From: Gemmatimonadaceae bacterium
GTDB lineage: Bacteria > Gemmatimonadota > Gemmatimonadetes > Gemmatimonadales > Gemmatimonadaceae
NCBI GenBank assembly: GCA_020851035.1
Contig: JADZDM010000002.1
Coordinates: 253,995-317,994 of the forward strand
Reading direction: 5' to 3'
DNA: 64,000 nt
The notes under the pieces are model-generated. The model had not been told where the DNA came from and ran no database searches. It saw nothing but the letters and a program-made list of their open reading frames with translations. The number at the start of each line of letters is the position of its first letter. Position 1 is the first letter of the stretch. A program made the position numbers and the translations under genes. Shown here one piece after another: positions 1-64,000 of the stretch.

Positions 1-22
1 CCTCAACACCACCTGACGCCGG

Positions 23-1462
23 TCACGGCACCAGCGCGCGGGTGGTGGATGGAATGAGGTAGAACGCCTCCTGCCGCGGACGGAAGAAGCGGAACCCCTC
101 CGGGGTGAGGTAGGCGTCGTCCTCCATCATCACGAACACCTTCTTCCCGCCCCACTCGGGCACCGCCGTGGCGGTGTTGAGCTCGATGGAGATGTAGGAG
201 CCGAGGCGCAGGCGGCTGTTCAGGGCGGTGGTGTCGCTGCGGTTCGCGGCGCGGAAATCGATCCCCGCCCCGAGCCCATGCCCCTGCGTGCCGATGGGAT
301 GCGAGTAGACCATCGCCTCGATGCCCCGTTCCTTCATCTCGGCCATCGTGCCACGGAACACGGCGCCGCCCGTGAGTCCCGGGCGCGCCTGGCGCAGCAT
401 CAGGGCGTCCTGCAGGGTGTTGGTGTTCGCCAGCGCGCGCTGCAGGCCGGCCGGCGCGTCGGACTCGCCGGGCTTCAGCACGTAGGCCATCTTCTGCCAG
501 TCGGTGTCGAAGCCCATGTAGCTGATGCCGAAGTCGATGTGCACCAGGTCACCCGGTTCGATGACGGTGCCTTCGGGGGCCACGGCCAGGAATCCGCGCG
601 ACGTCGCGATGTCACCGCCCGCGCGCTGCACGCGCAGGTCGGGCTGGAACCAGGTGCGCACCCCCGCCGTCCAGAGGGCGTCGTAGAGGTGCCGGCGCAC
701 GTCGCCGACGGTCGTCACGCCCGGCACGATCACCGCCGGGGACAAAGCGTGGCGCACGATCGCCTCGGTCACGGCCACCGCCGTCCGGTAGTGCTCCATC
801 TCGTCGGGCAGCCGCGTGTCCAGGTACTCCTCGATCAGGTCCGAGGCGCTGGTGAACCGGGCCGCGCCCTCCGGCCCGACGGCGTCGGCGATGAACTGGT
901 ACGCATCCCAGCCCAGCGATCGCGTCTGGCCGCGGCGGCCCATGATGCCGAGCCCGATCGTCTTCGGCTTCCACGTCTCGTGCAGCGCCCGCAGGGTGGG
1001 TCCGGCGGGTCGCGGCTCCGCGGTCGGCGCGTCGAAGAAGCGCGCCAGGTTCTCCTCGGTGTAGCCGGTGATGGCGTACTTCTTCAGCCCCTGGTCGCCG
1101 CCATCGATGAACACGAAGATGTCGCGGTTGCCCGTGTAGGGACGCGGCGGTGCGACGTACTGCGCGAGAGGGTCGTCGTGGAACTCCTCGTTCACGACGA
1201 TCCACATGCCGATGCCGTGCCGGCGCATCATCGGCAGGAGCAGCGCATGCCGCTGCACCAGCCACCGCTCACGCACCGCGATCTGCTGCGACCATGGCAG
1301 GAGCGTGGGCATCGCAGCGGCGACGGCCGGGCGCATCGCGACGGGCGCCGGTGCCGGCGCGCTGCCCCCCCCACTCGTCGCGTGGCAGCCGGCGGCGGTC
1401 ACCAGCAGCGGCGTGAGCAGGGTCAGCAGCGGCGCCAGGCGGCGGGGAGACGGGCAGGTCAT
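23..1462 (-). CDS. M24 family (Xaa-Pro aminopeptidase-like) metallopeptidase, lipoprotein
   Basis: A 479-residue protein with an N-terminal hydrophobic signal and a lipobox ending at Cys26 (VTAAGC), so it is probably a membrane-anchored exported lipoprotein. The C-terminal half is a pita-bread metallopeptidase domain. All five expected metal ligands are visible: D310 and D321 (VHIDFG to DTDW), H395 (GHGLG), E427 (SIELN) and E447 (MMEDD). Residues 60-220 look like the creatinase-type N-terminal domain. By family knowledge it should cleave peptides or Xaa-Pro bonds with two divalent metals; the substrate is not visible. It is transcribed leftward and its stop codon lies just inside the window edge. 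Confidence 0.9.
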
Positions 1463-1722
1463 GGCGGGGCGTCCGGTTGGGGTGACGGTCGCCCCAAGCT
1501 ATCCGCAGCACGGGCAGCCGGCGCGCACGTGCCCCGGAACGGCTCCGGCCGGCCGGCCACTCCGACAGCCCCTCCGCCGCCGTGGCACGTGGGCCCTGCC
1601 ACGCCGGCCGGCACGGGCTGGAATGCGGGTTGCCCTCCTGCATCTCGTGCGGCCCGCACAGCGCCGCGCCACACCACGAGGTGTGACCCACACACTCACA
1701 TCTGCTTTCGGGAGGCCTCCCC

Positions 1723-2205
1723 ATGTTCGCTGGAAACCTGAACACCGTGCTGGATCGCCTGATGACTGCGAGCCAGGTGCTGGATGACGTCGCCGCGCGC
1801 GCGCCGATCACGCCGGCCGATGGCCGCACGCGCACGCAGCTCTGGATGCCGCCGGTGGACATCTACGAGACCGACGGCGCCTTCATCCTCGAGACCGACC
1901 TGCCCGGCGTGCTGCAGGAGCAGGTGGACATCCAGTTCGACCGCAACACCCTCACCATCAGCGGCACCCGCGCGGCCACGCTGCCCAGCCGCGAGAAGAA
2001 CTCGGAGCTGCGCGTCTTCAGCGCCGAACGCCTGAGCGGCAACTTCGCCCGGTCGGTGCGCCTCCCCGAGCACGTCGACGTGGAGCGGATCGAAGCCACC
2101 TTCGATCAGGGCGTGCTGAAGGTGACGATCCCGAAGTCCACGGCGGCCATGCCGCGCAAGATCGCGGTCACGGCCCCGGTGGCGCAGCGCGAGGTGCACG
2201 GCTGA
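1723..2205 (+). CDS. Small heat shock protein, Hsp20/alpha-crystallin family
   Basis: A 160-residue protein of normal Hsp20 length with the alpha-crystallin domain across about residues 40-145. It begins with the typical WMPPVDIYE strand and ends with the ATFDQGVLKVTIPK segment, whose GVLxVxIPK pattern is diagnostic. Such proteins are ATP-independent cytoplasmic holdases that bind unfolding proteins. A GGGAGG ribosome-binding site lies about 7 nt before the ATG. No CIRCE inverted repeat is visible upstream. The gene stands alone and converges with the SDR gene, with a strong hairpin between them. Confidence 0.95.
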   Translation: MFAGNLNTVLDRLMTASQVLDDVAARAPITPADGRTRTQLWMPPVDIYETDGAFILETDLPGVLQEQVDIQFDRNTLTISGTRAATLPSREKNSELRVFSAERLSGNFARSVRLPEHVDVERIEATFDQGVLKVTIPKSTAAMPRKIAVTAPVAQREVHG

Positions 2206-2218
2206 TCGCGCACGCCCG

Positions 2219-2252
2219 CACGGCCCGGGCTCCACGCGGAGTCCGGGCCGTG
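2219..2252. terminator. Bidirectional hairpin terminator between convergent genes
   Basis: A 14-bp stem (CACGGCCCGGGCTC pairing with GAGTCCGGGCCGTG, one G:U) closes a 6-nt loop. It lies between the stop of the Hsp20 gene and the stop of the convergent SDR gene. There is no clear T-tract, as is common in GC-rich genomes. Confidence 0.7.
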
Positions 2253-2275
2253 TCGTGTGTGCTCCGCCCCGCCGC

Positions 2276-3841
2276 CTACCAGTCGGTCGGCGCGTAGTCC
2301 TTGAGGAACTGGCCCCACACGTGCCGGCCGGTGTTCACGCCGTCGATGATCGGGTCGACGATGCGCGCCGCGCCATCCACGATGTCCAGCGGGGGATGGA
2401 AGCGGTGCTCGGCGGTCTTCCGGGCCGCGATCTCCGCCGGATCCTCGTCGGTCACCCAGCCGGTGTCCACGCTGTTCATGTGGATGCCGTCCTTCTCGTA
2501 GTCGGCGGCCGAGGTGCGCGTCATCATGTTGAGCGCCGCCTTGGCCATGTTGGTGTGCGGATGGCGCGTGGTCTTGAAGCGCCGGTAGAACTGCCCCTCC
2601 ACCGCCGAGACGTTCACCACGTGCTTCTCGCGGCCGGGGGTGCGCAGCATCAGCGGCTTGAGGCGCGCGTTGAGCAGGAACGGCGCGACGGCGTTCACGA
2701 GCTGCACCTCGAGCAGCTCCACCGACGGCACCTCGTCCATCTGCAGGCGCCAGGAGTTCCGGTCGCGCAGGTCCACCTGCTGCAGGTCCTGGTCCAGCCG
2801 GCCGACCGGGAAGAGCGCCTGCTGCGCCGCATGTTCCTCGTCCAGCAGCTTCACCTGCGACAGCTGCGCGGCGTGCGTGAGGCCCACCGCGTCGCGCAGC
2901 CCCGGCTCGATGGCCGGCACGCCCGACGGGCCCTCGGGCAGCATGTGGTATCCGCGCACACCTTCGTACGCACCGAGCAGGCGGCGCACCGGCTCTGGCA
3001 TCGCCTGCAGCGCCGCCGTCTCGACATCCATCATGTGCTGGTAGAAGTCGGGGGGCCGGCGCACGGTCTGGCAGGCGTTGTTCACGATGAAGTCGAGCCG
3101 GTCGCGCGTGGCGCAGAGGTGCGCGCAGAACGCCTCCACACTCGGCGTGTGACGGAGGTCCAGCCCGAAGATCTCGAGCCGGTGGCCCCACTCCCCGAAG
3201 TCCGGCTCGGCGGCGTAGCGGGAGGCCGAGTCCCGCGGGAACCGGGTGGTGACGATGAGGTGCGCGCCGGCGCGCAGCAGCTTGATGCCGGCCTGGTAGC
3301 CGATCTTGACGCGGCCGCCGGTGAGCAGCGCCACCCGGCCGCGCAGGTCGGCCGTCTCGGTGCGCTTGGCGAAGTTGAACGCGGCGCAGGCGGGGCAGAG
3401 CTGGTCGTAGAAGTGATGGAGCTCGGTGTAGTCGCGCTTGCAGACGTAGCAGTTGAGCGTCTCGTGCGCGTGGAGCAGGTCGGGCTCCTCCTCCACCGTC
3501 TCCTGCACGAAGCCGGCGGGGGCGAAGAGGCGCGGGGTGACGAACACCTCGTCGCGCCGCCCCTTTCGGATCCCGGTGTCCTGGAGCACCGACTCCGACC
3601 GCTGGGTGCGCTCGGCCTTCCGCTGGGAGCGCGTTGCCTTCACCAGCCGGCGCCGGGCGAGGGCGTCGGGCCGGGAGACCTCGCCGGCGGCATGCAACAG
3701 CCGGGTCCGGTCCGCGGATGGCAGCTGCGCCAGCACCGACCGGTCGGCGGCGATCGCCTCGAGAAGGTCGGCCACCTCGCGGGCGCGGGCAGCGAAGTCG
3801 GGAGGAACGGCGGCGCCGGTCGGGGTCGGGACATCAGGCAT
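2276..3841 (-). CDS. SDR-fold protein with zinc-ribbon insertion
   Basis: A 521-residue protein. Residues 165-500 form a short-chain-dehydrogenase Rossmann domain: a TGGRVKIG nucleotide-binding loop at 174-181, NNA at 254-256 and VNVSAVEG with Ser412. It departs from classical SDRs in three ways. The N-terminal extension carries C131-x2-C134 and C149-x2-C152 with HH between them, which looks like a zinc ribbon. About 100 extra residues separate NNA from the serine strand. The position normally held by the catalytic Tyr of YxxxK is Thr430, four residues before Lys434. It probably binds NAD(P), but whether it is an active dehydrogenase is unclear. No substrate can be assigned. Confidence 0.8.
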   Translation of the reverse strand: MPDVPTPTGAAVPPDFAARAREVADLLEAIAADRSVLAQLPSADRTRLLHAAGEVSRPDALARRRLVKATRSQRKAERTQRSESVLQDTGIRKGRRDEVFVTPRLFAPAGFVQETVEEEPDLLHAHETLNCYVCKRDYTELHHFYDQLCPACAAFNFAKRTETADLRGRVALLTGGRVKIGYQAGIKLLRAGAHLIVTTRFPRDSASRYAAEPDFGEWGHRLEIFGLDLRHTPSVEAFCAHLCATRDRLDFIVNNACQTVRRPPDFYQHMMDVETAALQAMPEPVRRLLGAYEGVRGYHMLPEGPSGVPAIEPGLRDAVGLTHAAQLSQVKLLDEEHAAQQALFPVGRLDQDLQQVDLRDRNSWRLQMDEVPSVELLEVQLVNAVAPFLLNARLKPLMLRTPGREKHVVNVSAVEGQFYRRFKTTRHPHTNMAKAALNMMTRTSAADYEKDGIHMNSVDTGWVTDEDPAEIAARKTAEHRFHPPLDIVDGAARIVDPIIDGVNTGRHVWGQFLKDYAPTDW

Positions 3842-4007
3842 CCCCGCAAGCTAACCGTCCCGGTTCAGCGCCCTCAGCCGGTCGGCCTTTCCGGATCACC
3901 GGCAACGCCGTAGCATCGACTCGGGCCTCCCCGCGCCGGGGAGATCCGGGCGGACCACACCCATGGCCCGCCCCGAGAGGTGCCTCCACTCCCCGCCGAG
4001 CCCGCTG

Positions 4008-5303
4008 ATGACCACCCGTCGTGGCTTCCTCACCGCCGCCGCAGCCCTCGCGGCCGCTCCCGCGTTCAGTTCCCGTGCCTTTGCGCAGCTGACCCGCGCC
4101 CGGGACCTGGCCGGCTCCCGCACCGCCGTGGACCTGGCCGACGACGAGGCGTTCTGGTTCGAGATCCAGCGCGCCTTCGAGGTGGACCGCACCTGGGTGA
4201 ACCTCAACAACGGTGGGGTGAGCCCCGCGCCGTCGATGGTCATCGAGCAGATGATCCGCGACATCCGCTACAGCAACGAGATCCCCGTGGACCACATGTG
4301 GCGGCACCTCCAGCCCCGCATGGAGAGCGTGCGCCGCGAGCTCGCCACCGAGTTCGGCTGCGACCCCGAGGAGATGGCCATCACGCGCAACGCCTCCGAG
4401 GCGCTCGAGACGATGATCTTCGGCCTCGACCTGAAGCGCGGCGACGAGGTGATCATCAGCACGCAGAACTACGGCCGCATGATCAACGCCTGGGAGCAGC
4501 GGGTGCGGCGCGAGGGGATCGTGCTCAAGCGGGTGCAGTTCGCCGTGCCGGTGGCGCGTGACGAGGACGTGGTGGCCGCCTTCGCCGCCGCCATCACCCC
4601 GCGCACGAAGGTGATCGAGGTCACGCACATCACGAACCTGACCGGCCAGATCCTGCCGGTGCGGAAGATCGTGGACATGGCGCGGCCGAAGGGGATCGAA
4701 GTGTTCGTGGACGGGGCGCACGCCTTCGCCCACTTCCCGTTCACGCGCGAGGAGCTGGGGGTGGACTACTACGGCACCAGCCTCCACAAGTGGCTGTACG
4801 CGCCCATCGGCACCGGCTTCCTGCACGTGCGCAAGGATCGCCAGCGTGCGCTCTGGCCGCTGATGGCCGGCAACCCGGGCCAGGACAACGACATCCGCAA
4901 GTACGAGGAGATCGGCACCCACCCGCAGGCGAACTTCAACGCGATCGCGGCGGCGATCGTCTTCCACCGCGGCATCGGCGCCGATCGCAAGATTGCCCGC
5001 ATGCGCTGGCTGCGTGACCGCTGGGCGAAGCGGCTGCTGGCGGAGGGGAACGGGCGGGTGAAGGTGCTCACCCCGCTCGACTCCCCGAACGGCGGCGGCA
5101 TCGGCTTCTTCAACGTGGACGGGCTGGACCCGGTGAAGCTGGGCGGGTGGCTCTACAGCCGGCACAACATCGTCACCACGCCGATCGTGCACGAGAAGGA
5201 GTTCATGGGCATCCGCGTCACGCCGAACGTCTACACCACGCCGAGCGAGGTGGATGTCTTCGCCGAGAAGGTGCTGGTGGCGATGAAGCAGGGCATCGCG
5301 TAG
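4008..5303 (+). CDS. Tat-exported class V aminotransferase-fold PLP enzyme
   Basis: I chose the ATG at 4008, giving 431 residues, because it places a twin-arginine signal (TTRRGFLTAAAALAAAP) at the N-terminus; an in-frame ATG 45 nt upstream would bury it. The mature domain is fold-type I, class V (isopenicillin-N-epimerase/cysteine-desulfurase-like). The PLP lysine is Lys261 in SLHKWLYAPIG, and the pyridine-nitrogen Asp is in FVDGAHAF. The protein would fold with its cofactor and then be exported, so the enzyme is predicted to be periplasmic. The substrate is unknown. Its 3-prime end converges with the spermidine-synthase-like gene. Confidence 0.88.
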   Translation: MTTRRGFLTAAAALAAAPAFSSRAFAQLTRARDLAGSRTAVDLADDEAFWFEIQRAFEVDRTWVNLNNGGVSPAPSMVIEQMIRDIRYSNEIPVDHMWRHLQPRMESVRRELATEFGCDPEEMAITRNASEALETMIFGLDLKRGDEVIISTQNYGRMINAWEQRVRREGIVLKRVQFAVPVARDEDVVAAFAAAITPRTKVIEVTHITNLTGQILPVRKIVDMARPKGIEVFVDGAHAFAHFPFTREELGVDYYGTSLHKWLYAPIGTGFLHVRKDRQRALWPLMAGNPGQDNDIRKYEEIGTHPQANFNAIAAAIVFHRGIGADRKIARMRWLRDRWAKRLLAEGNGRVKVLTPLDSPNGGGIGFFNVDGLDPVKLGGWLYSRHNIVTTPIVHEKEFMGIRVTPNVYTTPSEVDVFAEKVLVAMKQGIA

Positions 5304-5311
5304 CAGGCCTC

Positions 5312-5345
5312 GCGCTGCGGCGTTCGCTCAGCGGCGCCGCAGCGC
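5312..5345. terminator. Convergent hairpin terminator
   Basis: A perfect 11-bp inverted repeat, GCGCTGCGGCG and CGCCGCAGCGC, has a 12-nt loop. It begins just after the stop of the PLP enzyme and runs into the last codons of the convergent gene. It could terminate both transcripts. Confidence 0.55.
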
Positions 5346-7577
5346 CCGCAGGGTGCTGGAGAAGTCGTCGGTCCACACCGGCGCATCCGCCGGGATGTCG
5401 AGGTGCTTCCACGCCGTGTCGCGTGCCAGCCCGCCCAGCGCGGTGGCGGGACTGCCGAGCACGATCCACTGCGACGCCGACTTGCCCCAGGCCAGGTCCA
5501 GTGCGCTCAGGCGCACGTCCTCGCGCCACAGGCTCGCCATCCGCGCATCGCGCGCCAGCGCCTCCGCCACCGGCCCGAGCTCGAAGAAGAGGTTCGACAG
5601 GTGCATGGCCACCACCCCGCCCGGCGCGAGCTTCCGGCGGTAGAGCGCCAGCGCCTCGCGCGTCATCAGGTGCACCGGGATCGCGTCCGCACTGTAGGCA
5701 TCGAGGATGATCAGGTCGTACCCCGCGTCCGGCGCCTCGCGCAGCGACAGGCGCGCATCACCGAGCACCACGCGCGCCTCGGGCGCGCAGTCGTGCAGGA
5801 ACGTGAACAGGCTCGTGTCACGCGCGATCCGGAGGATGGTTGCGTCCAGCTCGTAGAACGTCCACTCCTCGCCGGGGCGACGGAAGCAGGCCAGTGACCC
5901 CGCGCCCAGCCCCACCGAGGCCACGCGGTGCAGCCGGCCGGCGGCCTGCCGGTCGCGGATGAGCTGCCCGATGGGGCCGCGCTCCGTGTAGTACGACAGC
6001 GGCTCCCGGCGGCGCGACGGCACGCGACTCTGCAACCCGTGGGCGATGCTGCCGTTCACGAGCTGGTGGTACTTCGCGTCACCGGTGCTCATCACCCGGC
6101 TGATCCCGAAGAAGCTGCGCTCGGCGACCAGCAGGTGGCGGTCACGGTCGAAGATGACGCTGGCCGAGGTGAGGCCGAGCATCGCGATCGCCAGCCGCGC
6201 CGGCCGCTCCGTGAACAGGTAGCAGAGCAGTGTCGGGATGAGGAGCACCAGCAGCCGGGTGATCGCCGGCCGGCCGAGGTCCATCCACTTCACGAGCGGA
6301 TCGAGCGCGATCACCAGCACCACCAGCAGCGCCGGCAGCGCCACGTCGTTCACCACCGCACGCGTCGGGTGCGCCAGGGCGGACCGCGTCCGCGCGAGGA
6401 TGCCCTCCTCCGGTGCGTCGTCACCGCCCGCCAGCAGGAACGCCGCCAGTGCCAGCACCAGCGGGTACTCCGTCAGCGACGAGAACAGCAGCGGCGCCAC
6501 CAGCGCGTTGAGCACGCCCCCAAGCGCACCGCCCACCGACAGCCAGAGGTAGAACTCCGTCAGCGACTCCACGGCCGGCAGTTCATCCGCCAGCGTGGCG
6601 TGGCAGGCCATCGCCACCACCGCGAACGCCACCAGGTGGAGCGCGATCAGCAGCCGGATCGGCTCGGTCATGTCGGCCAGCACGGTGGCCAGGAGCGGCA
6701 ACACCAGCAGCGGCACCCAGCCCCGCACGGTGGCCGCCGGCAGCAGCGACTGCCGCGAGAACGCGAGGATGAAGGTGAGGAGGTAGAGCGCCAGCGGCAC
6801 CACCCAGAGCAACGGCAGCGGGGCGATGTTGGTGGACATGTAGGTGGTGACGCTGAGCATCAGGCTCGATGGCACGAAGGCCAGCAACACCCAGCGGGAG
6901 CGCAGCACGCTCGTGATTCGCGTGGCGGAACCGCCGCCCTCCCCTGCCGACACGGCACCCGCCAGCACGTCGCCACGCACCACGGCGCGCCCGCGCAGCA
7001 GCGTCAGCGCGCACGCGCCCGCCAGCACGGCGAAGGTGGCATACCCCCACGACCAGAGCCCGCTCTGCTGGCGGAGCCCCAGCCGCGGCTCGAGCAGCAG
7101 CGGGTACGCCAGCAGCGCGAGCATGCTGCCGGCATTGCTGGCCGCATAGAGCTGGTACGGATGCGCGGCGGCCGGGTGGTCGGTCCGCGCGAACCACGCC
7201 TGCAGCAACGGGCTGGTGATGGACACGACGAAGAACGGCGCGCCGACCCCGGCGAACAGCATCGCGAGCAGCCAGGGCACCGGGCTGGCGCCGGACGGCG
7301 GCACCAGCGACACCCGCGCACCGATCGGCAGCGCCACCAGCGGCACGGCCAGCAGCGCGAGGTGCAGCAGCACCTGCTGCCGCGCCGACAGCCACCGGCG
7401 CACCCCGTAGGCGTAGAGGTAGCCGGCCAGCAGCAGCACCTGGTAGAACACCATCGCGGTGTTCCAGACGGCCGGCGCGCCGCCGAAGAGCGGCAGCACC
7501 ATCTTCGCGAACATCGGCTGGACGAGGAACAGCAGCGCACCGGCGACGAACAGCGTGATCGCGTACAGGACGAGCAC
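5328..7577 (-). CDS. Membrane-fused spermidine synthase-like protein
   Basis: A 749-residue fusion. The first roughly 480 residues are a run of about a dozen hydrophobic helices, starting with LYAITLFVAGALLFLVQP, the signature opening of MFS-like/spermidine-synthase fusion proteins. The last 210 residues form a Rossmann methyltransferase-like polyamine synthase domain, with the VGLGAGSLACF glycine loop and DAYSADAIPVH around the active-site Asp. Aminopropyl transfer is the reaction of the namesake family. Fusions of this type are mostly uncharacterised and many lack proven polyamine activity, so product and substrate are open. It is transcribed in the same direction as the M19 peptidase upstream of it. 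Confidence 0.85.
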   Translation of the reverse strand: MLVLYAITLFVAGALLFLVQPMFAKMVLPLFGGAPAVWNTAMVFYQVLLLAGYLYAYGVRRWLSARQQVLLHLALLAVPLVALPIGARVSLVPPSGASPVPWLLAMLFAGVGAPFFVVSITSPLLQAWFARTDHPAAAHPYQLYAASNAGSMLALLAYPLLLEPRLGLRQQSGLWSWGYATFAVLAGACALTLLRGRAVVRGDVLAGAVSAGEGGGSATRITSVLRSRWVLLAFVPSSLMLSVTTYMSTNIAPLPLLWVVPLALYLLTFILAFSRQSLLPAATVRGWVPLLVLPLLATVLADMTEPIRLLIALHLVAFAVVAMACHATLADELPAVESLTEFYLWLSVGGALGGVLNALVAPLLFSSLTEYPLVLALAAFLLAGGDDAPEEGILARTRSALAHPTRAVVNDVALPALLVVLVIALDPLVKWMDLGRPAITRLLVLLIPTLLCYLFTERPARLAIAMLGLTSASVIFDRDRHLLVAERSFFGISRVMSTGDAKYHQLVNGSIAHGLQSRVPSRRREPLSYYTERGPIGQLIRDRQAAGRLHRVASVGLGAGSLACFRRPGEEWTFYELDATILRIARDTSLFTFLHDCAPEARVVLGDARLSLREAPDAGYDLIILDAYSADAIPVHLMTREALALYRRKLAPGGVVAMHLSNLFFELGPVAEALARDARMASLWREDVRLSALDLAWGKSASQWIVLGSPATALGGLARDTAWKHLDIPADAPVWTDDFSSTLRALRRR

Positions 7578-7654
7578 CTGGGCGCCTCCGCCGGCCTAGT
7601 GCCGCACCGGCGGGAACGCCGCGGCGTCCGCCGGGAGGGATCGCGACCACGACA

Positions 7655-8818
7655 TCAGGGGAGGTTCTCCCCCAGCAGGCGCATCACGTTGCCGCCCATC
7701 ACCGCGCGCACCTGCGGCAGTGTGAACTGCGCGTCCAGCAGCGCCTGCGTGATCTCGGCGAGGCGGTCGGTGCCGAAGGGCATCGCCGTGGCGCCGTCGA
7801 AGTCGGAGCCGAGTGCGACGTGGTCGATGCCGGCGATATCCACGGCGTGCACGATGGCCGTCGCGATCGAGCGCGCGCCGAGGGTGCACACCGCAGCGTC
7901 CCAGTACCCGATGCCGACCACGCCACCATTGGCGGCGATGGCGCGGAGCTGGGCATCGGTGAGGTTGCGGGGGCCGGGACAGGTGGCCGCGACGCCGGTG
8001 TGTGACACCACCACCGGGCGTGTCGCGATCGCCAGCACCTCGTCCACCACCTGCGGCGCGGCGTGTGCCAGGTCCACCGTGATGTGCAACGCCTCCATGC
8101 GCGCGATGACGGCGCGCCCGAGCGGCGTGAGCCCGCCGTGACTGACGCCGTGCGCGGAGGCCGCGACCTCGTTGTCGAAGAAGTGCACCAGGCCCATCAT
8201 GCGGAAGCCGTGCGCGAACAGCGTGTCCACGCTCTCGAGCTGCCCATCCAGCGCATGCAGCCCCTCGATCGCGAGCAGGGTGGCGTGCACGTCCGGCTTC
8301 ACGGCGCGCCGCAGGGTGAACGCGGCCAGCGAGGCCTGGTCGGTGAGCAGCACCAGCGCGCCGCTGGACCGGCCGATCGCGGCGTGCAGCCGGTCGGCCT
8401 GGTGGATGGCGCGCGCGCGCAGGCTGGTCACCGCCGCCAGCGGCCAGCGCTGCACGAGTCCGAGCAGCCGCACGTTGTCGGTCTCGGCGGTGTTGCGGTC
8501 GTAGTTCATGTTGCGCGGCGTCTTGGTGACCACCGAGAACACCTGCAGCGCCACGTTCCCCTCGCGCATGCGCGGCAGGTCCACGTGGCCGCGGTCGGTG
8601 CGCGCCAGCAGGTCGCGGCCCCAGAGCAGTTCGTCGGCATGCAGGTCGGCCACCGTCAGCGTGCCGTGCAGCCGGCGTGCGCTGTCGCTGATCACCACGT
8701 GCTCCGCCTCCACCACCCGGTTCATCTTCCGGTCCACCATGCCCGGGCCCACGATCCAGGTGCCGAGCAGCGCAGCGATCAGCACGATCAGGACACGTGT
8801 GGCAATCCGGCGCAGCAT
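7655..8818 (-). CDS. Membrane dipeptidase, peptidase family M19
   Basis: A 387-residue protein with an N-terminal hydrophobic anchor (residues 8-25) and a TIM-barrel amidohydrolase domain. The binuclear zinc ligands of renal-dipeptidase relatives are all present: His/Asp in DLHADE, the bridging Glu in LAIEGLH, His in VDLAHA, His in VSHTG, and the catalytic-barrel Asp in ALGSDFDG. The expected activity is hydrolysis of dipeptides on the outer face of the membrane. It is divergent from the acyltransferase gene (about 105 bp gap) and lies 77 bp upstream of the spermidine-synthase-like gene on the same strand. Confidence 0.92.
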   Translation of the reverse strand: MLRRIATRVLIVLIAALLGTWIVGPGMVDRKMNRVVEAEHVVISDSARRLHGTLTVADLHADELLWGRDLLARTDRGHVDLPRMREGNVALQVFSVVTKTPRNMNYDRNTAETDNVRLLGLVQRWPLAAVTSLRARAIHQADRLHAAIGRSSGALVLLTDQASLAAFTLRRAVKPDVHATLLAIEGLHALDGQLESVDTLFAHGFRMMGLVHFFDNEVAASAHGVSHGGLTPLGRAVIARMEALHITVDLAHAAPQVVDEVLAIATRPVVVSHTGVAATCPGPRNLTDAQLRAIAANGGVVGIGYWDAAVCTLGARSIATAIVHAVDIAGIDHVALGSDFDGATAMPFGTDRLAEITQALLDAQFTLPQVRAVMGGNVMRLLGENLP

Positions 8819-8923
8819 GGACGGAGCTCGGGGTCTGGGGAGCCGGAAAGGAACGGATGCGAAAGTCGCGGCGCAAGCGATGGTGCTTGCCGTCGCCGGG
8901 TCCGCCCCCGATGTTCGGCGATC

Positions 8924-10366
8924 ATGAAGCCCGGCACCTCCGTCCTGCTGGTGGCCCTGGTGGTGGCACTGGGTGTCGCGGCGCTCACCCTGCGCCCGGT
9001 CACCCGCGCCGCCAACCGGATGGCCGCGCGCTCACGGCTGAAATACCGCGGGCGCCTGGACCGCTTCAAGCTGCGCAGCCGCGCGCATGTGCGCGGCCTG
9101 CTGCTGGCCGATCCCGTGATCGCGGCGGCGGTGGACGAGCACGTCGCCGCCACCGGCAAGGCGGCCGCCAGCGCGTGGCGGATGGTGGACGGCTACGTGC
9201 GCGAGATCGTGCCGTTCTTCAGCATCATCGCCTATTACGAAGTGGGATTCCGGCTCTCGCGCATACTGCTCGGCATGTTCTACAAGGTCACCGTCGAGTA
9301 CGAGGACCGACCCGCCATCCGGCACCTGCGGAAGGATGCACTGGTGGTGTACCTGATGAACCACCGGTCCAACGCCGACTACGTGCTGGTGGGCTTCGCG
9401 CTCTCCGGCCAGGTGGCCATCTCGTACGCGGTGGGCGAATGGGCGCGTGCCTTCCCGCTGGAGCAGATCTTCAAGGCGTTCGGCGGCTACTTCGTGCGGC
9501 GCCGGCACCGTGAGCGGCTTTACCACACGGTGCTCGAGCGCTACGTCCAGCTCATCACGCGCGAGGGCGTCACGCAGGGGATCTTCCTCGAGGGCGGCCT
9601 CACGCGCGACGGCCGCCTGCGCCCACCCAAGATCGGCCTCCTCGACTACGTGCTCGGCATCGGGCACGATCCCGCCTACCACGACCGCATCCACGTGATC
9701 CCCGTCGCGATCAACTACGACCGCGTGCTCGAGGACCGGTCCCTGCTGCGCGAACTCGACGCCGGAAGCGGTGGCAGGCCCGCGAGCCGCTGGGCGCAGC
9801 TGCGCGAGGTCGGCAGCTACGTCGTCTGGAATGCCGGCCGCGTGCTCACCCGCCGCTGGAAGCGGTACGGACGGGCCGCCGTCACCATCGGCACCCCCGT
9901 GCCGCTCGCCCCCTGGTACGCCAACCAGCCGGACCTCTTCACCATCCCGCGCGCCGATCGCCTCGCCCGCGTGGCCGAGCTCACCGACCGCATCATGACG
10001 CGCATCGGTGCCCTGATCCCGGTGACGCCGGTGCCGCTGGCCTGCGCCGCGATCCAGAGCCTCGGCGGCGAACTGATCGCGCGGGATCGCCTGCTGGCCC
10101 GGATCGCGGACCTGCGCGACGAGCTGGTGGAACTCAACGCGCGGGTCGTGCGTGCCGACCGCGATGCCGCCGAGACCCTCGACCTCGCGATGCGCATGCT
10201 CGTGATGCGGCACGTGGTGCTGCCCCAGGGCGACAGCATCCTGGTGCTGCCGCGAGGCCGCGAACTGGTGAGCTACTACGCCAACAGCATCGCGCACCTG
10301 CTCGGCCCCTGGGAGGCGGCAGTGCGGCAACGCGACGCCCTCCCGATGGACCTGCTCACCGTCTGA
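8924..10366 (+). CDS. PlsB-like glycerol-3-phosphate/lysophosphatidate acyltransferase
   Basis: I chose the ATG at 8924 (480 residues), which starts with a hydrophobic segment (LLVALVVALGVAALTL). The acyltransferase motifs are clear: HRSNAD with H147 and D152 (HX4D), FLEGGLTRDGR as the substrate-phosphate motif, and VIPVAINYDRV as the fourth motif. This is the PlsB branch rather than PlsC. It should transfer an acyl group to glycerol-3-phosphate or a related acceptor at the inner membrane in phospholipid synthesis. It is shorter than E. coli PlsB (over 800 residues) and lacks its long N-terminal part. fabH follows 98 bp downstream, which suits a lipid role. Confidence 0.88.
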   Translation: MKPGTSVLLVALVVALGVAALTLRPVTRAANRMAARSRLKYRGRLDRFKLRSRAHVRGLLLADPVIAAAVDEHVAATGKAAASAWRMVDGYVREIVPFFSIIAYYEVGFRLSRILLGMFYKVTVEYEDRPAIRHLRKDALVVYLMNHRSNADYVLVGFALSGQVAISYAVGEWARAFPLEQIFKAFGGYFVRRRHRERLYHTVLERYVQLITREGVTQGIFLEGGLTRDGRLRPPKIGLLDYVLGIGHDPAYHDRIHVIPVAINYDRVLEDRSLLRELDAGSGGRPASRWAQLREVGSYVVWNAGRVLTRRWKRYGRAAVTIGTPVPLAPWYANQPDLFTIPRADRLARVAELTDRIMTRIGALIPVTPVPLACAAIQSLGGELIARDRLLARIADLRDELVELNARVVRADRDAAETLDLAMRMLVMRHVVLPQGDSILVLPRGRELVSYYANSIAHLLGPWEAAVRQRDALPMDLLTV

Positions 10367-10464
10367 GGCGCCGGGGATCGCCGCCGGGACCACCGGCGCG
10401 TTACTGTTGTGGCCAGCACGAGCCCGCCAGCACCCCGCCCCACGTCTCCTCCCAGCCTGACATC

Positions 10465-11595
10465 ATGACCTACGCCGCCATCACCGGATGGGGGAAGTGC
10501 ATGCCACCCGCGGTCCTCACCAACGGCGACCTGTCGACGTTCCTCGACACGTCGGACGAGTGGATCGCGTCCCGCACCGGCATGCGCGAGCGGCGGATCT
10601 CGCACGTCAGCGCGACCGAGATGAGCGTGGTGGCGGTGCAGCACGCGCTGGCCTGCGCCGGCATCACGGCCGCCGATGTCGACATGATCATCTACGGCAG
10701 CTGCAGCCACGACGAGTCCGTGCCCAACACCGCCTCCGCCGTGCAGCTCGGCATCGGCGCACCCCGGGCCGCGGCCGTGGACATCAACACCGCCTGCACC
10801 AGCTTCTGCTACGGCCTCGCGATGGCCACCGGCATGATCCGCAGCGGCATGATGAAGACCGTCGTGGTCATCGGCGTGGAACTCATCACCCGCTTCATGG
10901 ACTGGGACAACCGTGGCGTGGCCGTGCTCTTCGGCGACGGGTGCGCCGCCGTGGTGCTGCAGGCCAGCGACCACGAGGAAGGGGTGATCGGCAGCGTGCT
11001 GGGCTGCGACGCCGAGGCGCGTGAGACGCTGCGGGTCCGCGGGCTCGGCTGCAGCTACTCCAACCAGGACGTGCAGCTCGGCGACACGATCTGGGACTTC
11101 GACGGCCAGGCGATCTTCAAGCGGGCCGTGAATGCGATGGCCGATGCGTCGGCACAGGTGCTGCGCGAGTGCGGGTTGACGCCCGATGACGTGGACCTCG
11201 TGGTGCCGCACCAGGCGAACCTGCGGATCATCGAGTCGGTGGCGAAGTACAGCGGCGTGCCGATGGAACGGGTGATGGTGAACGTGCAGAAGTACGGCAA
11301 CATGAGCGCGGCCACGGTGCCGGTGGCGCTGGTGGAGGCGCTGGAGGAGGGGCGGATCCGGCCCGGAGCGAACCTGCTCATGCCCGCCTTCGGCGGCGGG
11401 CTGACCTACTGCTCGCTGCTGGTGCGCTGGGGCACACGGGTGACACCGATCGGTGTGTCGAACGCGGCCCTGCCCCCCTGCCCGCACACGGGGCTCGAGC
11501 TGGTGAACGCCATTCGCGCGCGCCACGACTCACACGGCAAGTCGCTGGCGGGACTTCTCGCACCGGTCTTCCTCGACACGGCGCCGACGGCCTGA
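10465..11595 (+). CDS. fabH: 3-oxoacyl-ACP synthase III (KAS III)
   Basis: A 376-residue thiolase-fold enzyme with the FabH catalytic triad: C111 (NTACTSF), H249 (VPHQANLRI) and N279 (YGNMSAAT). It condenses acetyl-CoA (or another acyl-CoA) with malonyl-ACP to start fatty acid synthesis in the cytoplasm. After the usual final strand (GGLTYCSLLVRWG) it carries an extra tail of about 45 residues not typical of FabH, ending in LFLDT-like sequence. The neighbouring PlsB-like gene supports a lipid setting. Some FabH paralogues serve secondary metabolism, and this one is not embedded in a full fab cluster here. Confidence 0.92.
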   Translation: MTYAAITGWGKCMPPAVLTNGDLSTFLDTSDEWIASRTGMRERRISHVSATEMSVVAVQHALACAGITAADVDMIIYGSCSHDESVPNTASAVQLGIGAPRAAAVDINTACTSFCYGLAMATGMIRSGMMKTVVVIGVELITRFMDWDNRGVAVLFGDGCAAVVLQASDHEEGVIGSVLGCDAEARETLRVRGLGCSYSNQDVQLGDTIWDFDGQAIFKRAVNAMADASAQVLRECGLTPDDVDLVVPHQANLRIIESVAKYSGVPMERVMVNVQKYGNMSAATVPVALVEALEEGRIRPGANLLMPAFGGGLTYCSLLVRWGTRVTPIGVSNAALPPCPHTGLELVNAIRARHDSHGKSLAGLLAPVFLDTAPTA

Positions 11596-11611
11596 TTGCG
11601 CCACCGCCGCG

Positions 11612-12520
11612 TCAGCGCGGCAGCGACTCCACCACGATCCGGCCGCGAAAGGAGCGCACCGTCACCGGCGGCATCACCCGCCCGGGTGCGCCGATCCGGC
11701 GCTGCAGCGCGGCGGTTGACGCCGTGCGCACGGCCAGCGCAGCCAGGTCCAGCGCGGGCCGGCCGATCCGCCCGCCGATGCCGTCGGCGCCACCACGCAG
11801 GTCCAGCGCGGCCGCCTGGTCGGCCGGCAACTCGATGCGGACGGCACCACCGAAGGTCTCCACATCGAGGGCCCCGTCCGGTGCGAGTCGCCCGTCGATG
11901 GTGACGCGCCCCTCCACCGTCTCCACGCGCACACGCCCCAGCGGCTGTCCCGAAACAGACACCGGACCGCTGAACGACTCGAGTTGCGCCTCGCCGATGC
12001 GTCCCGCGATCTCGAGGCTCCCTCGCGTGGTGCGCGCGCGTACGTGCGCGATCCGGCCGGACACGTGCACGGCGCCGCTGATCGACTCCGCCGTCACCGC
12101 CTCGGCATCGCCCGAGACGTCCACCTCACCGGCCGCCGCCCCTACGTCGATCGTTCCCGACACGCCGCGCACCTCCACATCGGCCGCGCCGCTCCGCACC
12201 ACCAGCCGCGCCGCGAACGGCACGCGCACCAGCAGGCGCGTCCGGCCGCCGCTGGCCCGGCCCTCCGCACCCAGCTTCAGCCCCGCGGCACTCCCGCCGC
12301 CGAAGAGTGTCTCCCCCGTCGCCAGTACGCCGCTGAGCGAAACCGAATCGCGATCCCATCCTTCCACCTCCAGCGTGCCGGTCGGGGCATGCACCTTGAT
12401 CGCCGCCGAGGGCAGCGCGCGCCAGCCACGCTGCACGGGGGCGCCCTGCGCCGTCAGCGCTCCCGCGACGCCGGCACTCCACACCGCGAGCGACCAGACC
12501 CACCGCCGCAGGCGGGGCAT
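11612..12520 (-). CDS. DUF4097-like beta-strand repeat protein, exported
   Basis: I chose the ATG at 12520 (302 residues), whose A is shared with the TGA stop of the upstream gene (TGATG). It has an N-terminal signal peptide (residues 5-25, ending ALTAQGA). The rest is a regular succession of short beta strands rich in Val, Gly and Ser with recurring VxVxGxxG patterns, typical of DUF4097 putative-adhesin proteins that fold as a beta-helix-like solenoid. The coupling to a sigma factor and a membrane protein suggests envelope sensing, as is common for this family. Its molecular function is unknown. Confidence 0.8.
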   Translation of the reverse strand: MPRLRRWVWSLAVWSAGVAGALTAQGAPVQRGWRALPSAAIKVHAPTGTLEVEGWDRDSVSLSGVLATGETLFGGGSAAGLKLGAEGRASGGRTRLLVRVPFAARLVVRSGAADVEVRGVSGTIDVGAAAGEVDVSGDAEAVTAESISGAVHVSGRIAHVRARTTRGSLEIAGRIGEAQLESFSGPVSVSGQPLGRVRVETVEGRVTIDGRLAPDGALDVETFGGAVRIELPADQAAALDLRGGADGIGGRIGRPALDLAALAVRTASTAALQRRIGAPGRVMPPVTVRSFRGRIVVESLPR

Positions 12521-13095
12521 CAGATGTCGTCGAGCAGTGACTGGGCCCGCTGCAGCAACGCGAGCTGCTGCGCGCGCAGCGCCGCCAGGGCCACCTTCGC
12601 GGCATCGTTCGCCGGATCGCGCACCAGCGAGGCACGCGCCACCGCAATCGCCTGCTCGGAGGTGGCGAGCGCGGAGTCCACTGCCGCCCGCGCTTCCACC
12701 GGCCACCGGGCGGCCCGCACCGGGTCCGCCGATGCTGCGCGCCAGTTGCGGGCCTCGTCCAGCGCCGCACGCACCCGCGGATCGCTGCGCTCGTCGGGAA
12801 GCAGCGCGGCCACCGGCATGGCAGCGTGTCCGGCGGTGCCTCGCACCCGCTGCGTGGTCACCAGCACCAGCAGCAGCGCGGCCACGCCGGTCACGGCGGT
12901 GACCAGCGCCCGACGGCGCCACGATGCTGCAGCCCCGCGTGCCGCCGCGGCCGGGCCCTCCGCGACCTGCATGGCCGCGTGCAGCGAGTCCCACGCCGAC
13001 GCGGGCGGCGTGCGCTCCGCCGGCAGCGCGTCCAGCGCCGCGCGCAGCACCGGCGGCGGCGCGTCCGCACCGGAATCCCGGGTGGCGTCGGTCAT
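12520..13095 (-). CDS. Putative membrane anti-sigma-type regulator
   Basis: A 191-residue protein with one transmembrane helix (about residues 74-92, LVTAVTGVAALLLVLV), a cytoplasmic N-terminal half and an Ala/Arg-rich helical C-terminal domain. It sits directly between the sigma factor gene (4-bp overlap) and the DUF4097 gene (1-bp overlap), the usual place for an anti-sigma factor. The zinc anti-sigma motif HxxxCxxC is absent: the protein has no Cys in its N-terminal half. The role is inferred from position and topology only. Confidence 0.6.
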   Translation of the reverse strand: MTDATRDSGADAPPPVLRAALDALPAERTPPASAWDSLHAAMQVAEGPAAAARGAAASWRRRALVTAVTGVAALLLVLVTTQRVRGTAGHAAMPVAALLPDERSDPRVRAALDEARNWRAASADPVRAARWPVEARAAVDSALATSEQAIAVARASLVRDPANDAAKVALAALRAQQLALLQRAQSLLDDI

Positions 13096-13685
13096 CGTTC
13101 GAGCTCGCGACCCAGCAGGAAGCGCGCGCGTGACACCTGCGCGCGGATGGTCCCCGGCGCGGTGTCGGTCACCAGTGCGATCTCGTCGTACGAGTAGCCT
13201 TCGACGTCACGCAGCACGAAGGCGGTGCGCATGCGCGGCGGCAGGGCGGTGATGGCGCGCTCGATGTCGATGGCACCGGCGGGATCGCGCAGCGGCGCGG
13301 CAATGCCGGCCAGCTTCTCCATCTCGGCCTCCACCGTCTCGTGTGCCTCGCGACGGCGACGCGCCCGCAGCGCGCCGAGGTGGGCATTCACGGCGATGCG
13401 GTGCAGCCAGGTGCCAAGGGCACTCTCGGCGCGCCAGTGCGGCAGCCCGCGCCATGCCTGCAGGAAGGTCTCCTGCAGCAGGTCGGATGCCAGCGCCTCG
13501 TCACCCGCCAGGCGGATCAGCAGCGCGAAGATGCGCGGCGCGTGGCTACGGTACAGGGCGCCGAACGCCGCATCGTCTCCCTGCTGCGCCGCAGCGACGA
13601 GTGCGCGTTCTGCACCGTCGTCGCCCCGCTCGGGTGGCGGCACGTCGGGCGTTTCCGGGCTGAGCGTTGCCGGGCGGCGGGACAC
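13092..13685 (-). CDS. ECF-type RNA polymerase sigma factor
   Basis: A 197-residue sigma-70-family protein. Region 2 covers about residues 38-105 (ALYRSHAPRIFAL to LHRIAVNAHL), and region 4 about 135-190 (ITALPPRMRTAFVLRDVEGYSYDEIA), with a helix-turn-helix. There is no region 1 or 3, as expected for ECF factors. It directs RNA polymerase to a specific regulon, probably under control of the membrane protein encoded next. Its stop overlaps the next start by 4 bp (ATGA). It starts a three-gene operon ending in the DUF4097 protein and is divergent from the S9 peptidase. Confidence 0.93.
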   Translation of the reverse strand: MSRRPATLSPETPDVPPPERGDDGAERALVAAAQQGDDAAFGALYRSHAPRIFALLIRLAGDEALASDLLQETFLQAWRGLPHWRAESALGTWLHRIAVNAHLGALRARRRREAHETVEAEMEKLAGIAAPLRDPAGAIDIERAITALPPRMRTAFVLRDVEGYSYDEIALVTDTAPGTIRAQVSRARFLLGRELER

Positions 13686-13877
13686 GATGCGGCGTTCTCC
13701 GGAGGGAAGCAGGGAAGGTGAAGGTACGCCCGGATGACCCGGCTGGCGGAGGCCCGCGCCGCCGGGCCTGGGCCGGCCAGCGCCTACCCTGCTTGGATGC
13801 CGACCGGCGACGCGGTGCGTAGCCTACGCATCGCGCGGGCCGGCGGCATCGAATCGAGCGTCCCCAACCCCGCCACG

Positions 13878-15884
13878 ATGCCCACGCGCCTCACGTGCCT
13901 GCTTCCCGCCATCGCCGCACTGGTGGCGGCCGAACCCCTCACCGGACAGCCGGCGCCGCAGACACCGCGACTGATCCCGATCGAGACCCTGTTCAGCGCA
14001 CCCGAGGCTGCCGACGCGGCCCTCTCGCCGGACGGGAGCGCCGTGGCATATCTCGCGCCGTGGCGCGGCCGCCTCAACATCCACCTGCGGTTCCTCGACG
14101 GACCGGCGCGGGTGCGGCGGATCACCGCCGACACCGTGCGCTCCATCGCGGCCTACTGGTGGTCCGCCGACGGCACACGCCTGCTCTACCTCCAGGATGG
14201 CGGCGGCGACGAGCGCTATCACCTCTTCGTCGCGAACCCGCGCACGACAGCCGCCGCACGCGACCTCACCCCGTTTCCCGGGGTCGAGGTCGAGGTGGTG
14301 GCACTGCCGGCGGCGCGACCCGGCACCGCCGTCATCACGCTGAATCGCCGCACGCCCACGCTGGCCGACGCGTACCGGGTCGACCTGACCACCGGGGCCT
14401 TGCTCGCCGTGGCGGAGAACCCCGGCACGTTCCTCGGCTATGCCGCCGATGACTCGGGCCGCGTGCTCGTCGCATACTCGGTGGATTCGGGCGGGCGGTA
14501 CGCATTGCATGCGCGGGCCAGCGAGCGCGATGCGTGGCGCACCGTGCGCTCGTACCCGGTGGAGGACCGGATCGTGCCGCTGCGCGTGGCGCCCGATGGG
14601 CGCTCGGTGGTGATGCTGAGCACCGCGGGCAGTGACCTCGCGCGGGTCGTCCGCGCCGACCTGCAGGCGGGCGCGGAGGCGATGCTCGACGAAGACCCGC
14701 TGCGCACCGCGGACGCCGAACCGCCGCTGCTGACGCATGCGGGTGACGCGGTGCTGGTGGCTGCGTACGACAGTGACACCCTGCGCCTCTATGGTCGCAC
14801 CGAGGCAGCGCGCACGATGCTGCAACTGGCCACCGCGCAGATCCGGGGTGGTGGTCTGTCGGTGGCGGGGGCCAGCGCGGACCAGCGCCGCTGGTTGCTG
14901 GTGCAGTCGGCGCCCGACGTGCCCACGCGCACCTGGCTGCTGGACGGACGCACGCGGCGGGTGACGCTGCTGCACCGGTACCGGCCATCACTCGACCGGT
15001 TCGCACTCGCCCGCATGCGCCCGGTGGCCTTCCCCGCGCGCGATGGCCTGCCACTGCGCGGCTACGTCACCGAACCCGCCGGACGCGGCGCGCGACGTGT
15101 GCCGCTGGTGCTGCTCGTCCACGGCGGACCGTGGGCCCGCGACCGGCACGACTTCCAGGGCGAGGTGCAGCTGCTCGCCAACCGCGGGTACGCCGTGCTG
15201 CAGGTCAACTACCGGGGGTCGACGGGATTCGGCAAGCGATTCGCCCGTGCCGCACGACGCGAGTTCGCGGGACGGATGCACGAGGACCTGCTGGATGGCG
15301 TGCGCTGGGCGGTGGACGCCGGCATCGCCGACAGCACGCGAGTCGCGATCATGGGCGGCTCGTACGGCGGCTATGCGGCACTGGTGGGGCTGACGTTCAC
15401 CCCGCGCACATTCCGCTGCGCGGTGGACTATGCCGGCATGAGCAACCTGGTGACGCTGCTCGAGTCGTTCCCGCCGTCGTGGCAGCCGTTCCTGCCGCGG
15501 AACTGGTATCCCTTCGTCGGCGACCCCCGCGACTCCGCCAGCCGCGCCGACCTCATCGCCCGCTCACCGCTCTTCCGGGTCGACGCCGCCGTCGCCCCCC
15601 TCCTGATCTTCCAGGGGGCGAATGACCCGCGTGTCACGCCGGAACAGTCGGGCCGCATCGCGGGTGCGCTGCATCGCCGGCGGATCCCCGTGACGTATCT
15701 GCTCGCGGCGGCGGAGGGACACGACTTCAGCGAGGCGGAGACGGCGCTGGCGGTGAACCGTGCGGCCGAGCTCTTCCTCGCGCGCTGCCTCGGGGGCCGG
15801 GCGCAACCGCGGACCATCCCGTCCATCGCCCGCGCGTTGCGGCGCATGCGCGTCGACCTCGACAGCCTGGTCCGGCACCCCTGA
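13878..15884 (+). CDS. S9 family prolyl oligopeptidase-type peptidase, exported
   Basis: I chose the ATG at 13878 (668 residues) because it begins a signal peptide (TRLTCLLPAIAALVAAEPLTGQ). Residues about 35-390 form the beta-propeller and 400-660 the alpha/beta hydrolase. The catalytic triad is visible: Ser495 in GGSYGGYA, Asp583 in GANDPRV and His615 in EGHDF. Such dipeptidyl-aminopeptidase/acylaminoacyl-peptidase relatives cleave short peptides in the periplasm. It lies 87 bp upstream of the molybdenum hydroxylase genes on the same strand, but probably not in the same functional unit. Confidence 0.93.
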   Translation: MPTRLTCLLPAIAALVAAEPLTGQPAPQTPRLIPIETLFSAPEAADAALSPDGSAVAYLAPWRGRLNIHLRFLDGPARVRRITADTVRSIAAYWWSADGTRLLYLQDGGGDERYHLFVANPRTTAAARDLTPFPGVEVEVVALPAARPGTAVITLNRRTPTLADAYRVDLTTGALLAVAENPGTFLGYAADDSGRVLVAYSVDSGGRYALHARASERDAWRTVRSYPVEDRIVPLRVAPDGRSVVMLSTAGSDLARVVRADLQAGAEAMLDEDPLRTADAEPPLLTHAGDAVLVAAYDSDTLRLYGRTEAARTMLQLATAQIRGGGLSVAGASADQRRWLLVQSAPDVPTRTWLLDGRTRRVTLLHRYRPSLDRFALARMRPVAFPARDGLPLRGYVTEPAGRGARRVPLVLLVHGGPWARDRHDFQGEVQLLANRGYAVLQVNYRGSTGFGKRFARAARREFAGRMHEDLLDGVRWAVDAGIADSTRVAIMGGSYGGYAALVGLTFTPRTFRCAVDYAGMSNLVTLLESFPPSWQPFLPRNWYPFVGDPRDSASRADLIARSPLFRVDAAVAPLLIFQGANDPRVTPEQSGRIAGALHRRRIPVTYLLAAAEGHDFSEAETALAVNRAAELFLARCLGGRAQPRTIPSIARALRRMRVDLDSLVRHP

Positions 15885-15971
15885 GCGGGGGGTGCGGTGG
15901 CCTGCGGGGCGGCGTTGCGACCCCGGGGCCCGGGCGCGAGATTCCCGGGTCTGCCATCCCAGGAGCCAGCA

Positions 15972-16460
15972 ATGCCGGTCACGTTCACCGTCAATGGTGC
16001 ATCGCGCACCGTCGATGTCCCCGCCGACATGCCGCTCCTCTGGGTGCTGCGTGACGTGCTCGATCTCAAGGGCACCAAGTACGGCTGCGGCATCGCGCAA
16101 TGTGGGGCCTGCACCGTCCACGTGAACGGGGCACCGGCGCGCGCCTGCCAGCTCCCCGTGGCCACGCTGCAGGGGGCGAAGGTCACGACCATCGAGGGGC
16201 TCTCCGCCGACGGGACGCACCCGCTGCAGAAGGCGTGGGAGGAACTGGACGTGCCGCAGTGCGGCTACTGCCAGGCGGGGCAGATCATGACGGCCGCTGC
16301 GCTGCTCGCCCGGACGCCGCGCCCCACCGATGCGCAGATCGACGCCGCGATGGGAGGCAACCTCTGTCGCTGCGCCACGTACACGCGCATCCGCGAGGGC
16401 ATTCATCGCGCCGCGGGCACCGCCACCGGTGCCGCCACCGGCACGGGAGGCCGCTCATGA
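15972..16460 (+). CDS. Molybdenum hydroxylase [2Fe-2S] subunit (IorA-like)
   Basis: A 162-residue ferredoxin-type subunit with two [2Fe-2S] sites. The plant-type cluster ligands are C39, C44, C47 and C59 (CGIAQCGAC); the all-helical domain ligands are C97, C100, C132 and C134 (CGYCQAG, LCRC). It passes electrons from the molybdenum subunit encoded next to an outside acceptor. An AGGAG ribosome-binding site precedes the ATG at 15972, so I preferred this to an upstream in-frame extension. The stop overlaps the next ATG (ATGA). The length and two-gene form match isoquinoline 1-oxidoreductase or aldehyde dehydrogenase types that lack a FAD subunit. Confidence 0.93.
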
Positions 16461-18673
16461 CCATCGACACGACGCTCGGCCGCCGCAGCTTCCTGAAGGT
16501 CTCGGCCCTTGCCGGCGGCGGGCTGCTGCTTGGCGCGTGGCTGGACTTCGGCCGCGATGGCGTGGCGGAAGCGGCGAACGCGCCGCTCGCCCCGGACGAG
16601 TTCACCCCCAACGCCTTCATCCGCATCGCCTCCTCGGGCGCCATCGTCGTGATGGCGAAGAACCCCGAGGTCGGCCAGGGCATCAAGACGATGCTCCCGA
16701 TGCTGATCGCGGAGGAACTCGACGTGGACTTCAGCGCGATCACGATCGAGCAGGCGATGAGCGACGAGTCGAAGTACGGGCGGCAGGTGGCGGGGGGCAG
16801 CACGGCGACGCCGGTGAACTGGGAGCCGCTGCGCCGCGCCGGCGCCGCCGGTCGCCAGATGCTGGTCGCGGCCGCCGCCCAGGCGTGGGGCGTGCCCGCG
16901 GCCGAGTGCACGACGGCGTCCGGCGTGGTGCACCACCGCGCGTCGAACCGCCAGGCCACGTACGGCGCGCTGGCGAACGCCGCCGCGCTGCTGCCGGCGC
17001 CCGACCTCGCGAGCGTGACGCTGAAGAACCCGCGCGACTTCCGCATCATCGGCAAGGCCATCGGCGGCGTGGACAACCACAAGGTCGTCACCGGGCAGCC
17101 CCTCTTCGGCATCGACGTCTCGGTGCCCGGCATGCTGCACGCGATGTACGTGAAGTGTCCCGTCTACGGTGGGAGCGCGGTGAGCGCCAACCTCGACGAG
17201 GTCAAGGCGATGCCGGGCATCCGCAACGTCTTCATCGTGCAGCCCGGCGGCACCGTGCTGAGCGGGCTGCTCGGGGGGGTCGCCATCGTCGCCGATTCGT
17301 GGTGGCTGGCGAAGACGGCCCGCGAGAAGCTGGTCGTGACCTGGAACGAGGGCGCGACGGCGCAGCAGGGCACCGCGTCGTTCAAGGCGAAGGCCACCGA
17401 GCTGTTCGCGCAGGCACCGCAGCGGTCGCTCAAGGCGGTCGGCGACGTGAACGCCGCGTTCGCGGCGGCTGCGAAGACGGTCGAGGCGACGTACGAGTAC
17501 CCGTTCATCGCGCACGCCACCCTCGAGCCGCAGAACTGCACCGCGCACGTGCGTGCCGACGGCATCGAGATCTGGGCACCGACGCAGAACCCGCAGGCCG
17601 GCCGTGCGCTGGTGGCGAAGACGCTCGGTGTGGCCGAGAAGGACATCGCCATCCACATGATGCGCAGCGGCGGCGGGTTCGGGCGACGCCTGAACAACGA
17701 CTACATGGTCGAGGCCGCGATGATCTCGAAGCTGGCCGGCGCGCCGGTCAAGCTGCTCTGGTCACGCGAGGACGACATCCGGCACGACTTCTACCGGCCC
17801 GGCGGCTTCCACAAACTGAAGGGCGCGGTGGACGCATCGGGCCGGCTCACGGCCTGGCAGAACCACTTCGTGAGCTTCTCGTCCGCCGGCGGTGGCACCG
17901 ACTTCGTGCCGAGCGCGGGGATGGACGGCGGTGAGTTCCCTGCCCTCGCGGCGCCGAACCTGAGCATCGGTGTCTCCACCATGCCGCTCGGCGTGCCGAC
18001 GGGTTACCTCCGCGCGCCCGGCAGCAACGCGCTCGCCTTCGTGATGGAGTCGTTCATCGACGAGCTCGCGCACGCCGCGGCGGTGGACCCGATCACCTTC
18101 CGGCTGAACCTCCTCGACGCCCTGCCGGCGGAGCCGCCACGCGGCGGCATGGTGGCGTCACGCATGCGCGGCGTGCTGGAGCTGGTGAAGGAGAAGTCGG
18201 GCTGGGGCACGCGGCGCCTGCGCAAGGGCTCCGGCATGGGCGTGGCGACGTACTTCTCGCACCGCGGCTATTTCGCCGAGGTGGTGGAGGTGTCGGTCAG
18301 CCGCACCGGCGTGTTGACGGTCACCAAGGTCTGGGCGGCCGGCGATGTCGGCAGCCAGATCATCAATCCCTCGGGCGCCATCAACCAGGTGGAAGGCTCC
18401 GTGATCGACGGCATCGGCGAGGCGCTCTCGCAGGAGATGACGTTCGCCGGCGGCCGCGCGCAGCAGGGCAACTTCAACGACTTCACGCTCATCCGAATGC
18501 CGCAGGTGCCCCGGATCGAGGTGCACTTCCGCCTCACCGAGAACCCGCCCACCGGCATGGGCGAGCCGGCGCTGCCGCCGGTGGTGCCCGCGCTCTGCAA
18601 CGCCATCTTCGCGGCCACCGGCAAGCGCGTCCGCACCCTGCCGCTGTCAAGACAGAACCTGCGCTGGGCGTAG
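16457..18673 (+). CDS. Molybdenum hydroxylase Mo-binding subunit (IorB-like), Tat-exported
   Basis: A 738-residue molybdopterin-binding subunit of the xanthine oxidase family. A twin-arginine signal is present ([21 protein letters not shown]). It has two Mo-binding domains and a late [10 protein letters not shown] segment in which Glu703 fits the conserved catalytic Glu. It should oxidise an N-heterocycle or aldehyde with water as oxygen donor. The small FeS partner has no signal and probably rides along with this subunit, which places the enzyme in the periplasm. There is no FAD subunit, so electrons probably go to a cytochrome. XdhC and MocA-like maturation genes follow. Confidence 0.92.
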
Positions 18674-18681
18674 GCGCCGTC

Positions 18682-19773
18682 ATGAAGCAATGGCTGGAGA
18701 CGCGCCAGGTGTTCGCCCACCTGGCGCGCGTGCACGCCGACGGCGCGCGCGCCGCCTTGGCGACGGTGGTTCGCGTGCACGGCTCGGCCTACCGCCACGA
18801 GGGGGCGAGGCTGCTCGTGACCGCGGCCGGTGACAGCACCGGCAACGTCAGTGGTGGCTGCCTCGAGGCCGACGTGCGCGAGGTGGGCCAGCGGGTGATC
18901 AGCACCGGCATGCCCGAGCTTCGCAGCTACTGCGGTGGCAGCGACGAGGTGGCGGCCTGGGACCTCGGTGTGGGCTGTGACGGCGAGGTGGAGATCCTCA
19001 TCGAACCCGTCGCGTCGCCGCGGCTCCACGAGCGCCACGCACTCGCGGCCGAGGAGCCGTACGTGGCGGTGACCCTGCTGCGGGCGGCGCGGGAGTACGG
19101 TGAGTCACCGAGACTGGTCCTGAGCCGGGCGGGCCGCTTCGGCACGCTCGGCGATGCCGCACTCGACCAGCAGGTGGCGGCACACGCCGACGGCTGGCGC
19201 GATGCGGGTGAATCGCGCACGGTGGCGCTCGGCGACGCACGCCTGTTCGTCGACGTGCTCATCCCCCCGCCGCGCCTGGTGGTGGTCAGTGCCGGCGACG
19301 ACGCGCGCATCCTTGCCCGGATGGCGGCCGAGGTGGGGTTCCGGGTGGTGGTGGTGGACCGGCGCCCCGGCCTGCTGACCCGCGAACGGTTCCCCGACAC
19401 CATCCGGCTGCTCGAGAGTGACGCCGCCACGCTCACCGAGCGCCTGGTGCTGGACGCGGCGTCGTCTGCCGTGGTGATGACGCACGACTACGCCGACGAC
19501 ACCGCCTACCTCGGCGCGCTGCTCGGCACCCCCGCGCGGTACCTGGGGATGCTCGGTCCGCGCCAGCGCACCGACCGGATCCTCGCCCGGCTGTCGGCGG
19601 CGGCGCCCGTGGACCTCTCGCGCATCTACGGACCTGTGGGTCTCGATATCGGGACCGATGGCGCGGAGCAGGTCGCGCTGGCGGTGCTGGCCGAGCTGCT
19701 GGCGGTGCGCTCCGGGCGGCAGCCGCAGTCGCTGCGGGACCGCCGCGCACCGATCCACGCCACCGGTGAGTAG
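18682..19773 (+). CDS. xdhC: XdhC/CoxI family molybdenum-enzyme maturation protein
   Basis: A 363-residue protein with the two standard parts: an N-terminal XdhC_CoxI domain (GNVSGGCLEADV, around residue 55) and a C-terminal Rossmann domain (LVVVSAGDDARILARMAAEVGF, residues about 196-330). XdhC proteins bind the molybdenum cofactor, help add the terminal sulfur ligand and insert the cofactor into xanthine-oxidase-family enzymes. It begins 8 bp after the Mo-subunit gene and overlaps the MocA-like gene by 8 bp, so it almost certainly serves the hydroxylase encoded upstream. Confidence 0.93.
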   Translation: MKQWLETRQVFAHLARVHADGARAALATVVRVHGSAYRHEGARLLVTAAGDSTGNVSGGCLEADVREVGQRVISTGMPELRSYCGGSDEVAAWDLGVGCDGEVEILIEPVASPRLHERHALAAEEPYVAVTLLRAAREYGESPRLVLSRAGRFGTLGDAALDQQVAAHADGWRDAGESRTVALGDARLFVDVLIPPPRLVVVSAGDDARILARMAAEVGFRVVVVDRRPGLLTRERFPDTIRLLESDAATLTERLVLDAASSAVVMTHDYADDTAYLGALLGTPARYLGMLGPRQRTDRILARLSAAAPVDLSRIYGPVGLDIGTDGAEQVALAVLAELLAVRSGRQPQSLRDRRAPIHATGE

Positions 19774-20374
19774 CGGGCACACGGCGGCCATCGTGCTGGC
19801 CGCCGGCGCCTCGCGCCGCATGGGCGCGACGAAGCAGCTGCTGGACGTGGCGGGCGAGCCCATGGTGCGCCGCGCGGTGCGCACGGCCACGTCGGCCGGC
19901 CTCTCACCCGTGGTCGTCGTGGTCGGGCACGACGAGGCCCGCGTGCGGGTGGCCCTGGATGGCATGCCGTGCCACGTCGTGGTGAACGCGGAATTCACCG
20001 GCCCCACCAGCACGTCACTGCACGCCGGCATCGCTGCGCTGGAGCCTGGCGTGGAGGCGTTCGTGGTGCTGCTGGCCGACATGGTGCGGGTCACGCCCGC
20101 GATGGTGCGGGCCCTGGTGCCGGCACCGGACGCGGGCAGCGCGCCACTCGCGGTGTCCCGGTATGGCGACGTCCTGGCGCCGCCCCTGCTCTTCCGCCGC
20201 AGCCTCTGGCCTGAATTGCTGGCCTGGCACGGCGAGGGGTGCGGCAAGTCCGTGGTGCGGGCACACCGGCACGAGGCGGTGATGCACGACTGGCCGGAAG
20301 CGGCGCTGCGCGACGTGGACACGCCCGACGACTACGCCGCACTGCTGGCGGATGCCGGTGACGGCGTGGCGTGA
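19766..20374 (+). CDS. MocA-like molybdenum cofactor cytidylyltransferase
   Basis: It starts at a GTG at 19766, inside the end of xdhC (8-nt overlap), giving 202 residues. The N-terminus is the nucleotidyltransferase signature IVLAAGASRRMGATKQLL, with the signature-loop Arg and Lys, and DMVRVTP follows as the metal-binding Asp region. Members add CMP (or GMP) to molybdopterin. In this setting it probably makes the MCD form needed by the adjacent hydroxylase. Without the GTG there is no start that keeps the nucleotide-binding loop. Confidence 0.85.
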   Translation: MSSGHTAAIVLAAGASRRMGATKQLLDVAGEPMVRRAVRTATSAGLSPVVVVVGHDEARVRVALDGMPCHVVVNAEFTGPTSTSLHAGIAALEPGVEAFVVLLADMVRVTPAMVRALVPAPDAGSAPLAVSRYGDVLAPPLLFRRSLWPELLAWHGEGCGKSVVRAHRHEAVMHDWPEAALRDVDTPDDYAALLADAGDGVA

Positions 20375-20395
20375 CTCCGTGCGCCGCCTCCGTGA

Positions 20396-21544
20396 TCAGG
20401 CCGGCGCGCGGAAGCGGTCGAGCGAGAAGAGCGAGGTGTCGAATGCCACGGGCTGGCCGGTGGCCATGTCGGCCAGCACTTCGCCGATCGCGCTCGCGAA
20501 CTTGAAGCCGTGTCCCGAGCAGGGCGACGCCACGATAACGCCGGCGTGCTGCGGGTGCGTGTCGATCAGGAAGTGGCTGTCGGGGAGGTTCGTGTACATG
20601 CAGGCCGCCGTGTCGCGAAGCGCCCCGTTCGCGTCGGGCATGTACGCCGCCACCACCTCGCGCATGAACGCCACCTCGGCATCCGTCACGGTGCGCTGCA
20701 GCGTGTCCGGGTCCGCCGGCACGCCGTGGTGGTGCAGGGCCAACTTCACGCCGTCACCGGTGTCGGGAAAGCCATACCAGGTGAGGTCGGCGCTCAGTTC
20801 GTGGATGAACACCGGGAACCGCGCCGGCGCGAATGCCGCATGGTCCCGCACGGGATCGAACCAGTACAGCAGGTTGCGCTGCACCACCAGCGGCAGCGAG
20901 AGCCCGGGGCACATCGCCCCCGTCCAGGCCCCCACCGTGAGCACAAGTCGGTCGGCATGGTGACGGCCATGCTCCGTCTCCACCTCGATGCCGCTCGCCA
21001 CCGCACGCCAGGCGCGCACCGCCTCACCCGTGCGCAGCTCCGCGCCGTGCACGAGGGCAAGGTCGATGCAGGTGCTGATCGCGAGCTCCGGGTCGAGCAT
21101 GCCGGCGCGCGGCTCGAGGATGCCGACGTCATCGTCGCGCAGGTGAAACGCGGGATACCGGTGCCGCACCTCGTCGGCCGTCAGCACCTCGTGCGCCAGG
21201 CCATGGAGTTCGGCGCTGTGGCGCGCACCGCGCACCACGGTGCTGTCGCGGCTCCCGAGCATCAGGCCACCGGTCTGGCGGAAGATCGACATCCCCGACT
21301 CGAGCTCGATCGCACGCCAGCACTGGTAGGCGCGCTGCACCAGCGGCACGTAGCGGGGATCCTCGAAGTACGCCTCGCGGATGATGCGCGACCGGCCGTG
21401 TGACGAGCCGTGGTCGTGCGGCGGGGCGTAGCGGTCGATGCCGAGCACCTTCAGCCCGCGATGCGCGAGCTGGTGGAGCGTGGCGCTGCCCATCGCGCCC
21501 AGCCCGGCGACGATCACATCCCAGTGTGGCGTGGCGGTGCCCAT
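20396..21544 (-). CDS. Monomeric sarcosine oxidase / N-methyl amino acid oxidase
   Basis: A 382-residue FAD-dependent amine oxidase of normal length for the monomeric sarcosine oxidase family. The dinucleotide-binding loop is at residues 10-15 (VAGLGAMGS), followed by GSSHGRSRIIREAY, which is characteristic of the family, and a C-terminal SGHGFKFASAIG motif. These enzymes oxidise N-methyl amino acids such as sarcosine to the amine, formaldehyde and hydrogen peroxide; covalent attachment of FAD to a Cys is usual. A Cys directly precedes SGHGFKF, but I cannot confirm that it is the flavin site. The gene converges with the MocA-like gene. Confidence 0.88.
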   Translation of the reverse strand: MGTATPHWDVIVAGLGAMGSATLHQLAHRGLKVLGIDRYAPPHDHGSSHGRSRIIREAYFEDPRYVPLVQRAYQCWRAIELESGMSIFRQTGGLMLGSRDSTVVRGARHSAELHGLAHEVLTADEVRHRYPAFHLRDDDVGILEPRAGMLDPELAISTCIDLALVHGAELRTGEAVRAWRAVASGIEVETEHGRHHADRLVLTVGAWTGAMCPGLSLPLVVQRNLLYWFDPVRDHAAFAPARFPVFIHELSADLTWYGFPDTGDGVKLALHHHGVPADPDTLQRTVTDAEVAFMREVVAAYMPDANGALRDTAACMYTNLPDSHFLIDTHPQHAGVIVASPCSGHGFKFASAIGEVLADMATGQPVAFDTSLFSLDRFRAPA

Positions 21545-21613
21545 GATCAGGCAACGATGCCACCGCCCCGCGGACCCGTCAACGCACCGGCAGGCGCCGC
21601 ACCCGGCCCGGGG

Positions 21614-22300
21614 TCAGGGCGTGCCGGTGGCGCTGATGGTGACGGGATCGATGGAGGCCGCCCGCACCAGTGCGCTGTTCGCACCGGCCGCCGGGCCCAG
21701 GGTCCACTTCACGGTGGCCTCGCCCGAGGTGTTGGTGATGATGCTCTGCGGCGAGATGGCCCCGCCACCAGTCGCGATGGTGAAGGTGACGTTGATGCTG
21801 TCCATCGGCACGTTGTCGCCGCCGAGCACGCGGACCACCACGTTGTTCGCCAGCGCCACGCCCGCCCGGCCCGACTGGTTGTTCCCCTGGGCGATCACGA
21901 TGTCCCGCGGCACGATGCCGGTGGCGGTCACCCGCAGTGCCTCCACGCCGGGCGTGGTGGCGGTGAGCACCTGCGCCGCATCGGGGCCCAGGGTCCACTT
22001 CACCCGCGCCTCGCCGTTGGCGGCGGTGCGCACCGACGCCGCGTCCCCCGCCCCACCGCCCTGCACCACCACCAGCGTGATCGGCGCGTTCGCGATGCCG
22101 GTGCCATCCGCAGCGGTCGCACGGAGCCCGATCGGCGCCTTGAGTGTGCGACCGGCCTGGCGTGCCTGCAGGTTGCCCGACACCACGGTGAGCAGTGCCA
22201 CGGCCTCGGGCTCGACGGTCTTCTTGCAGCCAGCCAGGGCCAGCAGGAGCAGGACGGCCGTCGCGCAGCCGATGCGCGCCCGGGCCGGGATGCGTGTCAT
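21614..22300 (-). CDS. Lipoprotein with two Ig-like domains
   Basis: I chose the ATG at 22300 (228 residues); a GTG 9 nt upstream is possible. A lipoprotein signal ends in LLLALAGCKK. Two tandem repeats of about 95 residues follow, each ending in a near-identical GEAxVKWTLGP segment, the pattern of Big_1/invasin-like bacterial Ig domains. It is probably an outer-membrane or surface lipoprotein with a structural or adhesive role. It lies 82 bp downstream of the aquaporin gene and 69 bp upstream of the sarcosine oxidase gene on the same strand. Confidence 0.8.
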   Translation of the reverse strand: MTRIPARARIGCATAVLLLLALAGCKKTVEPEAVALLTVVSGNLQARQAGRTLKAPIGLRATAADGTGIANAPITLVVVQGGGAGDAASVRTAANGEARVKWTLGPDAAQVLTATTPGVEALRVTATGIVPRDIVIAQGNNQSGRAGVALANNVVVRVLGGDNVPMDSINVTFTIATGGGAISPQSIITNTSGEATVKWTLGPAAGANSALVRAASIDPVTISATGTP

Positions 22301-22382
22301 GGTCTTCACGTCGCGTCTGGAGGGTTCCCTCCCGAGTGTCGGACGTGGCACCGCAAAACTGTGGCGCGGCGCGCCGCTGCAA

Positions 22383-23111
22383 CTACGCGGCGATCGCCTG
22401 CCAGAGGAGCGCGGCGGCGGCCGCACCGAGCACCGGCCCGAGCACCGGGACGGCCGCATACCCCCAGTCACTGTGCCCCTTGTTCGCAATCGGGAGGATC
22501 GCATGCGCGATGCGCGGCCCGAGGTCGCGCGCGGGGTTGATCGCGTAGCCGGTGGGGCCGCCAAGGCTCAGGCCGATGCCCCAGACCAGTGCACCCACAA
22601 GGGCGGGACCGAGGTTGGTGGCCGGCGTGGCACCGTTCACCCCCGCGCTGCCGATGGCAGATGCCACCAGGACCAGCACCGCGGTGCCGATCGCCTCGCT
22701 CAACGCGTTCGGCCCGAGGCGCCGCACCGCCGGCCCGGTGCAGAAGCAGGCCCGGATGGCGTCCACGTCGCGCGTGAGCGGCCAGTGATTCAGGTAGTGC
22801 AGCCAGACCAGCGTGGCGCCGACGATGGCGCCCGCCAGCTGCGCCGCGATGTGGAAGACGGCATCCCCCGTCGACCGCGTCCCCGCCAGCACGTTGGCGA
22901 TCGTGGCGGCGGGGTTCAGCTCGCCCGGCGCCCCCAGGCTCACGGCCACCAGGACACCGGCCAGCACCGCCAGCGCCCACCCCGTGGTGATGGCGATCCA
23001 TCCCGCGTCCTTCGCCTTCGACTCAGGCAGCAGCACCCCGGCCACGACGCCGTTGCCGAGCAGGATGAGGATCGCGGTGCCGACGAATTCGCCGAGGGTG
23101 CTGGAAGGCAT
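22383..23111 (-). CDS. MIP/aquaporin family channel, aquaglyceroporin type
   Basis: I chose the ATG at 23111 (242 residues), which opens the first transmembrane helix (STLGEFVGTAILILLGNG); longer starts only add non-membrane sequence. It has six transmembrane segments and both half-helix pore motifs: NPAATIA in the first repeat and NPARDLGPR in the second. The Asp after NPAR is typical of glycerol facilitators rather than strict water channels, so glycerol or small-polyol uptake is likely. No glycerol kinase is nearby. It is divergent from the hybrid histidine kinase across 266 bp. Confidence 0.9.
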   Translation of the reverse strand: MPSSTLGEFVGTAILILLGNGVVAGVLLPESKAKDAGWIAITTGWALAVLAGVLVAVSLGAPGELNPAATIANVLAGTRSTGDAVFHIAAQLAGAIVGATLVWLHYLNHWPLTRDVDAIRACFCTGPAVRRLGPNALSEAIGTAVLVLVASAIGSAGVNGATPATNLGPALVGALVWGIGLSLGGPTGYAINPARDLGPRIAHAILPIANKGHSDWGYAAVPVLGPVLGAAAAALLWQAIAA

Positions 23112-23377
23112 GACGGTGTGGCCAGGGGTCTCGAAGGACGGCAGGGGCCGGCACCCGCGCGCCGGCGCAACGCGCGCGAAACCTAGGCGATGGGGCACGC
23201 CGGCGGACGCGACGAACGTCCTCGTCGACCTGACCTGACTCTGCGGCGTCAGCGTTGCCCTGACCCACCCCGGCGGGCATCTTCCGGCACGCGCCGTCCT
23301 CCGTGACGCGCTCGTGACCGCCCCTGACCGGGCATCGTCGGTTCCCACCGCCGACTGCCCCCTCCCTTCCGGCTCAC

Positions 23378-25510
23378 GTGCCGTTTCCCAGCCTTCCCCG
23401 CCGCAGCAGTTCGCCCCTGATCCTTGCCGTGGCCATCGGGCTCGGCACGCTGGTGCTGAACGTGCTGCTCACCCGGCAGATCGCCGAAGTGGAACGGGAT
23501 GCCCGGGCGATCGCGGAGTCGTGGCTGGCGCGCTCGGCGACGCTGGCCTCCTTCGAGGCGGACGTGCGGGAATTCCGCCGCCAGGAGGCGCTGGCGGCAC
23601 TCAGCGTGTCCGACAGTGTGCGGTCCGGCCACATCCGGCGGCTCGACTCACTGCGCCGCCGGAACGATGGCGCGGTGGCCACCCTGCGTGCGCTCGACGA
23701 GCAGAGCGCCAGCGACACGACCGGGACCGTGGCCCTGCGCCTGAAGTGGCAGGAGTACCGGGAACACGCGTTCACGGACCGCGCGCTGCCAAGTGGCGAG
23801 GGCAGCGCCGCGCTGCAGGAGTTCCGGGACCGTGAGCCGCGCTATCAGGCCATGCTGGCGTCGGCCGGCGAGGCACAGGCGGCGATGCGGGCCGGCGCCC
23901 AGGGCATTGCACTCCGCACGCAGAACTCACCCCGCTCGTCGCAGGGACTGCTGCTGGCGCGGCTGCTCCTGCTGCTCGCCGCCGTGGTGCTGGCGGAACT
24001 GCTCCGCCGAAGCTGGAAGGAACGGGCGGAGGCCGAGCAGCGGTGGCACGACGTCGCCGACCAGTCGGTGGGGGTGGTGTTCGAAGTCGGGCCGACGGGA
24101 CGGGTCCGGTTCTGCTCGCGTTCCGGATGTGAGGTGCTCGGGGAGCCTGCCGAGCGGGTGTCGGGGCGCCATGCGCTCCGCTTCGTGCACCGCGCCGACC
24201 GGCGCCGCGCGCTCGAGATGGTGCGCGAGGCGCTGCCGGGCGCCGCGCCGCTCCGCGACCTCGAGGTCCGCATCACCCGGCGGGACGGCAGCATCCGCTG
24301 GCTCGCCATCAGTGCGCAGGCACTGCGCGCCGGCGACGGCGCGCACGACGGGTTCCGTGGCCTGGCGGTGGACATCACACGCCGCGCGCAGGCCGAACAG
24401 GCGCTGGCGCAGGGCCGCCGCATCGAGGCGATCGGCACCCTGGCTGGCGGCGTGGCCCACGACCTGAACAACGTGCTCACCGCGGTCCGCGGCTACGCGC
24501 AACTCGCACAGTCGCAGCTCCCGGTCCAGCACCACGTGCAGCACGACCTCTCGGCCATCACCGCCGCGGCGGACCGCGGGGCGGCGCTGGTGCGCCGCGT
24601 GCTGCAGTTCGCGCGGCAGCCCAGCGCGGAGCGCCATCCGGTGGAGGTGTCGGAACTGGTGCACGAGGTGGTGCAGCTCCTGCGCCCGCAACTGCCCCCC
24701 GGCGTGAAGGCCGAGGTGGACCTGCCCGGGCGGGAGACGTTCGTCATGGCCGATCCCACCGAGCTGCACCAGGTGGTGGTGAACATCGCCTCGAACGCCG
24801 TGCACGCCATGAAGGTGCGCGGCAGCGTGCTGCGCTTCACCGTGCGCTCCACGGCGACGGACGTGGTGGTGTGCGTCAGCGACGACGGGGATGGCATGGC
24901 ACCCGACGTGCTGGAACGCGCGATCGAGCCGTTCTTCACCACGCGCGAGATCGGTGACGGCACCGGCATGGGCCTCGCGGTGGCGCATGGCGTGGTGACG
25001 GCGCTGGGCGGGTCGCTGCAGATCGAGTCGACGCCGGGCGTCGGAACGACCGTCACGGTCCGCGTGCCCCGCAGCGCGGCGGCGGAGCCGGCCCAGCCCA
25101 CCGGGCCCACACGTGCCCCGCTTGCCGGCGATGCGCTGCGGGTGATGCTGGTGGACGACGATCCACATGTCCGCAACACCGTCGCGCGGCTGCTCACGAT
25201 TGCCGGCCACGCCGTGGAGGTCTACGCCGCGGCCGGTCCGGCACTCGAGTCGCTGCACGCCGACCGCCACGGCATCGACGTGATCCTCACCGACCTGACG
25301 ATGCCGGGGATGAACGGGCTCGAGTTCGCCGCCCACGTGCAGGCGATGCCGGGCGCGCCACCGGTGGTGATGTGCAGCGGCTACCTGGACGACGCGACCA
25401 GCCAGCAGGCGTACGCGTTCGGTGTGCAGTCGCTGCTCGACAAGCCCGTGCAGTCGGCGGACCTGCTCCGGGTGCTTCACGAGGCGGCGGCGCTGGCACG
25501 CACCCCCTGA
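23378..25510 (+). CDS. Hybrid sensor histidine kinase with PAS and receiver domains
   Basis: A 710-residue protein. Two transmembrane helices (about 13-32 and 188-208) flank a periplasmic sensor region; then a PAS domain (about 220-345), HisKA with His361 (GGVAHDLNNVL), HATPase_c (N-box NIASNAVHAM, G-box DDGDGM, GTGMGLAVAHG) and a C-terminal receiver domain with phospho-acceptor Asp639 (ILTDLTMPGMNG) and acidic pocket LVDDDP. No DNA-binding output is attached, so signal relay must go to another protein. No partner regulator is next to it. Its stop lies 2 bp from the stop of the convergent GAF kinase. Confidence 0.95.
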   Translation: MPFPSLPRRSSSPLILAVAIGLGTLVLNVLLTRQIAEVERDARAIAESWLARSATLASFEADVREFRRQEALAALSVSDSVRSGHIRRLDSLRRRNDGAVATLRALDEQSASDTTGTVALRLKWQEYREHAFTDRALPSGEGSAALQEFRDREPRYQAMLASAGEAQAAMRAGAQGIALRTQNSPRSSQGLLLARLLLLLAAVVLAELLRRSWKERAEAEQRWHDVADQSVGVVFEVGPTGRVRFCSRSGCEVLGEPAERVSGRHALRFVHRADRRRALEMVREALPGAAPLRDLEVRITRRDGSIRWLAISAQALRAGDGAHDGFRGLAVDITRRAQAEQALAQGRRIEAIGTLAGGVAHDLNNVLTAVRGYAQLAQSQLPVQHHVQHDLSAITAAADRGAALVRRVLQFARQPSAERHPVEVSELVHEVVQLLRPQLPPGVKAEVDLPGRETFVMADPTELHQVVVNIASNAVHAMKVRGSVLRFTVRSTATDVVVCVSDDGDGMAPDVLERAIEPFFTTREIGDGTGMGLAVAHGVVTALGGSLQIESTPGVGTTVTVRVPRSAAAEPAQPTGPTRAPLAGDALRVMLVDDDPHVRNTVARLLTIAGHAVEVYAAAGPALESLHADRHGIDVILTDLTMPGMNGLEFAAHVQAMPGAPPVVMCSGYLDDATSQQAYAFGVQSLLDKPVQSADLLRVLHEAAALARTP

Positions 25511-25512
25511 AC

Positions 25513-26859
25513 TCAGGCGGTGGCGAGCGGGAAGAAGAGGTGGAACACAGTCCCGCGCCCGACCACGCTCTCCACCGCCACGTGGCCACCGTGCTGTCGC
25601 ACGCCGCCGTAGACGACCGACAGGCCGAGCCCGCGCGTGCCGCTGCCGCGCGCCGCGAAGAAGGGGTCGAACACGCGCGAGACGGCGTCGGCGGCGATCC
25701 CCTCGCCGGTGTCGAGCACCCGCAGGTGCGCCCAGTCGCCCCCCGCGATCGAGATCCCGTGCAGCCGCTGCGTGCCGTCCAGCCGCAGGCTGCGCGCCGC
25801 GACCGTGAGGGAGCCGCCGTCCGCCCGCATCGCATGCACGGCGTGCGTGCAGAGCGTCACCAGCGCGCGGTCCACGAAGGTGCGGTCACCGCGCAACGGC
25901 AGCGGCTGCGGCGCCGGCAGCAGGTGAAGCCGCACGGTCGAAGGCACGAGCTGCGGCGCGTGCTCGGCGAATTCACGCACCGCGTCGTTCAGGTCGAACA
26001 ACGCCGGCCCGACGGTCTCGTTGCGGCTGAGGAAGGTCAGCGTGCGCGTGAGGTGCACGGCGCGCAGCACGGCATTCTCGATCGCGTCGAGGTCCTCCGC
26101 AGGGTCAGTGCCGGCGGCGAGGGCCGCCTTGGCCGAGCCGGCCGAGGTGAGCACCACGTTCAGCACATTGTTGAAGTCGTGCGCCACGCCGCCGGCCATC
26201 GCGGCCAGCGCCTCCATCTTCCGCGCCTGCAGCAGCTGCATCTCGAGCTGCCGTTGCGTGTCGAGCAGGATCGCCAGCGCGAGCCGGTCGGCCAGCGACG
26301 CCACGAACTGCTCCTCGAGCGCGGTCCACTCGCGCGGCCCGCCGAGGTGCTCCACGCACACGATGCCGAACGTGCCCTTCTGCACGCGGATGCCGCTGTC
26401 GAGCAGCGCACCGATGCCGTACGCCTCCACGTAGTCCTGCATCTCCTGCAGCGCCGGGTGCGTCCGCGCCGAGTTCACCGGCAGTGTGCGCGCGGCGTGC
26501 AGCGCGCTCCAGTAGGCCGGGTGCCGCTCCCGCGAGATGATCGCCGGCTCCTCCTCGATGGCACCACGCACCCACGCCACCGGGCAGACCATTGCCGAGC
26601 GCTCCCGGTCGTACTGCCACAACGAGAGTCGCTCGACGCCGAGCGCCAGTGCGCCGGCTTCCGCGATGCTGGCGAAGACCGTGACGAGGTCGTCGCGATC
26701 CAGTGAGGCCAGCTCGAGCAGCACGCCGTCGAAGCGCCGCGCATCCGCCTCGAAGGCGCGGAGGCGCGCGGCGGCCGTGAGCCGCGATTCGTCGGAAGAG
26801 GGGGACGTCACTGGCGCGTCGAGCTGGGGTAACCGCGGCCGGCTGATCATCGCCGGCAC
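25513..26859 (-). CDS. GAF-domain sensor histidine kinase
   Basis: A 448-residue soluble kinase: a GAF sensor domain (about residues 45-200), HisKA with His227 (AGGVAHDFNNVL) and a HATPase_c domain (VLDTGEGI, then GTRGLGLSVVYG). There are no transmembrane helices, so it senses a cytoplasmic signal. The N-box residue that normally is the Mg-binding Asn is His339 (LCTHAVHAM). This may weaken or alter ATP binding, so the kinase could be impaired or act chiefly as a phosphatase or scaffold. No response regulator gene adjoins it. An AT-rich stretch at 26860-26890 upstream is a likely promoter region. Confidence 0.9.
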   Translation of the reverse strand: MPAMISRPRLPQLDAPVTSPSSDESRLTAAARLRAFEADARRFDGVLLELASLDRDDLVTVFASIAEAGALALGVERLSLWQYDRERSAMVCPVAWVRGAIEEEPAIISRERHPAYWSALHAARTLPVNSARTHPALQEMQDYVEAYGIGALLDSGIRVQKGTFGIVCVEHLGGPREWTALEEQFVASLADRLALAILLDTQRQLEMQLLQARKMEALAAMAGGVAHDFNNVLNVVLTSAGSAKAALAAGTDPAEDLDAIENAVLRAVHLTRTLTFLSRNETVGPALFDLNDAVREFAEHAPQLVPSTVRLHLLPAPQPLPLRGDRTFVDRALVTLCTHAVHAMRADGGSLTVAARSLRLDGTQRLHGISIAGGDWAHLRVLDTGEGIAADAVSRVFDPFFAARGSGTRGLGLSVVYGGVRQHGGHVAVESVVGRGTVFHLFFPLATA

Positions 26860-27109
26860 GAAATTAGACGCTACTTATCATACTCGGTCACAACGCCCGA
26901 TTCCACCGGCCACGCCTGCCGTGTGTACGACGCACGACTCCGGGGCAAGGTACAGGCGGTGCCGCGCCACTGGAGTACTGCACGATGGGACACGCGGGCG
27001 GCGCGACCGCTGCAGAGCGTGTTCCCGGGCCCGCGCGTATCATCATGCCGCGCGGACGCCACGGCAGTCCCAGCGGACCGCGGCGGCACCTCACCCGGAC
27101 CCGATCGTC

Positions 27110-28852
27110 ATGTTCCTCCGCCTGTCTGCCCTCGCGATCCTGGTTGCCTGCGTCGACGTGTCCCCCGTCACCGCGCAGGGGCCGCAGTCGGCGGCGTTCG
27201 CGCGTGTCGTCGACGCGTACCTGGACGGCTTCGCCTCCCGGCACCCGTCCATCGCAGCCGGCAACGGCCTCCACCAGCACGACGACCGGCTCGACGACTT
27301 CTCGGCGGCCGCCATCGCGCGGGAGATCGCGACGCTGAAGCGGGAGCGCGCCCGGCTGCGCGCCTTCGACCCTCGCCGCCTCACCCCCGACGAGCGGGTG
27401 GACCAGCGGATCCTGGACGGCATCATCGATGGCTGGCTCCTGGAGCAGGAGACGCTCCGGAACTGGACGCGGAACCCGATGCTGTACGCCTCCGCGCTGT
27501 CCGACGGCGTGAGCAACCTGATGACGATGGAGAATGCGCCGGCGCCGGTGCGGATGCGGCGGCTGATCTCCAAGCTGGCCGGCGTGCCCGCGCTGCTCGC
27601 CGCGGCGCGGACGAACGTGCGCAACCCGCCGCGCCTCTTCGCCGAGCGGGGCGTCACCTTCATGCGCGGCGCCGCTGGCATGCTCCAGACCGATGTGCCG
27701 CTGGCCTTTGCATCGGAGCGCGGCACGCCGCTGATGGATTCCCTGCTGCGCGCGACGGCGGTGGCCGGCCCGCAGATCACCGCCTACGCCGACTGGTTGG
27801 AGCACGAGGTGCTGCCGCGTGCCACCGGAGACTTCCGCATCGGCGCCGCCGCGGTGGCGCGCCGGTATCGCGCCGAGGAGCTGATCGGCGAGCCGTTGCC
27901 GGCGCTGGTTGCGATCGGTGAGCGGGAGCTGGCGATATATCAGCGCCAGTTCCGCGAGGCCGCCGGCCGGCTGGCCCCCGGACGCGATCCCCAGGCGGTG
28001 TGGCAGGACGTGCGCCGCGATCACCCCCCGCGCGGCGACGTGGTGAAGGCCACGCAGCGCCTCGTGGATTCGCTCACGGCCTTCGTGGTGCAGCGCGGCC
28101 TGGCGGTGGTCCCGGCCGGCGAGCGGGTGCTGGTGGCCGCCGCGCAGCCCTTCGACCTGGGGTTCGCGTCGATGCACGCCTCGCCACCGCTCGAGAACCC
28201 GCCCGTCACGAGCTACTACCGCATCACCGACGCCGCGCCGTCGATGCCGGAGGCCGAGGCCGAGGCATGGCTGGAGCGATACAACTACGCGTCGCTGGTG
28301 AACACCTCGGTGCACGAGGCGATGCCGGGCCACTGGCTGCACTCCACCTACATGCGACGCACGCCGGGCAAGGTCCGCCGCATCTGGATCGGGCTCAATC
28401 CCTTCCCGCAGCCCTCGTCGGGGCAGGACGGCTGGGCGCACTACACCGAGCAGCTGATGGTGGAGGAGAAGTTCGGCGGCGGTGATCCGCGCCTCGAGCT
28501 GGCGCAGCTCAGCGATGCGATGACGCGCGTCTGCCGGCTGCTCTCGGGCATCCGTGTGCACTCGGGTCAGTGGACGCTCGCCGAGGCGCAGGGCTGTTTC
28601 GAGCGCGAGGCCTACATCCCGGCGTCGGCGGCGAAGCGCGAGGCCGAGCGCGCCACCTACGATCCGACGTACGGCGGCTACTTTCTCGGCAAGCGCGGCC
28701 TGCTCACCCTGCGCCGTGACGTGGCGGCGAGACTCGGCGCCCGGTTCGACCTCCGCACCTTCCACGAACGGTTCATGACCAACGGGATCGCCCCCATCTG
28801 GGCCCATCGCCAGCTCTTCCTGCCGGGCGACACCGCCCCGGTGATCCAGTGA
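27110..28852 (+). CDS. DUF885 family exported protein, putative metallopeptidase
   Basis: I chose the ATG at 27110 (580 residues), which starts a signal peptide (FLRLSALAILVACVDVSPVTAQ). The DUF885 fold is all-helical, and the central HEAMPGH motif (H402, E403, H408) matches the HExxPGH zinc site of the family. A further QDGWAHY segment stands where relatives usually have EGWA-Y. Family members resemble carboxypeptidase-type metalloproteases, so peptide hydrolysis in the periplasm is likely but unproven. Its stop overlaps the GTG of the next gene (GTGA). It leads a six-gene run to 35100. Confidence 0.85.
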   Translation: MFLRLSALAILVACVDVSPVTAQGPQSAAFARVVDAYLDGFASRHPSIAAGNGLHQHDDRLDDFSAAAIAREIATLKRERARLRAFDPRRLTPDERVDQRILDGIIDGWLLEQETLRNWTRNPMLYASALSDGVSNLMTMENAPAPVRMRRLISKLAGVPALLAAARTNVRNPPRLFAERGVTFMRGAAGMLQTDVPLAFASERGTPLMDSLLRATAVAGPQITAYADWLEHEVLPRATGDFRIGAAAVARRYRAEELIGEPLPALVAIGERELAIYQRQFREAAGRLAPGRDPQAVWQDVRRDHPPRGDVVKATQRLVDSLTAFVVQRGLAVVPAGERVLVAAAQPFDLGFASMHASPPLENPPVTSYYRITDAAPSMPEAEAEAWLERYNYASLVNTSVHEAMPGHWLHSTYMRRTPGKVRRIWIGLNPFPQPSSGQDGWAHYTEQLMVEEKFGGGDPRLELAQLSDAMTRVCRLLSGIRVHSGQWTLAEAQGCFEREAYIPASAAKREAERATYDPTYGGYFLGKRGLLTLRRDVAARLGARFDLRTFHERFMTNGIAPIWAHRQLFLPGDTAPVIQ

Positions 28853-29988
28853 CCGCGCCGGCACGCCGGGTGCGCGTCGGGGTGCTTGGCGCGGGGGCGT
28901 GGGCGAAGTTCGCGCACCTTCCCGGGTACAAGCGCGATCCACGCTGCGAGCTGGTCGCCATCGCGGACCCGGTGATCGAGCGGGCGCGGGAGTTCGCCGC
29001 GGAGTTCGGGATCCCGCACGTCTACGGCTCGCACGAGGAGCTCATCGCGCGTGCCGACCTGGACCTGGTGGATGTCTGCACGCCGAGCGCGACGCACTTC
29101 GCGCTGAGCTGGGCCGCGCTGGAGGCGGGCAAGCACGTGCTCTGCGAGAAGCCGGTGGCCTACGACTACACCGAGACGCTGCGCGCGGCCGCGTTCGCGA
29201 AGTCCCGGGGGCTGAAGACGAAGCTCGGCTTCACCTTCCGCTACAGCCCCGCGATGCGGTACATGAAGGAGCTGATCGACGAGGGGTTCGTGGGCACGCC
29301 GTTCATCTTCAACGGCTACGAGCAGAACTCGCAGTGGCTGGACCCGCAGACCCCGCTGCGCCAGGTGGACGTGGAGGCCGACCAGTCGGTGATCCAGGTG
29401 TCGTCGCTGGAAGGGTACGGTGCCCCGATCATGGACATCGGGCACCTGTTCATGGGCAGCCGCTTCGAGCAGGTGGTGGGCACGATGCGCAACTTCATCC
29501 CCGAGCGGATGGTGCGGCAGACGGGCACGATGATGCGCATGAACATCGACGACGGGGACATCTTCATCGGGGAGTTTGCCAGCGGCGCGATCGGGTCGAT
29601 CCAGACCAGCTTCGTGACGGTGGGCAACTACCCGGGCATCGAGGCGCGGGTCTACGGCAGCAAGGGGGCGCTGATCTGCCGGCTGGTGGAGGAGAACGGC
29701 ATCTGCGAGGTGCTGAAGGCCGCCACCGGCGACCAGGTCGAGTTCCGCGAGCTGGAGATCCCGGCGCGGTTCTACCCGCCGGGAGGCAACCGCGAGGAAT
29801 CTTGGCGATCGCTGTTCTACGCCAACCTGGTGAGCTCGTTCATCACCGAGATCCTCAGCGACGGGCCGGAGAACGAGGGCAGCTTCGAGGACGGCGCGCA
29901 CGTGCAGGAGCTGATCAATGCCGTCGAGCTGAGCTTCCGCGAGCGGCGCTGGGTCGCCATCCCCCTCGCACCCGCGGCGGCCTCCTGA
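28849..29988 (+). CDS. Gfo/Idh/MocA family NAD(P)-dependent oxidoreductase
   Basis: A 379-residue protein with a GTG start overlapping the previous stop by 4 bp. The N-terminal Rossmann domain has GVLGAGAWAK as nucleotide-binding loop, and CEKPVAYDY is the family's signature EKP motif, whose Lys is catalytic in many members. The C-terminal domain is the usual open-faced beta sheet. Relatives oxidise or reduce sugars, inositols or related polyols. It is cytoplasmic, with no signal. The link to two DUF885 proteins and a peptide-type transporter is unexplained by the family's usual substrates. Confidence 0.9.
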   Translation: MTAPARRVRVGVLGAGAWAKFAHLPGYKRDPRCELVAIADPVIERAREFAAEFGIPHVYGSHEELIARADLDLVDVCTPSATHFALSWAALEAGKHVLCEKPVAYDYTETLRAAAFAKSRGLKTKLGFTFRYSPAMRYMKELIDEGFVGTPFIFNGYEQNSQWLDPQTPLRQVDVEADQSVIQVSSLEGYGAPIMDIGHLFMGSRFEQVVGTMRNFIPERMVRQTGTMMRMNIDDGDIFIGEFASGAIGSIQTSFVTVGNYPGIEARVYGSKGALICRLVEENGICEVLKAATGDQVEFRELEIPARFYPPGGNREESWRSLFYANLVSSFITEILSDGPENEGSFEDGAHVQELINAVELSFRERRWVAIPLAPAAAS

Positions 29989-31670
29989 GCAAGGCACTCG
30001 AGCGCTTCCTGGCGCAGTACCACTCGCGCCACCCGGTCAACGCCACCTTCCACGGGCTCCACGCCCTGGACGACCGGCTCCCCGACTGGTCGGTGGAGGG
30101 GCGCGCGGTGGAGGCGGCGGAAATGCGCCGCCTGCGGGCCGAGCTCGCCGACACGGAAGGGGCGACGGTCGCCGCGATGCGGCGCAACCCGGTGCTGCTG
30201 GATGGCGAGCTGGCCCGCGCCAACCTCGACGTGCGTCTGGCCGAGCACGACAGCGGCTACTTCCATGCGCGAAACCCCGCGCTCTGGACCGGCGAGGCGA
30301 TCTTCGGAGTCGTGGGTCTGATGATCCGCGACTTCGCGCCGCTGCCGGAGCGGCTCCCCGCCATCGCGGCACGGCTGCGCGCGATCCCGGCGTTCCTCGC
30401 CGCGCTGCCGGCGGCGATCACGGTGCCGGTGCCGGCCCCCTGGCTGGCGCGCGCCGCGCGCGAGTGTGACGCCGCCGACGGCCTCTTCGACCGCGGGCTG
30501 CGGGCGTGGCTCGTGCAGGAGGGAGTGGGCGATGATGCGGCGGCCCCGGTACTGGAGGCCGCGACACAGGCGCGCGCAGCGTTCGCGACGCTGGGCACGT
30601 GGGTGGACGCGCACCAGTTCGCCGACGAGGCCGATTGCGCGGTGGGCAACACCACCTTCAGCATCCTGCTCCGGCGCGGCCACTGCTGCGACCGCACGCC
30701 GCGCGAGCTGCTCGAGGCGGCGCTGGCACAGCTCCCGCGCCAGCAGGAGCGCCTGGCCGCGATGCTGGAGGAGTTCGGCGGCACCTGGGAGGGGGCGCAG
30801 GCGGCGCTGGCCGCCGACCGCCCCACCACGGCGACCTACTACGCCACCTTCGAGCGGCGCTGGCACGACTGCCGCGCGATCGTCGAGGCGCATGACGCCG
30901 TCACCTGGGGCGACTGGCCCATCCGGTACGTGCCGATCCCGCCGTGGGCGCGCGAGTTCGCCCCGCAGCTCTACTGGCTGTTCTACCGCTCCCCCGCCCC
31001 GTTCGACCCGTACACCGTCTACGACTACGTGGTGACGCCGGTCGACGCGACGATGCCGCACGACGAGCAGGAGCGCCGCCTGCGGGCGTGGAACAACAGC
31101 ACCATCACGCTCAACCACGTGGTGCACCACGGCGCGGTCGGCCACCACGTGCAGAACTGGCACGCGCGGTACCGCGCCACGTCACGCATCGGCCGCATCG
31201 CCGCCACCGACTGCGCCAGCCGCATCGCGATGTTCCAGGGCGGCTCGATGGCCGAGGGCTGGGCCTGCTATGCCACGCTGCTGATGGGGGAGCTGGGCAT
31301 GCTGACGCCGCTGGAGCAGCTCTCCGAACAGCACACCACCGTACGGATGCTGGCGCGCGCGATCGTGGACATCCGCCTGCACCTGCAGCTGTGCACCTTC
31401 GGCGAGGCGGTGCAGTTCTATCAGGACGTGGTCGGCATGTCGATGGACGTGGCCACGGCGGAGACGACGAAGAACTCGATGTTCCCGTGCACGGCACTGA
31501 TGTACTGGCTTGGCACCGGCACCATCCTCGCGCTGCGCGAGGAGCTGCGCCTGCAGCACGAGGTGCGCGGCACGCCGTTCGTGCTGCGCACCTTCCACGA
31601 CGAGCTGCTGAGCCGCGGGGCGATCCCCGTGATGCTGGCCGCCACCCTGATGACGGAGGGGGACACGTGA
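29985..31670 (+). CDS. Second DUF885 family protein, cytoplasmic, variant metal motif
   Basis: A protein of about 561 residues homologous to the DUF885 gene two positions upstream. The DUF885 opening (ALERFLAQYHSRHPVNATFH) lies right after the previous stop. No ATG, GTG or TTG precedes it nearby; the best start is the CTG at 29985, giving the same 4-bp overlap (CTGA) as its neighbours. Later starts (GTG 30093, ATG 30123) would remove this region. No signal peptide is visible. The zinc motif is HHGAVGHH (residues 381-388) instead of HExxPGHH, so the catalytic Glu is His382, while AEGWACY is kept. Its activity is uncertain. Confidence 0.8.
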   Translation: MSKALERFLAQYHSRHPVNATFHGLHALDDRLPDWSVEGRAVEAAEMRRLRAELADTEGATVAAMRRNPVLLDGELARANLDVRLAEHDSGYFHARNPALWTGEAIFGVVGLMIRDFAPLPERLPAIAARLRAIPAFLAALPAAITVPVPAPWLARAARECDAADGLFDRGLRAWLVQEGVGDDAAAPVLEAATQARAAFATLGTWVDAHQFADEADCAVGNTTFSILLRRGHCCDRTPRELLEAALAQLPRQQERLAAMLEEFGGTWEGAQAALAADRPTTATYYATFERRWHDCRAIVEAHDAVTWGDWPIRYVPIPPWAREFAPQLYWLFYRSPAPFDPYTVYDYVVTPVDATMPHDEQERRLRAWNNSTITLNHVVHHGAVGHHVQNWHARYRATSRIGRIAATDCASRIAMFQGGSMAEGWACYATLLMGELGMLTPLEQLSEQHTTVRMLARAIVDIRLHLQLCTFGEAVQFYQDVVGMSMDVATAETTKNSMFPCTALMYWLGTGTILALREELRLQHEVRGTPFVLRTFHDELLSRGAIPVMLAATLMTEGDT

Positions 31671-33292
31671 CGCGTGCACTGGTGGTCCCGGCCCTGTTCG
31701 CGACGGCCCTGCTGCTGGGTGGCTGCGGCGGCGAGACGGCCGGTGGGGCGAAGGGCGGTGCCGGCACCCCAGCCGGCGACCTGCTCGTGATCGGGTACGA
31801 CCGCGAGCCCGACACGATGAACCGGTATGCCACGCACATCCTGGAGGACATCGAGTCGTGCGTGGTGGAGGGGCTGGTCACCAATGACGAAAAGATGCAG
31901 GTGGTGCCGGTGCTGGCGCTCGAGGTGCCGGAGCTCGCCAACGGCGGTGTGACGCTGCGGAAGGACGGCGGCATGGACGTCACCTGGAAGCTGCGGCCGG
32001 GCGTGAAGTGGCACGACGGGGTGCCGCACACGTCGGCCGACGTGAAGTTCACCGTCGACGCGATCAACAAGGGCGACTGGAAGCCGGAGAGCGTGGACGG
32101 CTTCGACCGCATCTCGTCGGTGGACACCCCCGACTCGCTGACCGCGGTGGTCCACTATCGCGAGGTGTATGCGCCGTACCGGCTGCAGTTCGTCCGCGGC
32201 ACCCTGCCGCGGCACCTGCTGGCGGGGAAGAACATCGACGCGGCCACCGAGTACAACCGCCGCCCGCTGGGCACCGGGCCATACCGCGTGGCCGAGTGGA
32301 AGACCGGCGAGCACATCCTGCTGGAGGCGGCGCCCGGGTACTGGCGTGGCGCCGAGTACCCGAAGATCCGGCGGCTGCTGTTCCGGTTCCTGCCCAACAC
32401 CACCACCCGCATCAACCAGCTCAAGTCGGGTGAGGTGCAGATGGTGGCGCTGGTGCCCTGGGACAAGGTGCGCGAGCTGCGCGGCCTGCCGGCGGTGCGG
32501 CTCAACCAGGTGGTGGGCAACGGCTACGAGCACGTGACGCTCAACCAGCGCCATTTCCCCCCGTTCGCCGAGCTGGCGGTGCGCCGCGCGATGGCGCATG
32601 CCATCGACCGCAACCTGATCGTGGGCACGCTGCTCGACGGGCTGGTGACGGTGGTCGACGGCCCGATCCAGCCACTGTCCAGCGCCTACGAGAAGGAAGT
32701 CACCACCTATCCCTACGACCCCGCTCGCGCCCGCGCGCTGCTCGACTCGGCCGGCTGGCTGGTGGGCGCCGATGGCATTCGCGCCAAGGGGGGCACGCGC
32801 CTCGCCTTCACCCTGATCACGCAATCGGGCTTCGCCATCCGCGAGAACGTCTCGCAGGCACTGCAGCAGCAGCTGCGTGCCGTCGGGATCGACGCGCGCG
32901 TGCAGCTCATCGACGGCACCTCGATCAGCAGCGTGTGGTTCAAGGGCGACTTCGACGCGATGCTCCACTGGTGGCAGCAGGGCGCCGATCCCGAGATCAC
33001 GCTCTTCTTCGCCGCCGACCGCATGCCGCCGGCCGGCCGCAACATCAACTACTTCCGCGACGACACGCTGACGCGGATGCTCTACGAGTCGGACCGCACG
33101 GTGGACGAGGGCGCCCGGATCGCGCTCCTGAAGGCCGCGCAGCGCCGGCTGGCGACGCTGGTGCCGGAACTGCCGCTCTACAACACCTCCAAGGTGGACG
33201 CGGTGCCGGCGACCCTCACCGGCTTCACGGGCAATCCCACCAACGCCGGGCCGTTCTGGAACGTGCACCAGTGGCAGCTCACGCCGCGATGA
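31667..33292 (+). CDS. ABC transporter substrate-binding lipoprotein, peptide/nickel type
   Basis: A GTG start overlaps the previous stop (GTGA), giving 541 residues. The lipoprotein signal ends in LLLGGCGG. It has the SBP_bac_5 fold, with DREPDTMNRYATH near the N-terminus, WKLRPGVKWHDGVP and GTGPYRVAEWKTGEH, all typical of oligopeptide-, dipeptide- or nickel-binding proteins (family 5). It would capture a substrate in the periplasm for the permeases encoded next. Two DUF885 putative peptidases in the same operon make a peptide or peptide-like ligand plausible. Confidence 0.93.
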   Translation: MTRALVVPALFATALLLGGCGGETAGGAKGGAGTPAGDLLVIGYDREPDTMNRYATHILEDIESCVVEGLVTNDEKMQVVPVLALEVPELANGGVTLRKDGGMDVTWKLRPGVKWHDGVPHTSADVKFTVDAINKGDWKPESVDGFDRISSVDTPDSLTAVVHYREVYAPYRLQFVRGTLPRHLLAGKNIDAATEYNRRPLGTGPYRVAEWKTGEHILLEAAPGYWRGAEYPKIRRLLFRFLPNTTTRINQLKSGEVQMVALVPWDKVRELRGLPAVRLNQVVGNGYEHVTLNQRHFPPFAELAVRRAMAHAIDRNLIVGTLLDGLVTVVDGPIQPLSSAYEKEVTTYPYDPARARALLDSAGWLVGADGIRAKGGTRLAFTLITQSGFAIRENVSQALQQQLRAVGIDARVQLIDGTSISSVWFKGDFDAMLHWWQQGADPEITLFFAADRMPPAGRNINYFRDDTLTRMLYESDRTVDEGARIALLKAAQRRLATLVPELPLYNTSKVDAVPATLTGFTGNPTNAGPFWNVHQWQLTPR

Positions 33293-33334
33293 GCGGCCGG
33301 CACCCCAGCCGCGGCGCGTGACGCCGGCACGGCG

Positions 33335-34282
33335 GTGATCCGGTTCGTGGTCCGGCGCGTGGCGCAGGGGATTCCCCTGCTCCTCGTCATCTCGCTGCTC
33401 ACCTTCGCGCTGATCCATGCGGCGCCGGGCGGGCCGCTGTCGACGTACCTCGAGAACCCCAACGTCCGGCCCGAGGACATCGAGCGCCTCCGGAAGGCGA
33501 TGGGGCTCGACCGTCCGCTCGGCATGCAGTACCTGTCCTGGCTGGCGGCGTTCGTGCGCGGTGACTGGGGCTTCAGCTACGCCGACGGCCGTCCCGTGCT
33601 CGACCGGATGGTCGAGCGCATCCCGGCCACGCTGGAACTCGTCGGTGCGGCGTGCGTGATGGCGTTGCTGGCCGCCGTGCCGGCCGGCATCGTGGCGGCG
33701 GTGAACCGGCGCTTCGACCGGGTGAGCTCCGTGGTGGCGGTGGCGGGGATCTCGCTCCCGGTGTTCTGGCTCGGGCTCGTGCTGCAGCTCGTCTTCGCGG
33801 GGGCGCTGGGCTGGCTGCCGTCGTCGGGGCGCGCGTCGTTCGACGGCGGCGGCCTGGCCGACCGCCTCGCCCACCTCGTCCTGCCGGCGACCGTGCTCGC
33901 CGCCGCTCTCTCGGCGGCGTGGTCCCGCTACCTGCGCCGTGCGATGCGCGACACCGTCTCACGCCCCTTCATGCGCGCGGCGCGCTCCCGCGGCATCGGC
34001 GAGCGCCGCCTGCTGCTCCACCATGCGCTGCCGAATGCGCTGCCGACGTTCGTGACCGTGGTGCTCCTCGACGTGTCGATGATGGCCTCGGGCGCGGTGG
34101 TCACGGAGAGCATCTTCGCCTGGCCCGGCATCGGGAGCCTCTTCACCGAGGCGCTCGCGCGCCGCGACTACGCGGTGCTGATGGCGTTCCTGATGTGCGG
34201 CTCGGTGGCCGTGATGCTGTTGAACCTCGTGGCCGACCTGGCGGTGCATGCAATCGACCCGCGCACGCGGGAGGCCGCATGA
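33335..34282 (+). CDS. ABC transporter permease, DppB/OppB type
   Basis: A 315-residue permease starting at a GTG. It has six hydrophobic helices and the binding-protein-dependent transport EAA loop region (RAARSRGIGERRLLLHHALP). The N-terminus (VVRRVAQGIPLLLVISLLTF) is standard for DppB-type subunits. It pairs with the DppC-type subunit that overlaps its stop by 4 bp (ATGA) to form the transmembrane channel of the importer. It lies 42 bp after the binding-protein gene. Confidence 0.95.
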   Translation: MIRFVVRRVAQGIPLLLVISLLTFALIHAAPGGPLSTYLENPNVRPEDIERLRKAMGLDRPLGMQYLSWLAAFVRGDWGFSYADGRPVLDRMVERIPATLELVGAACVMALLAAVPAGIVAAVNRRFDRVSSVVAVAGISLPVFWLGLVLQLVFAGALGWLPSSGRASFDGGGLADRLAHLVLPATVLAAALSAAWSRYLRRAMRDTVSRPFMRAARSRGIGERRLLLHHALPNALPTFVTVVLLDVSMMASGAVVTESIFAWPGIGSLFTEALARRDYAVLMAFLMCGSVAVMLLNLVADLAVHAIDPRTREAA

Positions 34283-35100
34283 GCACCGGCACGGCGGAGA
34301 CCGCGGAGTCGTCGCGCCGCGCCCCGGTGATCGCCGCGTCCCTGCTGGCCGTGCTGCTGGCCGGCGCGGCGCTGGCCCCGCTGCTGGCACCGTACGCGAT
34401 GGATGCGCTCGACCTGGCGCACCGCCGCGCCGCGCCATCCGCACTCCACTGGTTCGGCACCGATGAGCTGGGCCGCGACCTGCTCACACGCGTGCTCTAC
34501 GGGGCCCGCGTCTCCCTCGCCATCGGACTCATCTCGGCCCTCGTGAGCGCGGCGATCGGCGCCGCGGTCGGGGCCGTGGCGGGGTACGCCGGCCGGCGCA
34601 CCGACGACGTGCTGATGCGCGTCACCGATGCCATGCTCGCGATCCCGCGGCTGCCGCTGCTGATGATCACCGCCGCGGTGCTGCAGCCCGGCGTGCCGAT
34701 GCTGGTGCTGCTGGTGGGGCTGGCGGGGTGGATGGAAACCGCGCGGGTGGTGCGGGCCGAGGTGCTGTCGCTCGCGGCGCGCGACTTCGTGTCCGCGGCG
34801 CGTGCCATGGGCGCCACGCCGCTGCGCGTGATCCTGCGCCACGTCCTCCCCGGCGTCCTCCCCGCCGCCGCCGTCGCCACCACGCTGGCCGTGGGACGGG
34901 GGATCCTGCTCGAGAGTGCCCTGTCCTTCTTCGGCGTCGGCGTGCAGCCCCCCACCGCGTCCTGGGGCAACATGCTCTACCAGGCGCAGACCACCATGAC
35001 CAGCGAGCCGTGGCTCGCGATCTTCCCCGGGGCGATGATCTTCCTCACGGTCCTCGCGTGCAATGCCGTCGGTGATGCGATCGGTGCGGCGAAGTCCTGA
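34279..35100 (+). CDS. ABC transporter permease, DppC/OppC type
   Basis: A 273-residue permease with an N-terminal helix followed by the OppC_N-like segment (HWFGTDELGRDLLTRVLYGAR) and the EAA loop (AARAMGATPLRVILRHVLP). It is the second transmembrane subunit of the importer. No DppD/DppF ATPase genes follow: the operon ends here and the next 300 bp hold a repeat element, so the ATPases must be encoded elsewhere or shared with another system. Confidence 0.95.
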   Translation: MSTGTAETAESSRRAPVIAASLLAVLLAGAALAPLLAPYAMDALDLAHRRAAPSALHWFGTDELGRDLLTRVLYGARVSLAIGLISALVSAAIGAAVGAVAGYAGRRTDDVLMRVTDAMLAIPRLPLLMITAAVLQPGVPMLVLLVGLAGWMETARVVRAEVLSLAARDFVSAARAMGATPLRVILRHVLPGVLPAAAVATTLAVGRGILLESALSFFGVGVQPPTASWGNMLYQAQTTMTSEPWLAIFPGAMIFLTVLACNAVGDAIGAAKS

Positions 35101-35131
35101 CTGCGACTCCAACTGAAACTGCAACAGCATC

Positions 35132-35378
35132 CACGCAAGGCGCAAAGGGGCGCAAAGGGGCGCGAAGGACGCAAAGGACTGCTTTCTTGGGAACAGCGCG
35201 CGCATCGAATGCTCCGCGCGTCGGAGAAGGGTTCGCAAGCCGCGATGCGTGAGCGCGGACACGGAGCTCCGCGATACACCGCTGTTCACCTCGACTTCGA
35301 TGTGCCTCGCATTCGGCGACCTTGGCCGCACGCGCCGAACTCTTTGCGTCCTTCGCGTCCTTTGCGCCTTTGCGTCAA
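35132..35378. repeat. CGCAAAG-bounded inverted-repeat element, copy 1
   Basis: The 35101-35414 gap has no gene but holds a palindromic element. The left arm (about 35132-35178) is a run of degenerate CGCAAAGG/CGCGAAGG units. The right arm (about 35339-35378) is its inverted counterpart (CTTTGCGTCCTTCGCGTCC type). The arms can pair over about 40 bp, making a long cruciform. The centre differs from the other two copies and lacks their GAGGGGAACTGC core palindrome, but shares short pieces. The element lies between convergent genes. Confidence 0.8.
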
Positions 35379-35414
35379 GGCCGTTGCAATTCGATGGCGC
35401 GACGATCGCAGCGA

Positions 35415-36362
35415 TCAGTAGCCGCGATCGCGATCGACGACCCACTTCGGCACCTGGCCGGACTCGAACGTCGCGAGGCACTCGAGGAAGCCGTCCACGG
35501 CGCCCTCGATCGTGGTGAGGCCGGAGACGTGCGGGGAGACCATCACCCGCGGGTCGGCCCAGAGCGGCGAGGTGGCGGGGAGCGGCTCCACCTCGAAGAC
35601 GTCGAGCGCCGCGCCGCGGAGCCAGCCCTCGGCAAGGGCACGCGGGAGGAGCGCCTCGTCCACCACCGCACCGCGGCCGGCATTCATCAGCACGACGTTG
35701 CGGCAGGCCGAGAGGACCTGCTCGTTCACCAGCCCGCGGGTGGCGGGGGTGAGTGGCACCGTGAGGATGAGCCAGTCGGCGCGCGACGCGACCTCCGCCA
35801 GCTCGTCGGTCGTGTGTCGCTCGCCGAAGATCACCGGGTCACCCTGGCCGGTGCGCGACACGCCGCTGACGCGACAGCCGAGCGCGGCGAAGAGCCGGCC
35901 GACGTGGGTGCCGACGTCGCCCATGCCCACGACCACCACGTGCGTGCCGCGGAGCTGGCTCACGTCCTGCGGGGCCCAGCGATGCTCGCGCTGCGCTGCG
36001 GCGAACTCCGCGAGCTTCGTCACGAACGCCAGCGCCCGCGACAGGGCCCACTCCGCGATCATCGGCCCGAACGATTCCGGCGTGCGGGTGAGCACGACGT
36101 CGCGCGAGAGCTCCTCCGGCTGCAGCCAGGCGTCCACCCCGGCGCCGGTGCTCTGCACCCAGCGCACGTTCCCCATCGTCGGCAGGGGCGGGCGCTTGAA
36201 GCCGATGTAGGCGTCCGCCCAGTCCAGGTCATCGGCCGTCACGGCGCTGAAGACGGCGCCGCGGAGCTCCAGGTCGGGGCGTCGTGCGGCGATCAGTGCC
36301 GACATCGCCGCGTGGGCGTTCTGGCCGATGACGACGCGGCGGATGGGCAGGACCGAGGGCAT
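35415..36362 (-). CDS. D-2-hydroxyacid dehydrogenase, NAD(P)-dependent
   Basis: A 315-residue enzyme of the D-isomer 2-hydroxyacid dehydrogenase family. The cofactor loop is VVGMGDVGTHVG (about residues 143-154). The catalytic residues are in place: Arg in NAGRGAVVDE, Glu in VFEVEPLP and His in SPHVSG. It interconverts a 2-hydroxyacid and a 2-oxoacid in the cytoplasm; the exact substrate (glyoxylate, hydroxypyruvate or other) cannot be told. It is transcribed alone, toward repeat copy 1. Confidence 0.92.
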   Translation of the reverse strand: MPSVLPIRRVVIGQNAHAAMSALIAARRPDLELRGAVFSAVTADDLDWADAYIGFKRPPLPTMGNVRWVQSTGAGVDAWLQPEELSRDVVLTRTPESFGPMIAEWALSRALAFVTKLAEFAAAQREHRWAPQDVSQLRGTHVVVVGMGDVGTHVGRLFAALGCRVSGVSRTGQGDPVIFGERHTTDELAEVASRADWLILTVPLTPATRGLVNEQVLSACRNVVLMNAGRGAVVDEALLPRALAEGWLRGAALDVFEVEPLPATSPLWADPRVMVSPHVSGLTTIEGAVDGFLECLATFESGQVPKWVVDRDRGY

Positions 36363-36664
36363 GGGGGCGATGCGGTGCGTGGGGTGAGTCGCCGGCGACG
36401 GCGCGGCGACACGGTCGGCGGCGCGGTCGCCGGCGCGGCGGGCGTCGGTCCGGACCGCGAAGCTAATGTGTCATGACCGGCCAGCGGGGCGCGCGCCGTC
36501 GAGGTCGACCGCGGCTGCCACATGCAAGCGGCACTTGCGCCGGTCCGGACGGGTCCCCTTGCCCGTGCACGTCGTCATATTCCCGGCAGGTCGACCCGGA
36601 CGCCGTTCCGCCCGGGCCTCGTGAGTCGTGCAACCCACTGTGCCACAAGCACCGGGAGGACGTA
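36363..36664. other. Divergent intergenic region, leader of the GMC oxidoreductase
   Basis: About 300 bp separate the divergent hydroxyacid dehydrogenase and GMC oxidoreductase genes. An open frame runs through the right part in frame with the GMC gene, but its translation is low-complexity and Arg/Pro-rich and does not belong to the GMC fold, so I treat it as untranslated. The region must hold both promoters. I see no convincing -35/-10 pair, repeat or RNA element beyond a GGGAGG ribosome-binding site just before 36665. Confidence 0.5.
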
Positions 36665-38344
36665 GTGCAAGAGCCGCAGTATGACGCGATCGTCGTGGGA
36701 TCAGGGATCTCCGGCGGCTGGGCTGCCAAGGAGCTCGCCGAGAAGGGCCTCAAGGTCCTGATGCTCGAGCGCGGGAAGGACATCGAGCACATCAAGGGCT
36801 ACGTGAACACGCAGAAGGCGCCGTGGGAGTATCCGCATCGCGGTGGTCGCACGAAGGCGATGGAAGCCGACTATCCGGTGCTCAAGCGCGACTACCCGCT
36901 CAACGAGAAGAACCTCGACTGGTGGGCGAGCGACAAGGAGTCGCCGTACACGGAGACGAAGCGCTTCGACTGGTACCGCGGCTACCACGTCGGCGGCCGC
37001 TCCCTGATGTGGGGCCGCCAGAGCTACCGTCACGGGGACCTCGACTTCGAGGCGAACGCGAAGGACGGCATCGCCGTCGACTGGCCGATCCGCTACAAGG
37101 ACATCGCGCCCTGGTACGACTACGTCGAGACCTTCGCCGGCATCTCCGGCACCCGCGACGGCATCGAGTCGCTGCCCGACGGTGTGATGATGCCGCCGAT
37201 CGACCTGAACTGCGCCGAGAAGGACATCTCCGGCAAGCTCGCGAAGGCGTACGGCGGCAAGCGCCACCTGATCCCGGGCCGCGCCGCCAACATCACGCGC
37301 CCGCACCACGGCCGCGGCGCCTGCCAGTCGCGCAACGCCTGCTGGCTCGGCTGCATCTACGGTGCCTACTTCAGCACCCAGTCGTCCACGCTGCCGGCCG
37401 CCATGGCGACGGGCAACCTGACGCTGATGCCGTACCAGATCGTCTCCGAGATCATCTACGACAAGGACCGGAAGCGCGCCTCCGGTGTCCGCGTGATGGA
37501 TGCCATGTCGATGAAGACGCGCGACTTCAACGCGAAGATCATCTTCGTCTGCGCCTCCACGCTGAACTCGACCTGGCTCCTGATGCGCTCGGCCACCGAC
37601 ATCTGGCCGGGTGGCCTCGGCAGCAGCTCGGGTGAGCTGGGCCACAACCTGATGGACCACCACTTCCGCCTCGGCGCCCGCGGTGACATCGAGGGGATGG
37701 AGGACCAGTACTACTACGGCCGCAAGCCGAACGGCTTCTACATCCCCCGGTTCCAGAACGTGGGCGCCGACAAGCGCGGCTACCTGCGCGGCTTCGGCTA
37801 CCAGGGCGGCGCGAGCCGCGGCGAGTGGGGCCGTGCCGTGGCGGAACTCGGCATCGGTGGCGACTACAAGGACGACGCCGCCGCGCTGGGGCCGTGGAGC
37901 ATCGGCAGCACCGCCTTCGGCGAGATGCTCCCGAACCACGACAACAGGATCACCATCGACACCACGAAGCAGGACAAGTGGGGCATGCCGGTGCTCAACA
38001 TCGACTGCGAGATCAAGGAGAACGAGCTCCTGATGCGCAAGGACATGATGGCCGACATGGCGGAGATGCTGACGGCGTGCGGCGTGAAGAACGTCAGCAC
38101 CTACGACGGCGGCTACTCGCCGGGCATGGGCATCCACGAGATGGGCACGGCGCGCATGGGCCGCGACCCGAAGACCTCGGTGCTGAACGGCAACAACCAG
38201 GTGTGGGATGCGCCGAACGTGTTCGTCACCGATGGCGCGTGCATGACGTCGGCCGCGTGCGTGAACCCGTCACTCACCTACATGGCGCTGACGGCACGCG
38301 CGGCGGACTTCGCCGTGAACGAGCTGAAGAAGAACAACCTCTGA
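36665..38344 (+). CDS. GMC family FAD-dependent oxidoreductase
   Basis: I chose the GTG at 36665 (559 residues), preceded by GGGAGG at a good distance and followed at once by the FAD-binding strand (YDAIVVGSGISGGWAAKEL). The C-terminal GMC domain has GIHEMGTARMG, with a His in the place of the catalytic base, and ends NPSLTYMALTARAADF. GMC enzymes oxidise alcohols, sugars or sugar acids. It lacks its own export signal; the following gene encodes a Tat-type small partner like gluconate 2-dehydrogenase subunit 3, so the pair probably works as a periplasmic dehydrogenase, with the partner providing the signal. Confidence 0.93.
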   Translation: MQEPQYDAIVVGSGISGGWAAKELAEKGLKVLMLERGKDIEHIKGYVNTQKAPWEYPHRGGRTKAMEADYPVLKRDYPLNEKNLDWWASDKESPYTETKRFDWYRGYHVGGRSLMWGRQSYRHGDLDFEANAKDGIAVDWPIRYKDIAPWYDYVETFAGISGTRDGIESLPDGVMMPPIDLNCAEKDISGKLAKAYGGKRHLIPGRAANITRPHHGRGACQSRNACWLGCIYGAYFSTQSSTLPAAMATGNLTLMPYQIVSEIIYDKDRKRASGVRVMDAMSMKTRDFNAKIIFVCASTLNSTWLLMRSATDIWPGGLGSSSGELGHNLMDHHFRLGARGDIEGMEDQYYYGRKPNGFYIPRFQNVGADKRGYLRGFGYQGGASRGEWGRAVAELGIGGDYKDDAAALGPWSIGSTAFGEMLPNHDNRITIDTTKQDKWGMPVLNIDCEIKENELLMRKDMMADMAEMLTACGVKNVSTYDGGYSPGMGIHEMGTARMGRDPKTSVLNGNNQVWDAPNVFVTDGACMTSAACVNPSLTYMALTARAADFAVNELKKNNL

Positions 38345-38408
38345 TGCGCCACCGCTCCCTGACCACGCTGCCGGTGCACCGCGCACCGCTCACCACCGGG
38401 ACCTGAGA

Positions 38409-39044
38409 ATGCCGTCGACTCCTGAAGAGCCGCAGTCCACGATCGACCGTCGCGAGGCCGTCAAGCGCGTCACGTTCATGCTGGGTGGCATGGCGCTCGT
38501 CGGCAGCAGCACCGGGCTGCTCGCCGCCTGTGCGAAGGACCAGCCGCGCGACACCGCCACCGCCACCGGCACCACGACCTTCTCTGCCGGCGACATCGCC
38601 ACGCTGGACGAGGTGGCCGACACCATCCTGCCCGAGACGGCCAAGTCGCCGGGCGCCAAGGCGGCGCAGACCGGCGCCTTCATGGCGCTGATGGTGACCG
38701 ACACCTACACGCCGGATGACCAGAAGATCTTCCGCGACGGGCTGGCCGCCCTCGACGAGGCGAGCAAGAAGGCCAACGGCGGCGCGGCCTTCGCCGCCGC
38801 CACGCCGGCACAGCGCACCGCGCTGCTGACGGCGCTGGACAAGGAACAGTTCGACTTTCAGAAGTCGCGCAAGCCGGGCGAGGCGCAGCACTACTTCCGC
38901 ATGATGAAGGAGCTCACGATGCTCGGCTTCTTCACCTCGGAGATCGGCTGCACGAAGGCGCTCCGCTACAAGGAGTCGCCGGGCCCGTTCCAGCCCTGCG
39001 TGCCGTACAAGGCGGGCGACCCGGCCTGGGCGCAGCACGCCTGA
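38409..39044 (+). CDS. Gluconate 2-dehydrogenase subunit 3-like protein
   Basis: A 211-residue protein with a Tat-like signal (DRREAVKRVTFMLGG) that also ends in a possible lipobox (GLLAAC). The rest matches the subunit-3 family, with FSAGDIATLDEVADTILPE near the N-terminus of the mature part. In known enzymes this small subunit partners a GMC flavoprotein and carries the export signal for the complex. It lies 64 bp after the GMC gene and is followed by a strong terminator, so the two genes form a complete transcription unit. No cytochrome c subunit follows. Confidence 0.92.
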   Translation: MPSTPEEPQSTIDRREAVKRVTFMLGGMALVGSSTGLLAACAKDQPRDTATATGTTTFSAGDIATLDEVADTILPETAKSPGAKAAQTGAFMALMVTDTYTPDDQKIFRDGLAALDEASKKANGGAAFAAATPAQRTALLTALDKEQFDFQKSRKPGEAQHYFRMMKELTMLGFFTSEIGCTKALRYKESPGPFQPCVPYKAGDPAWAQHA

Positions 39045-39070
39045 GCGGACGCCGTCGCTCCCGCTGAACG

Positions 39071-39105
39071 CACGGGCCTTCACGACGCTGTCGTGGAGGC
39101 CCGTG
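39071..39105. terminator. Strong hairpin terminator between convergent genes
   Basis: A 16-bp stem (CACGGGCCTTCACGAC with GTCGTGGAGGCCCGTG, one G:U) closes a 3-nt loop. It lies 26 bp after the subunit-3 stop and 19 bp before the stop of the convergent PIG-L-like gene. It is the best hairpin in the window. Confidence 0.8.
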
Positions 39106-39124
39106 TCGCGTGCCGCCCCGTCTC

Positions 39125-41740
39125 TCAGCGCCGCGCCACCGGCCAGGGGCTGACCAGGTTCACCAGCAGCTTCGCCGCCCCGCCCTGCGCGGCCTCGAGC
39201 TGCTGCGCCAGGCAGAGCGACGTGTACACCAGGCGTCCCTTACCCACCGTCGCGACCAGCACCGACGGCTCGACGCGCCTGCGCTGGCGATCCTCCACCA
39301 CCAGCGGCACCGTGTGCCCCGCGTACAGCCCCGTGGCCACGCTGCAGCTCCGGTCACCGGCCCATTCCTCGAGGGCCGCCTCGCGGACCACGTTCGGCTG
39401 CGAGAACAGCGGTGAGCCCGGATCCACGAACGTGATGCGTGCACCACGCACGTCGTCGTCGGGGGTGGGGTCGCGCTGTTCGACTGGCACCGGAAAGAGC
39501 TGGCTGCGCGCGAGTTCACGGCCTCCCGGCAGCACCAGCACCACCCCGCCCCGCGCCATGAAGGCGCGAAGCACCGGCGTGGCAAGCAGCGCCGCCTCGC
39601 CGCGGAGCGCGCCGGCGCCGACGATCACCGCCGTGACCGCGCTCAGGTCCGCCACCGGGAGCAGCGCGAGGTCCAGCGACTGCACCGGCAGGCGCAGCTG
39701 CTGAAAGGCCGGCCGAAGGTCCTCGGTCCCCCGGATGTACGCCACCCGGAAGCGCGCCGGCAGGCGCAGCGCCACGCTCTCCATCCGGTCGCGCGCGAAA
39801 CGCACGAAATGCTGCGCCGGGATGTGGGCGTACTCGTTGATCACGACCCCGAGGTTCACCACCGGCGGCTGGATCGCCACGCCATCCACCATCGCCATCG
39901 CCGCCACGCTGCGCGCCGCGACCTCCGCGGTGTGCTCCCCGGCGGGCAGGGCGCCGCGCAGGCGGAAGAAGACGTTCCGGGCACTGAGGGGCGGCAGCGG
40001 CACCAGCTTCGACACCGAGTCGGCCGTGAGGCCCGCTGGCAGCGTGAGCGACACCGCCACCGTGTCGGCGCTGGAGCGCGCATTCGAGACGAACACACGG
40101 AAGAGGCGGTCCACCGGCATCCCCGCCCGTTCATACTCCGCCCCGCGCTCGAGCAGGATCGACGTCTGTGGCACCCCGATGACGGGATGCCGCAGGTCGC
40201 CGCGCACCGCGCTGGCCGCCCGCGTCGCGAGTGGGCGCACCTGGATCGGCACCTCCGCCCCGGCGATCACCACCGTTGCCTCGACACCGGCGGCGGCGAG
40301 CCGATCCTCGCCCAGCAGCAGCTGCGACGGGAGCGGCGCCCCCGCTCCGCCCACGCGCAGGCGCTGCAGCGCGGTGCCCTGCTGCATGCCGTTCACCTGC
40401 CACCAGTGGCGCGTGGGAACCACGAACCGCACCGGCGCCGCGAAGTGGGCGGTCGCACCAGGCGCCAGCGCGATGGCGGTGTCACGCACCAGCGGCGACA
40501 GCCGCCCCTGCGCCATCAGCGCCAGCCGGCGCAGCACAACCGGCTGGCCGCCGCCGTTGTGCACCGTCACCTGCACCATCGCCGAGTCGCCCGCCGCGAC
40601 CAGCTCACGCTCGGCGTTCGCATCCACCACCAGGCCGGCGGCACCGACCAGCGCCGTCGTGGCGCGCTCGCGCACGCGGTTGAGCGTGAGCGCGAGCTCG
40701 CCGGCGTCCCCGCCGCAGGTGGGCACCGTGGACGCCTCGCGGCACTCCAGCTCGAGGCGCGCGGCAATCGCGAGGCGGACGACGGAGGCGAGGTGCGCGA
40801 CGAGCGAGTCGGCATCGAGCGACCGTGCGCGGCCCGCCAGCCGCACCACCTGCATGCGCAGCGAGTCGAAGGCGGCACGCCCCGCGTCGGCATTGGCGCC
40901 GGCCAGCCGCGCCAGCGTGGTGTCGATTCCGCCGAACAGGTCCGGGTCGCGGCCGGTGCGGGCGCTGTCCAGCCGCAGCCAGCGCATCGACGCGCCGAGC
41001 GACGCGGCCGCGACAGGCCCCTGCGTGCGGTGCAGCCGCCGGATGTCGGCGCCGATCTCCGCGTAGCTGCGCCCCTCGGCACGGTCGAACTCCCCGACGT
41101 CGATGCGCGTGAGCGCACCGCTGGCACCGGCACTGTCCACGCGGGTGAGCAGCCGTGACGCCTGCCACGCCGGGAGTCGCGCCGTCGCCAGCGATGGCAG
41201 CCGCCCCGTGTCTGCCGCCGCCTGGAACGCCATTGCCGCCAGGCGCGCGGTGTGCCGTCGCGTGGCATCGGGCTCGCTGTCGGCACGCACCAGCGCGACG
41301 ATCACCTGGGGCCGGAATGCGCGGATCACCGTCACCATGTCCACCAGGAGCGAATCCGCCGGCCAGGCACGGGCGACGTCGGCGTCAGCGCTGAGCGCCC
41401 CGGTGTCGAACGCCCGCGTGAAATACTGGTGCGCGCCATCACGCTCGCGTCCCGCCAGGAGCTCCGCCGTGCGCACCACCGCCAGCGGCGCGTTGCGCTC
41501 GGCACCGATCACGTTGCGCCCCGCCTCGCCGCGTGTGAGCGACAGCACGGCCGTCTCGACGTGCCGGCCGCGTGACAGCCACGCGATGAGTGCGTTGTCC
41601 TCGTCCTCCGGGCGCGTGCCGATCAGCAGCACCCGCGTGCTGCCACCGAGGTGCGCCGCCTGGTCGCGCCAGGCCTGCGCCATCGCGGGTCGCGCGACAC
41701 AGGCACAGAGCGCCACCGTCAATGCCAGCGCGCGCCTCAC
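39125..41740 (-). CDS. Exported PIG-L/LmbE-like protein with degenerate active site
   Basis: An 871-residue protein with a signal peptide (ALALTVALCACVARPAMAQA). Residues 35-230 are PIG-L (LmbE) deacetylase-like, followed by beta-sandwich regions and a C-terminal domain (about 690-860) resembling a glutamine-amidotransferase-type Rossmann fold (GGVVLVLPGG). The canonical HPDDE metal motif reads RPEDE (R43 to E47): the metal His is Arg43 and the catalytic-base Asp is Glu45, while Asp46 and a downstream His163 remain. N-deacetylation is the family reaction, but this copy may be inactive or altered. It is last in an apparent operon with the ankyrin, MBL and lipoprotein genes. Confidence 0.82.
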   Translation of the reverse strand: MRRALALTVALCACVARPAMAQAWRDQAAHLGGSTRVLLIGTRPEDEDNALIAWLSRGRHVETAVLSLTRGEAGRNVIGAERNAPLAVVRTAELLAGRERDGAHQYFTRAFDTGALSADADVARAWPADSLLVDMVTVIRAFRPQVIVALVRADSEPDATRRHTARLAAMAFQAAADTGRLPSLATARLPAWQASRLLTRVDSAGASGALTRIDVGEFDRAEGRSYAEIGADIRRLHRTQGPVAAASLGASMRWLRLDSARTGRDPDLFGGIDTTLARLAGANADAGRAAFDSLRMQVVRLAGRARSLDADSLVAHLASVVRLAIAARLELECREASTVPTCGGDAGELALTLNRVRERATTALVGAAGLVVDANAERELVAAGDSAMVQVTVHNGGGQPVVLRRLALMAQGRLSPLVRDTAIALAPGATAHFAAPVRFVVPTRHWWQVNGMQQGTALQRLRVGGAGAPLPSQLLLGEDRLAAAGVEATVVIAGAEVPIQVRPLATRAASAVRGDLRHPVIGVPQTSILLERGAEYERAGMPVDRLFRVFVSNARSSADTVAVSLTLPAGLTADSVSKLVPLPPLSARNVFFRLRGALPAGEHTAEVAARSVAAMAMVDGVAIQPPVVNLGVVINEYAHIPAQHFVRFARDRMESVALRLPARFRVAYIRGTEDLRPAFQQLRLPVQSLDLALLPVADLSAVTAVIVGAGALRGEAALLATPVLRAFMARGGVVLVLPGGRELARSQLFPVPVEQRDPTPDDDVRGARITFVDPGSPLFSQPNVVREAALEEWAGDRSCSVATGLYAGHTVPLVVEDRQRRRVEPSVLVATVGKGRLVYTSLCLAQQLEAAQGGAAKLLVNLVSPWPVARR

Positions 41741-41773
41741 GTCATGCCCCCCGCACGGCGCCGTGCCCGCCAG

Positions 41774-42367
41774 CTACGACCACGCGTCATGCCGCTCGAG
41801 GCGATCCGCCAGCCCGCTGTGCCCACGCTCCCGCGCGATCGAGGCCGGCGTGCGCCCGTCGGTCGCCAGCAGGTCCCGGGCGGCGCCGCACGCGACCAGC
41901 AGCTCCGTGATCCCGTCGTTGCCCCGCGACGCAGCCAGGTGAAGCGGCGTGTAGCCGTGCGCGTCCGGTACCGCGACATCACAGCCCGCCGCGACCAGCG
42001 CGGCCACGCACGCGGCGTCGCACCGCCCCGCGATTGCCGCGTGCAGCGGCGTGTTCCCCTGCGCGTTGTGGGCGCGGGCCCGCAGGTCCGCCCCCGCACG
42101 CACGAGCAGCGCCAACGCCCCCGCCGCCCCGACGAAGCCGGCCAGGTGCAGGGCGGTCCAGCCATCGGGGCTGCGCTCCTGCACGTCCACCGCGGCCTCG
42201 CGTAATCGCGCGGCCAGCGGCGCCACGTCGCCCAGTGCGGCGAGCTCGGGCAGCGTGAGTGTGACTCCGGCGGCGAGGGCGAGCGCCCTGTCGCGATCCC
42301 CGGTGTAGATCGCCATCAGCACATCGGATGGTGCGCCGGGTGCCGGCGCCGCGGAGTTCTCGGCCAC
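41774..42367 (-). CDS. Ankyrin-repeat protein
   Basis: A 197-residue protein with about four ankyrin repeats over residues 55-190; the clearest are WTALHLAGFVGAAGALALLV, NTPLHAAIAG and YTPLHLAASRGNDGITELLV. There is no signal peptide or membrane helix, so it is probably cytoplasmic. Ankyrin stacks bind other proteins; no partner can be named. It lies 16 bp after the MBL hydrolase gene and 33 bp before the PIG-L-like gene. Confidence 0.92.
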   Translation of the reverse strand: MAENSAAPAPGAPSDVLMAIYTGDRDRALALAAGVTLTLPELAALGDVAPLAARLREAAVDVQERSPDGWTALHLAGFVGAAGALALLVRAGADLRARAHNAQGNTPLHAAIAGRCDAACVAALVAAGCDVAVPDAHGYTPLHLAASRGNDGITELLVACGAARDLLATDGRTPASIARERGHSGLADRLERHDAWS

Positions 42368-42383
42368 GCTCTCCTCGTTCGGT

Positions 42384-43517
42384 TCAGTCCACCGGCCAGC
42401 TCACGGCCGCGGCATCGTCGCCGCGTGCCGGTTCGATCTCCGCCGGCTCATCGCCGCGCCGCTCGGCGGCGACGACCGCACGCCACCAGGCCGGCAGCCG
42501 CTCCACGCGCGTCGGCTCGACGGGCTGCCCCAGCATCGGCGTGAGCAGCTCGATGCCGCGCGATGGCGCCAGCGCGGTGAGCGTCTCGATCGGCTCGTCC
42601 CACGCATGCATGGCGAGGTTGAAGGTGCCCCAGTGGATGGGCATCAGCTTGCCGCTACCCAGCATCGCGTGCGCCTCGGCCGCATGCGTGGGGCCGAGGT
42701 GGATGTCGCCCCAGGCCGGGTGCCAGGCGCCGATCTCCAGCAGCACGAGGTCGAAGCGACCGAGCCGCTCGCCGATCTCGCGATACTCCGGTGTCAGGCC
42801 CGAGTCCGCACCATGGAACACCGAGTGCATGTCGCCGCGGAGGTGGAACGACGACCACGCGGTCGCGTTCCGGTCCAGCAGCGTGCGACCCGAGAAGTGC
42901 TGCGACGGCGTGGCCGTGACCACCACGCCGCTCGGCTCGAGGGTGACCTGCTCCCACCAGTCCAGCTCCGTGACCAGCTCCGGTGGCACCCCCCAGGCCT
43001 CGAGGTGCGCCCCCACACCCAGCGACGTGATGAACGGCACGTTCCGACGCCGCAGTGCGCGGATGGCGGCACGATCGAGGTGATCGTAGTGGTCGTGCGA
43101 GATCAGGACCGCATCGAGCGTGGGCAGCGCCGCGATGTTCACCGGTGGATGATGGAAGCGCCTCGGGCCGGCGAACGGCAGCGGCGAGGCGCGCTGCGCC
43201 CACACCGGGTCGGCGAGGATGCGCGCGCCATCGATCTCGAACAGCAGCGAGGAGTGCCCCAGCCAGGTCACGCGCAGCCCCGAGTCCGGGGCATGGCGCC
43301 AGCTGCTGCGCGGGTCGGCCAGCGGCAGCGGCGCGCCCGGCACGCGGCGTTCCCCGCCACAGAGGTAGTCCTTCATCGTCGGGACGGCCGTGCCCGGCTT
43401 GAGGCCGGCCTTCGCGCTGCTGGTGTTGCGAAAGACCCGCCCGTCGAATCGCGGCGAGGCATGCATCCGTTCCGCACGGAGCGCGCGTGCGGCGGCGGTG
43501 TCGCGGGACGCGGACAT
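42384..43517 (-). CDS. MBL-fold metallo-hydrolase, UlaG/NAPE-PLD-like
   Basis: I chose the ATG at 43517 (377 residues). It is a metallo-beta-lactamase fold: WLGHSSLLFEIDG opens the domain, SHDHYDHLD is the HxHxDH metal motif, and PIHWGTFNLAMH is the late metal His region typical of the UlaG and NAPE-PLD branch. Relatives hydrolyse lactones or phosphodiesters, including N-acyl-phosphatidylethanolamine. There is no signal sequence. It sits 11 bp downstream of the lipoprotein gene and 16 bp upstream of the ankyrin gene. Confidence 0.9.
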   Translation of the reverse strand: MSASRDTAAARALRAERMHASPRFDGRVFRNTSSAKAGLKPGTAVPTMKDYLCGGERRVPGAPLPLADPRSSWRHAPDSGLRVTWLGHSSLLFEIDGARILADPVWAQRASPLPFAGPRRFHHPPVNIAALPTLDAVLISHDHYDHLDRAAIRALRRRNVPFITSLGVGAHLEAWGVPPELVTELDWWEQVTLEPSGVVVTATPSQHFSGRTLLDRNATAWSSFHLRGDMHSVFHGADSGLTPEYREIGERLGRFDLVLLEIGAWHPAWGDIHLGPTHAAEAHAMLGSGKLMPIHWGTFNLAMHAWDEPIETLTALAPSRGIELLTPMLGQPVEPTRVERLPAWWRAVVAAERRGDEPAEIEPARGDDAAAVSWPVD

Positions 43518-43528
43518 GGCGGCGACCG

Positions 43529-44023
43529 TCAGGTGCCGGGCACGATCGACGCGATGGTGAACGTCTGCGTACTCACGTACCGCGGGCCCGTGGCCGTGAA
43601 GCCGCCATTGGCGCCAGTGGGATCCACGCGGCTCACCTGCACCGTGTACGGCTGGCCCAGTTCGAGGGGCTGCGCCGGCACCTCGGTGGTGCCGCCGGGT
43701 GGCGGATTGGTGCCGTACTCGATGCCGGAGACGAGCGAATTGGTGGCGCTGCCGGAGATCGACCAGACGAGCGTCGGCCCCAGGCCACTGCCGGCGCTGG
43801 CCCCCTTGTACACGCGCAGGAGCTGTGCTCCCTCGGGCGTCCAGGAGAAGCGCACGATGGGCAGCGCCACGACTGGCGTGACGGTGATGACCGGCACCTG
43901 GGCCGTGTCGAAGTCGTCGCCGCCGCCACAGCCGAGCATCAGGGCAGCGGCCAGCAGCCAGGGTACGCGGCGCGCGGCCACGCGCCAGCGTGGACGGTCG
44001 GAGGGGCGGATGCGGAGGCTCAT
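43529..44023 (-). CDS. Small lipoprotein of unknown function
   Basis: I chose the ATG at 44023 (164 residues), giving a basic N-terminus and a lipobox (AALMLGCGGG). The mature part is beta-rich and resembles one fibronectin-type-III-like domain (VVALPIVRFSWTPEGAQLLR to PYTVQVSRVDPTG). It is probably lipid-anchored outside the inner membrane. It leads the four-gene minus-strand run ending at 39125 and is divergent from the small membrane ORF and SSS symporter. Confidence 0.75.
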   Translation of the reverse strand: MSLRIRPSDRPRWRVAARRVPWLLAAALMLGCGGGDDFDTAQVPVITVTPVVALPIVRFSWTPEGAQLLRVYKGASAGSGLGPTLVWSISGSATNSLVSGIEYGTNPPPGGTTEVPAQPLELGQPYTVQVSRVDPTGANGGFTATGPRYVSTQTFTIASIVPGT

Positions 44024-44162
44024 GCCACATTCTACCGCGCGACCGCACAAATCGGCACACGCCGTGCCGGGGAAACGGACCGGACGGTCACGCTCAGCGC
44101 CGGGGCGGGGCCTGCCCCCGGGGGAGTCCGCGTCGCCGGGGGCAGCCCGGTAGCTTTGCGCC

Positions 44163-44261
44163 ATGACTCCTCCCGTCCGTACGACCCTCTGGCGCGTCCT
44201 GGGCATCCAGGTGGTCGCACTCGGCCTCCTCTGGTGGCTGCAAACCCGCTACACGAGCTGA
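44163..44261 (+). CDS. 32-residue single-helix membrane protein upstream of SSS symporter
   Basis: The ATG at 44163 opens a 32-residue frame ending at TGA 44261. The protein has a short basic N-terminus (TPPVRTTLWRVLG) and one hydrophobic helix (IQVVALGLLWWLQ), then RYTS. The symporter GTG starts 7 bp after its stop, so the two are almost surely co-translated. Short single-helix proteins encoded directly before sodium:solute symporters are known as small accessory proteins in other genomes; I infer the same role here. No strong ribosome-binding site is visible, so it may be on a leaderless or near-leaderless mRNA. Confidence 0.7.
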   Translation: MTPPVRTTLWRVLGIQVVALGLLWWLQTRYTS

Positions 44262-44268
44262 CCGCACG

Positions 44269-45975
44269 GTGCACTGGATCAACTGGGTCATCGTCGGCAT
44301 CTACCTCGTGGTGGTGGTATTCGACGGGCTGCGCCGGACGCGGGGCACCACCAACATCGAAGGCTACTTCCTGGCGAACCGCAGCCTGCCCTGGTGGGCG
44401 GTGGGACTGTCGGTCATGGCGACGCAGCTCTCGGCCGTGACGCTGATCGGCACCACCGGCCAGGGGGCCACCGACGGGCTGCGCTTCGTGCAGTTCTACT
44501 TCGGGCTGCCGATCGCGATGGTGGTGCTGGGCGTGACGCTGGTGCCGTTCCTGCACGGCGCGAAGGTCTACACCGCGTACGAGTACCTCGAGCGCCGGTT
44601 CGACGCGAAGACGCGCTCGCTCACGAGCTTCCTGTTCCTGCTCTCCCGCGGCATGTCGTGCGGCACGATCATCGCGGCACCGAGCGTGGTGCTGTCATCG
44701 ATCTTCGGGTGGGACATCGGCTGGTGCGTGGCGCTGATCGGCGTGCCGACGGTGATCTACACGGTGCTCGGCGGCGTGCAGGCGGTGGCGTGGGCGGACG
44801 TGAAGCAGATGTTCGTGATCCTCGGTGCGATGGCGGCGATAGTGGTGGTGCTGATCGTGCGGATGCCGGTGCCGCTGGACGATGCGCTGCACATCGCGGG
44901 CGCCGCCGGCCGCCTGCAGGTGTTCGACTTCTCGTTCGACCTGTCGAAGACGTACACGTTCTGGTCGGGGGTGCTGGGCGGCACCTTCCTGATGCTCTCG
45001 TACTTCGGCACCGACCAGAGCCAGGTCCAGCGGTACCTCGCCGCCCGGAGCGTGGACGAGGCGCGCAGCTCGCTGCTGATGAGCGCGTACTGGAAGATCC
45101 CGCTGCAGGCGATGATCCTGCTGACCGGCGTGCTGGTGTTCCTGTTCTACCTCTTCACGCCGGCGCCGATGCTCTACAACCCGCGCCAGAGCGCGCAGGT
45201 GCAGGCGAAGGAGCCGGCGGTGTATGCGGCGCTCGAGCGGCAGTACGCCGGTGCGATCGCCACCCGCCAGGCGGCGGCACGGGCGGCCGTGAGCGTCCGG
45301 AACACGGGTGGATCGGCCGACCAGGTCCGCGCCTCGCTGGACGCCTTCCGCGCGTCGCAGGCCGGCGTGGACTCGGTGCGCACGAATGCGCTCAGCACGG
45401 CGGCGCGCATCAGCGGCGAGTCGTCACGCGACGTGAACTTCATCATGCCGCGCTTCGTGCTCGACAACCTGCCGCTGGGCTTCGCGGGTGTCTTCCTCGC
45501 GGCGGTGCTGGCGGCCGCGATGTCGAGCATCGCGGCGGAGCTCAACTCGCTGTCCACGGCCACCGTGGTGGACTTCTACCAGCGCTGGTTCCGCAGGTCA
45601 GCCAGCGACGCGCACTACCTGCAGGTGTCGAAGATCTCGACCGCGATCTGGGGCGTGTTCGCCTGCGTGGTCGCGACCTACGCGGCCACCCTTGGCTCGC
45701 TGATCGAGGTGGTGAACCGGTTCGGCAGCTTCTTCTATGGCTCGATCCTCGGGATCTTCCTGCTGGCGATGATCCCGCGGGTGCGGGCACGCGGGGCGTT
45801 CATCGGGCTGCTCTGCGGGATGGTCGCCGTCGGCTCGGTGGCGAAGTGGGTGCCGAGCGTGAGTTTCCTCTGGCACAACCTCATCGGTGCCGCCGCGGTC
45901 GTGCTGATCGGGTATGTGCTGAGCCTGGGCGAGCCGGCATCGTCGCGTCCTGTCGACGGGCGGAGCATCACGTAG
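44269..45975 (+). CDS. Sodium:solute symporter (SSS) family transporter
   Basis: A 568-residue protein from a GTG start. It begins INWVIVGIYLVVVVFDGL, and GYFLANRSLPWWAVGLSVMA is the hallmark second-helix segment of the family. About 13-14 helices follow. Between two helices (roughly residues 300-400) there is a hydrophilic stretch of about 100 residues rich in Ala, Gln and Arg, longer than in most family members. It couples Na+ entry to uptake of a sugar, amino acid or similar solute. The alpha-L-fucosidase encoded downstream on the opposite strand hints at a sugar, but this is weak. It ends at repeat copy 2. Confidence 0.92.
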   Translation: MHWINWVIVGIYLVVVVFDGLRRTRGTTNIEGYFLANRSLPWWAVGLSVMATQLSAVTLIGTTGQGATDGLRFVQFYFGLPIAMVVLGVTLVPFLHGAKVYTAYEYLERRFDAKTRSLTSFLFLLSRGMSCGTIIAAPSVVLSSIFGWDIGWCVALIGVPTVIYTVLGGVQAVAWADVKQMFVILGAMAAIVVVLIVRMPVPLDDALHIAGAAGRLQVFDFSFDLSKTYTFWSGVLGGTFLMLSYFGTDQSQVQRYLAARSVDEARSSLLMSAYWKIPLQAMILLTGVLVFLFYLFTPAPMLYNPRQSAQVQAKEPAVYAALERQYAGAIATRQAAARAAVSVRNTGGSADQVRASLDAFRASQAGVDSVRTNALSTAARISGESSRDVNFIMPRFVLDNLPLGFAGVFLAAVLAAAMSSIAAELNSLSTATVVDFYQRWFRRSASDAHYLQVSKISTAIWGVFACVVATYAATLGSLIEVVNRFGSFFYGSILGIFLLAMIPRVRARGAFIGLLCGMVAVGSVAKWVPSVSFLWHNLIGAAAVVLIGYVLSLGEPASSRPVDGRSIT

Positions 45976-45994
45976 GGTCGGCAACGTCAACGGC

Positions 45995-46214
45995 GTGACG
46001 CAAAGACGCCCAGGGCGCGAAGGACGCGAAGGACGCAAAGGACTGCGGCCCTGCGCAGCCCGCGATGCCCGGCCCACACGACTGGCGAAGCACTCGAGGG
46101 GAACTGCAACAGCCACCGCAGTTCCCCTCAGGTTCGTTCCTTTTCGTGCGACAGGAGCGTCGCCGCACGCAGCGACCTCCTTGCGCCCTTCGCGCGCTTC
46201 GCGTCTTGGCGTTT
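45995..46214. repeat. CGCAAAG-bounded inverted-repeat element, copy 2
   Basis: The left arm (45995-46044) is a series of GACGCAAAG/GGACGCGAAGG units and the right arm (about 46175-46214) is its inverse. In the centre a perfect 12-bp palindrome (GAGGGGAACTGC at 46096-46107, GCAGTTCCCCTC at 46118-46129) encloses a 10-nt loop. The whole element is homologous to copy 3 in reverse orientation; the core differs at one of 34 positions. Its right edge coincides with the stop codon of the fucosidase gene. Confidence 0.85.
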
Positions 46215-47572
46215 CAGCAGTTCCGACCGCCGACGAAGCACCGACCTCCCTGTCCATCGAAGTCGAGCGCGACGACTGGCACCAGCGTTCCGGGCCCACG
46301 TTCAGGGAGCGTGACCGTGACGCCTGCTGGTGTGACAGCAGAGCTGAGACGCAGCGACGGATCCTCGAGCAGGACGGCGCGGCGTGGTGCGGTGCGCAGG
46401 CCCGGCAGCGTGAGCGCCCCGCCCTTCCACTCGTCGATGAAGAGGTGAAGGCGGTTGCCCTTCGCCGTGATGCGGACGGGGGCGTCCGCGAACGGTGAGG
46501 CGCGCGTGCCGTGGATGGCGCCGGGATTGCGCCGCATCCAGGCCGCGATCCCCTCCAGCCCGTCGATGCTCGGCTGCGGCACGCGGCCGTCGCCGTCGGG
46601 GCCGACGTTGAGCAGCAGGTTGCCCCCCTTGGACGCCGTCTCGACCAGCAGCTTCACCAGCGTTGGCACGCTCTTCCACTTCGGGTCGTCCTTCGCGTAG
46701 CCCCAGTTGTCGTTCATGGTCATGCACGACTCCCAGTCCACGCCGGGCATCCCTTTCTCGGGCACCATCAGCTCGGGTGTCGTGTAGTCACCGGCCCGGC
46801 GATAGGTGCTGCCAGGCGGGAGGTCGGTGGGGACGCCGACGTCGATGCGGTCGTTGATGACGACACCGGGCGCGAAGCGCCGGCAGAACGCCTCCAGCTC
46901 CACCGCCAGCGCGTGGGTCCAGGTGCTCTCCCACTGGCCGTCGAACCAGAGCACCGACACGTCCCCGTACTGCGTGAGCAGCTCGCGGAGTTGCGCCTGC
47001 ATGAAGGTGAGGTAGCGCGTGAAGTCGGCACCGGTGGCGTCACGCTGCTCCCAGTCACGCCGCGGGAGGTAGTCGGGGTGGTACCAGTCCATGATCGAGT
47101 AGTACCACCCGAGCCGCAGGCCGTGGCGCCGGCAGGCGGTGGCCACGTCGCGTGCGATGTCGCGGCGGTACGGCGTGGCCATCACGTCGTAGGCGCTCAC
47201 CGTCGAGTCGAAGAGTGAGAACCCCTCGTGGTGCTTGGTCGTGAAGACGACGTACTTCTGCCCTGCCGCCTTCGCCAGGCGCACCAGGGCGTCGGCGTCG
47301 AAGGCGGTGGGGTTGAACTGCGGGGCGAGGGCGATGTACTCCTCGTGCGGGATCTTCGCGTTGTTGCGCATCCACTCGTGCGAGCCGGTCATGCGCCCCT
47401 TCCATTCGCCACCGGGCCGGGAATAGAGGCCCAGGTGGATGAACATCCCGAACCGCGCCTCCCGCCACCACGCCATCCGGTCCGCCGCCGGTGCGTCCAG
47501 GCGCAGCCGGTCCCCGACCACCAGCGCGGCGGCGGCGGCACTCATTCTCGTCGCGAACTCTCTGCGGTCCAT
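46214..47572 (-). CDS. Alpha-L-fucosidase, glycoside hydrolase family 29
   Basis: A 452-residue protein with a twin-arginine type signal (DRREFATRMSAAAAALVVG), so probably exported. The GH29 barrel opens with RFGMFIHLGLYS, contains TTKHHEGFSLFDS (substrate-binding HH) and has the nucleophile Asp211 in SVLWFDGQW. It removes alpha-linked L-fucose from glycans. A C-terminal beta-sandwich covers about 340-440. The last residues are encoded at the edge of repeat copy 2, and copy 3 lies just upstream of its start in opposite orientation, so the gene is bracketed by the element. Confidence 0.93.
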   Translation of the reverse strand: MDRREFATRMSAAAAALVVGDRLRLDAPAADRMAWWREARFGMFIHLGLYSRPGGEWKGRMTGSHEWMRNNAKIPHEEYIALAPQFNPTAFDADALVRLAKAAGQKYVVFTTKHHEGFSLFDSTVSAYDVMATPYRRDIARDVATACRRHGLRLGWYYSIMDWYHPDYLPRRDWEQRDATGADFTRYLTFMQAQLRELLTQYGDVSVLWFDGQWESTWTHALAVELEAFCRRFAPGVVINDRIDVGVPTDLPPGSTYRRAGDYTTPELMVPEKGMPGVDWESCMTMNDNWGYAKDDPKWKSVPTLVKLLVETASKGGNLLLNVGPDGDGRVPQPSIDGLEGIAAWMRRNPGAIHGTRASPFADAPVRITAKGNRLHLFIDEWKGGALTLPGLRTAPRRAVLLEDPSLRLSSAVTPAGVTVTLPERGPGTLVPVVALDFDGQGGRCFVGGRNC

Positions 47573-47619
47573 CTGCGCTCCTCGCTTCGTTCAGGCGCAA
47601 TCTGAGATCTGGAACAGCA

Positions 47620-47831
47620 TGACGCAAAGACGCAAAGAGCGCCAAGAGCGCAAAGCGGTCGGTGCGTTCGGCGACGTTCACCTCGCGCGAGAACGAAGGT
47701 ACCTGAGGGGAACTGCGGTGGCGGTTGCAGTTCCCCTCGATTGTTTCGGCCGTTGTGCGGGCCGAGCTTCACGGGCTACGCAGGGTCGCACGTCTTTGCG
47801 TCCTTCGTGCCCGTTGCGCCTTTGCGTCATG
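47620..47831. repeat. CGCAAAG-bounded inverted-repeat element, copy 3
   Basis: The left arm is about 47620-47655 (GACGCAAAGACGCAAAG) and the right arm about 47790-47831 (TCTTTGCGTCC to CTTTGCGTCATG). The core palindrome GAGGGGAACTGC (47705-47716) and GCAGTTCCCCTC (47727-47738) is identical to that of copy 2, and flanking sequence on both sides aligns when one copy is reversed. It fills the 293-bp gap between the fucosidase start and the Lrp-type regulator stop. Confidence 0.85.
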
Positions 47832-47865
47832 CCGTTGCTCGTCCGATGCCGGGGACGAAGCGACG

Positions 47866-48288
47866 CTAGATCTTGTGCGTCGACAGCAGCAGTGAGGTTT
47901 CGGAGTTCGCGATCCCCTTGATCGTCCGGATGCTGCGTAGCGCGGCGTCGAAGGTCTCGAGCGTGTCGGTGCCGAGTTCCGCGACGATGTCCCAGCGTCC
48001 GTTGGTCGTGTGCAGGGCGCGGACCTCGGGGTAGCCGCGCAGCTCCTTGAGGATCGCGTCCGAGCGGTCTCCGTCGACGGCGATCATCATCACGGCCCGC
48101 ACGCGGTGCGCAGCGGCTTCGGAGGTGGTGCGGACGGTGAAGCCGAGCAGCACGCGGTGCTCGACCAGGCGGTCGATGCGGTTCTGGACCGTGGCGCGGG
48201 AGACGCCGAGCAGCACCGCGAGCTGGGCGACCGAGAGCCGCGCGTTGTCGCGGAGGAGCGAGATCAGGCGGTGGTCGAGCGAGTCCAT
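47866..48288 (-). CDS. Lrp/AsnC family transcriptional regulator
   Basis: I chose the ATG at 48288 (140 residues), since DSLDHRLISLLRDNARLS is the standard Lrp opening; an upstream ATG at 48339 would lie only a few bases after the predicted transcription start. The N-terminal helix-turn-helix is at about residues 18-42 (QLAVLLGVSRATVQNRIDRL). The C-terminal RAM domain (about 65-140) binds a small ligand, usually an amino acid. It is divergent from arginase across 148 bp that contain a palindrome, so it probably controls the arginase/ornithine aminotransferase genes and itself. Confidence 0.92.
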   Translation of the reverse strand: MDSLDHRLISLLRDNARLSVAQLAVLLGVSRATVQNRIDRLVEHRVLLGFTVRTTSEAAAHRVRAVMMIAVDGDRSDAILKELRGYPEVRALHTTNGRWDIVAELGTDTLETFDAALRSIRTIKGIANSETSLLLSTHKI

Positions 48289-48350
48289 GTCTTGGCGGAC
48301 AGCGGTGTCAGGGAAGGCGGAATCGACGAAAATGATCATTCCGCAATGCG

Positions 48351-48381
48351 GTAGTATACATTCTGGCATAATACTACACAA
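48351..48381 (-). promoter_or_regulatory. Regulator promoter and overlapping operator-like palindrome
   Basis: On the minus strand, TTGTGT (48381-48376) and TATACT (48358-48353) are spaced by exactly 17 nt and read toward the regulator gene. A perfect 7-bp inverted repeat (GTAGTAT at 48351-48357, ATACTAC at 48371-48377, 13-nt spacer) overlaps both boxes, as an autoregulatory operator would. On the plus strand the same spacer holds TGGCATAAT, a possible extended -10 for arginase. The surrounding 48330-48390 stretch is markedly AT-rich for this genome. Confidence 0.6.
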
Positions 48382-48436
48382 ATCTGCCAACCTTGTGTAC
48401 TTGTTGCCTACAGTGCCAACCGCGAGTCTTCCCGGC

Positions 48437-49411
48437 ATGACGTATCTCGCCGGAAACGACACGCACCGCACCGCCCTGCTCGAGCGCGCGGCCCCTCGCG
48501 ATACCGCACCGCTGACGGTCCAGCTCGTCGGCGTCCCGATGGACCTGGGCGCCAGCCGCCGCGGCGTGGACATGGGGCCCTCGGCCATGCGGCTCTCGAC
48601 CCTCACGCCGCTCCTCGAGCGCCTCGGGCTCCAGGTGCACGACGCCGGCAACGTGCCGGTGCCGGACCGCAGCGCCATCGGCAGCACCCTCCACGCCCGG
48701 CTCGAGGCCATCCGGATCGTGTGCGCGGAGCTGGCCGGTCGCACCGCCGCCGCCGTCCGGGCCGGCGTGCAGCCGATCGTGATCGGCGGCGACCACTCGC
48801 TGGCCGCTGGCTCCGTCGCCGGCACCGCGACGGCGCTGGCCGAGCGTGGCGCGCGAACCGGACTGATCTGGCTGGATGCCCACGCCGACCTCAACACCCC
48901 CGCCTCCAGCCTCACCGGCAACATCCACGGCATGCCCGTGGCGCACCTGCTCGGCATGGGGGACGCGCGCATGTCCCGGCTGGCCTCGGTCTTCCCGGCC
49001 ATCCGCCCCGAGCACCTCGTCTACGTTGGCCTGCGCGACGTCGATGAGGCCGAGAAGACGATGATCCGCGAGCTCGGCCTGCACGCCTTCACCATGCGCG
49101 ACATCGATGAGCGCGGCCTGCGTTCGGTGATGGAGGAGGCGGTCACGATCGCCACCAGCGGCACCGGCGGCGTGCACGTCTCCTGCGACGCCGACTGGAT
49201 CGACCCCGGTGAGGCCCCTGGCGTCGGCACGCCCGTGCGCGGCGGCGCCACCCTGCGCGAGGCCCACCTCGCCATGGAGATCATCCATGACTCGGGCGCC
49301 ATGGTCGCCATGGACCTCGTGGAGATCAACCCCATTCTCGACCGGCAGAACCACACCGCCGAACTGGCCGCGGAGCTCATCGCGAGCGCCTTCGGCCGCC
49401 GCACCCTCTGA
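48437..49411 (+). CDS. rocF: Arginase
   Basis: A 324-residue ureohydrolase from the ATG at 48437. The binuclear manganese ligands are visible: His in GGDHSLA, Asp/His/Asp in WLDAHADLNTP, and two Asp in SCDADWIDP (usually SxDxDxxDP). APGVGTPVRGG and DLVEINP complete the signature. It hydrolyses arginine to ornithine and urea in the cytoplasm. rocD lies 44 bp downstream to convert the ornithine, and a divergent Lrp-type regulator lies upstream, so this is an arginine-catabolic operon. No urease or arginine transporter is in the window. Confidence 0.95.
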   Translation: MTYLAGNDTHRTALLERAAPRDTAPLTVQLVGVPMDLGASRRGVDMGPSAMRLSTLTPLLERLGLQVHDAGNVPVPDRSAIGSTLHARLEAIRIVCAELAGRTAAAVRAGVQPIVIGGDHSLAAGSVAGTATALAERGARTGLIWLDAHADLNTPASSLTGNIHGMPVAHLLGMGDARMSRLASVFPAIRPEHLVYVGLRDVDEAEKTMIRELGLHAFTMRDIDERGLRSVMEEAVTIATSGTGGVHVSCDADWIDPGEAPGVGTPVRGGATLREAHLAMEIIHDSGAMVAMDLVEINPILDRQNHTAELAAELIASAFGRRTL

Positions 49412-49455
49412 ACCACGCCCGATCCACTCCCCTCTCCCCCGACGGAGGCGCTTCC

Positions 49456-50670
49456 ATGTCCGACACCGCCACGATGCTCTCGGCAACCGACACGTTCATC
49501 GAGCGTGAGGAGGCGTGGGGCGCGCACAACTACCACCCGCTGGATCTCGTCATCGAGTCGGCGCGCGGCGCCTGGGTCACCGATGTTGAGGGCAACCGGT
49601 ACCTCGACTGCCTGAGCGCCTATTCGGCCGTGAACCAGGGGCACTGCCATCCGCGGCTCCTGAAGACCTTCACCGAACAGGCCGCCCGTGTCACGCTCAC
49701 GTCGCGCGCCTTCCGCAACGGGCAACTCGGCGCGTTCTGCGAGGAGCTGGCCACCCTCTGCGGCATGGAAATGGTGCTCCCCATGAACACCGGCGCCGAG
49801 GCCGTCGAGACGGCCATCAAGGCCGCCCGGCGGTGGGGGTACACGACGAAGGCGATCCCCGACGGACAGGCCCGGATCATCGCCTTCGAGAACAACTTCC
49901 ACGGTCGCACCACCACCATCGTCGGCTTCTCGTCGGAGCCGGCCTACCGCGCGCACTTCGGCCCCTTCGCGCCTGGCTTCGTGCTGGTGCCGTTCGGTGA
50001 CATCGAGGCCGTGCGCGCGGCCATGACCGCCGACACCTGCGCCGTGCTGCTGGAGCCCATCCAGTGCGAGGCCGGCGTGCTGCTGCCACCGGACGGCTTC
50101 CTGGCGGCGGTGCGGGAGCTCTGCACCGAGCGGAACGTCCTGATGATCGCCGACGAGATCCAGACCGGTCTCGGTCGCACTGGCCGCATGTTCGCCTGCG
50201 ACCACGATGGCGTGACGCCGGACATGTACATCCTCGGCAAGGCGCTGTCGGGGGGCTTCTATCCCGTCTCGGCCGTGGTGTCGCGTCGCGACGTCCTCGG
50301 CGTGTTCGGCCCCGGCTCCCACGGCAGCACCTTCGGCGGCAACCCGCTCGGCTGTGCCGTGGCCCGGGAGGCGCTGCAGGTGCTGCAGGACGAACAGCTC
50401 GTCGAGCGCTCGGCCGACCTTGGCGCGTGGCTCCTGGCGCAGGTCCGCACGATCGTGGACCCGCGGATCCGTGCCGTGCGCGGGCGCGGCCTGATGGTCG
50501 CGATCGAGCTCGGCGAGCCGGCGCGACCGTTCTGCGAGGCGCTCAAGGCCCGCGGCGTGCTGTGCAAGGAGACCCACGACTTCGTGATCCGACTCTCGCC
50601 GCCGCTGGTCGTCTCCCAGGCTGACCTGGCCTGGGCCGTGGAGCAACTCCGGGCCGTGTTCGGGGACTGA
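49456..50670 (+). CDS. rocD: Ornithine-oxo-acid aminotransferase
   Basis: A 404-residue class III aminotransferase. It has the ornithine aminotransferase opening (AHNYHPLDLVIESARGAWVTD), GAEAVETAIKAARRWGY, DEIQTGLGRTGRMFA and the PLP lysine Lys262 in LGKALSGGFYPVS. It transfers the delta-amino group of ornithine to 2-oxoglutarate, giving glutamate semialdehyde and glutamate. A good GGAGG lies before the ATG. It directly follows arginase, so the two enzymes form the first steps of the arginase pathway. Confidence 0.95.
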   Translation: MSDTATMLSATDTFIEREEAWGAHNYHPLDLVIESARGAWVTDVEGNRYLDCLSAYSAVNQGHCHPRLLKTFTEQAARVTLTSRAFRNGQLGAFCEELATLCGMEMVLPMNTGAEAVETAIKAARRWGYTTKAIPDGQARIIAFENNFHGRTTTIVGFSSEPAYRAHFGPFAPGFVLVPFGDIEAVRAAMTADTCAVLLEPIQCEAGVLLPPDGFLAAVRELCTERNVLMIADEIQTGLGRTGRMFACDHDGVTPDMYILGKALSGGFYPVSAVVSRRDVLGVFGPGSHGSTFGGNPLGCAVAREALQVLQDEQLVERSADLGAWLLAQVRTIVDPRIRAVRGRGLMVAIELGEPARPFCEALKARGVLCKETHDFVIRLSPPLVVSQADLAWAVEQLRAVFGD

Positions 50671-50692
50671 GCCGGGCTGCGCTGCCGCCCCA

Positions 50693-50770
50693 CGAAAATT
50701 GCTGGGATCGCCGACTTGCCGGTTACTGCGCATGCAGGCAAGCTACGGCAACCTACGAGGGGAATTTTCG
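50693..50770 (+). promoter_or_regulatory. Leader with long-range inverted repeat over the ribosome-binding site
   Basis: Between rocD and the flavoprotein gene, CGAAAATT (50693-50700) and AATTTTCG (50763-50770) form a perfect 8-bp pair flanking the leader, the second half abutting the GAGGGG ribosome-binding site (50757-50762). Inside lie TTGCC and two GGCAA copies. If transcribed together, the pairing could hide the ribosome-binding site. Alternatively this is a DNA operator. The evidence is the symmetry only. Confidence 0.35.
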
Positions 50771-50774
50771 CATC

Positions 50775-52559
50775 ATGGCAGCGACAGACGTCTCCAATCC
50801 GCGCTACTACCACAAGGTCGTGGATTGCCAGTGGGCCTGCCCGGCCCACACCAACGTGCCCGGCTACCTCCGGCTGATCGGCCAGGGACGCTACGACGAC
50901 GCGTACATGCTCAACCGCGAGTCGAACGTCTTTCCCGGGATCCTCGGGCGCACCTGCGACCGTCCCTGCGAGCCGGCCTGCCGGCGCGGGCGGGTGGACG
51001 AGAAGCCGGTCGCGATCTGCCGGCTGAAGCGCGTGGCGGCGGACAACCGCGGCGACATCCGCGACCGGCTGCCGGCCCGCGCCGAAACGAAGAACGGCAA
51101 GCGCGTCGCGCTGGTGGGGGCCGGACCGTCCGCCCTCACCGTCGCGAACGACCTCCTGCCGCTCGGCTACGACGTCACGATCTACGAGAAGCACGCGCAG
51201 CCGGGCGGGTTGATGCGCGTCAACATCCCGTCGTTCCGCCTGCCCGCGAGCGTGCTCGATGACGAGTGCGGCTACGTCATCGACCAGGGCGCGACCGTCC
51301 GGTACGGCACCGAGGTCACGAGCCTCACCGGGCTGCTGGCCGAGGGCTACGATGCCGTGTTCGTGGGCAGCGGCGCGCCCAAGGGCACGGAGCTCGACCT
51401 GCCGGGCCGGTGGGACGCCCCGTCGCAGGTGCACATCGGCATCGAGTGGCTCGCGAACGTGCACTTCGGCCACCTCACCGAGATCGGCAGGCGGGTGATC
51501 ATCATCGGTGTGGGCAACACCGCGATGGACTGCTGCCGCACCGCGAAGCGCGTCGGCGCGACCGACGTGACCGTCGGGGCGCGCCGCGGCCGCAAGCACT
51601 TCAAGGCCTCGCCGTGGGAGCTCGAGGATGCCGAGGAGGAGCAGGTCCACATCATCGAGAACCACGCCCCGAAGCGGCTGGTGGTGGAGGGTGGTGTGCT
51701 GGTCGGCATGGAGTTCGAGCGGCTGTCGTGGACCGAGGATGCCACCGGCAGGCAGTCGAGCACCGTGATCGACACCGTGATCCTGCCCTGCGACGCCGTC
51801 ATCCTCGCCATCGGGCAGGACAACGCCTTCCCCTGGATCGAGCAGGACTCGGGCGTGACGTTCGACCAGCGCGGCATGCCGGTGGTGGACCGGGTCACGC
51901 ACCAGAGCACGAACCCGCGCGTGTTCTTCGGCGGTGACGCGGCGTGGGGCCCGGAAAACATCATCTGGGCCGTGGCGCACGGGCACCAGGCCGCGATCTC
52001 GATCGACCTCCACTGCAACCAGCAGGACGTGACCGACCGGCCGCCGGTGGGCATGACGCTCGTGAGTGCCAAGGTCGGCATGCACAGCTGGGCCTACTCC
52101 AACGACTACGACACCGCCTCGCGCGCGACCATGCGGCACGAGGAGCTGGTGGAGCGCTTCCGCAAGATCGACGTCGAGGTGGAGCTTGGCTTCACGCCGG
52201 AGCAGGCCGCCGAGGAGGTGGCCCGCTGCCTCAACTGCGACGTGCAGACGCACTTCACGTCGACGCTCTGCATCGAGTGCGACGCCTGCGTGGACGTCTG
52301 CCCGACGAACTGCCTCACCATCACCACCAACAGCAGCCCGGTCGACGAGCTGCGCCTGCGGCTCTCGGCGCCCGCCACGAACCTCGCGCAGGAGATCTAC
52401 CTCTCGGATGCGCTGCCGCAGACCAAGCGCATCATGGTGAAGGACGAGGACGTCTGCGTGCACTGCGGGCTCTGCGCCGAGCGCTGCCCGACGGCGGCGT
52501 GGGACATGCGCACCTTCGACCTCAACCTCCCCTACGCCGGACAGGTGGCGCAGCGATGA
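50775..52559 (+). CDS. GltD-like flavoprotein fused to a two-cluster ferredoxin (OFOR partner)
   Basis: A 594-residue fusion. Residues 15-75 are a GltD-type iron-sulfur domain (C18, C22, C61, C65, C69). FAD- and NAD(P)-binding Rossmann domains follow (LVGAGPSALTVAND around 114; IIIGVGNTAMDCCR around 240). The C-terminal part is a 2x[4Fe-4S] ferredoxin (CIECDACVDVCP and CVHCGLCAERCP). It probably moves electrons between NAD(P)H and the iron-sulfur centres of the oxidoreductase encoded by the next two genes, each overlapping by 4 bp, taking the place of the delta/ferredoxin subunit. Confidence 0.88.
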   Translation: MAATDVSNPRYYHKVVDCQWACPAHTNVPGYLRLIGQGRYDDAYMLNRESNVFPGILGRTCDRPCEPACRRGRVDEKPVAICRLKRVAADNRGDIRDRLPARAETKNGKRVALVGAGPSALTVANDLLPLGYDVTIYEKHAQPGGLMRVNIPSFRLPASVLDDECGYVIDQGATVRYGTEVTSLTGLLAEGYDAVFVGSGAPKGTELDLPGRWDAPSQVHIGIEWLANVHFGHLTEIGRRVIIIGVGNTAMDCCRTAKRVGATDVTVGARRGRKHFKASPWELEDAEEEQVHIIENHAPKRLVVEGGVLVGMEFERLSWTEDATGRQSSTVIDTVILPCDAVILAIGQDNAFPWIEQDSGVTFDQRGMPVVDRVTHQSTNPRVFFGGDAAWGPENIIWAVAHGHQAAISIDLHCNQQDVTDRPPVGMTLVSAKVGMHSWAYSNDYDTASRATMRHEELVERFRKIDVEVELGFTPEQAAEEVARCLNCDVQTHFTSTLCIECDACVDVCPTNCLTITTNSSPVDELRLRLSAPATNLAQEIYLSDALPQTKRIMVKDEDVCVHCGLCAERCPTAAWDMRTFDLNLPYAGQVAQR

Positions 52560-54355
52560 GCGGGATCAACGACTTCGCGTTCAAGATCGGCACCGTCAAC
52601 GGCACCGGCTCGGCCAGCGCCAATGCGCTGCTGATGCAGGCGATCTTCCGGATGGGCATCCCGGTCACGGGCAAGAACATCTTCCCCTCCAACATCCAGG
52701 GGCTGCCCACCTGGTACGAGATCCGGGTGAGCCGTGACGGCTACACGGCGCGCCCCTCGGCGGTGGACCTGGTGGTCGCACTCAACCCGTCCACCTACGC
52801 CAAGGACGTGGCCACGGTGCGGCCCGGCGGCTACCTGCTCTACGACTCGACCTGGCCGCTGGACCCGGACCTGGTGCGCGAGGGGATCACGATCCTCGGC
52901 ATCCCCTTCGGCCAGCTCTGCGTGGATGCGTTCGAGGGCGACCGTGACCGCACCCTGCTGCGCAACATCGCGTATGCGGGCTCGCTGGCGGCGCTGCTCG
53001 GCATCGACATGGAGATCGTCGGCGGGATGCTGACGGAGAAGTATGGCAAGAAGCCGAAGCTGATGGCCTCGAACCAGAAGGCGATCCAGCTCGGCTACGG
53101 CTACGCGATGGAGCACTTCGCCTGCCCGCTGCCGTTCCACCTGGCGAAGATGGATGCCACGGCGGACTCGATCCTGATCGACGGCAACACGGCGAGTGCG
53201 CTCGGCTGCGTGTTCGCGGGGGCGACGGTCGGTGCGTGGTACCCGATCACGCCGGCGACCGCGCTGATGGAGGCGTTCAAGGGGTTCTGCGAGAAGTACC
53301 GGGTGGACCCCGAGACGGGGATGCACAACTATGCCATCCTGCAGGCCGAGGACGAGATCGCGGCGGCCGGGATCGTGATCGGGGCCGGCTGGGCGGGGGC
53401 GCGCTCGTTCACGAACACCTCCGGCCCCGGCATCTCGCTGATGCAGGAGTTCATCGGGCTCGCCTACTACACCGACATCCCGGCCGTCTTCTTCGACGTG
53501 CAGCGCTGCGGGCCGGCCACCGGCATGCCGACGCGCACGCAGCAGGCCGACCTGATGACGCTGGCCTACGCCTCGCACGGCGACACGAAGCACATCGTGC
53601 TCTTCCCCGCCGACCCGCACGAGGCGTTCGGCATGGCCGTCGAGAGCTTCGACCTCGCCGAGCGGTTCCAGACGCCGGTCTTCGTGGCATCGGACCTGGA
53701 CATCGGCATGAACGACTGGATGGTCAAGCGGCTCACCTGGGACGACCGCTACCGTCCCGACCGCGGCAAGGTGCTCGACGCGGCGGCCCTCGAGGCACTC
53801 CCGCGCTTCTCGCGCTACGCCGACGTGGATGGCGACGGCATCGCGGCGCGCACCCTGCCCGGCGTCTCACCGAAGGGCGCCTACTTCGTGCGCGGCTCGG
53901 GCCACGACAAGCACGCCGCCTACACCGAGGACTCCGACGCCTACCTCGAGGTGGTGGACCGCCTGAAGCGCAAGTTCGCGCACGCGGCCACGATGGTGCC
54001 GGCGCCCGCGATCCACTCGCACGGCCCCGCCGACGTGGGCCTGGTGACGATCGGCGGCTGCGACGCCGCCGTGCGCGAGGCCGCCGACATCCTCCGGGCG
54101 CAGGGCATCGCGGCCGACGTGATGCGCATCCGGGCGTTCCCGTTCGGCGAGGCGGTGCGCGAGTTCATCGCCGGCCACGAGCGCGTCTTCGTGATCGAGC
54201 AGAACCGCGACGCGCAGCTCCGGTCGCTGCTCACGATCGAGCTCTCGGTCGACCCCAACACCCTCACCTCGATCCTCGACTACGGCGGCATGCCGCTCAC
54301 CGCGAAGGTGGTGGTGGATGCCGTCAGTGCACACCTGGCCGGAGTGACCGCATGA
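52556..54355 (+). CDS. 2-oxoacid:acceptor oxidoreductase, fused gamma-alpha subunit
   Basis: A 599-residue protein starting in an ATGA overlap. The N-terminal roughly 180 residues are the gamma domain (FKIGTVNGTGSASANALLMQ), and the rest is the alpha subunit, with the YPITPATALMEAF motif that binds the pyrimidine of thiamine diphosphate and a C-terminal domain II (VFVIEQNRDAQLRSLL). This fused gamma-alpha layout matches 2-oxoglutarate:ferredoxin oxidoreductases of the KorA type, which work in aerobes. The substrate is not proved: 2-oxoglutarate, pyruvate or branched-chain 2-oxoacids are all possible. Confidence 0.9.
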   Translation: MSGINDFAFKIGTVNGTGSASANALLMQAIFRMGIPVTGKNIFPSNIQGLPTWYEIRVSRDGYTARPSAVDLVVALNPSTYAKDVATVRPGGYLLYDSTWPLDPDLVREGITILGIPFGQLCVDAFEGDRDRTLLRNIAYAGSLAALLGIDMEIVGGMLTEKYGKKPKLMASNQKAIQLGYGYAMEHFACPLPFHLAKMDATADSILIDGNTASALGCVFAGATVGAWYPITPATALMEAFKGFCEKYRVDPETGMHNYAILQAEDEIAAAGIVIGAGWAGARSFTNTSGPGISLMQEFIGLAYYTDIPAVFFDVQRCGPATGMPTRTQQADLMTLAYASHGDTKHIVLFPADPHEAFGMAVESFDLAERFQTPVFVASDLDIGMNDWMVKRLTWDDRYRPDRGKVLDAAALEALPRFSRYADVDGDGIAARTLPGVSPKGAYFVRGSGHDKHAAYTEDSDAYLEVVDRLKRKFAHAATMVPAPAIHSHGPADVGLVTIGGCDAAVREAADILRAQGIAADVMRIRAFPFGEAVREFIAGHERVFVIEQNRDAQLRSLLTIELSVDPNTLTSILDYGGMPLTAKVVVDAVSAHLAGVTA

Positions 54356-55407
54356 CCTCGATCGCAAAGCCGCCGGTACGGCACCCGAGCTCGCGCACCA
54401 ACGGCCGCGGGCTGGCGCTCCGTGACTACGAGGGCGCGATGTCCACGCTCTGCGCCGGCTGCGGGCATGACTCCGTGACCGCCGCGCTGGTGCAGGCGGC
54501 GTGGGAGCTGGAGCTGGAGCCGCATCGCGTGGGCAAGATGAGCGGCATCGGCTGCTCGTCGAAGACCACCGCCTACTTCATGAAGCAGTCGCACGGCTTC
54601 AACTCGGTGCACGGGCGCATGCCGAGCGTGACGTCGGGGGCGGCGGCGGCGAACCGCTCGCTCACGTACATCGGCATCTCCGGCGACGGCGACTCGCTCT
54701 CGATCGGCTTCGGGCAGCTCTCGCACGCCATCCGCCGCAACGTGGACATGCTCTACGTGATCGAGAACAACGGCGTCTACGGCCTGACGAAGGGCCAGTT
54801 CTCGGCCTCGGCCGACATCGGCTCGCTGTCGAAGAAGGGCGAGGCGAACGAGCAGGCGCCGATCGACCCGGTGCTGCTGGCGCTGACCCTCGGCGCGACC
54901 TTCGTGGCGCGCTCCTTCTCGGGCGACAAGAAGCAGCTCGTGCCGATCCTCAAGGCCGGACTCGCACACAACGGGCTGGCACTGGTGGACGTGATCTCGC
55001 CCTGCGTGTCGTTCAACGACCACGAGGGCAGCACCAAGAGCTACTCCTTCACCCGCGACCATGAGGTGGAGGTCGTGCAGACCGACTTCGTGCCGCTGCA
55101 GCGCGAGATCACGGTGCCGGAGACCGATGCCCACGTGCGGGTGGTGCAGATGCACGACGGATCGAAGGTCCGGCTGCGCGCGACGCAGGCGGACTACGAT
55201 CCCACCAACCGTGAGTCGGCCTATGCCTACGTGCGCGACTGCCAGCTGCGCCACGAGCTCGCCACCGGGCTGCTGTTCGTGGACGAGGGCGGGCGCAGCA
55301 TGCACGAGATGCTGCGCACGGTGGAGAAGCCGCTGATCGACGTGCCGTACGAGGAACTGTGCCCGGGCAGCGCGGCGCTCGACGCCCTCATGCGACGCTT
55401 CCGGTAA
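54352..55407 (+). CDS. 2-oxoacid:acceptor oxidoreductase beta subunit
   Basis: A 351-residue thiamine-diphosphate-binding subunit in ATGA overlap with the alpha gene. CAGCGHD supplies C34 and C37, GIGCSS C68 and SPCVSF a later Cys, together the four ligands of the intrinsic [4Fe-4S] cluster. GDGDSLSIGFGQLSHA through VIENNGVYGLTKGQ is the ThDP/Mg motif. With the preceding two genes it forms a complete enzyme that decarboxylates a 2-oxoacid to acyl-CoA, or runs in reverse. The GTG of fdsG follows 5 bp after its stop, so the formate dehydrogenase genes may be on the same mRNA. Confidence 0.92.
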   Translation: MTSIAKPPVRHPSSRTNGRGLALRDYEGAMSTLCAGCGHDSVTAALVQAAWELELEPHRVGKMSGIGCSSKTTAYFMKQSHGFNSVHGRMPSVTSGAAAANRSLTYIGISGDGDSLSIGFGQLSHAIRRNVDMLYVIENNGVYGLTKGQFSASADIGSLSKKGEANEQAPIDPVLLALTLGATFVARSFSGDKKQLVPILKAGLAHNGLALVDVISPCVSFNDHEGSTKSYSFTRDHEVEVVQTDFVPLQREITVPETDAHVRVVQMHDGSKVRLRATQADYDPTNRESAYAYVRDCQLRHELATGLLFVDEGGRSMHEMLRTVEKPLIDVPYEELCPGSAALDALMRRFR

Positions 55408-55412
55408 CGCCG

Positions 55413-55889
55413 GTGCGGACGGCAGACGACGAAGTCGACACGCTTCGCGACCTGCTGTCCGGGGCGGAGGCGGGATCGACGCCGCTGCTGCCGCTGCTGC
55501 AGGCGGTGAAGCAGCGGGTGGGCCATGTCTCGCCGGGCGCCATCCGCATGGTCGCCCAGGCGCTGAACCTGTCGCGCGCCGAGGTCCACGGTGTGGTGAG
55601 CTTCTACGGCGACCTGCGCGAGGCGCCGGTGGGGCGCCACGTCGTCCAGGTCTGCATGGCGGAGGCCTGCCAGTCGGTGGGCTGCCGCGCGCTGATGCGG
55701 CACGCCGCGCAGGCGCTCGGCGTGTCGGCCGGCACCACCACGTCCGATGGACGGGTGCACCTCGAGGCGGTGTACTGCCTCGGGAACTGCGCCCTCGGGC
55801 CGGCAGTGCGCATCGGCGACCGGGTGCATGGCGCCGTGACACCGGCCCGGTTCGATGCGCTCATCGCCCAGCTCGGAGGCACGGCGTGA
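55413..55889 (+). CDS. fdsG: NAD-dependent formate dehydrogenase gamma subunit (NuoE-like)
   Basis: A GTG start at 55413 gives 158 residues. The thioredoxin-like [2Fe-2S] fold of NuoE/FdsG has ligands C81 and C86 (VCMAEAC) and C122 and C126 (CLGNC). The N-terminal helical part (VGHVSPGAIRMVAQALNLSRAEVHGVV) is typical. It forms the electron-transfer pair with the FdsB subunit, whose GTG overlaps its stop by 4 bp. The order G-B-A-C-D is that of the known soluble molybdenum formate dehydrogenases. Confidence 0.93.
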   Translation: MRTADDEVDTLRDLLSGAEAGSTPLLPLLQAVKQRVGHVSPGAIRMVAQALNLSRAEVHGVVSFYGDLREAPVGRHVVQVCMAEACQSVGCRALMRHAAQALGVSAGTTTSDGRVHLEAVYCLGNCALGPAVRIGDRVHGAVTPARFDALIAQLGGTA

Positions 55890-57430
55890 GCACGGTGCTG
55901 TTCCTGCCGGCCGACACCGGTGCCGTCTCGGTCGGTGCCGACGACGTCGCGGCGGCAATCGAGGCGTGCAGCATCTCGCAGGCGCTCGATGTGCGGATCG
56001 TGCGCACCGGCTCCCGCGGGGCGTACTGGCTCGAGCCACTGCTCGAGGTGGCGACGCCGGCGGGGCGCATCGGGTTCGCGAACCTGTCCGCCGGCGACGT
56101 CCCCGCACTCTTCGCGGCCGGCGTGCCGACCGGCGCTCACCCCTCGTGCCTCGGCCTGGTGGACGCGCTGCCATGGCTGCGGCAGCAGCAGCGCCTGACC
56201 TTCGCCAGGGCCGGCATCATCGACCCGCTCTCGCTCAGCGACTACCGCGACACCGGCGGGTTGGCCGGCCTGGAACGCGCGCGCGCGCTCGCGCCGCAGG
56301 CCATCATCCACGAGGTGGTCGCGTCGGGGCTGCGCGGCCGTGGCGGTGCGGCGTTTCCCGCGGGGCTCAAGTGGCAGACCGTGCACGACACGCCCGCGGC
56401 GGTGCGTTACGTCGTCTGCAATGCAGACGAGGGGGACTCGGGCACGTTCGCGGACCGGCTCCTCATCGAGGCGGATCCGATGCAGCTCATCGAGGGGATG
56501 GCCATCGCGGCACGCGCCGTCGGCGCCGCGCAGGGGTTCATCTACCTCCGCTCGGAGTATCCGCTGGCGGCGCGCACCCTCGACCGCGCACTCCACGTGG
56601 CGCGCGAGGCAGGCGTGCTCGGCGACGGCTTCGACATCGCGGTGCGGCTCGGTGGGGGCGCCTACATCTGCGGCGAGGAGACGGCGCTCCTGGAGAGCCT
56701 GGAGGGCCGGCGCGGCGTGGTGCGCGCGAAGCCGCCGCTGCCGGCCCGGGAGGGACTGTTCGGCCAGCCGACGGTGATCAACAACGTGCTCACGTTCGCT
56801 GCCGTGACGGAGGTGCTGGCGCGCGGCGGCGCGGCGTATGCGGGCCACGGTGTGGACCGGTCACGGGGGACGATGCCCTTCCAGCTCGCCGGCAACGTGA
56901 CGCGTGGCGGATTGGTGGAGGTGCCGTTCGGCATCACGGTGCGGGCGCTGGTGGAGGGTTTCGGCGGGGGCTGTGCCAGCGGGCGCCCGATGAAGGCCGT
57001 GCAGGTGGGCGGGCCACTCGGCGCGTACCTGCCCGAGTCGCAGTGGGATGCCCCGCTGGCGTACGAGTCGATGGCGGCGATCGGCGCCATGCTTGGCCAC
57101 GGTGGCGTGGTGGTGTTCGACGACACGGCCGACATGGGCGAGCAGGCGCAGTTCGCGATGGAGTTCTGTGCCCACGAGTCGTGCGGCAAGTGCACCCCCT
57201 GCCGGATCGGCTCGACGCGCGGCGCCGAGGTGATCGGCCGCCTGCGCCGCGGTGAGTCGGTCGCGGCCAGTCGCGCGCTCCTCGATGACCTCTGCGAGAC
57301 GATGGAACTCGGGTCGCTCTGCGCGCTCGGTGGCCTCACCCCGATGCCGGTGCGCAGCGTGCTGCGGTACTTCGGGCACGAGCTCGTGCCTGCCATGCCA
57401 GCGCCACTGGGCGAGGAGGTCCCCGCATGA
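55886..57430 (+). CDS. fdsB: NAD-dependent formate dehydrogenase beta subunit (NuoF-like)
   Basis: A 514-residue NuoF/FdsB-type protein starting at a GTG in a GTGA overlap. Residues 1-125 form a thioredoxin-like N-terminal domain. The NADH/FMN-binding core has GRGGAAFPAGLKW (about 150), CNADEGDSGTF and GAYICGEETALLESLEG. The [4Fe-4S] ligands are ESCGKCTPC near residue 432 and a last Cys in LGSLCALGG. It carries FMN and reduces NAD+ with electrons from formate. Its stop overlaps fdsA by 4 bp. Confidence 0.94.
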   Translation: MSTVLFLPADTGAVSVGADDVAAAIEACSISQALDVRIVRTGSRGAYWLEPLLEVATPAGRIGFANLSAGDVPALFAAGVPTGAHPSCLGLVDALPWLRQQQRLTFARAGIIDPLSLSDYRDTGGLAGLERARALAPQAIIHEVVASGLRGRGGAAFPAGLKWQTVHDTPAAVRYVVCNADEGDSGTFADRLLIEADPMQLIEGMAIAARAVGAAQGFIYLRSEYPLAARTLDRALHVAREAGVLGDGFDIAVRLGGGAYICGEETALLESLEGRRGVVRAKPPLPAREGLFGQPTVINNVLTFAAVTEVLARGGAAYAGHGVDRSRGTMPFQLAGNVTRGGLVEVPFGITVRALVEGFGGGCASGRPMKAVQVGGPLGAYLPESQWDAPLAYESMAAIGAMLGHGGVVVFDDTADMGEQAQFAMEFCAHESCGKCTPCRIGSTRGAEVIGRLRRGESVAASRALLDDLCETMELGSLCALGGLTPMPVRSVLRYFGHELVPAMPAPLGEEVPA

Positions 57431-60210
57431 CACTGCTCCGGAACGCCGATGCCCCGCGCCGCGACCTTGGCACGCCAGCGGTGACGGCCGACGCCGGCCG
57501 CGTGTGCCTCACCATCGATGGCATCGCGGTGGAGGTGGCCGCCGGCACCTCGGTGATGCGCGCCGCACGCGAGGCCGGCATTGGTGTCCCGAGCCTCTGC
57601 GCCACCGACTCGCTGCGCCCGTTCGGGTCCTGCCGACTTTGCGTGGTGGAGATCGCGGGCCGGAAGGGGCTGCCGGCGTCATGCACCACGCCCGTGGAGG
57701 CGGGGATGGTCGTGCGCACGCAGGGCGACACCGTGGCGCGGGTGCGCCGGAACGTGATGGAGCTCTACATCTCCGACCATCCGCTGGACTGCCTCACCTG
57801 CGCGGCGAACGGGGATTGTGAGCTGCAGGACATGGCCGGTGCGGTGGGGCTGCGCGAGGTGCGCTACGGCACCGATGGCGCCAACCACCTGGCGGCGCCC
57901 ACCGATGCCTCCAACCCGTACTTCACGTTCGACGCCTCGAAGTGCATCGTGTGCGCGCGCTGCGTGCGCGCCTGCGAGGAGGTCCAGGGGACCTTCGCCC
58001 TCACGATCGCGGGGCGCGGCTTCGGGGCAACGGTGCACGCCGGCATCGGCGAGACGTTCCTCGGCTCCGAGTGTGTCTCGTGCGGAGCGTGTGTGCAGGC
58101 CTGCCCCACCGCCACGCTCACCGAGAAGAGCGTGATCGAGTCCGGGCAACCGGACCGCGTGGTGCGGACCACCTGCGCCTACTGCGGCGTGGGCTGCTCG
58201 TTCCGCGCCGAGGCGAAGGGCAACGAGGTGGTGCGGATGGTGCCGGACATGGATGGCGGCGCGAACGAGGGTCATTCGTGCGTGAAGGGACGCTTCGCGT
58301 GGGGCTACGCCACCCATCGCGACCGTGTCCTGCACCCGATGATCCGGGAGCAGATCACCGATGCGTGGCGCACGGTGAGCTGGGACGAGGCCATCGCCCA
58401 TGCAGCGGCGCGGTTCCGCGCCATCCAGGCGGCGCACGGCGTCGGGGCGATCGGCGGCGTGTCGTCGTCACGCTGCACCAACGAGGAGGTGTACGTGGTG
58501 CAGAAGATGGTCCGCACCTCGTTCCGCAACAACAACATCGACACCTGTGCGCGCGTCTGTCACTCCCCCACCGGCTACGGCCTGAAGCAGACCTTCGGCA
58601 CCTCGGCCGGTACGCAGGACTTCCGCTCGGTGGCCAGCGCCGACGTGATCGTCGTGATCGGCGCCAACCCCACCGATGCCCATCCCGTCTTCGCCGCGCG
58701 CATGAAGAAGCGGATCCGGCAGGGCGCGAAGCTGATCGTGATCGACCCGCGCCGGATCGACCTGGTGCGGAGCCCGCATGTGCGTGCCTCGCACCACCTG
58801 GCGCTCAGGCCCGGCACCAACGTGGCCGTGATCAACGCGCTCGCCCACGTGATCGTGACCGAGGGGCTGGCCAACGCGCAGTTCGTGGCCGAGCGGTGCG
58901 ACGACGCCTCGTTCGCGATGTGGAAGGCCTTCATCACGCAGCCGGAGCAGGCACCGGAGGCCACCGAGGGGATGACCGGGGTGAGCGCTCCCGAGCTGCG
59001 CCGCGCGGCGCGCCTCTACGCCGGTGCCCGCAACGCCGCCATCTACTATGGCCTGGGTGTCACGGAGCACAGCCAGGGCAGCACGATGGTCATGGGCATC
59101 GCCAACCTGGCGATGGTGGCCGGCCACCTGGGACGGGATGGCGTGGGCGTGAGCCCGCTGCGCGGCCAGAACAACGTGCAGGGCGCCTGCGACATGGGCT
59201 CGTTCCCGCACGAGTTGCCGGGCTACCGTCACATCTCCGATGATGACACGCGCGGCTCGTTCGAGCGGGCGTGGCAGGTGCACCTCGACGACGAGCCCGG
59301 GCTGCGAATCCCGAACATGCTGGCCGGGTCACTCGCCGGACAGTTCCGCGGGCTCTTCATCCAGGGGGAGGATCTCGCGCAGAGCGACCCCGACACGCAG
59401 CACGTGACCGCGGCACTGCGTGCCATGGACTGTGTGGTGGTGCAGGACCTGTTCCTCAACGCGACGTCGAAGTACGCGCATGTCTTCCTGCCCGGCACGG
59501 CGTTCCTGGAGAAGGACGGCACGTTCACGAACGCCGAGCGCCGGATCAATCGCGTGCGGCCGGTGATGCCGCCGCGCAGCGGGATGGCGGAGTGGGAGGC
59601 CGTCTGCCGCCTGGCGACGGCGATGGGCTACCCGATGTCGTATCCCGACGCCTCGGCGATCATGGACGAGATCGCGGCGCTGACCCCGACCTTCGCCGGC
59701 GTGTCGTTCGCGCACCTGGACCGCGTCGGGAGCGTGCAGTGGCCCTGCACCGCCGCCACCCCGCTCGGCACCCGCATCATGCACGAGGCGGGGTTCGTGC
59801 GTGGCAAGGGTCGGTTCATGATCACGCAATACGTGCCCACCGACGAGAAGTCCACGCGGCGCTTCCCGCTGCTGCTCACCACCGGGCGCACGCTCACGCA
59901 GTACAACGTGGGCACACAGACACGCCGGACGAAGAACAGCACCTGGCATCCCGAGGACCTGCTCGAAATCCACCCGCACGATGCCGAGCTGCGTGGCATC
60001 GGCGACGGCGACCGCGTGCGGCTCGCCAGCCGGAAGGGGTCGATCACGCTGCACGCGGCGGTGACCGAACGGGTGCCGGCCGGCGTCTGCTACACCACCT
60101 TCCACCACCCCGAGGCCGCCGCCAACGTCATCACCACCGAGTTCTCCGACTGGGCCACCAACTGCCCCGAGTACAAGGTGACGGCGGTCGAAGTGAGTCC
60201 GCTGGACTGA
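57427..60210 (+). CDS. fdsA: NAD-dependent formate dehydrogenase alpha (molybdenum) subunit
   Basis: A 927-residue catalytic subunit. In order: an N-terminal [2Fe-2S] domain (C58, C69, C72, C86), a NuoG-type His/Cys cluster (H118, C122, C125, C131), two ferredoxin-type [4Fe-4S] clusters (C173-C183 and C216-C226), a [4Fe-4S] site of the Mo domain (C250, C253, C257, C285), then the bis-MGD molybdopterin domains. The Mo ligand is Cys378 in ARVCHSPTGYG, encoded by TGT, so no selenocysteine is needed. It oxidises formate to CO2 in the cytoplasm (the reverse is possible). The C-terminal dinucleotide-binding domain starts at about 800. Confidence 0.95.
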   Translation: MTLLRNADAPRRDLGTPAVTADAGRVCLTIDGIAVEVAAGTSVMRAAREAGIGVPSLCATDSLRPFGSCRLCVVEIAGRKGLPASCTTPVEAGMVVRTQGDTVARVRRNVMELYISDHPLDCLTCAANGDCELQDMAGAVGLREVRYGTDGANHLAAPTDASNPYFTFDASKCIVCARCVRACEEVQGTFALTIAGRGFGATVHAGIGETFLGSECVSCGACVQACPTATLTEKSVIESGQPDRVVRTTCAYCGVGCSFRAEAKGNEVVRMVPDMDGGANEGHSCVKGRFAWGYATHRDRVLHPMIREQITDAWRTVSWDEAIAHAAARFRAIQAAHGVGAIGGVSSSRCTNEEVYVVQKMVRTSFRNNNIDTCARVCHSPTGYGLKQTFGTSAGTQDFRSVASADVIVVIGANPTDAHPVFAARMKKRIRQGAKLIVIDPRRIDLVRSPHVRASHHLALRPGTNVAVINALAHVIVTEGLANAQFVAERCDDASFAMWKAFITQPEQAPEATEGMTGVSAPELRRAARLYAGARNAAIYYGLGVTEHSQGSTMVMGIANLAMVAGHLGRDGVGVSPLRGQNNVQGACDMGSFPHELPGYRHISDDDTRGSFERAWQVHLDDEPGLRIPNMLAGSLAGQFRGLFIQGEDLAQSDPDTQHVTAALRAMDCVVVQDLFLNATSKYAHVFLPGTAFLEKDGTFTNAERRINRVRPVMPPRSGMAEWEAVCRLATAMGYPMSYPDASAIMDEIAALTPTFAGVSFAHLDRVGSVQWPCTAATPLGTRIMHEAGFVRGKGRFMITQYVPTDEKSTRRFPLLLTTGRTLTQYNVGTQTRRTKNSTWHPEDLLEIHPHDAELRGIGDGDRVRLASRKGSITLHAAVTERVPAGVCYTTFHHPEAAANVITTEFSDWATNCPEYKVTAVEVSPLD

Positions 60211-60211
60211 G

Positions 60212-61063
60212 ATGACCATCCCCGAGCCGCCGGCGCTGCCGGGAGCGGAACTGCGCCGCGTGCAGGCCGGCGACACCGGTCATGCCGAGACGTGGGGTAT
60301 CGCCGTGGAATCGCCGGTCCAGATCACGATCAACGGGAATCCGTGGACCGTGCAGCTGGCCACGCCGGCGGACCTCGCCGACCTCGCGATCGGCCTCGCG
60401 GTCACGGAACGCCTGATCCCCGACGCCGGCGCCGTGCGCGAGGTGCAGGTCTCCACCTTCCTGCAGGATGTGACCGTGGACCTCCGTGTGGACGAGGCCC
60501 GCCTCGACCGCAGTGCCATGCCGGTGCGCGCGATGCCGGCCGGCACCGCCTGTGGCCTCTGCGGCCTGGAATCGCTGGCCGCACTCCACGCGCGCCAGGA
60601 CCGCTCCCGTACCGAATCCCCGCAAACCGGTGACAGTGCACTCATTCCCGACATCGGTGACAGTGCACTCGATCGCGCCTTCGCGGAGCTGCCCGGCCTC
60701 CAGCCGCTCAATGCCCGCACCCGGTCCGTGCACGCCGCGGCGTGGTGTGCACCGGACGGTGCGATCCTCCTGGTGCGCGAGGACGTCGGCCGCCACAACG
60801 CCCTCGACAAGCTGGTGGGCGCCCTCGCGCAGTCCGGGCGCCTGTCACAGCCAGGCTTCGTCGTGATGTCCAGCCGCTGCAGCTTCGAGCTGGTGCAGAA
60901 GGCCTCGGTGACGGGGGCACGGCTGCTGGCCACCGTCTCCGCCCCGACGAGCATGGCCCTGCAGTGGGCGGAGGCGCTCGGGCTGCCGCTCGCCTGCCGC
61001 GCCGGTGGCAACGGTGTGCGCCGCTTCGTGCGATTCCGCCGCGGGGACGCCGGTGCGCCCTGA
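60212..61063 (+). CDS. fdhD: Formate dehydrogenase sulfurtransferase FdhD (FdsC)
   Basis: A 283-residue FdhD-family protein with the sulfur-carrying pair C114-x2-C117 (GTACGLCGLESL). VREDVGRHNALDKLVG is the family signature, and SSRCSFELVQK follows. FdhD moves sulfur from a cysteine desulfurase to the molybdenum cofactor before its insertion into the formate dehydrogenase. It lies 1 bp after fdsA and overlaps fdsD by 11 nt. After the CxxC there is an unusual segment (GDSALIPDIGDSAL) encoded by two in-frame 16-bp direct repeats, which lengthens the loop before the catalytic core. Confidence 0.93.
   Translation: MTIPEPPALPGAELRRVQAGDTGHAETWGIAVESPVQITINGNPWTVQLATPADLADLAIGLAVTERLIPDAGAVREVQVSTFLQDVTVDLRVDEARLDRSAMPVRAMPAGTACGLCGLESLAALHARQDRSRTESPQTGDSALIPDIGDSALDRAFAELPGLQPLNARTRSVHAAAWCAPDGAILLVREDVGRHNALDKLVGALAQSGRLSQPGFVVMSSRCSFELVQKASVTGARLLATVSAPTSMALQWAEALGLPLACRAGGNGVRRFVRFRRGDAGAP
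60628..60670 (+). repeat. Two in-frame 16-bp direct repeats inside fdhD
   Basis: CGGTGACAGTGCACTC occurs at 60628-60643 and again at 60655-60670, a period of 27 nt (nine codons). Each copy encodes GDSAL. The pair suggests a local duplication that kept the reading frame. Confidence 0.85.
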
Positions 61064-61292
61064 CGACCTGGCACGGATGGCCAACCAGATTGCGCAGTAC
61101 TTTTCCGCGTACCCTGACCCGGAGTCGGTCGACGGGGTGCGCGATCACCTGCAGAAGTTCTGGGATCCACAGATGCGGCGCGACCTGCTCGCGATTGCGG
61201 ACCGCCACGCCGCAGCGGGCGAAGGCGCGATCGCGCTGCACCCCCTGGTGGTCCGCGCCCTCCGACCCCCGGGCGCCGACACTTCCTCGTGA
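61053..61292 (+). CDS. fdsD: Formate dehydrogenase delta subunit
   Basis: A GTG at 61053, overlapping fdhD by 11 nt, gives 79 residues. The sequence DLARMANQIAQYFSAYPDPE, and then HLQKFWDPQMRRDLL, is the compact FdsD family pattern. This small subunit belongs to the soluble NAD-dependent formate dehydrogenase complex and is thought to aid assembly or cofactor handling. Its presence, and the G-B-A-C-D gene order, identifies the complex as the Fds type rather than an electron-bifurcating clostridial type. Confidence 0.9.
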   Translation: MRPDDLARMANQIAQYFSAYPDPESVDGVRDHLQKFWDPQMRRDLLAIADRHAAAGEGAIALHPLVVRALRPPGADTSS

Positions 61293-61389
61293 GCCAGGGG
61301 CACCACTGCCCCGCACCACCGCCATGCGGGTCGCCCGGCGGCGCCCCGCCACCTGTCGACATCGACCCTTCACCGTCACTGGAGCGTAC

Positions 61390-63072
61390 GTGAGCACCAC
61401 CATCGTGCCGTCGGACATCGAGATCGCGCAGTCTGCCACCCTCCGGCCGATCACCGCCGTGGCCGCGGACCTGGGCCTCGCGGCCGATGACATCGAGCAG
61501 TATGGCCGGTTCAAGGCGAAACTGCCGCTCGAGCTCTCCACCCGACCGGTGCGCGGCAAGCTGGTCGTCGTCACCGCGATCAACCCCACTCCCGCCGGCG
61601 AGGGCAAGAGCACCGTCAGCGTGGGCCTGGCGCAGGCGCTGCGCCGCATCGGGACCAACGCCGTGCTCGCGATTCGTGAGCCGAGCCTCGGGCCCGTGTT
61701 CGGCGTCAAGGGCGGCGCGGCCGGTGGTGGCTACTCGCAGGTGCTGCCGATGGACGAGATCAACCTGCACTTCACCGGCGACTTCCACGCGATCAGCAGC
61801 GCGCACTCGCTGCTGTCGGCAATGATGGACAACCACCTGCAGCAGGGCAACGCGCTGGGGCTCGACCCGCGCCGCATCACCTGGCCGCGCACGATCGACA
61901 TGAACGACCGCGCCCTGCGCCACGCGATCATCGGGCTGGGTGGCCCCGGGGAGGGCATCCCGCGCGAGGAGCGCTGGGTGATCATCCCGGCCAGCGAGGT
62001 GATGGCGATCCTGTCGCTCGCCACCGACCTGGCAGACCTGGAGGAGCGGCTGGGCCGCATCATCGTCGGCGCGACCGCGGGCGCGAACAAGCAGCCGGTC
62101 CGGGCGCGCGACCTGAAGGCGAGCGGCGCCATGACGCTGCTGCTCAAGGACGCGCTCAAGCCGAACCTCGTGCAGACGCTGGAGGGCGGGCCGGCGCTGG
62201 TGCACTGCGGGCCGTTCGGCAACATCGCACACGGCTGCAACAGCCTGGTGGCCACGCGCACGGCGCTGGCGCTGGGCGACGTGGTGGTGACCGAGGCCGG
62301 CTTCGGCTCCGACCTGGGCGCCGAGAAGTTCTTCGACATCAAGTGCCGGATGGGCGGGCTGCGTCCCGAGGCGGCGGTGCTGGTGGCGACGGTGCGTTCG
62401 CTGAAGATGCAGGGGGGTGCGCCGAAGAACGCCCTCGGCATCGAGGACCTGGATGCGCTGGAGCGCGGGCTGCCGCACCTGGCGCACCACGTGCGGAACG
62501 TGCGCCAGTTCGGCGTTCCGGTGATCGTCGCGATCAACCGCCGGCTCACCGACACCGACGCCGAGCTGGCGATGGTGGAGGACTACGCGCGGTCGATCGG
62601 CGTGGACGTTGCGCTGAGCGACGTGTGGGCGGAGGGTGGCGCCGGCGGCGAGGAGCTGGCGCGTGGCGTGCTGGCGCTGCTGGAGGGCGGCACCGCGGAT
62701 TTCGCGCCGGTCTACGACAGCGCCCTCCCGATCCGCGAGAAGATCGACCGGATCGTGCGCGCGGTGTACGGCGCCGACGGCGCGGACATCACGCCGGCGG
62801 CGTCACGGCAGATCGACTACCTCGAGTCCATCGGGCTGCACGACACGCCGGTGTGCATGGCGAAGACGCAGTACTCGCTGACTGACGACGCGACGCGGCT
62901 TGGCGTGCCGACCGGCTTCCGGATCACCGTGAACGAGGTGACCGGGAGTGCCGGCGCCGGCTTCGTGGTGGCGAAGACCGGCGACATCATGACGATGCCG
63001 GGGCTGGGGAAGGTGCCGGCGGCGGAGGGCATGCAGGTGCACGCCGACGGAAGGATCGAGGGACTCTCGTGA
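61390..63072 (+). CDS. fhs: Formate-tetrahydrofolate ligase
   Basis: A GTG at 61390 with GGAG five bases upstream gives 560 residues, normal for the family. The ATP-binding loop is NPTPAGEGKSTVSVGL. IREPSLGPVFGVKGGAAGGG and EAGFGSDLGAEKFFDIKCR are signature segments. It makes 10-formyl-THF from formate, ATP and THF, feeding C1 units into purine, Met and Ser/Gly synthesis. It lies 97 bp after fdsD on the same strand, so formate can go either to NADH through Fds or to folate through this enzyme. No folD is in the window. Confidence 0.95.
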   Translation: MSTTIVPSDIEIAQSATLRPITAVAADLGLAADDIEQYGRFKAKLPLELSTRPVRGKLVVVTAINPTPAGEGKSTVSVGLAQALRRIGTNAVLAIREPSLGPVFGVKGGAAGGGYSQVLPMDEINLHFTGDFHAISSAHSLLSAMMDNHLQQGNALGLDPRRITWPRTIDMNDRALRHAIIGLGGPGEGIPREERWVIIPASEVMAILSLATDLADLEERLGRIIVGATAGANKQPVRARDLKASGAMTLLLKDALKPNLVQTLEGGPALVHCGPFGNIAHGCNSLVATRTALALGDVVVTEAGFGSDLGAEKFFDIKCRMGGLRPEAAVLVATVRSLKMQGGAPKNALGIEDLDALERGLPHLAHHVRNVRQFGVPVIVAINRRLTDTDAELAMVEDYARSIGVDVALSDVWAEGGAGGEELARGVLALLEGGTADFAPVYDSALPIREKIDRIVRAVYGADGADITPAASRQIDYLESIGLHDTPVCMAKTQYSLTDDATRLGVPTGFRITVNEVTGSAGAGFVVAKTGDIMTMPGLGKVPAAEGMQVHADGRIEGLS

Positions 63073-63079
63073 GCCGGTG

Positions 63080-64000
63080 TCAGGCCATCTCGGGATAGTC
63101 CGGGTGGTACATCGCGGCCGCCACCGCCGCCGCGATGTCGTCCGGCTGCGCACACCGCGCCAGCCCGCGCCGGAACGCGATCTCCGCCACCCGCACCCCG
63201 ATCTCCAGCGAGACCTCACGGATGCGTGACAGGCTTGGATAGAGACGCCCCATCGCCAGGTCGTCGTCGGTGACGGTGCCCGCCAGCGTGCGCGCCGCCG
63301 CCGCGAACATCTCGTCCGTCACCCGCGACGCCTCCGACACCACCACGCCCAGGCCCACGCCCGGGAAGATGTACGCGTTGTTGCACTGACCCGGCACGTG
63401 CGTGCGCGTGCGGAACGTCACCGGTGCGAACGGGCTCCCGCTGGCGAAGAGTGCGCGACCCTCGGTGCCGGAATACGCCTCGCGCGCGGTGCACTCCGCC
63501 TTCGAGGTGGGATTCGACAGCGCCATGATCACCGGCCGCTCGTGTGACCGCGCCATGCCCGCCAGCACCCGCGCGGTGAACATCCCCGGCGTGCCCGACA
63601 CGCCGATCAGTGCATGTGGCTTGAGCGAGTCCACCGCCTCGAGCAGCGTCGACACCGGGGCGTGCTCGTGCGCGTAACGCTGCTTGTGCGCGGCGAGCCC
63701 CGTGCGCGTGGATTCCACCAGCCCACCCGAATCCACGAACCAGCAGCGGCGACGCGCCTCCTCCAGGGGAATGCCCTCCTGCACCAGCGCCTCGGTGACG
63801 AGATCGCCGATGCCGATGCCGGCCTCGCCCGCGCCGAGGAACAGCACCCGCATGTCGCGGAACGGCGTGCCGGAGATGCGCGTGGACGAGAGCAGCCCGG
63901 ACAGGGCCACCGCCGCCGTGCCCTGGATGTCGTCGTTGAAGCTGCAGACGCGGTCACGCCAGCGCGCCAGCAGCGCGAAGGCGTTGTGGTTGCCGAAGTC
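63080..64000 (-). CDS. Malic enzyme, C-terminal part, cut by the window edge
   Basis: The open frame runs from the right window edge to the stop at 63080 (about 306 residues visible). The visible N-terminus, DFGNHNAF then CSFNDDIQGTAAV, and the cofactor loop FLGAGEAGIGIGDL (about 28 residues after FNDDIQG) are malic enzyme hallmarks. ALSNPTSKAECT and FPGVGLGV follow, as in eukaryote-type, roughly 540-residue malic enzymes. It decarboxylates malate to pyruvate, reducing NAD(P)+. The start and the catalytic Tyr/Lys region lie beyond the window. It converges with fhs, 7 bp between stops. Confidence 0.93.
   Translation of the reverse strand, partial: DFGNHNAFALLARWRDRVCSFNDDIQGTAAVALSGLLSSTRISGTPFRDMRVLFLGAGEAGIGIGDLVTEALVQEGIPLEEARRRCWFVDSGGLVESTRTGLAAHKQRYAHEHAPVSTLLEAVDSLKPHALIGVSGTPGMFTARVLAGMARSHERPVIMALSNPTSKAECTAREAYSGTEGRALFASGSPFAPVTFRTRTHVPGQCNNAYIFPGVGLGVVVSEASRVTDEMFAAAARTLAGTVTDDDLAMGRLYPSLSRIREVSLEIGVRVAEIAFRRGLARCAQPDDIAAAVAAAMYHPDYPEMA

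What the first reader, a model, noticed from the sequence alone, without database searches (positions are those of the whole stretch)
45995..47831. Alpha-L-fucosidase gene bracketed by inverted copies of the same repeat
Repeat copies 2 and 3 are homologous over their full length only when one is reversed (core 33 of 34 identical), and they enclose exactly one gene. The fucosidase stop codon falls on the inner edge of copy 2. This is the geometry of a composite mobile unit or an invertible segment, and could mark acquisition of the gene or allow inversion by recombination.
Basis: partly seen in the sequence, partly recalled or inferred. Interest (0 to 1): 0.5.

Follow-up and report, generated by a model that had tools for sequence, protein, structure and literature searches.

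The report
Palindromic repeats tied to nuclease genes
The two repeats beside the fucosidase gene are members of a family of hairpin-forming DNA elements that sit just after genes, and their arms resemble the DNA that brackets a widespread, little-studied nuclease gene, which suggests a so far unnoticed kind of mobile element.

Summary
In detail: copies 2 and 3 match end to end only when one is reversed (179 of 225 columns; core 33 of 34), and only the fucosidase lies between. The pair is one of many: at least 43 places hold this palindromic element. Of 37 with both neighbours called, 26 lie between convergent genes, 11 after one gene, 0 between divergent starts. Copies 2 and 3 are each other's closest relatives among 42, which suggests local copying. 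Nothing shows that the gene moved or flips with them; two fucosidase homologues elsewhere lack the arms.

The family leads further. Similar inverted arms bracket PF13366 'GxxExxY' PD-(D/E)XK nuclease genes: 24 of 42 loci, against 0 of 45 control genes and 7 of 522 genes in hairpin-rich stretches, in several phyla. One of this genome's four such genes has arms like these hairpins. Arm-gene-arm units are missing at matching sites in two relatives' records. Best reading: REPIN/MITE-like elements linked to a nuclease. That the nuclease moves them is inferred.

The parts
45989..46223 (.). Palindromic element copy 2: outer arms AACGGCGTGACGCAAAG.../...CTTGGCGTTTCAGCAGTTCC, between convergent SSF and fucosidase genes
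46096..46129 (.). Central hairpin of copy 2 (GAGGGGAACTGC...GCAGTTCCCCTC)
47612..47837 (.). Palindromic element copy 3: GAACAGCATGACGCAAAG.../...CTTTGCGTCATGCCGTTGC, 3' of the Lrp/AsnC gene and upstream of the fucosidase gene
47705..47738 (.). Central hairpin of copy 3
35122..35387 (.). Palindromic element copy 1 (ends approximate): same arms, variant core (GGGAACAGC), between convergent genes
46214..47572 (-). Alpha-L-fucosidase gene (PF01120), the bracketed gene; not taken to be part of the element
44269..45975 (+). Sodium:solute symporter (SSF) gene, convergent neighbour whose 3' end lies next to copy 2
47866..48309 (-). Lrp/AsnC-type regulator gene whose 3' end lies next to copy 3

Best explanation
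Copies 2 and 3 are members of a dispersed, gene-less palindromic element family: arms of (G)RCGCRAAG-type octamers around an inner hairpin, about 140-330 bp, at least 43 places. They accumulate just 3' of genes, above all between convergent genes in this genome; the pair around the fucosidase is most simply one copy and its local offshoot in the next 3' gap. The family belongs to a wider class in which similar inverted arms enclose a single gene, the PF13366/TIGR04256 'GxxExxY' PD-(D/E)XK nuclease. Shown: arm-gene-arm is present or absent as a unit at matching sites; two genomes with one bracketed nuclease hold at least 28 and 15 gene-less hairpins with arms like its own; the two arms of one copy track each other in sequence. 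Inferred: the nuclease acts on the hairpin or cruciform formed by the arms and copies or moves both its own unit and the gene-less hairpins in trans, in the way RAYT transposases are thought to move REPs/REPINs; 3' gaps survive because insertion there harms least, or because the hairpin serves as a two-way 3' end.
For: Family and position: copies; 26 of 37 convergent, 11 tandem, 0 divergent; window background 9 of 47 pairs convergent; binomial 2e-11. Arm coupling: (own arm pairs 0.717, shuffled 0.638 with sd 0.012, 0 of 5000 shuffles; inner 25 nt 1988 of 5000, no effect). Local copying. Nuclease link: inverted-repeat score >= 40 between flanks in 24 of 42 PF13366 loci and 22 of 840 mismatched flank pairs, 0 of 45 control genes and 7 of 522 called genes in stretches of four hairpin-bearing genomes (of 213 short ones, 1) (Fisher 2e-10 against the 45). 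Own genome: 3 of 4 PF13366 genes bracketed; the one at C2:79051 has CGCAAGG arms that score 31.6 on average against 78 hairpin arms (92 control flanks: mean 15.4, maximum 22.3). Co-occurrence: all 19 genomes with the general arm pattern carry PF13366, against 134 of 395 (P 4.9e-10; by genus 1.3e-5). One bracketed gene with many gene-less hairpins: G281 and G260. Empty sites: fabD-[437-bp unit]-fabG in Sphingomonas parapaucimobilis against S. paeninsulae; radA-[472-bp unit] in Bacteroides finegoldii against Parabacteroides distasonis; one gene-less hairpin of G281 missing in G260. Protein: H14, G19, G21, E24, D64, K76 invariant in 25 sequences, E74 nearly; confident model (pLDDT 95.6).
Against: No activity is shown. 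No nuclease gene of this genome carries exactly the hairpins' arms: the nearest has CGCAAGG rather than CGCAAAG arms, two have CGCGGA-type arms, one has none. 18 of 42 PF13366 loci fall below the threshold; of six plasmid or viral examples two show no clear arms and one (Bernardetia) scores 36. G120, with one one-mismatch arm match, has no PF13366. Other genes lie between such arms too (7 of 522; two of six loci with 380-700 nt gaps, and longer gaps without it). At the radA site Phocaeicola massiliensis has a longer unrelated spacer, so the site is not simply empty or full. No target-site duplication was seen at three empty sites; flanks there are only 72-91% alike. Loci are not independent: five of the 24 (L282, L286, L287, L303, L312) share flanking genes, L137 gives the same alignment score and arm spacing as L310 and is probably the same genome, and 21 of 42 come from genomes chosen for arms or as congeners. 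In G281 and G260 the convergent bias is weak (5 of 40 hairpins; 4 divergent), and in G017 two of eight lie inside called genes. Nearest solved folds are weak matches (none at E <= 0.001).
Confidence: 0.6

Rival explanations
1. The hairpins are host-useful 3'-end structures (two-way transcription terminators or mRNA 3' stabilisers) kept by selection. The link to GxxExxY genes is only that both tend to lie in the same kind of gap.
For: Position near stop codons, 26 of 37 convergent and 0 divergent; strong folds; coupled arms; in G017 hairpins of other sequence sit right after the Lrp and SSF stops (read by eye); at two shared sites G281 and G260 carry hairpins of different sequence (read by eye).
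Against: Does not explain arms bracketing PF13366 in 24 of 42 loci against 0 of 45 and 7 of 522 other genes, arm-gene-arm units missing at matching sites, or limitation of the arm pattern to 19 of 395 genomes drawn from the phylum.
Confidence: 0.2
2. Composite transposon: copies 2 and 3 are the ends of a unit that brought in the fucosidase gene.
For: Inverted copies enclose exactly one gene and are mutual best matches among 42 copies; a second gene on C21 is bracketed the same way; the gene is absent from one congener and only distantly matched in the other; SSF and Lrp lie apart in G023, G016 and G017.
Against: Most copies are single elements elsewhere; two homologues without arms in relatives; each copy sits at the 3' end of a different gene as the family does generally; no transposase among the genes scanned; a third bracket joins unrelated copies.
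Confidence: 0.1
3. Invertible segment: recombination between the inverted copies flips the fucosidase gene.
For: Inverted geometry, 80% identity over 225 columns.
Against: Longest exact match 22 nt, short for homologous recombination; no site-specific recombinase among the five neighbouring genes scanned.
Confidence: 0.04
4. REPs/REPINs proper, mobilised by the three Y1/RAYT-type transposases of this genome.
For: Same 3'-proximal and convergent placement as published for REPs (PMC3733652: abstract and sections 6, 15, 16 read); three PF01797 genes present.
Against: The three transposase loci are flanked by other repeats, not by these arms (read by eye); the arms are several times longer than the 8-9 bp stems of CGTC REPs.
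Confidence: 0.06

Closest known systems
REP/REPIN elements with RAYT (TnpA-REP) transposases (PMC3733652, sections read; PMC3116915, listing only)
   Same: Many dispersed palindromes just 3' of genes; a gene-bearing unit plus many gene-less copies; family sequence differs between genomes
   Different: The associated gene is a PD-(D/E)XK nuclease family, not an HUH tyrosine transposase; arms are octamer arrays of about 36 nt or more; REP stem length not met
MITEs (non-autonomous IS derivatives)
   Same: Short, terminal inverted repeats, no gene called inside, many copies, presence/absence at matching sites
   Different: No transposase with these ends was found; no target-site duplication seen; the linked gene is a predicted nuclease
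PD-(D/E)XK homing endonuclease elements (recalled)
   Same: Small unit built on a PD-(D/E)XK nuclease gene
   Different: Sits between genes inside long inverted arms, with gene-less hairpins alongside; no intron or intein was looked for
GxxExxY protein family (PF13366, TIGR04256)
   Same: The bracketed genes score above the curated cut-offs
   Different: One passage was read in each of the three papers that name it or its accession: a cas4 mix-up, a viral gene table, and an algal domain count; none of these passages mentions repeats or mobility

Membership tests
Composite transposon | Two IS-like ends that move an internal segment as one unit | tested here: inconclusive
   The pair is mutually closest and inverted, but homologues in G019 and G012 lack the arms, at other places; no empty sister site was available
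Composite transposon | Transposase in the unit or its ends | tested here: not met
   Only the fucosidase is called between the copies and no gene inside them
Composite transposon | Target-site duplication outside the pair | tested here: not met
   Outer flanks share no evident repeat (printout, read by eye)
Invertible DNA segment | Site-specific recombinase nearby, or long exact inverted homology | tested here: not met
   Longest exact match 22 nt; no recombinase among five neighbouring genes scanned
Invertible DNA segment | Both orientations in a population | not testable with these tools
   No reads held
REP/REPIN-RAYT | Extragenic palindromes near gene 3' ends, in many copies | tested here: met
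REP/REPIN-RAYT | RAYT gene flanked by the same repeat | tested here: not met
   Three PF01797 loci carry other repeats (by eye)
REP/REPIN-RAYT | Short stem-loop (CGTC families: 8-9 bp stem, 4-5 nt loop) | tested here: not met
   Definition; here arms of up to 36 nt lie 68-226 nt apart in 39 of 40 places. GTAG families were not compared in detail
MITE | Terminal inverted repeats, no coding capacity, many copies | tested here: met
   Arms in 39 of 40 places; no gene called inside any of 40
MITE | Ends match a transposase-bearing parent | tested here: inconclusive
   No transposase parent found; arms resemble those around a PF13366 nuclease gene
MITE | Target-site duplication | tested here: inconclusive
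   Not resolved at the empty sites
PF13366 / TIGR04256 GxxExxY | Score above curated cut-off | tested here: met
PD-(D/E)XK nuclease | Catalytic D...ExK residues | tested here: met
   D64 and K76 invariant, E74 in 90% or more of 25 sequences
PD-(D/E)XK nuclease | Core fold | tested here: inconclusive
   Confident model; top matches SSO0001 and lambda exonuclease but none at E <= 0.001
PD-(D/E)XK nuclease | Nuclease activity | not testable with these tools
   Needs protein

The most novel reading that the evidence does not exclude
GxxExxY nucleases and the octamer-armed palindromic repeats seen across many bacterial phyla form one class of mobile element: an inverted-arm unit carrying only a small PD-(D/E)XK nuclease, which also spreads large populations of gene-less hairpins in trans, with the two arms kept alike by templated repair. 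The repeats beside the fucosidase are such hairpins.
Probability: 0.4. Interest if true: 0.85.

Novelty: new variant of a known kind. Interest (0 to 1): 0.6.

Why it matters
Arms of this type occur in genomes of many phyla (120 stretches when the scan stopped at its limit, 80 of them shown with names). Linking them to a named but uncharacterised nuclease family would give both a candidate function, add a REPIN-like system without a classical transposase, and make an old question (how extragenic palindromes spread and why they sit after genes) testable in cultured species such as Sphingomonas parapaucimobilis or Bacteroides finegoldii. For the finding as given, it shows how inverted repeats can come to bracket a gene without carrying it.

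Tried and rejected
Rfam: only a mir-7939 hit below the family's gathering score, about 7 kb away. RAYT origin: rejected after reading the three Y1 loci by eye. The family in 40 relatives by DNA: one weak match, in G002. First genome contigs pattern too strict, 0 hits. Empty-site test for this genome's own hairpins in G001: 20 contigs fetched, one locus with both flanks on one contig but near a contig end, undecided; L058 against five genomes gave no decisive pair. Leads in family f6 read by eye: G219 has the flanks 200 bp apart without arms, G234 has another gene there; gain or loss unclear. Viral contigs: arm pattern in 35 stretches; one GxxExxY relative by profile, none with the G000 protein. 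Phages: no match. Plasmids: six records; the element itself none. PDB by sequence: nothing. PADLOC: weak Cas4 similarity only. Arm strings in papers: none; two unrelated papers with one string. Other literature searches listed no paper linking GxxExxY to repeats by title or abstract start.

One control locus (L025) had a misplaced flank; without it the control is 0 of 45, and placed right it scores 21.

Rows dropped: one search used 42 of 55 PF13366 loci (13 lacked full flanks) and 46 of 47 control candidates; one search used 39 of 40 copies (38 for the outer pieces); contexts use 37 of 40 places (three next to contig ends); one search used 42 of 43 copies.
Full report
WHAT WAS REPORTED. The window is G000:C2:253995-317994 of a 4.97 Mb genome in 34 contigs. 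One relative of the same family, G017, has a contig of the same length as the Gemmatirosa kalamazoonensis plasmid NZ_CP007129.1 with a GxxExxY match at the same place, so I take G017 to be Gemmatirosa.

OBSERVATION. Correct. Copy 2 against reversed copy 3: 179 of 225 columns identical, best 34-column window 33 of 34, longest exact run 22 nt; the direct orientation aligns only in part. The fucosidase (PF01120) is the only gene called between, and its stop codon lies at the edge of copy 2.

WHAT THE REPEATS ARE. A search of the own genome gave 109 matches, which I grouped into 40 repeat places. Most show one architecture: outer AAC(G/A/T)GC, arms of TGACGCAAAGGCGCAAAGGGCGCGAAGGACGCAAAG type, an interior usually with a GGGAACTGC/GCAGTTCCC-like hairpin, and mirrored arms; one (C22) is cut by a contig end and a few are degraded. 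Three more copies came from later stretches, so at least 43; the list is not complete, since the arm pattern with one mismatch matches 89 times and only the first places are printed. The arms of one copy resemble each other more than arms of different copies (0.717 own, 0.638 shuffled, sd 0.012, 0 of 5000; next 10 nt outward also 0 of 5000; positions 11-25 outward 6 of 5000, led by two copies; inner 25 nt 1988 and next 30 nt 3095 of 5000, no effect). Some copies carry the same unusual insertion in both arms (C20:83541, C20:18203, C10:107019). This fits selection for pairing or templated arm-to-arm repair; the data do not tell these apart.

WHERE THEY SIT. Of 40 places, 37 have both neighbours called by a simple codon-based caller written here: 26 between convergent genes, 11 after one gene of a tandem pair, 0 between divergent starts; the window as a whole has 9 convergent pairs of 47 (binomial 2e-11). 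Distances to the nearest stop codon are mostly under 40 bp. The three extra copies: two convergent, one tandem. Copy 2 fills the SSF/fucosidase convergent gap; copy 3 lies at the 3' end of the Lrp/AsnC gene.

THE BRACKET. Three pairs of held copies enclose exactly one gene: the fucosidase pair, C21:469815/471328, and C1:203356/205474. With 43 copies in an assumed 4300 gaps 0.43 are expected and P(>=3) is 0.0085; with 60 copies 0.046; with 80 copies 0.18. The first two pairs are mutual best matches among 42 copies and inverted; the third pair is unlike. Ten pairs within 12 kb score 123.9 on average, random pairs 86.7, 53 of 5000 draws as high. So copies tend to have related neighbours, most simply by local copying into the next 3' gap. 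A composite unit would also give such pairs, but fucosidase homologues in G019 (68%) and G012 (60%) have no such arms, at other places in those genomes; GC and GC3 of the fucosidase are ordinary. In G023, G016 and G017 the SSF and Lrp genes lie far apart, so the local order is not shared with them.

THE WIDER CLASS. A generalised arm (CTYYGCGYCYTYYGCGYCTYYGCGT) occurs in 19 of 395 genomes drawn from the phylum (reversed control 0), in 120 stretches of other genomes when the scan stopped at its limit (80 shown with names, from many phyla), and in 35 viral contig stretches. In these 155 loci arms face inward in 83 pairs and outward in 21, inward gaps mostly 8-250 nt. Of six loci with gaps of 380-700 nt, four (L128 Bacteroidetes, L151 Planctomycetota, L166 Uliginosibacterium, L189 Chromatiales) encode a GxxExxY protein and two (L122, L193) do not; nor do those with larger gaps (PF13366 confirmed for the three tested). 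A profile search found 10 GxxExxY genes in the 155 loci, seven of them within 400 bp of arms.

THE NUCLEASE LINK TESTED. In 55 fetched PF13366 loci of the phylum, 11 are bracketed by this arm type (by eye). Independent of any motif, the best inverted match between 350-bp flanks reaches 40 in 24 of 42 loci with full flanks: 12 of 21 top-scoring loci of the phylum and 12 of 21 from 18 chosen genomes (16 with the arm pattern, two congeners). Mismatched flank pairs reach it in 22 of 840. Controls: 0 of 45 fucosidase, SSF and Lrp-type loci, and 7 of 522 genes called in stretches of G281, G260, G365 and G017 fetched because they hold or adjoin hairpins, 1 of 213 among those under 700 nt. Arms vary between genomes (CGCGGAG, CGCAAAG, CACAGAG, CACGAAG) but keep the octamer-array form. 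Five of the 24 (L282, L286, L287, L303, L312) share flanking genes. All 19 arm-pattern genomes carry PF13366, against 134 of 395 (P 4.9e-10; by genus 10 of 10 against 48 of 138, P 1.3e-5); relatedness and genome size were not modelled. With the stricter arm pattern at one mismatch 7 of 8 genomes carry it.

IN THIS GENOME. There are four PF13366 genes. Three are bracketed: C21:439290 and C21:446826 by CGCGGA-type arms and C2:79051 by CGCAAGG arms. The last scores 31.6 on average against 78 arms of the gene-less hairpins, third of the loci compared; 92 control flanks average 15.4 with maximum 22.3. Its frame is open with the conserved residues. So the hairpins of the window have a gene-bearing relative in the same genome, but not one with identical arms.

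UNITS AND EMPTY SITES. In G281 and G260, each with one PF13366 gene, the arms of that gene match many further places (34 and 38 matches of the whole query, some to flanking genes), and 28 and 15 gene-less inward pairs were seen in the stretches fetched. One G281 hairpin (L411) is missing from the matching G260 site, with 13 bp between the flanking alignments; three other G281 sites, one of them the nuclease unit, are occupied in both; five further hairpins had only one flank matched and stay undecided. At two sites the genomes hold hairpins of different sequence. In named records, a 437-bp arm-gene-arm unit lies between fabD and fabG in Sphingomonas parapaucimobilis and is missing in S. paeninsulae; seven more listed records with both fab flanks have spans of 1402-1419 bp, about 460-480 bp shorter than the matched query. 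A 472-bp unit lies after radA in Bacteroides finegoldii and is missing in Parabacteroides distasonis; Phocaeicola massiliensis has a longer spacer there. Bernardetia has CACAGAG arms (score 36); Treponema (22) and Persicobacter (24) show none.

THE PROTEIN. In 25 aligned members H14, G19, G21, E24, D64, K76, Y92 and N105 are invariant and E74 nearly so, as expected of PD-(D/E)XK. The model is confident (pLDDT 95.6); Foldseek's top matches are SSO0001 (a Cas4 protein, recalled) and lambda exonuclease, none at E <= 0.001. No solved structure by sequence.

COMPARISON WITH WHAT IS KNOWN. REPs sit within about 20 bp of 3' ends and between convergent or tandem genes (PMC3733652 sections 6, 15 and 16 read), much as the hairpins do here. 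But REPs are short and tagged, GTAG REPs are linked to RAYTs, and CGTC REPs lack a known transposase (abstract). The three RAYT-like genes of this genome carry other repeats (by eye). So the elements work like REPINs or MITEs in distribution without being REPs by the tests made. GxxExxY or its accession occurs in three papers of the open library; one passage of each was read and none concerns repeats. The arm strings occur in no relevant paper.

VERDICT. Observation confirmed. The pair is locally related, but carriage or inversion of the fucosidase is not shown. The best reading is gene-less palindromic elements at gene 3' ends, of a class whose arms also enclose GxxExxY nuclease genes. That the nuclease moves them is inference.

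Noticed in passing
G000:C21:435000-450500 (L330): Two GxxExxY genes within 8 kb, each bracketed by a different version of CGCGGA-type arms.
   Followed up: partly
G000:C21:462800-474600 (L058): Three copies within 6 kb that are each other's close relatives; two of them enclose one gene in inverted orientation, like the fucosidase pair.
   Followed up: partly
G000 copies at C5:20802, C5:185821, C5:465620, C17:80802, C20:18203, C21:592620, C5:121, C5:478389: A second hairpin of GAGGCCCCG(A/G)TGCGC.../...CGGGGCCTC type lies inside these elements, looking like a nested element of another family.
   Followed up: no
L066, L067, L068: The three Y1/RAYT-like genes are flanked by their own short repeats (TTCAAGATCTCCGTCCCC; GGACTCTGTCCCCTTTCTGTGCCC; GTGCACTGTCACCGG), unlike the CGCAAAG arms.
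   Followed up: no
L413/L429 and L450/L439 (G281 and G260): At the same intergenic site two relatives carry hairpins of different sequence (CGCGGAG against CACAGAG type), as if one replaced the other.
   Followed up: partly
G000:C1:214938, C5:121, C22:35730: Three copies lie within about 250 bp of a contig end, so the assembly may break at or near these palindromes.
   Followed up: no
L035 end (G000:C1:214950-215159): Tandem array with unit like TTTGCGTTGACGCTGTTGCTCTTGCGGTTGCAGACGGAC next to a copy; runs of GCAACA beside C5:465620 and C22:35730.
   Followed up: no
window 47866-50670: Lrp/AsnC - arginase - aminotransferase order is kept in G023 and G016 (Lrp-arginase in G017), while the SSF gene lies elsewhere there.
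   Followed up: partly
L105 (G017) downstream of SSF: A third kind of hairpin (CATCATCTCCATGGCGTTACCATCA...) follows the SSF stop codon, between convergent genes.
   Followed up: no
L189:4235-4985: A GxxExxY gene split by an inserted stretch inside its arms (Chromatiales).
   Followed up: no
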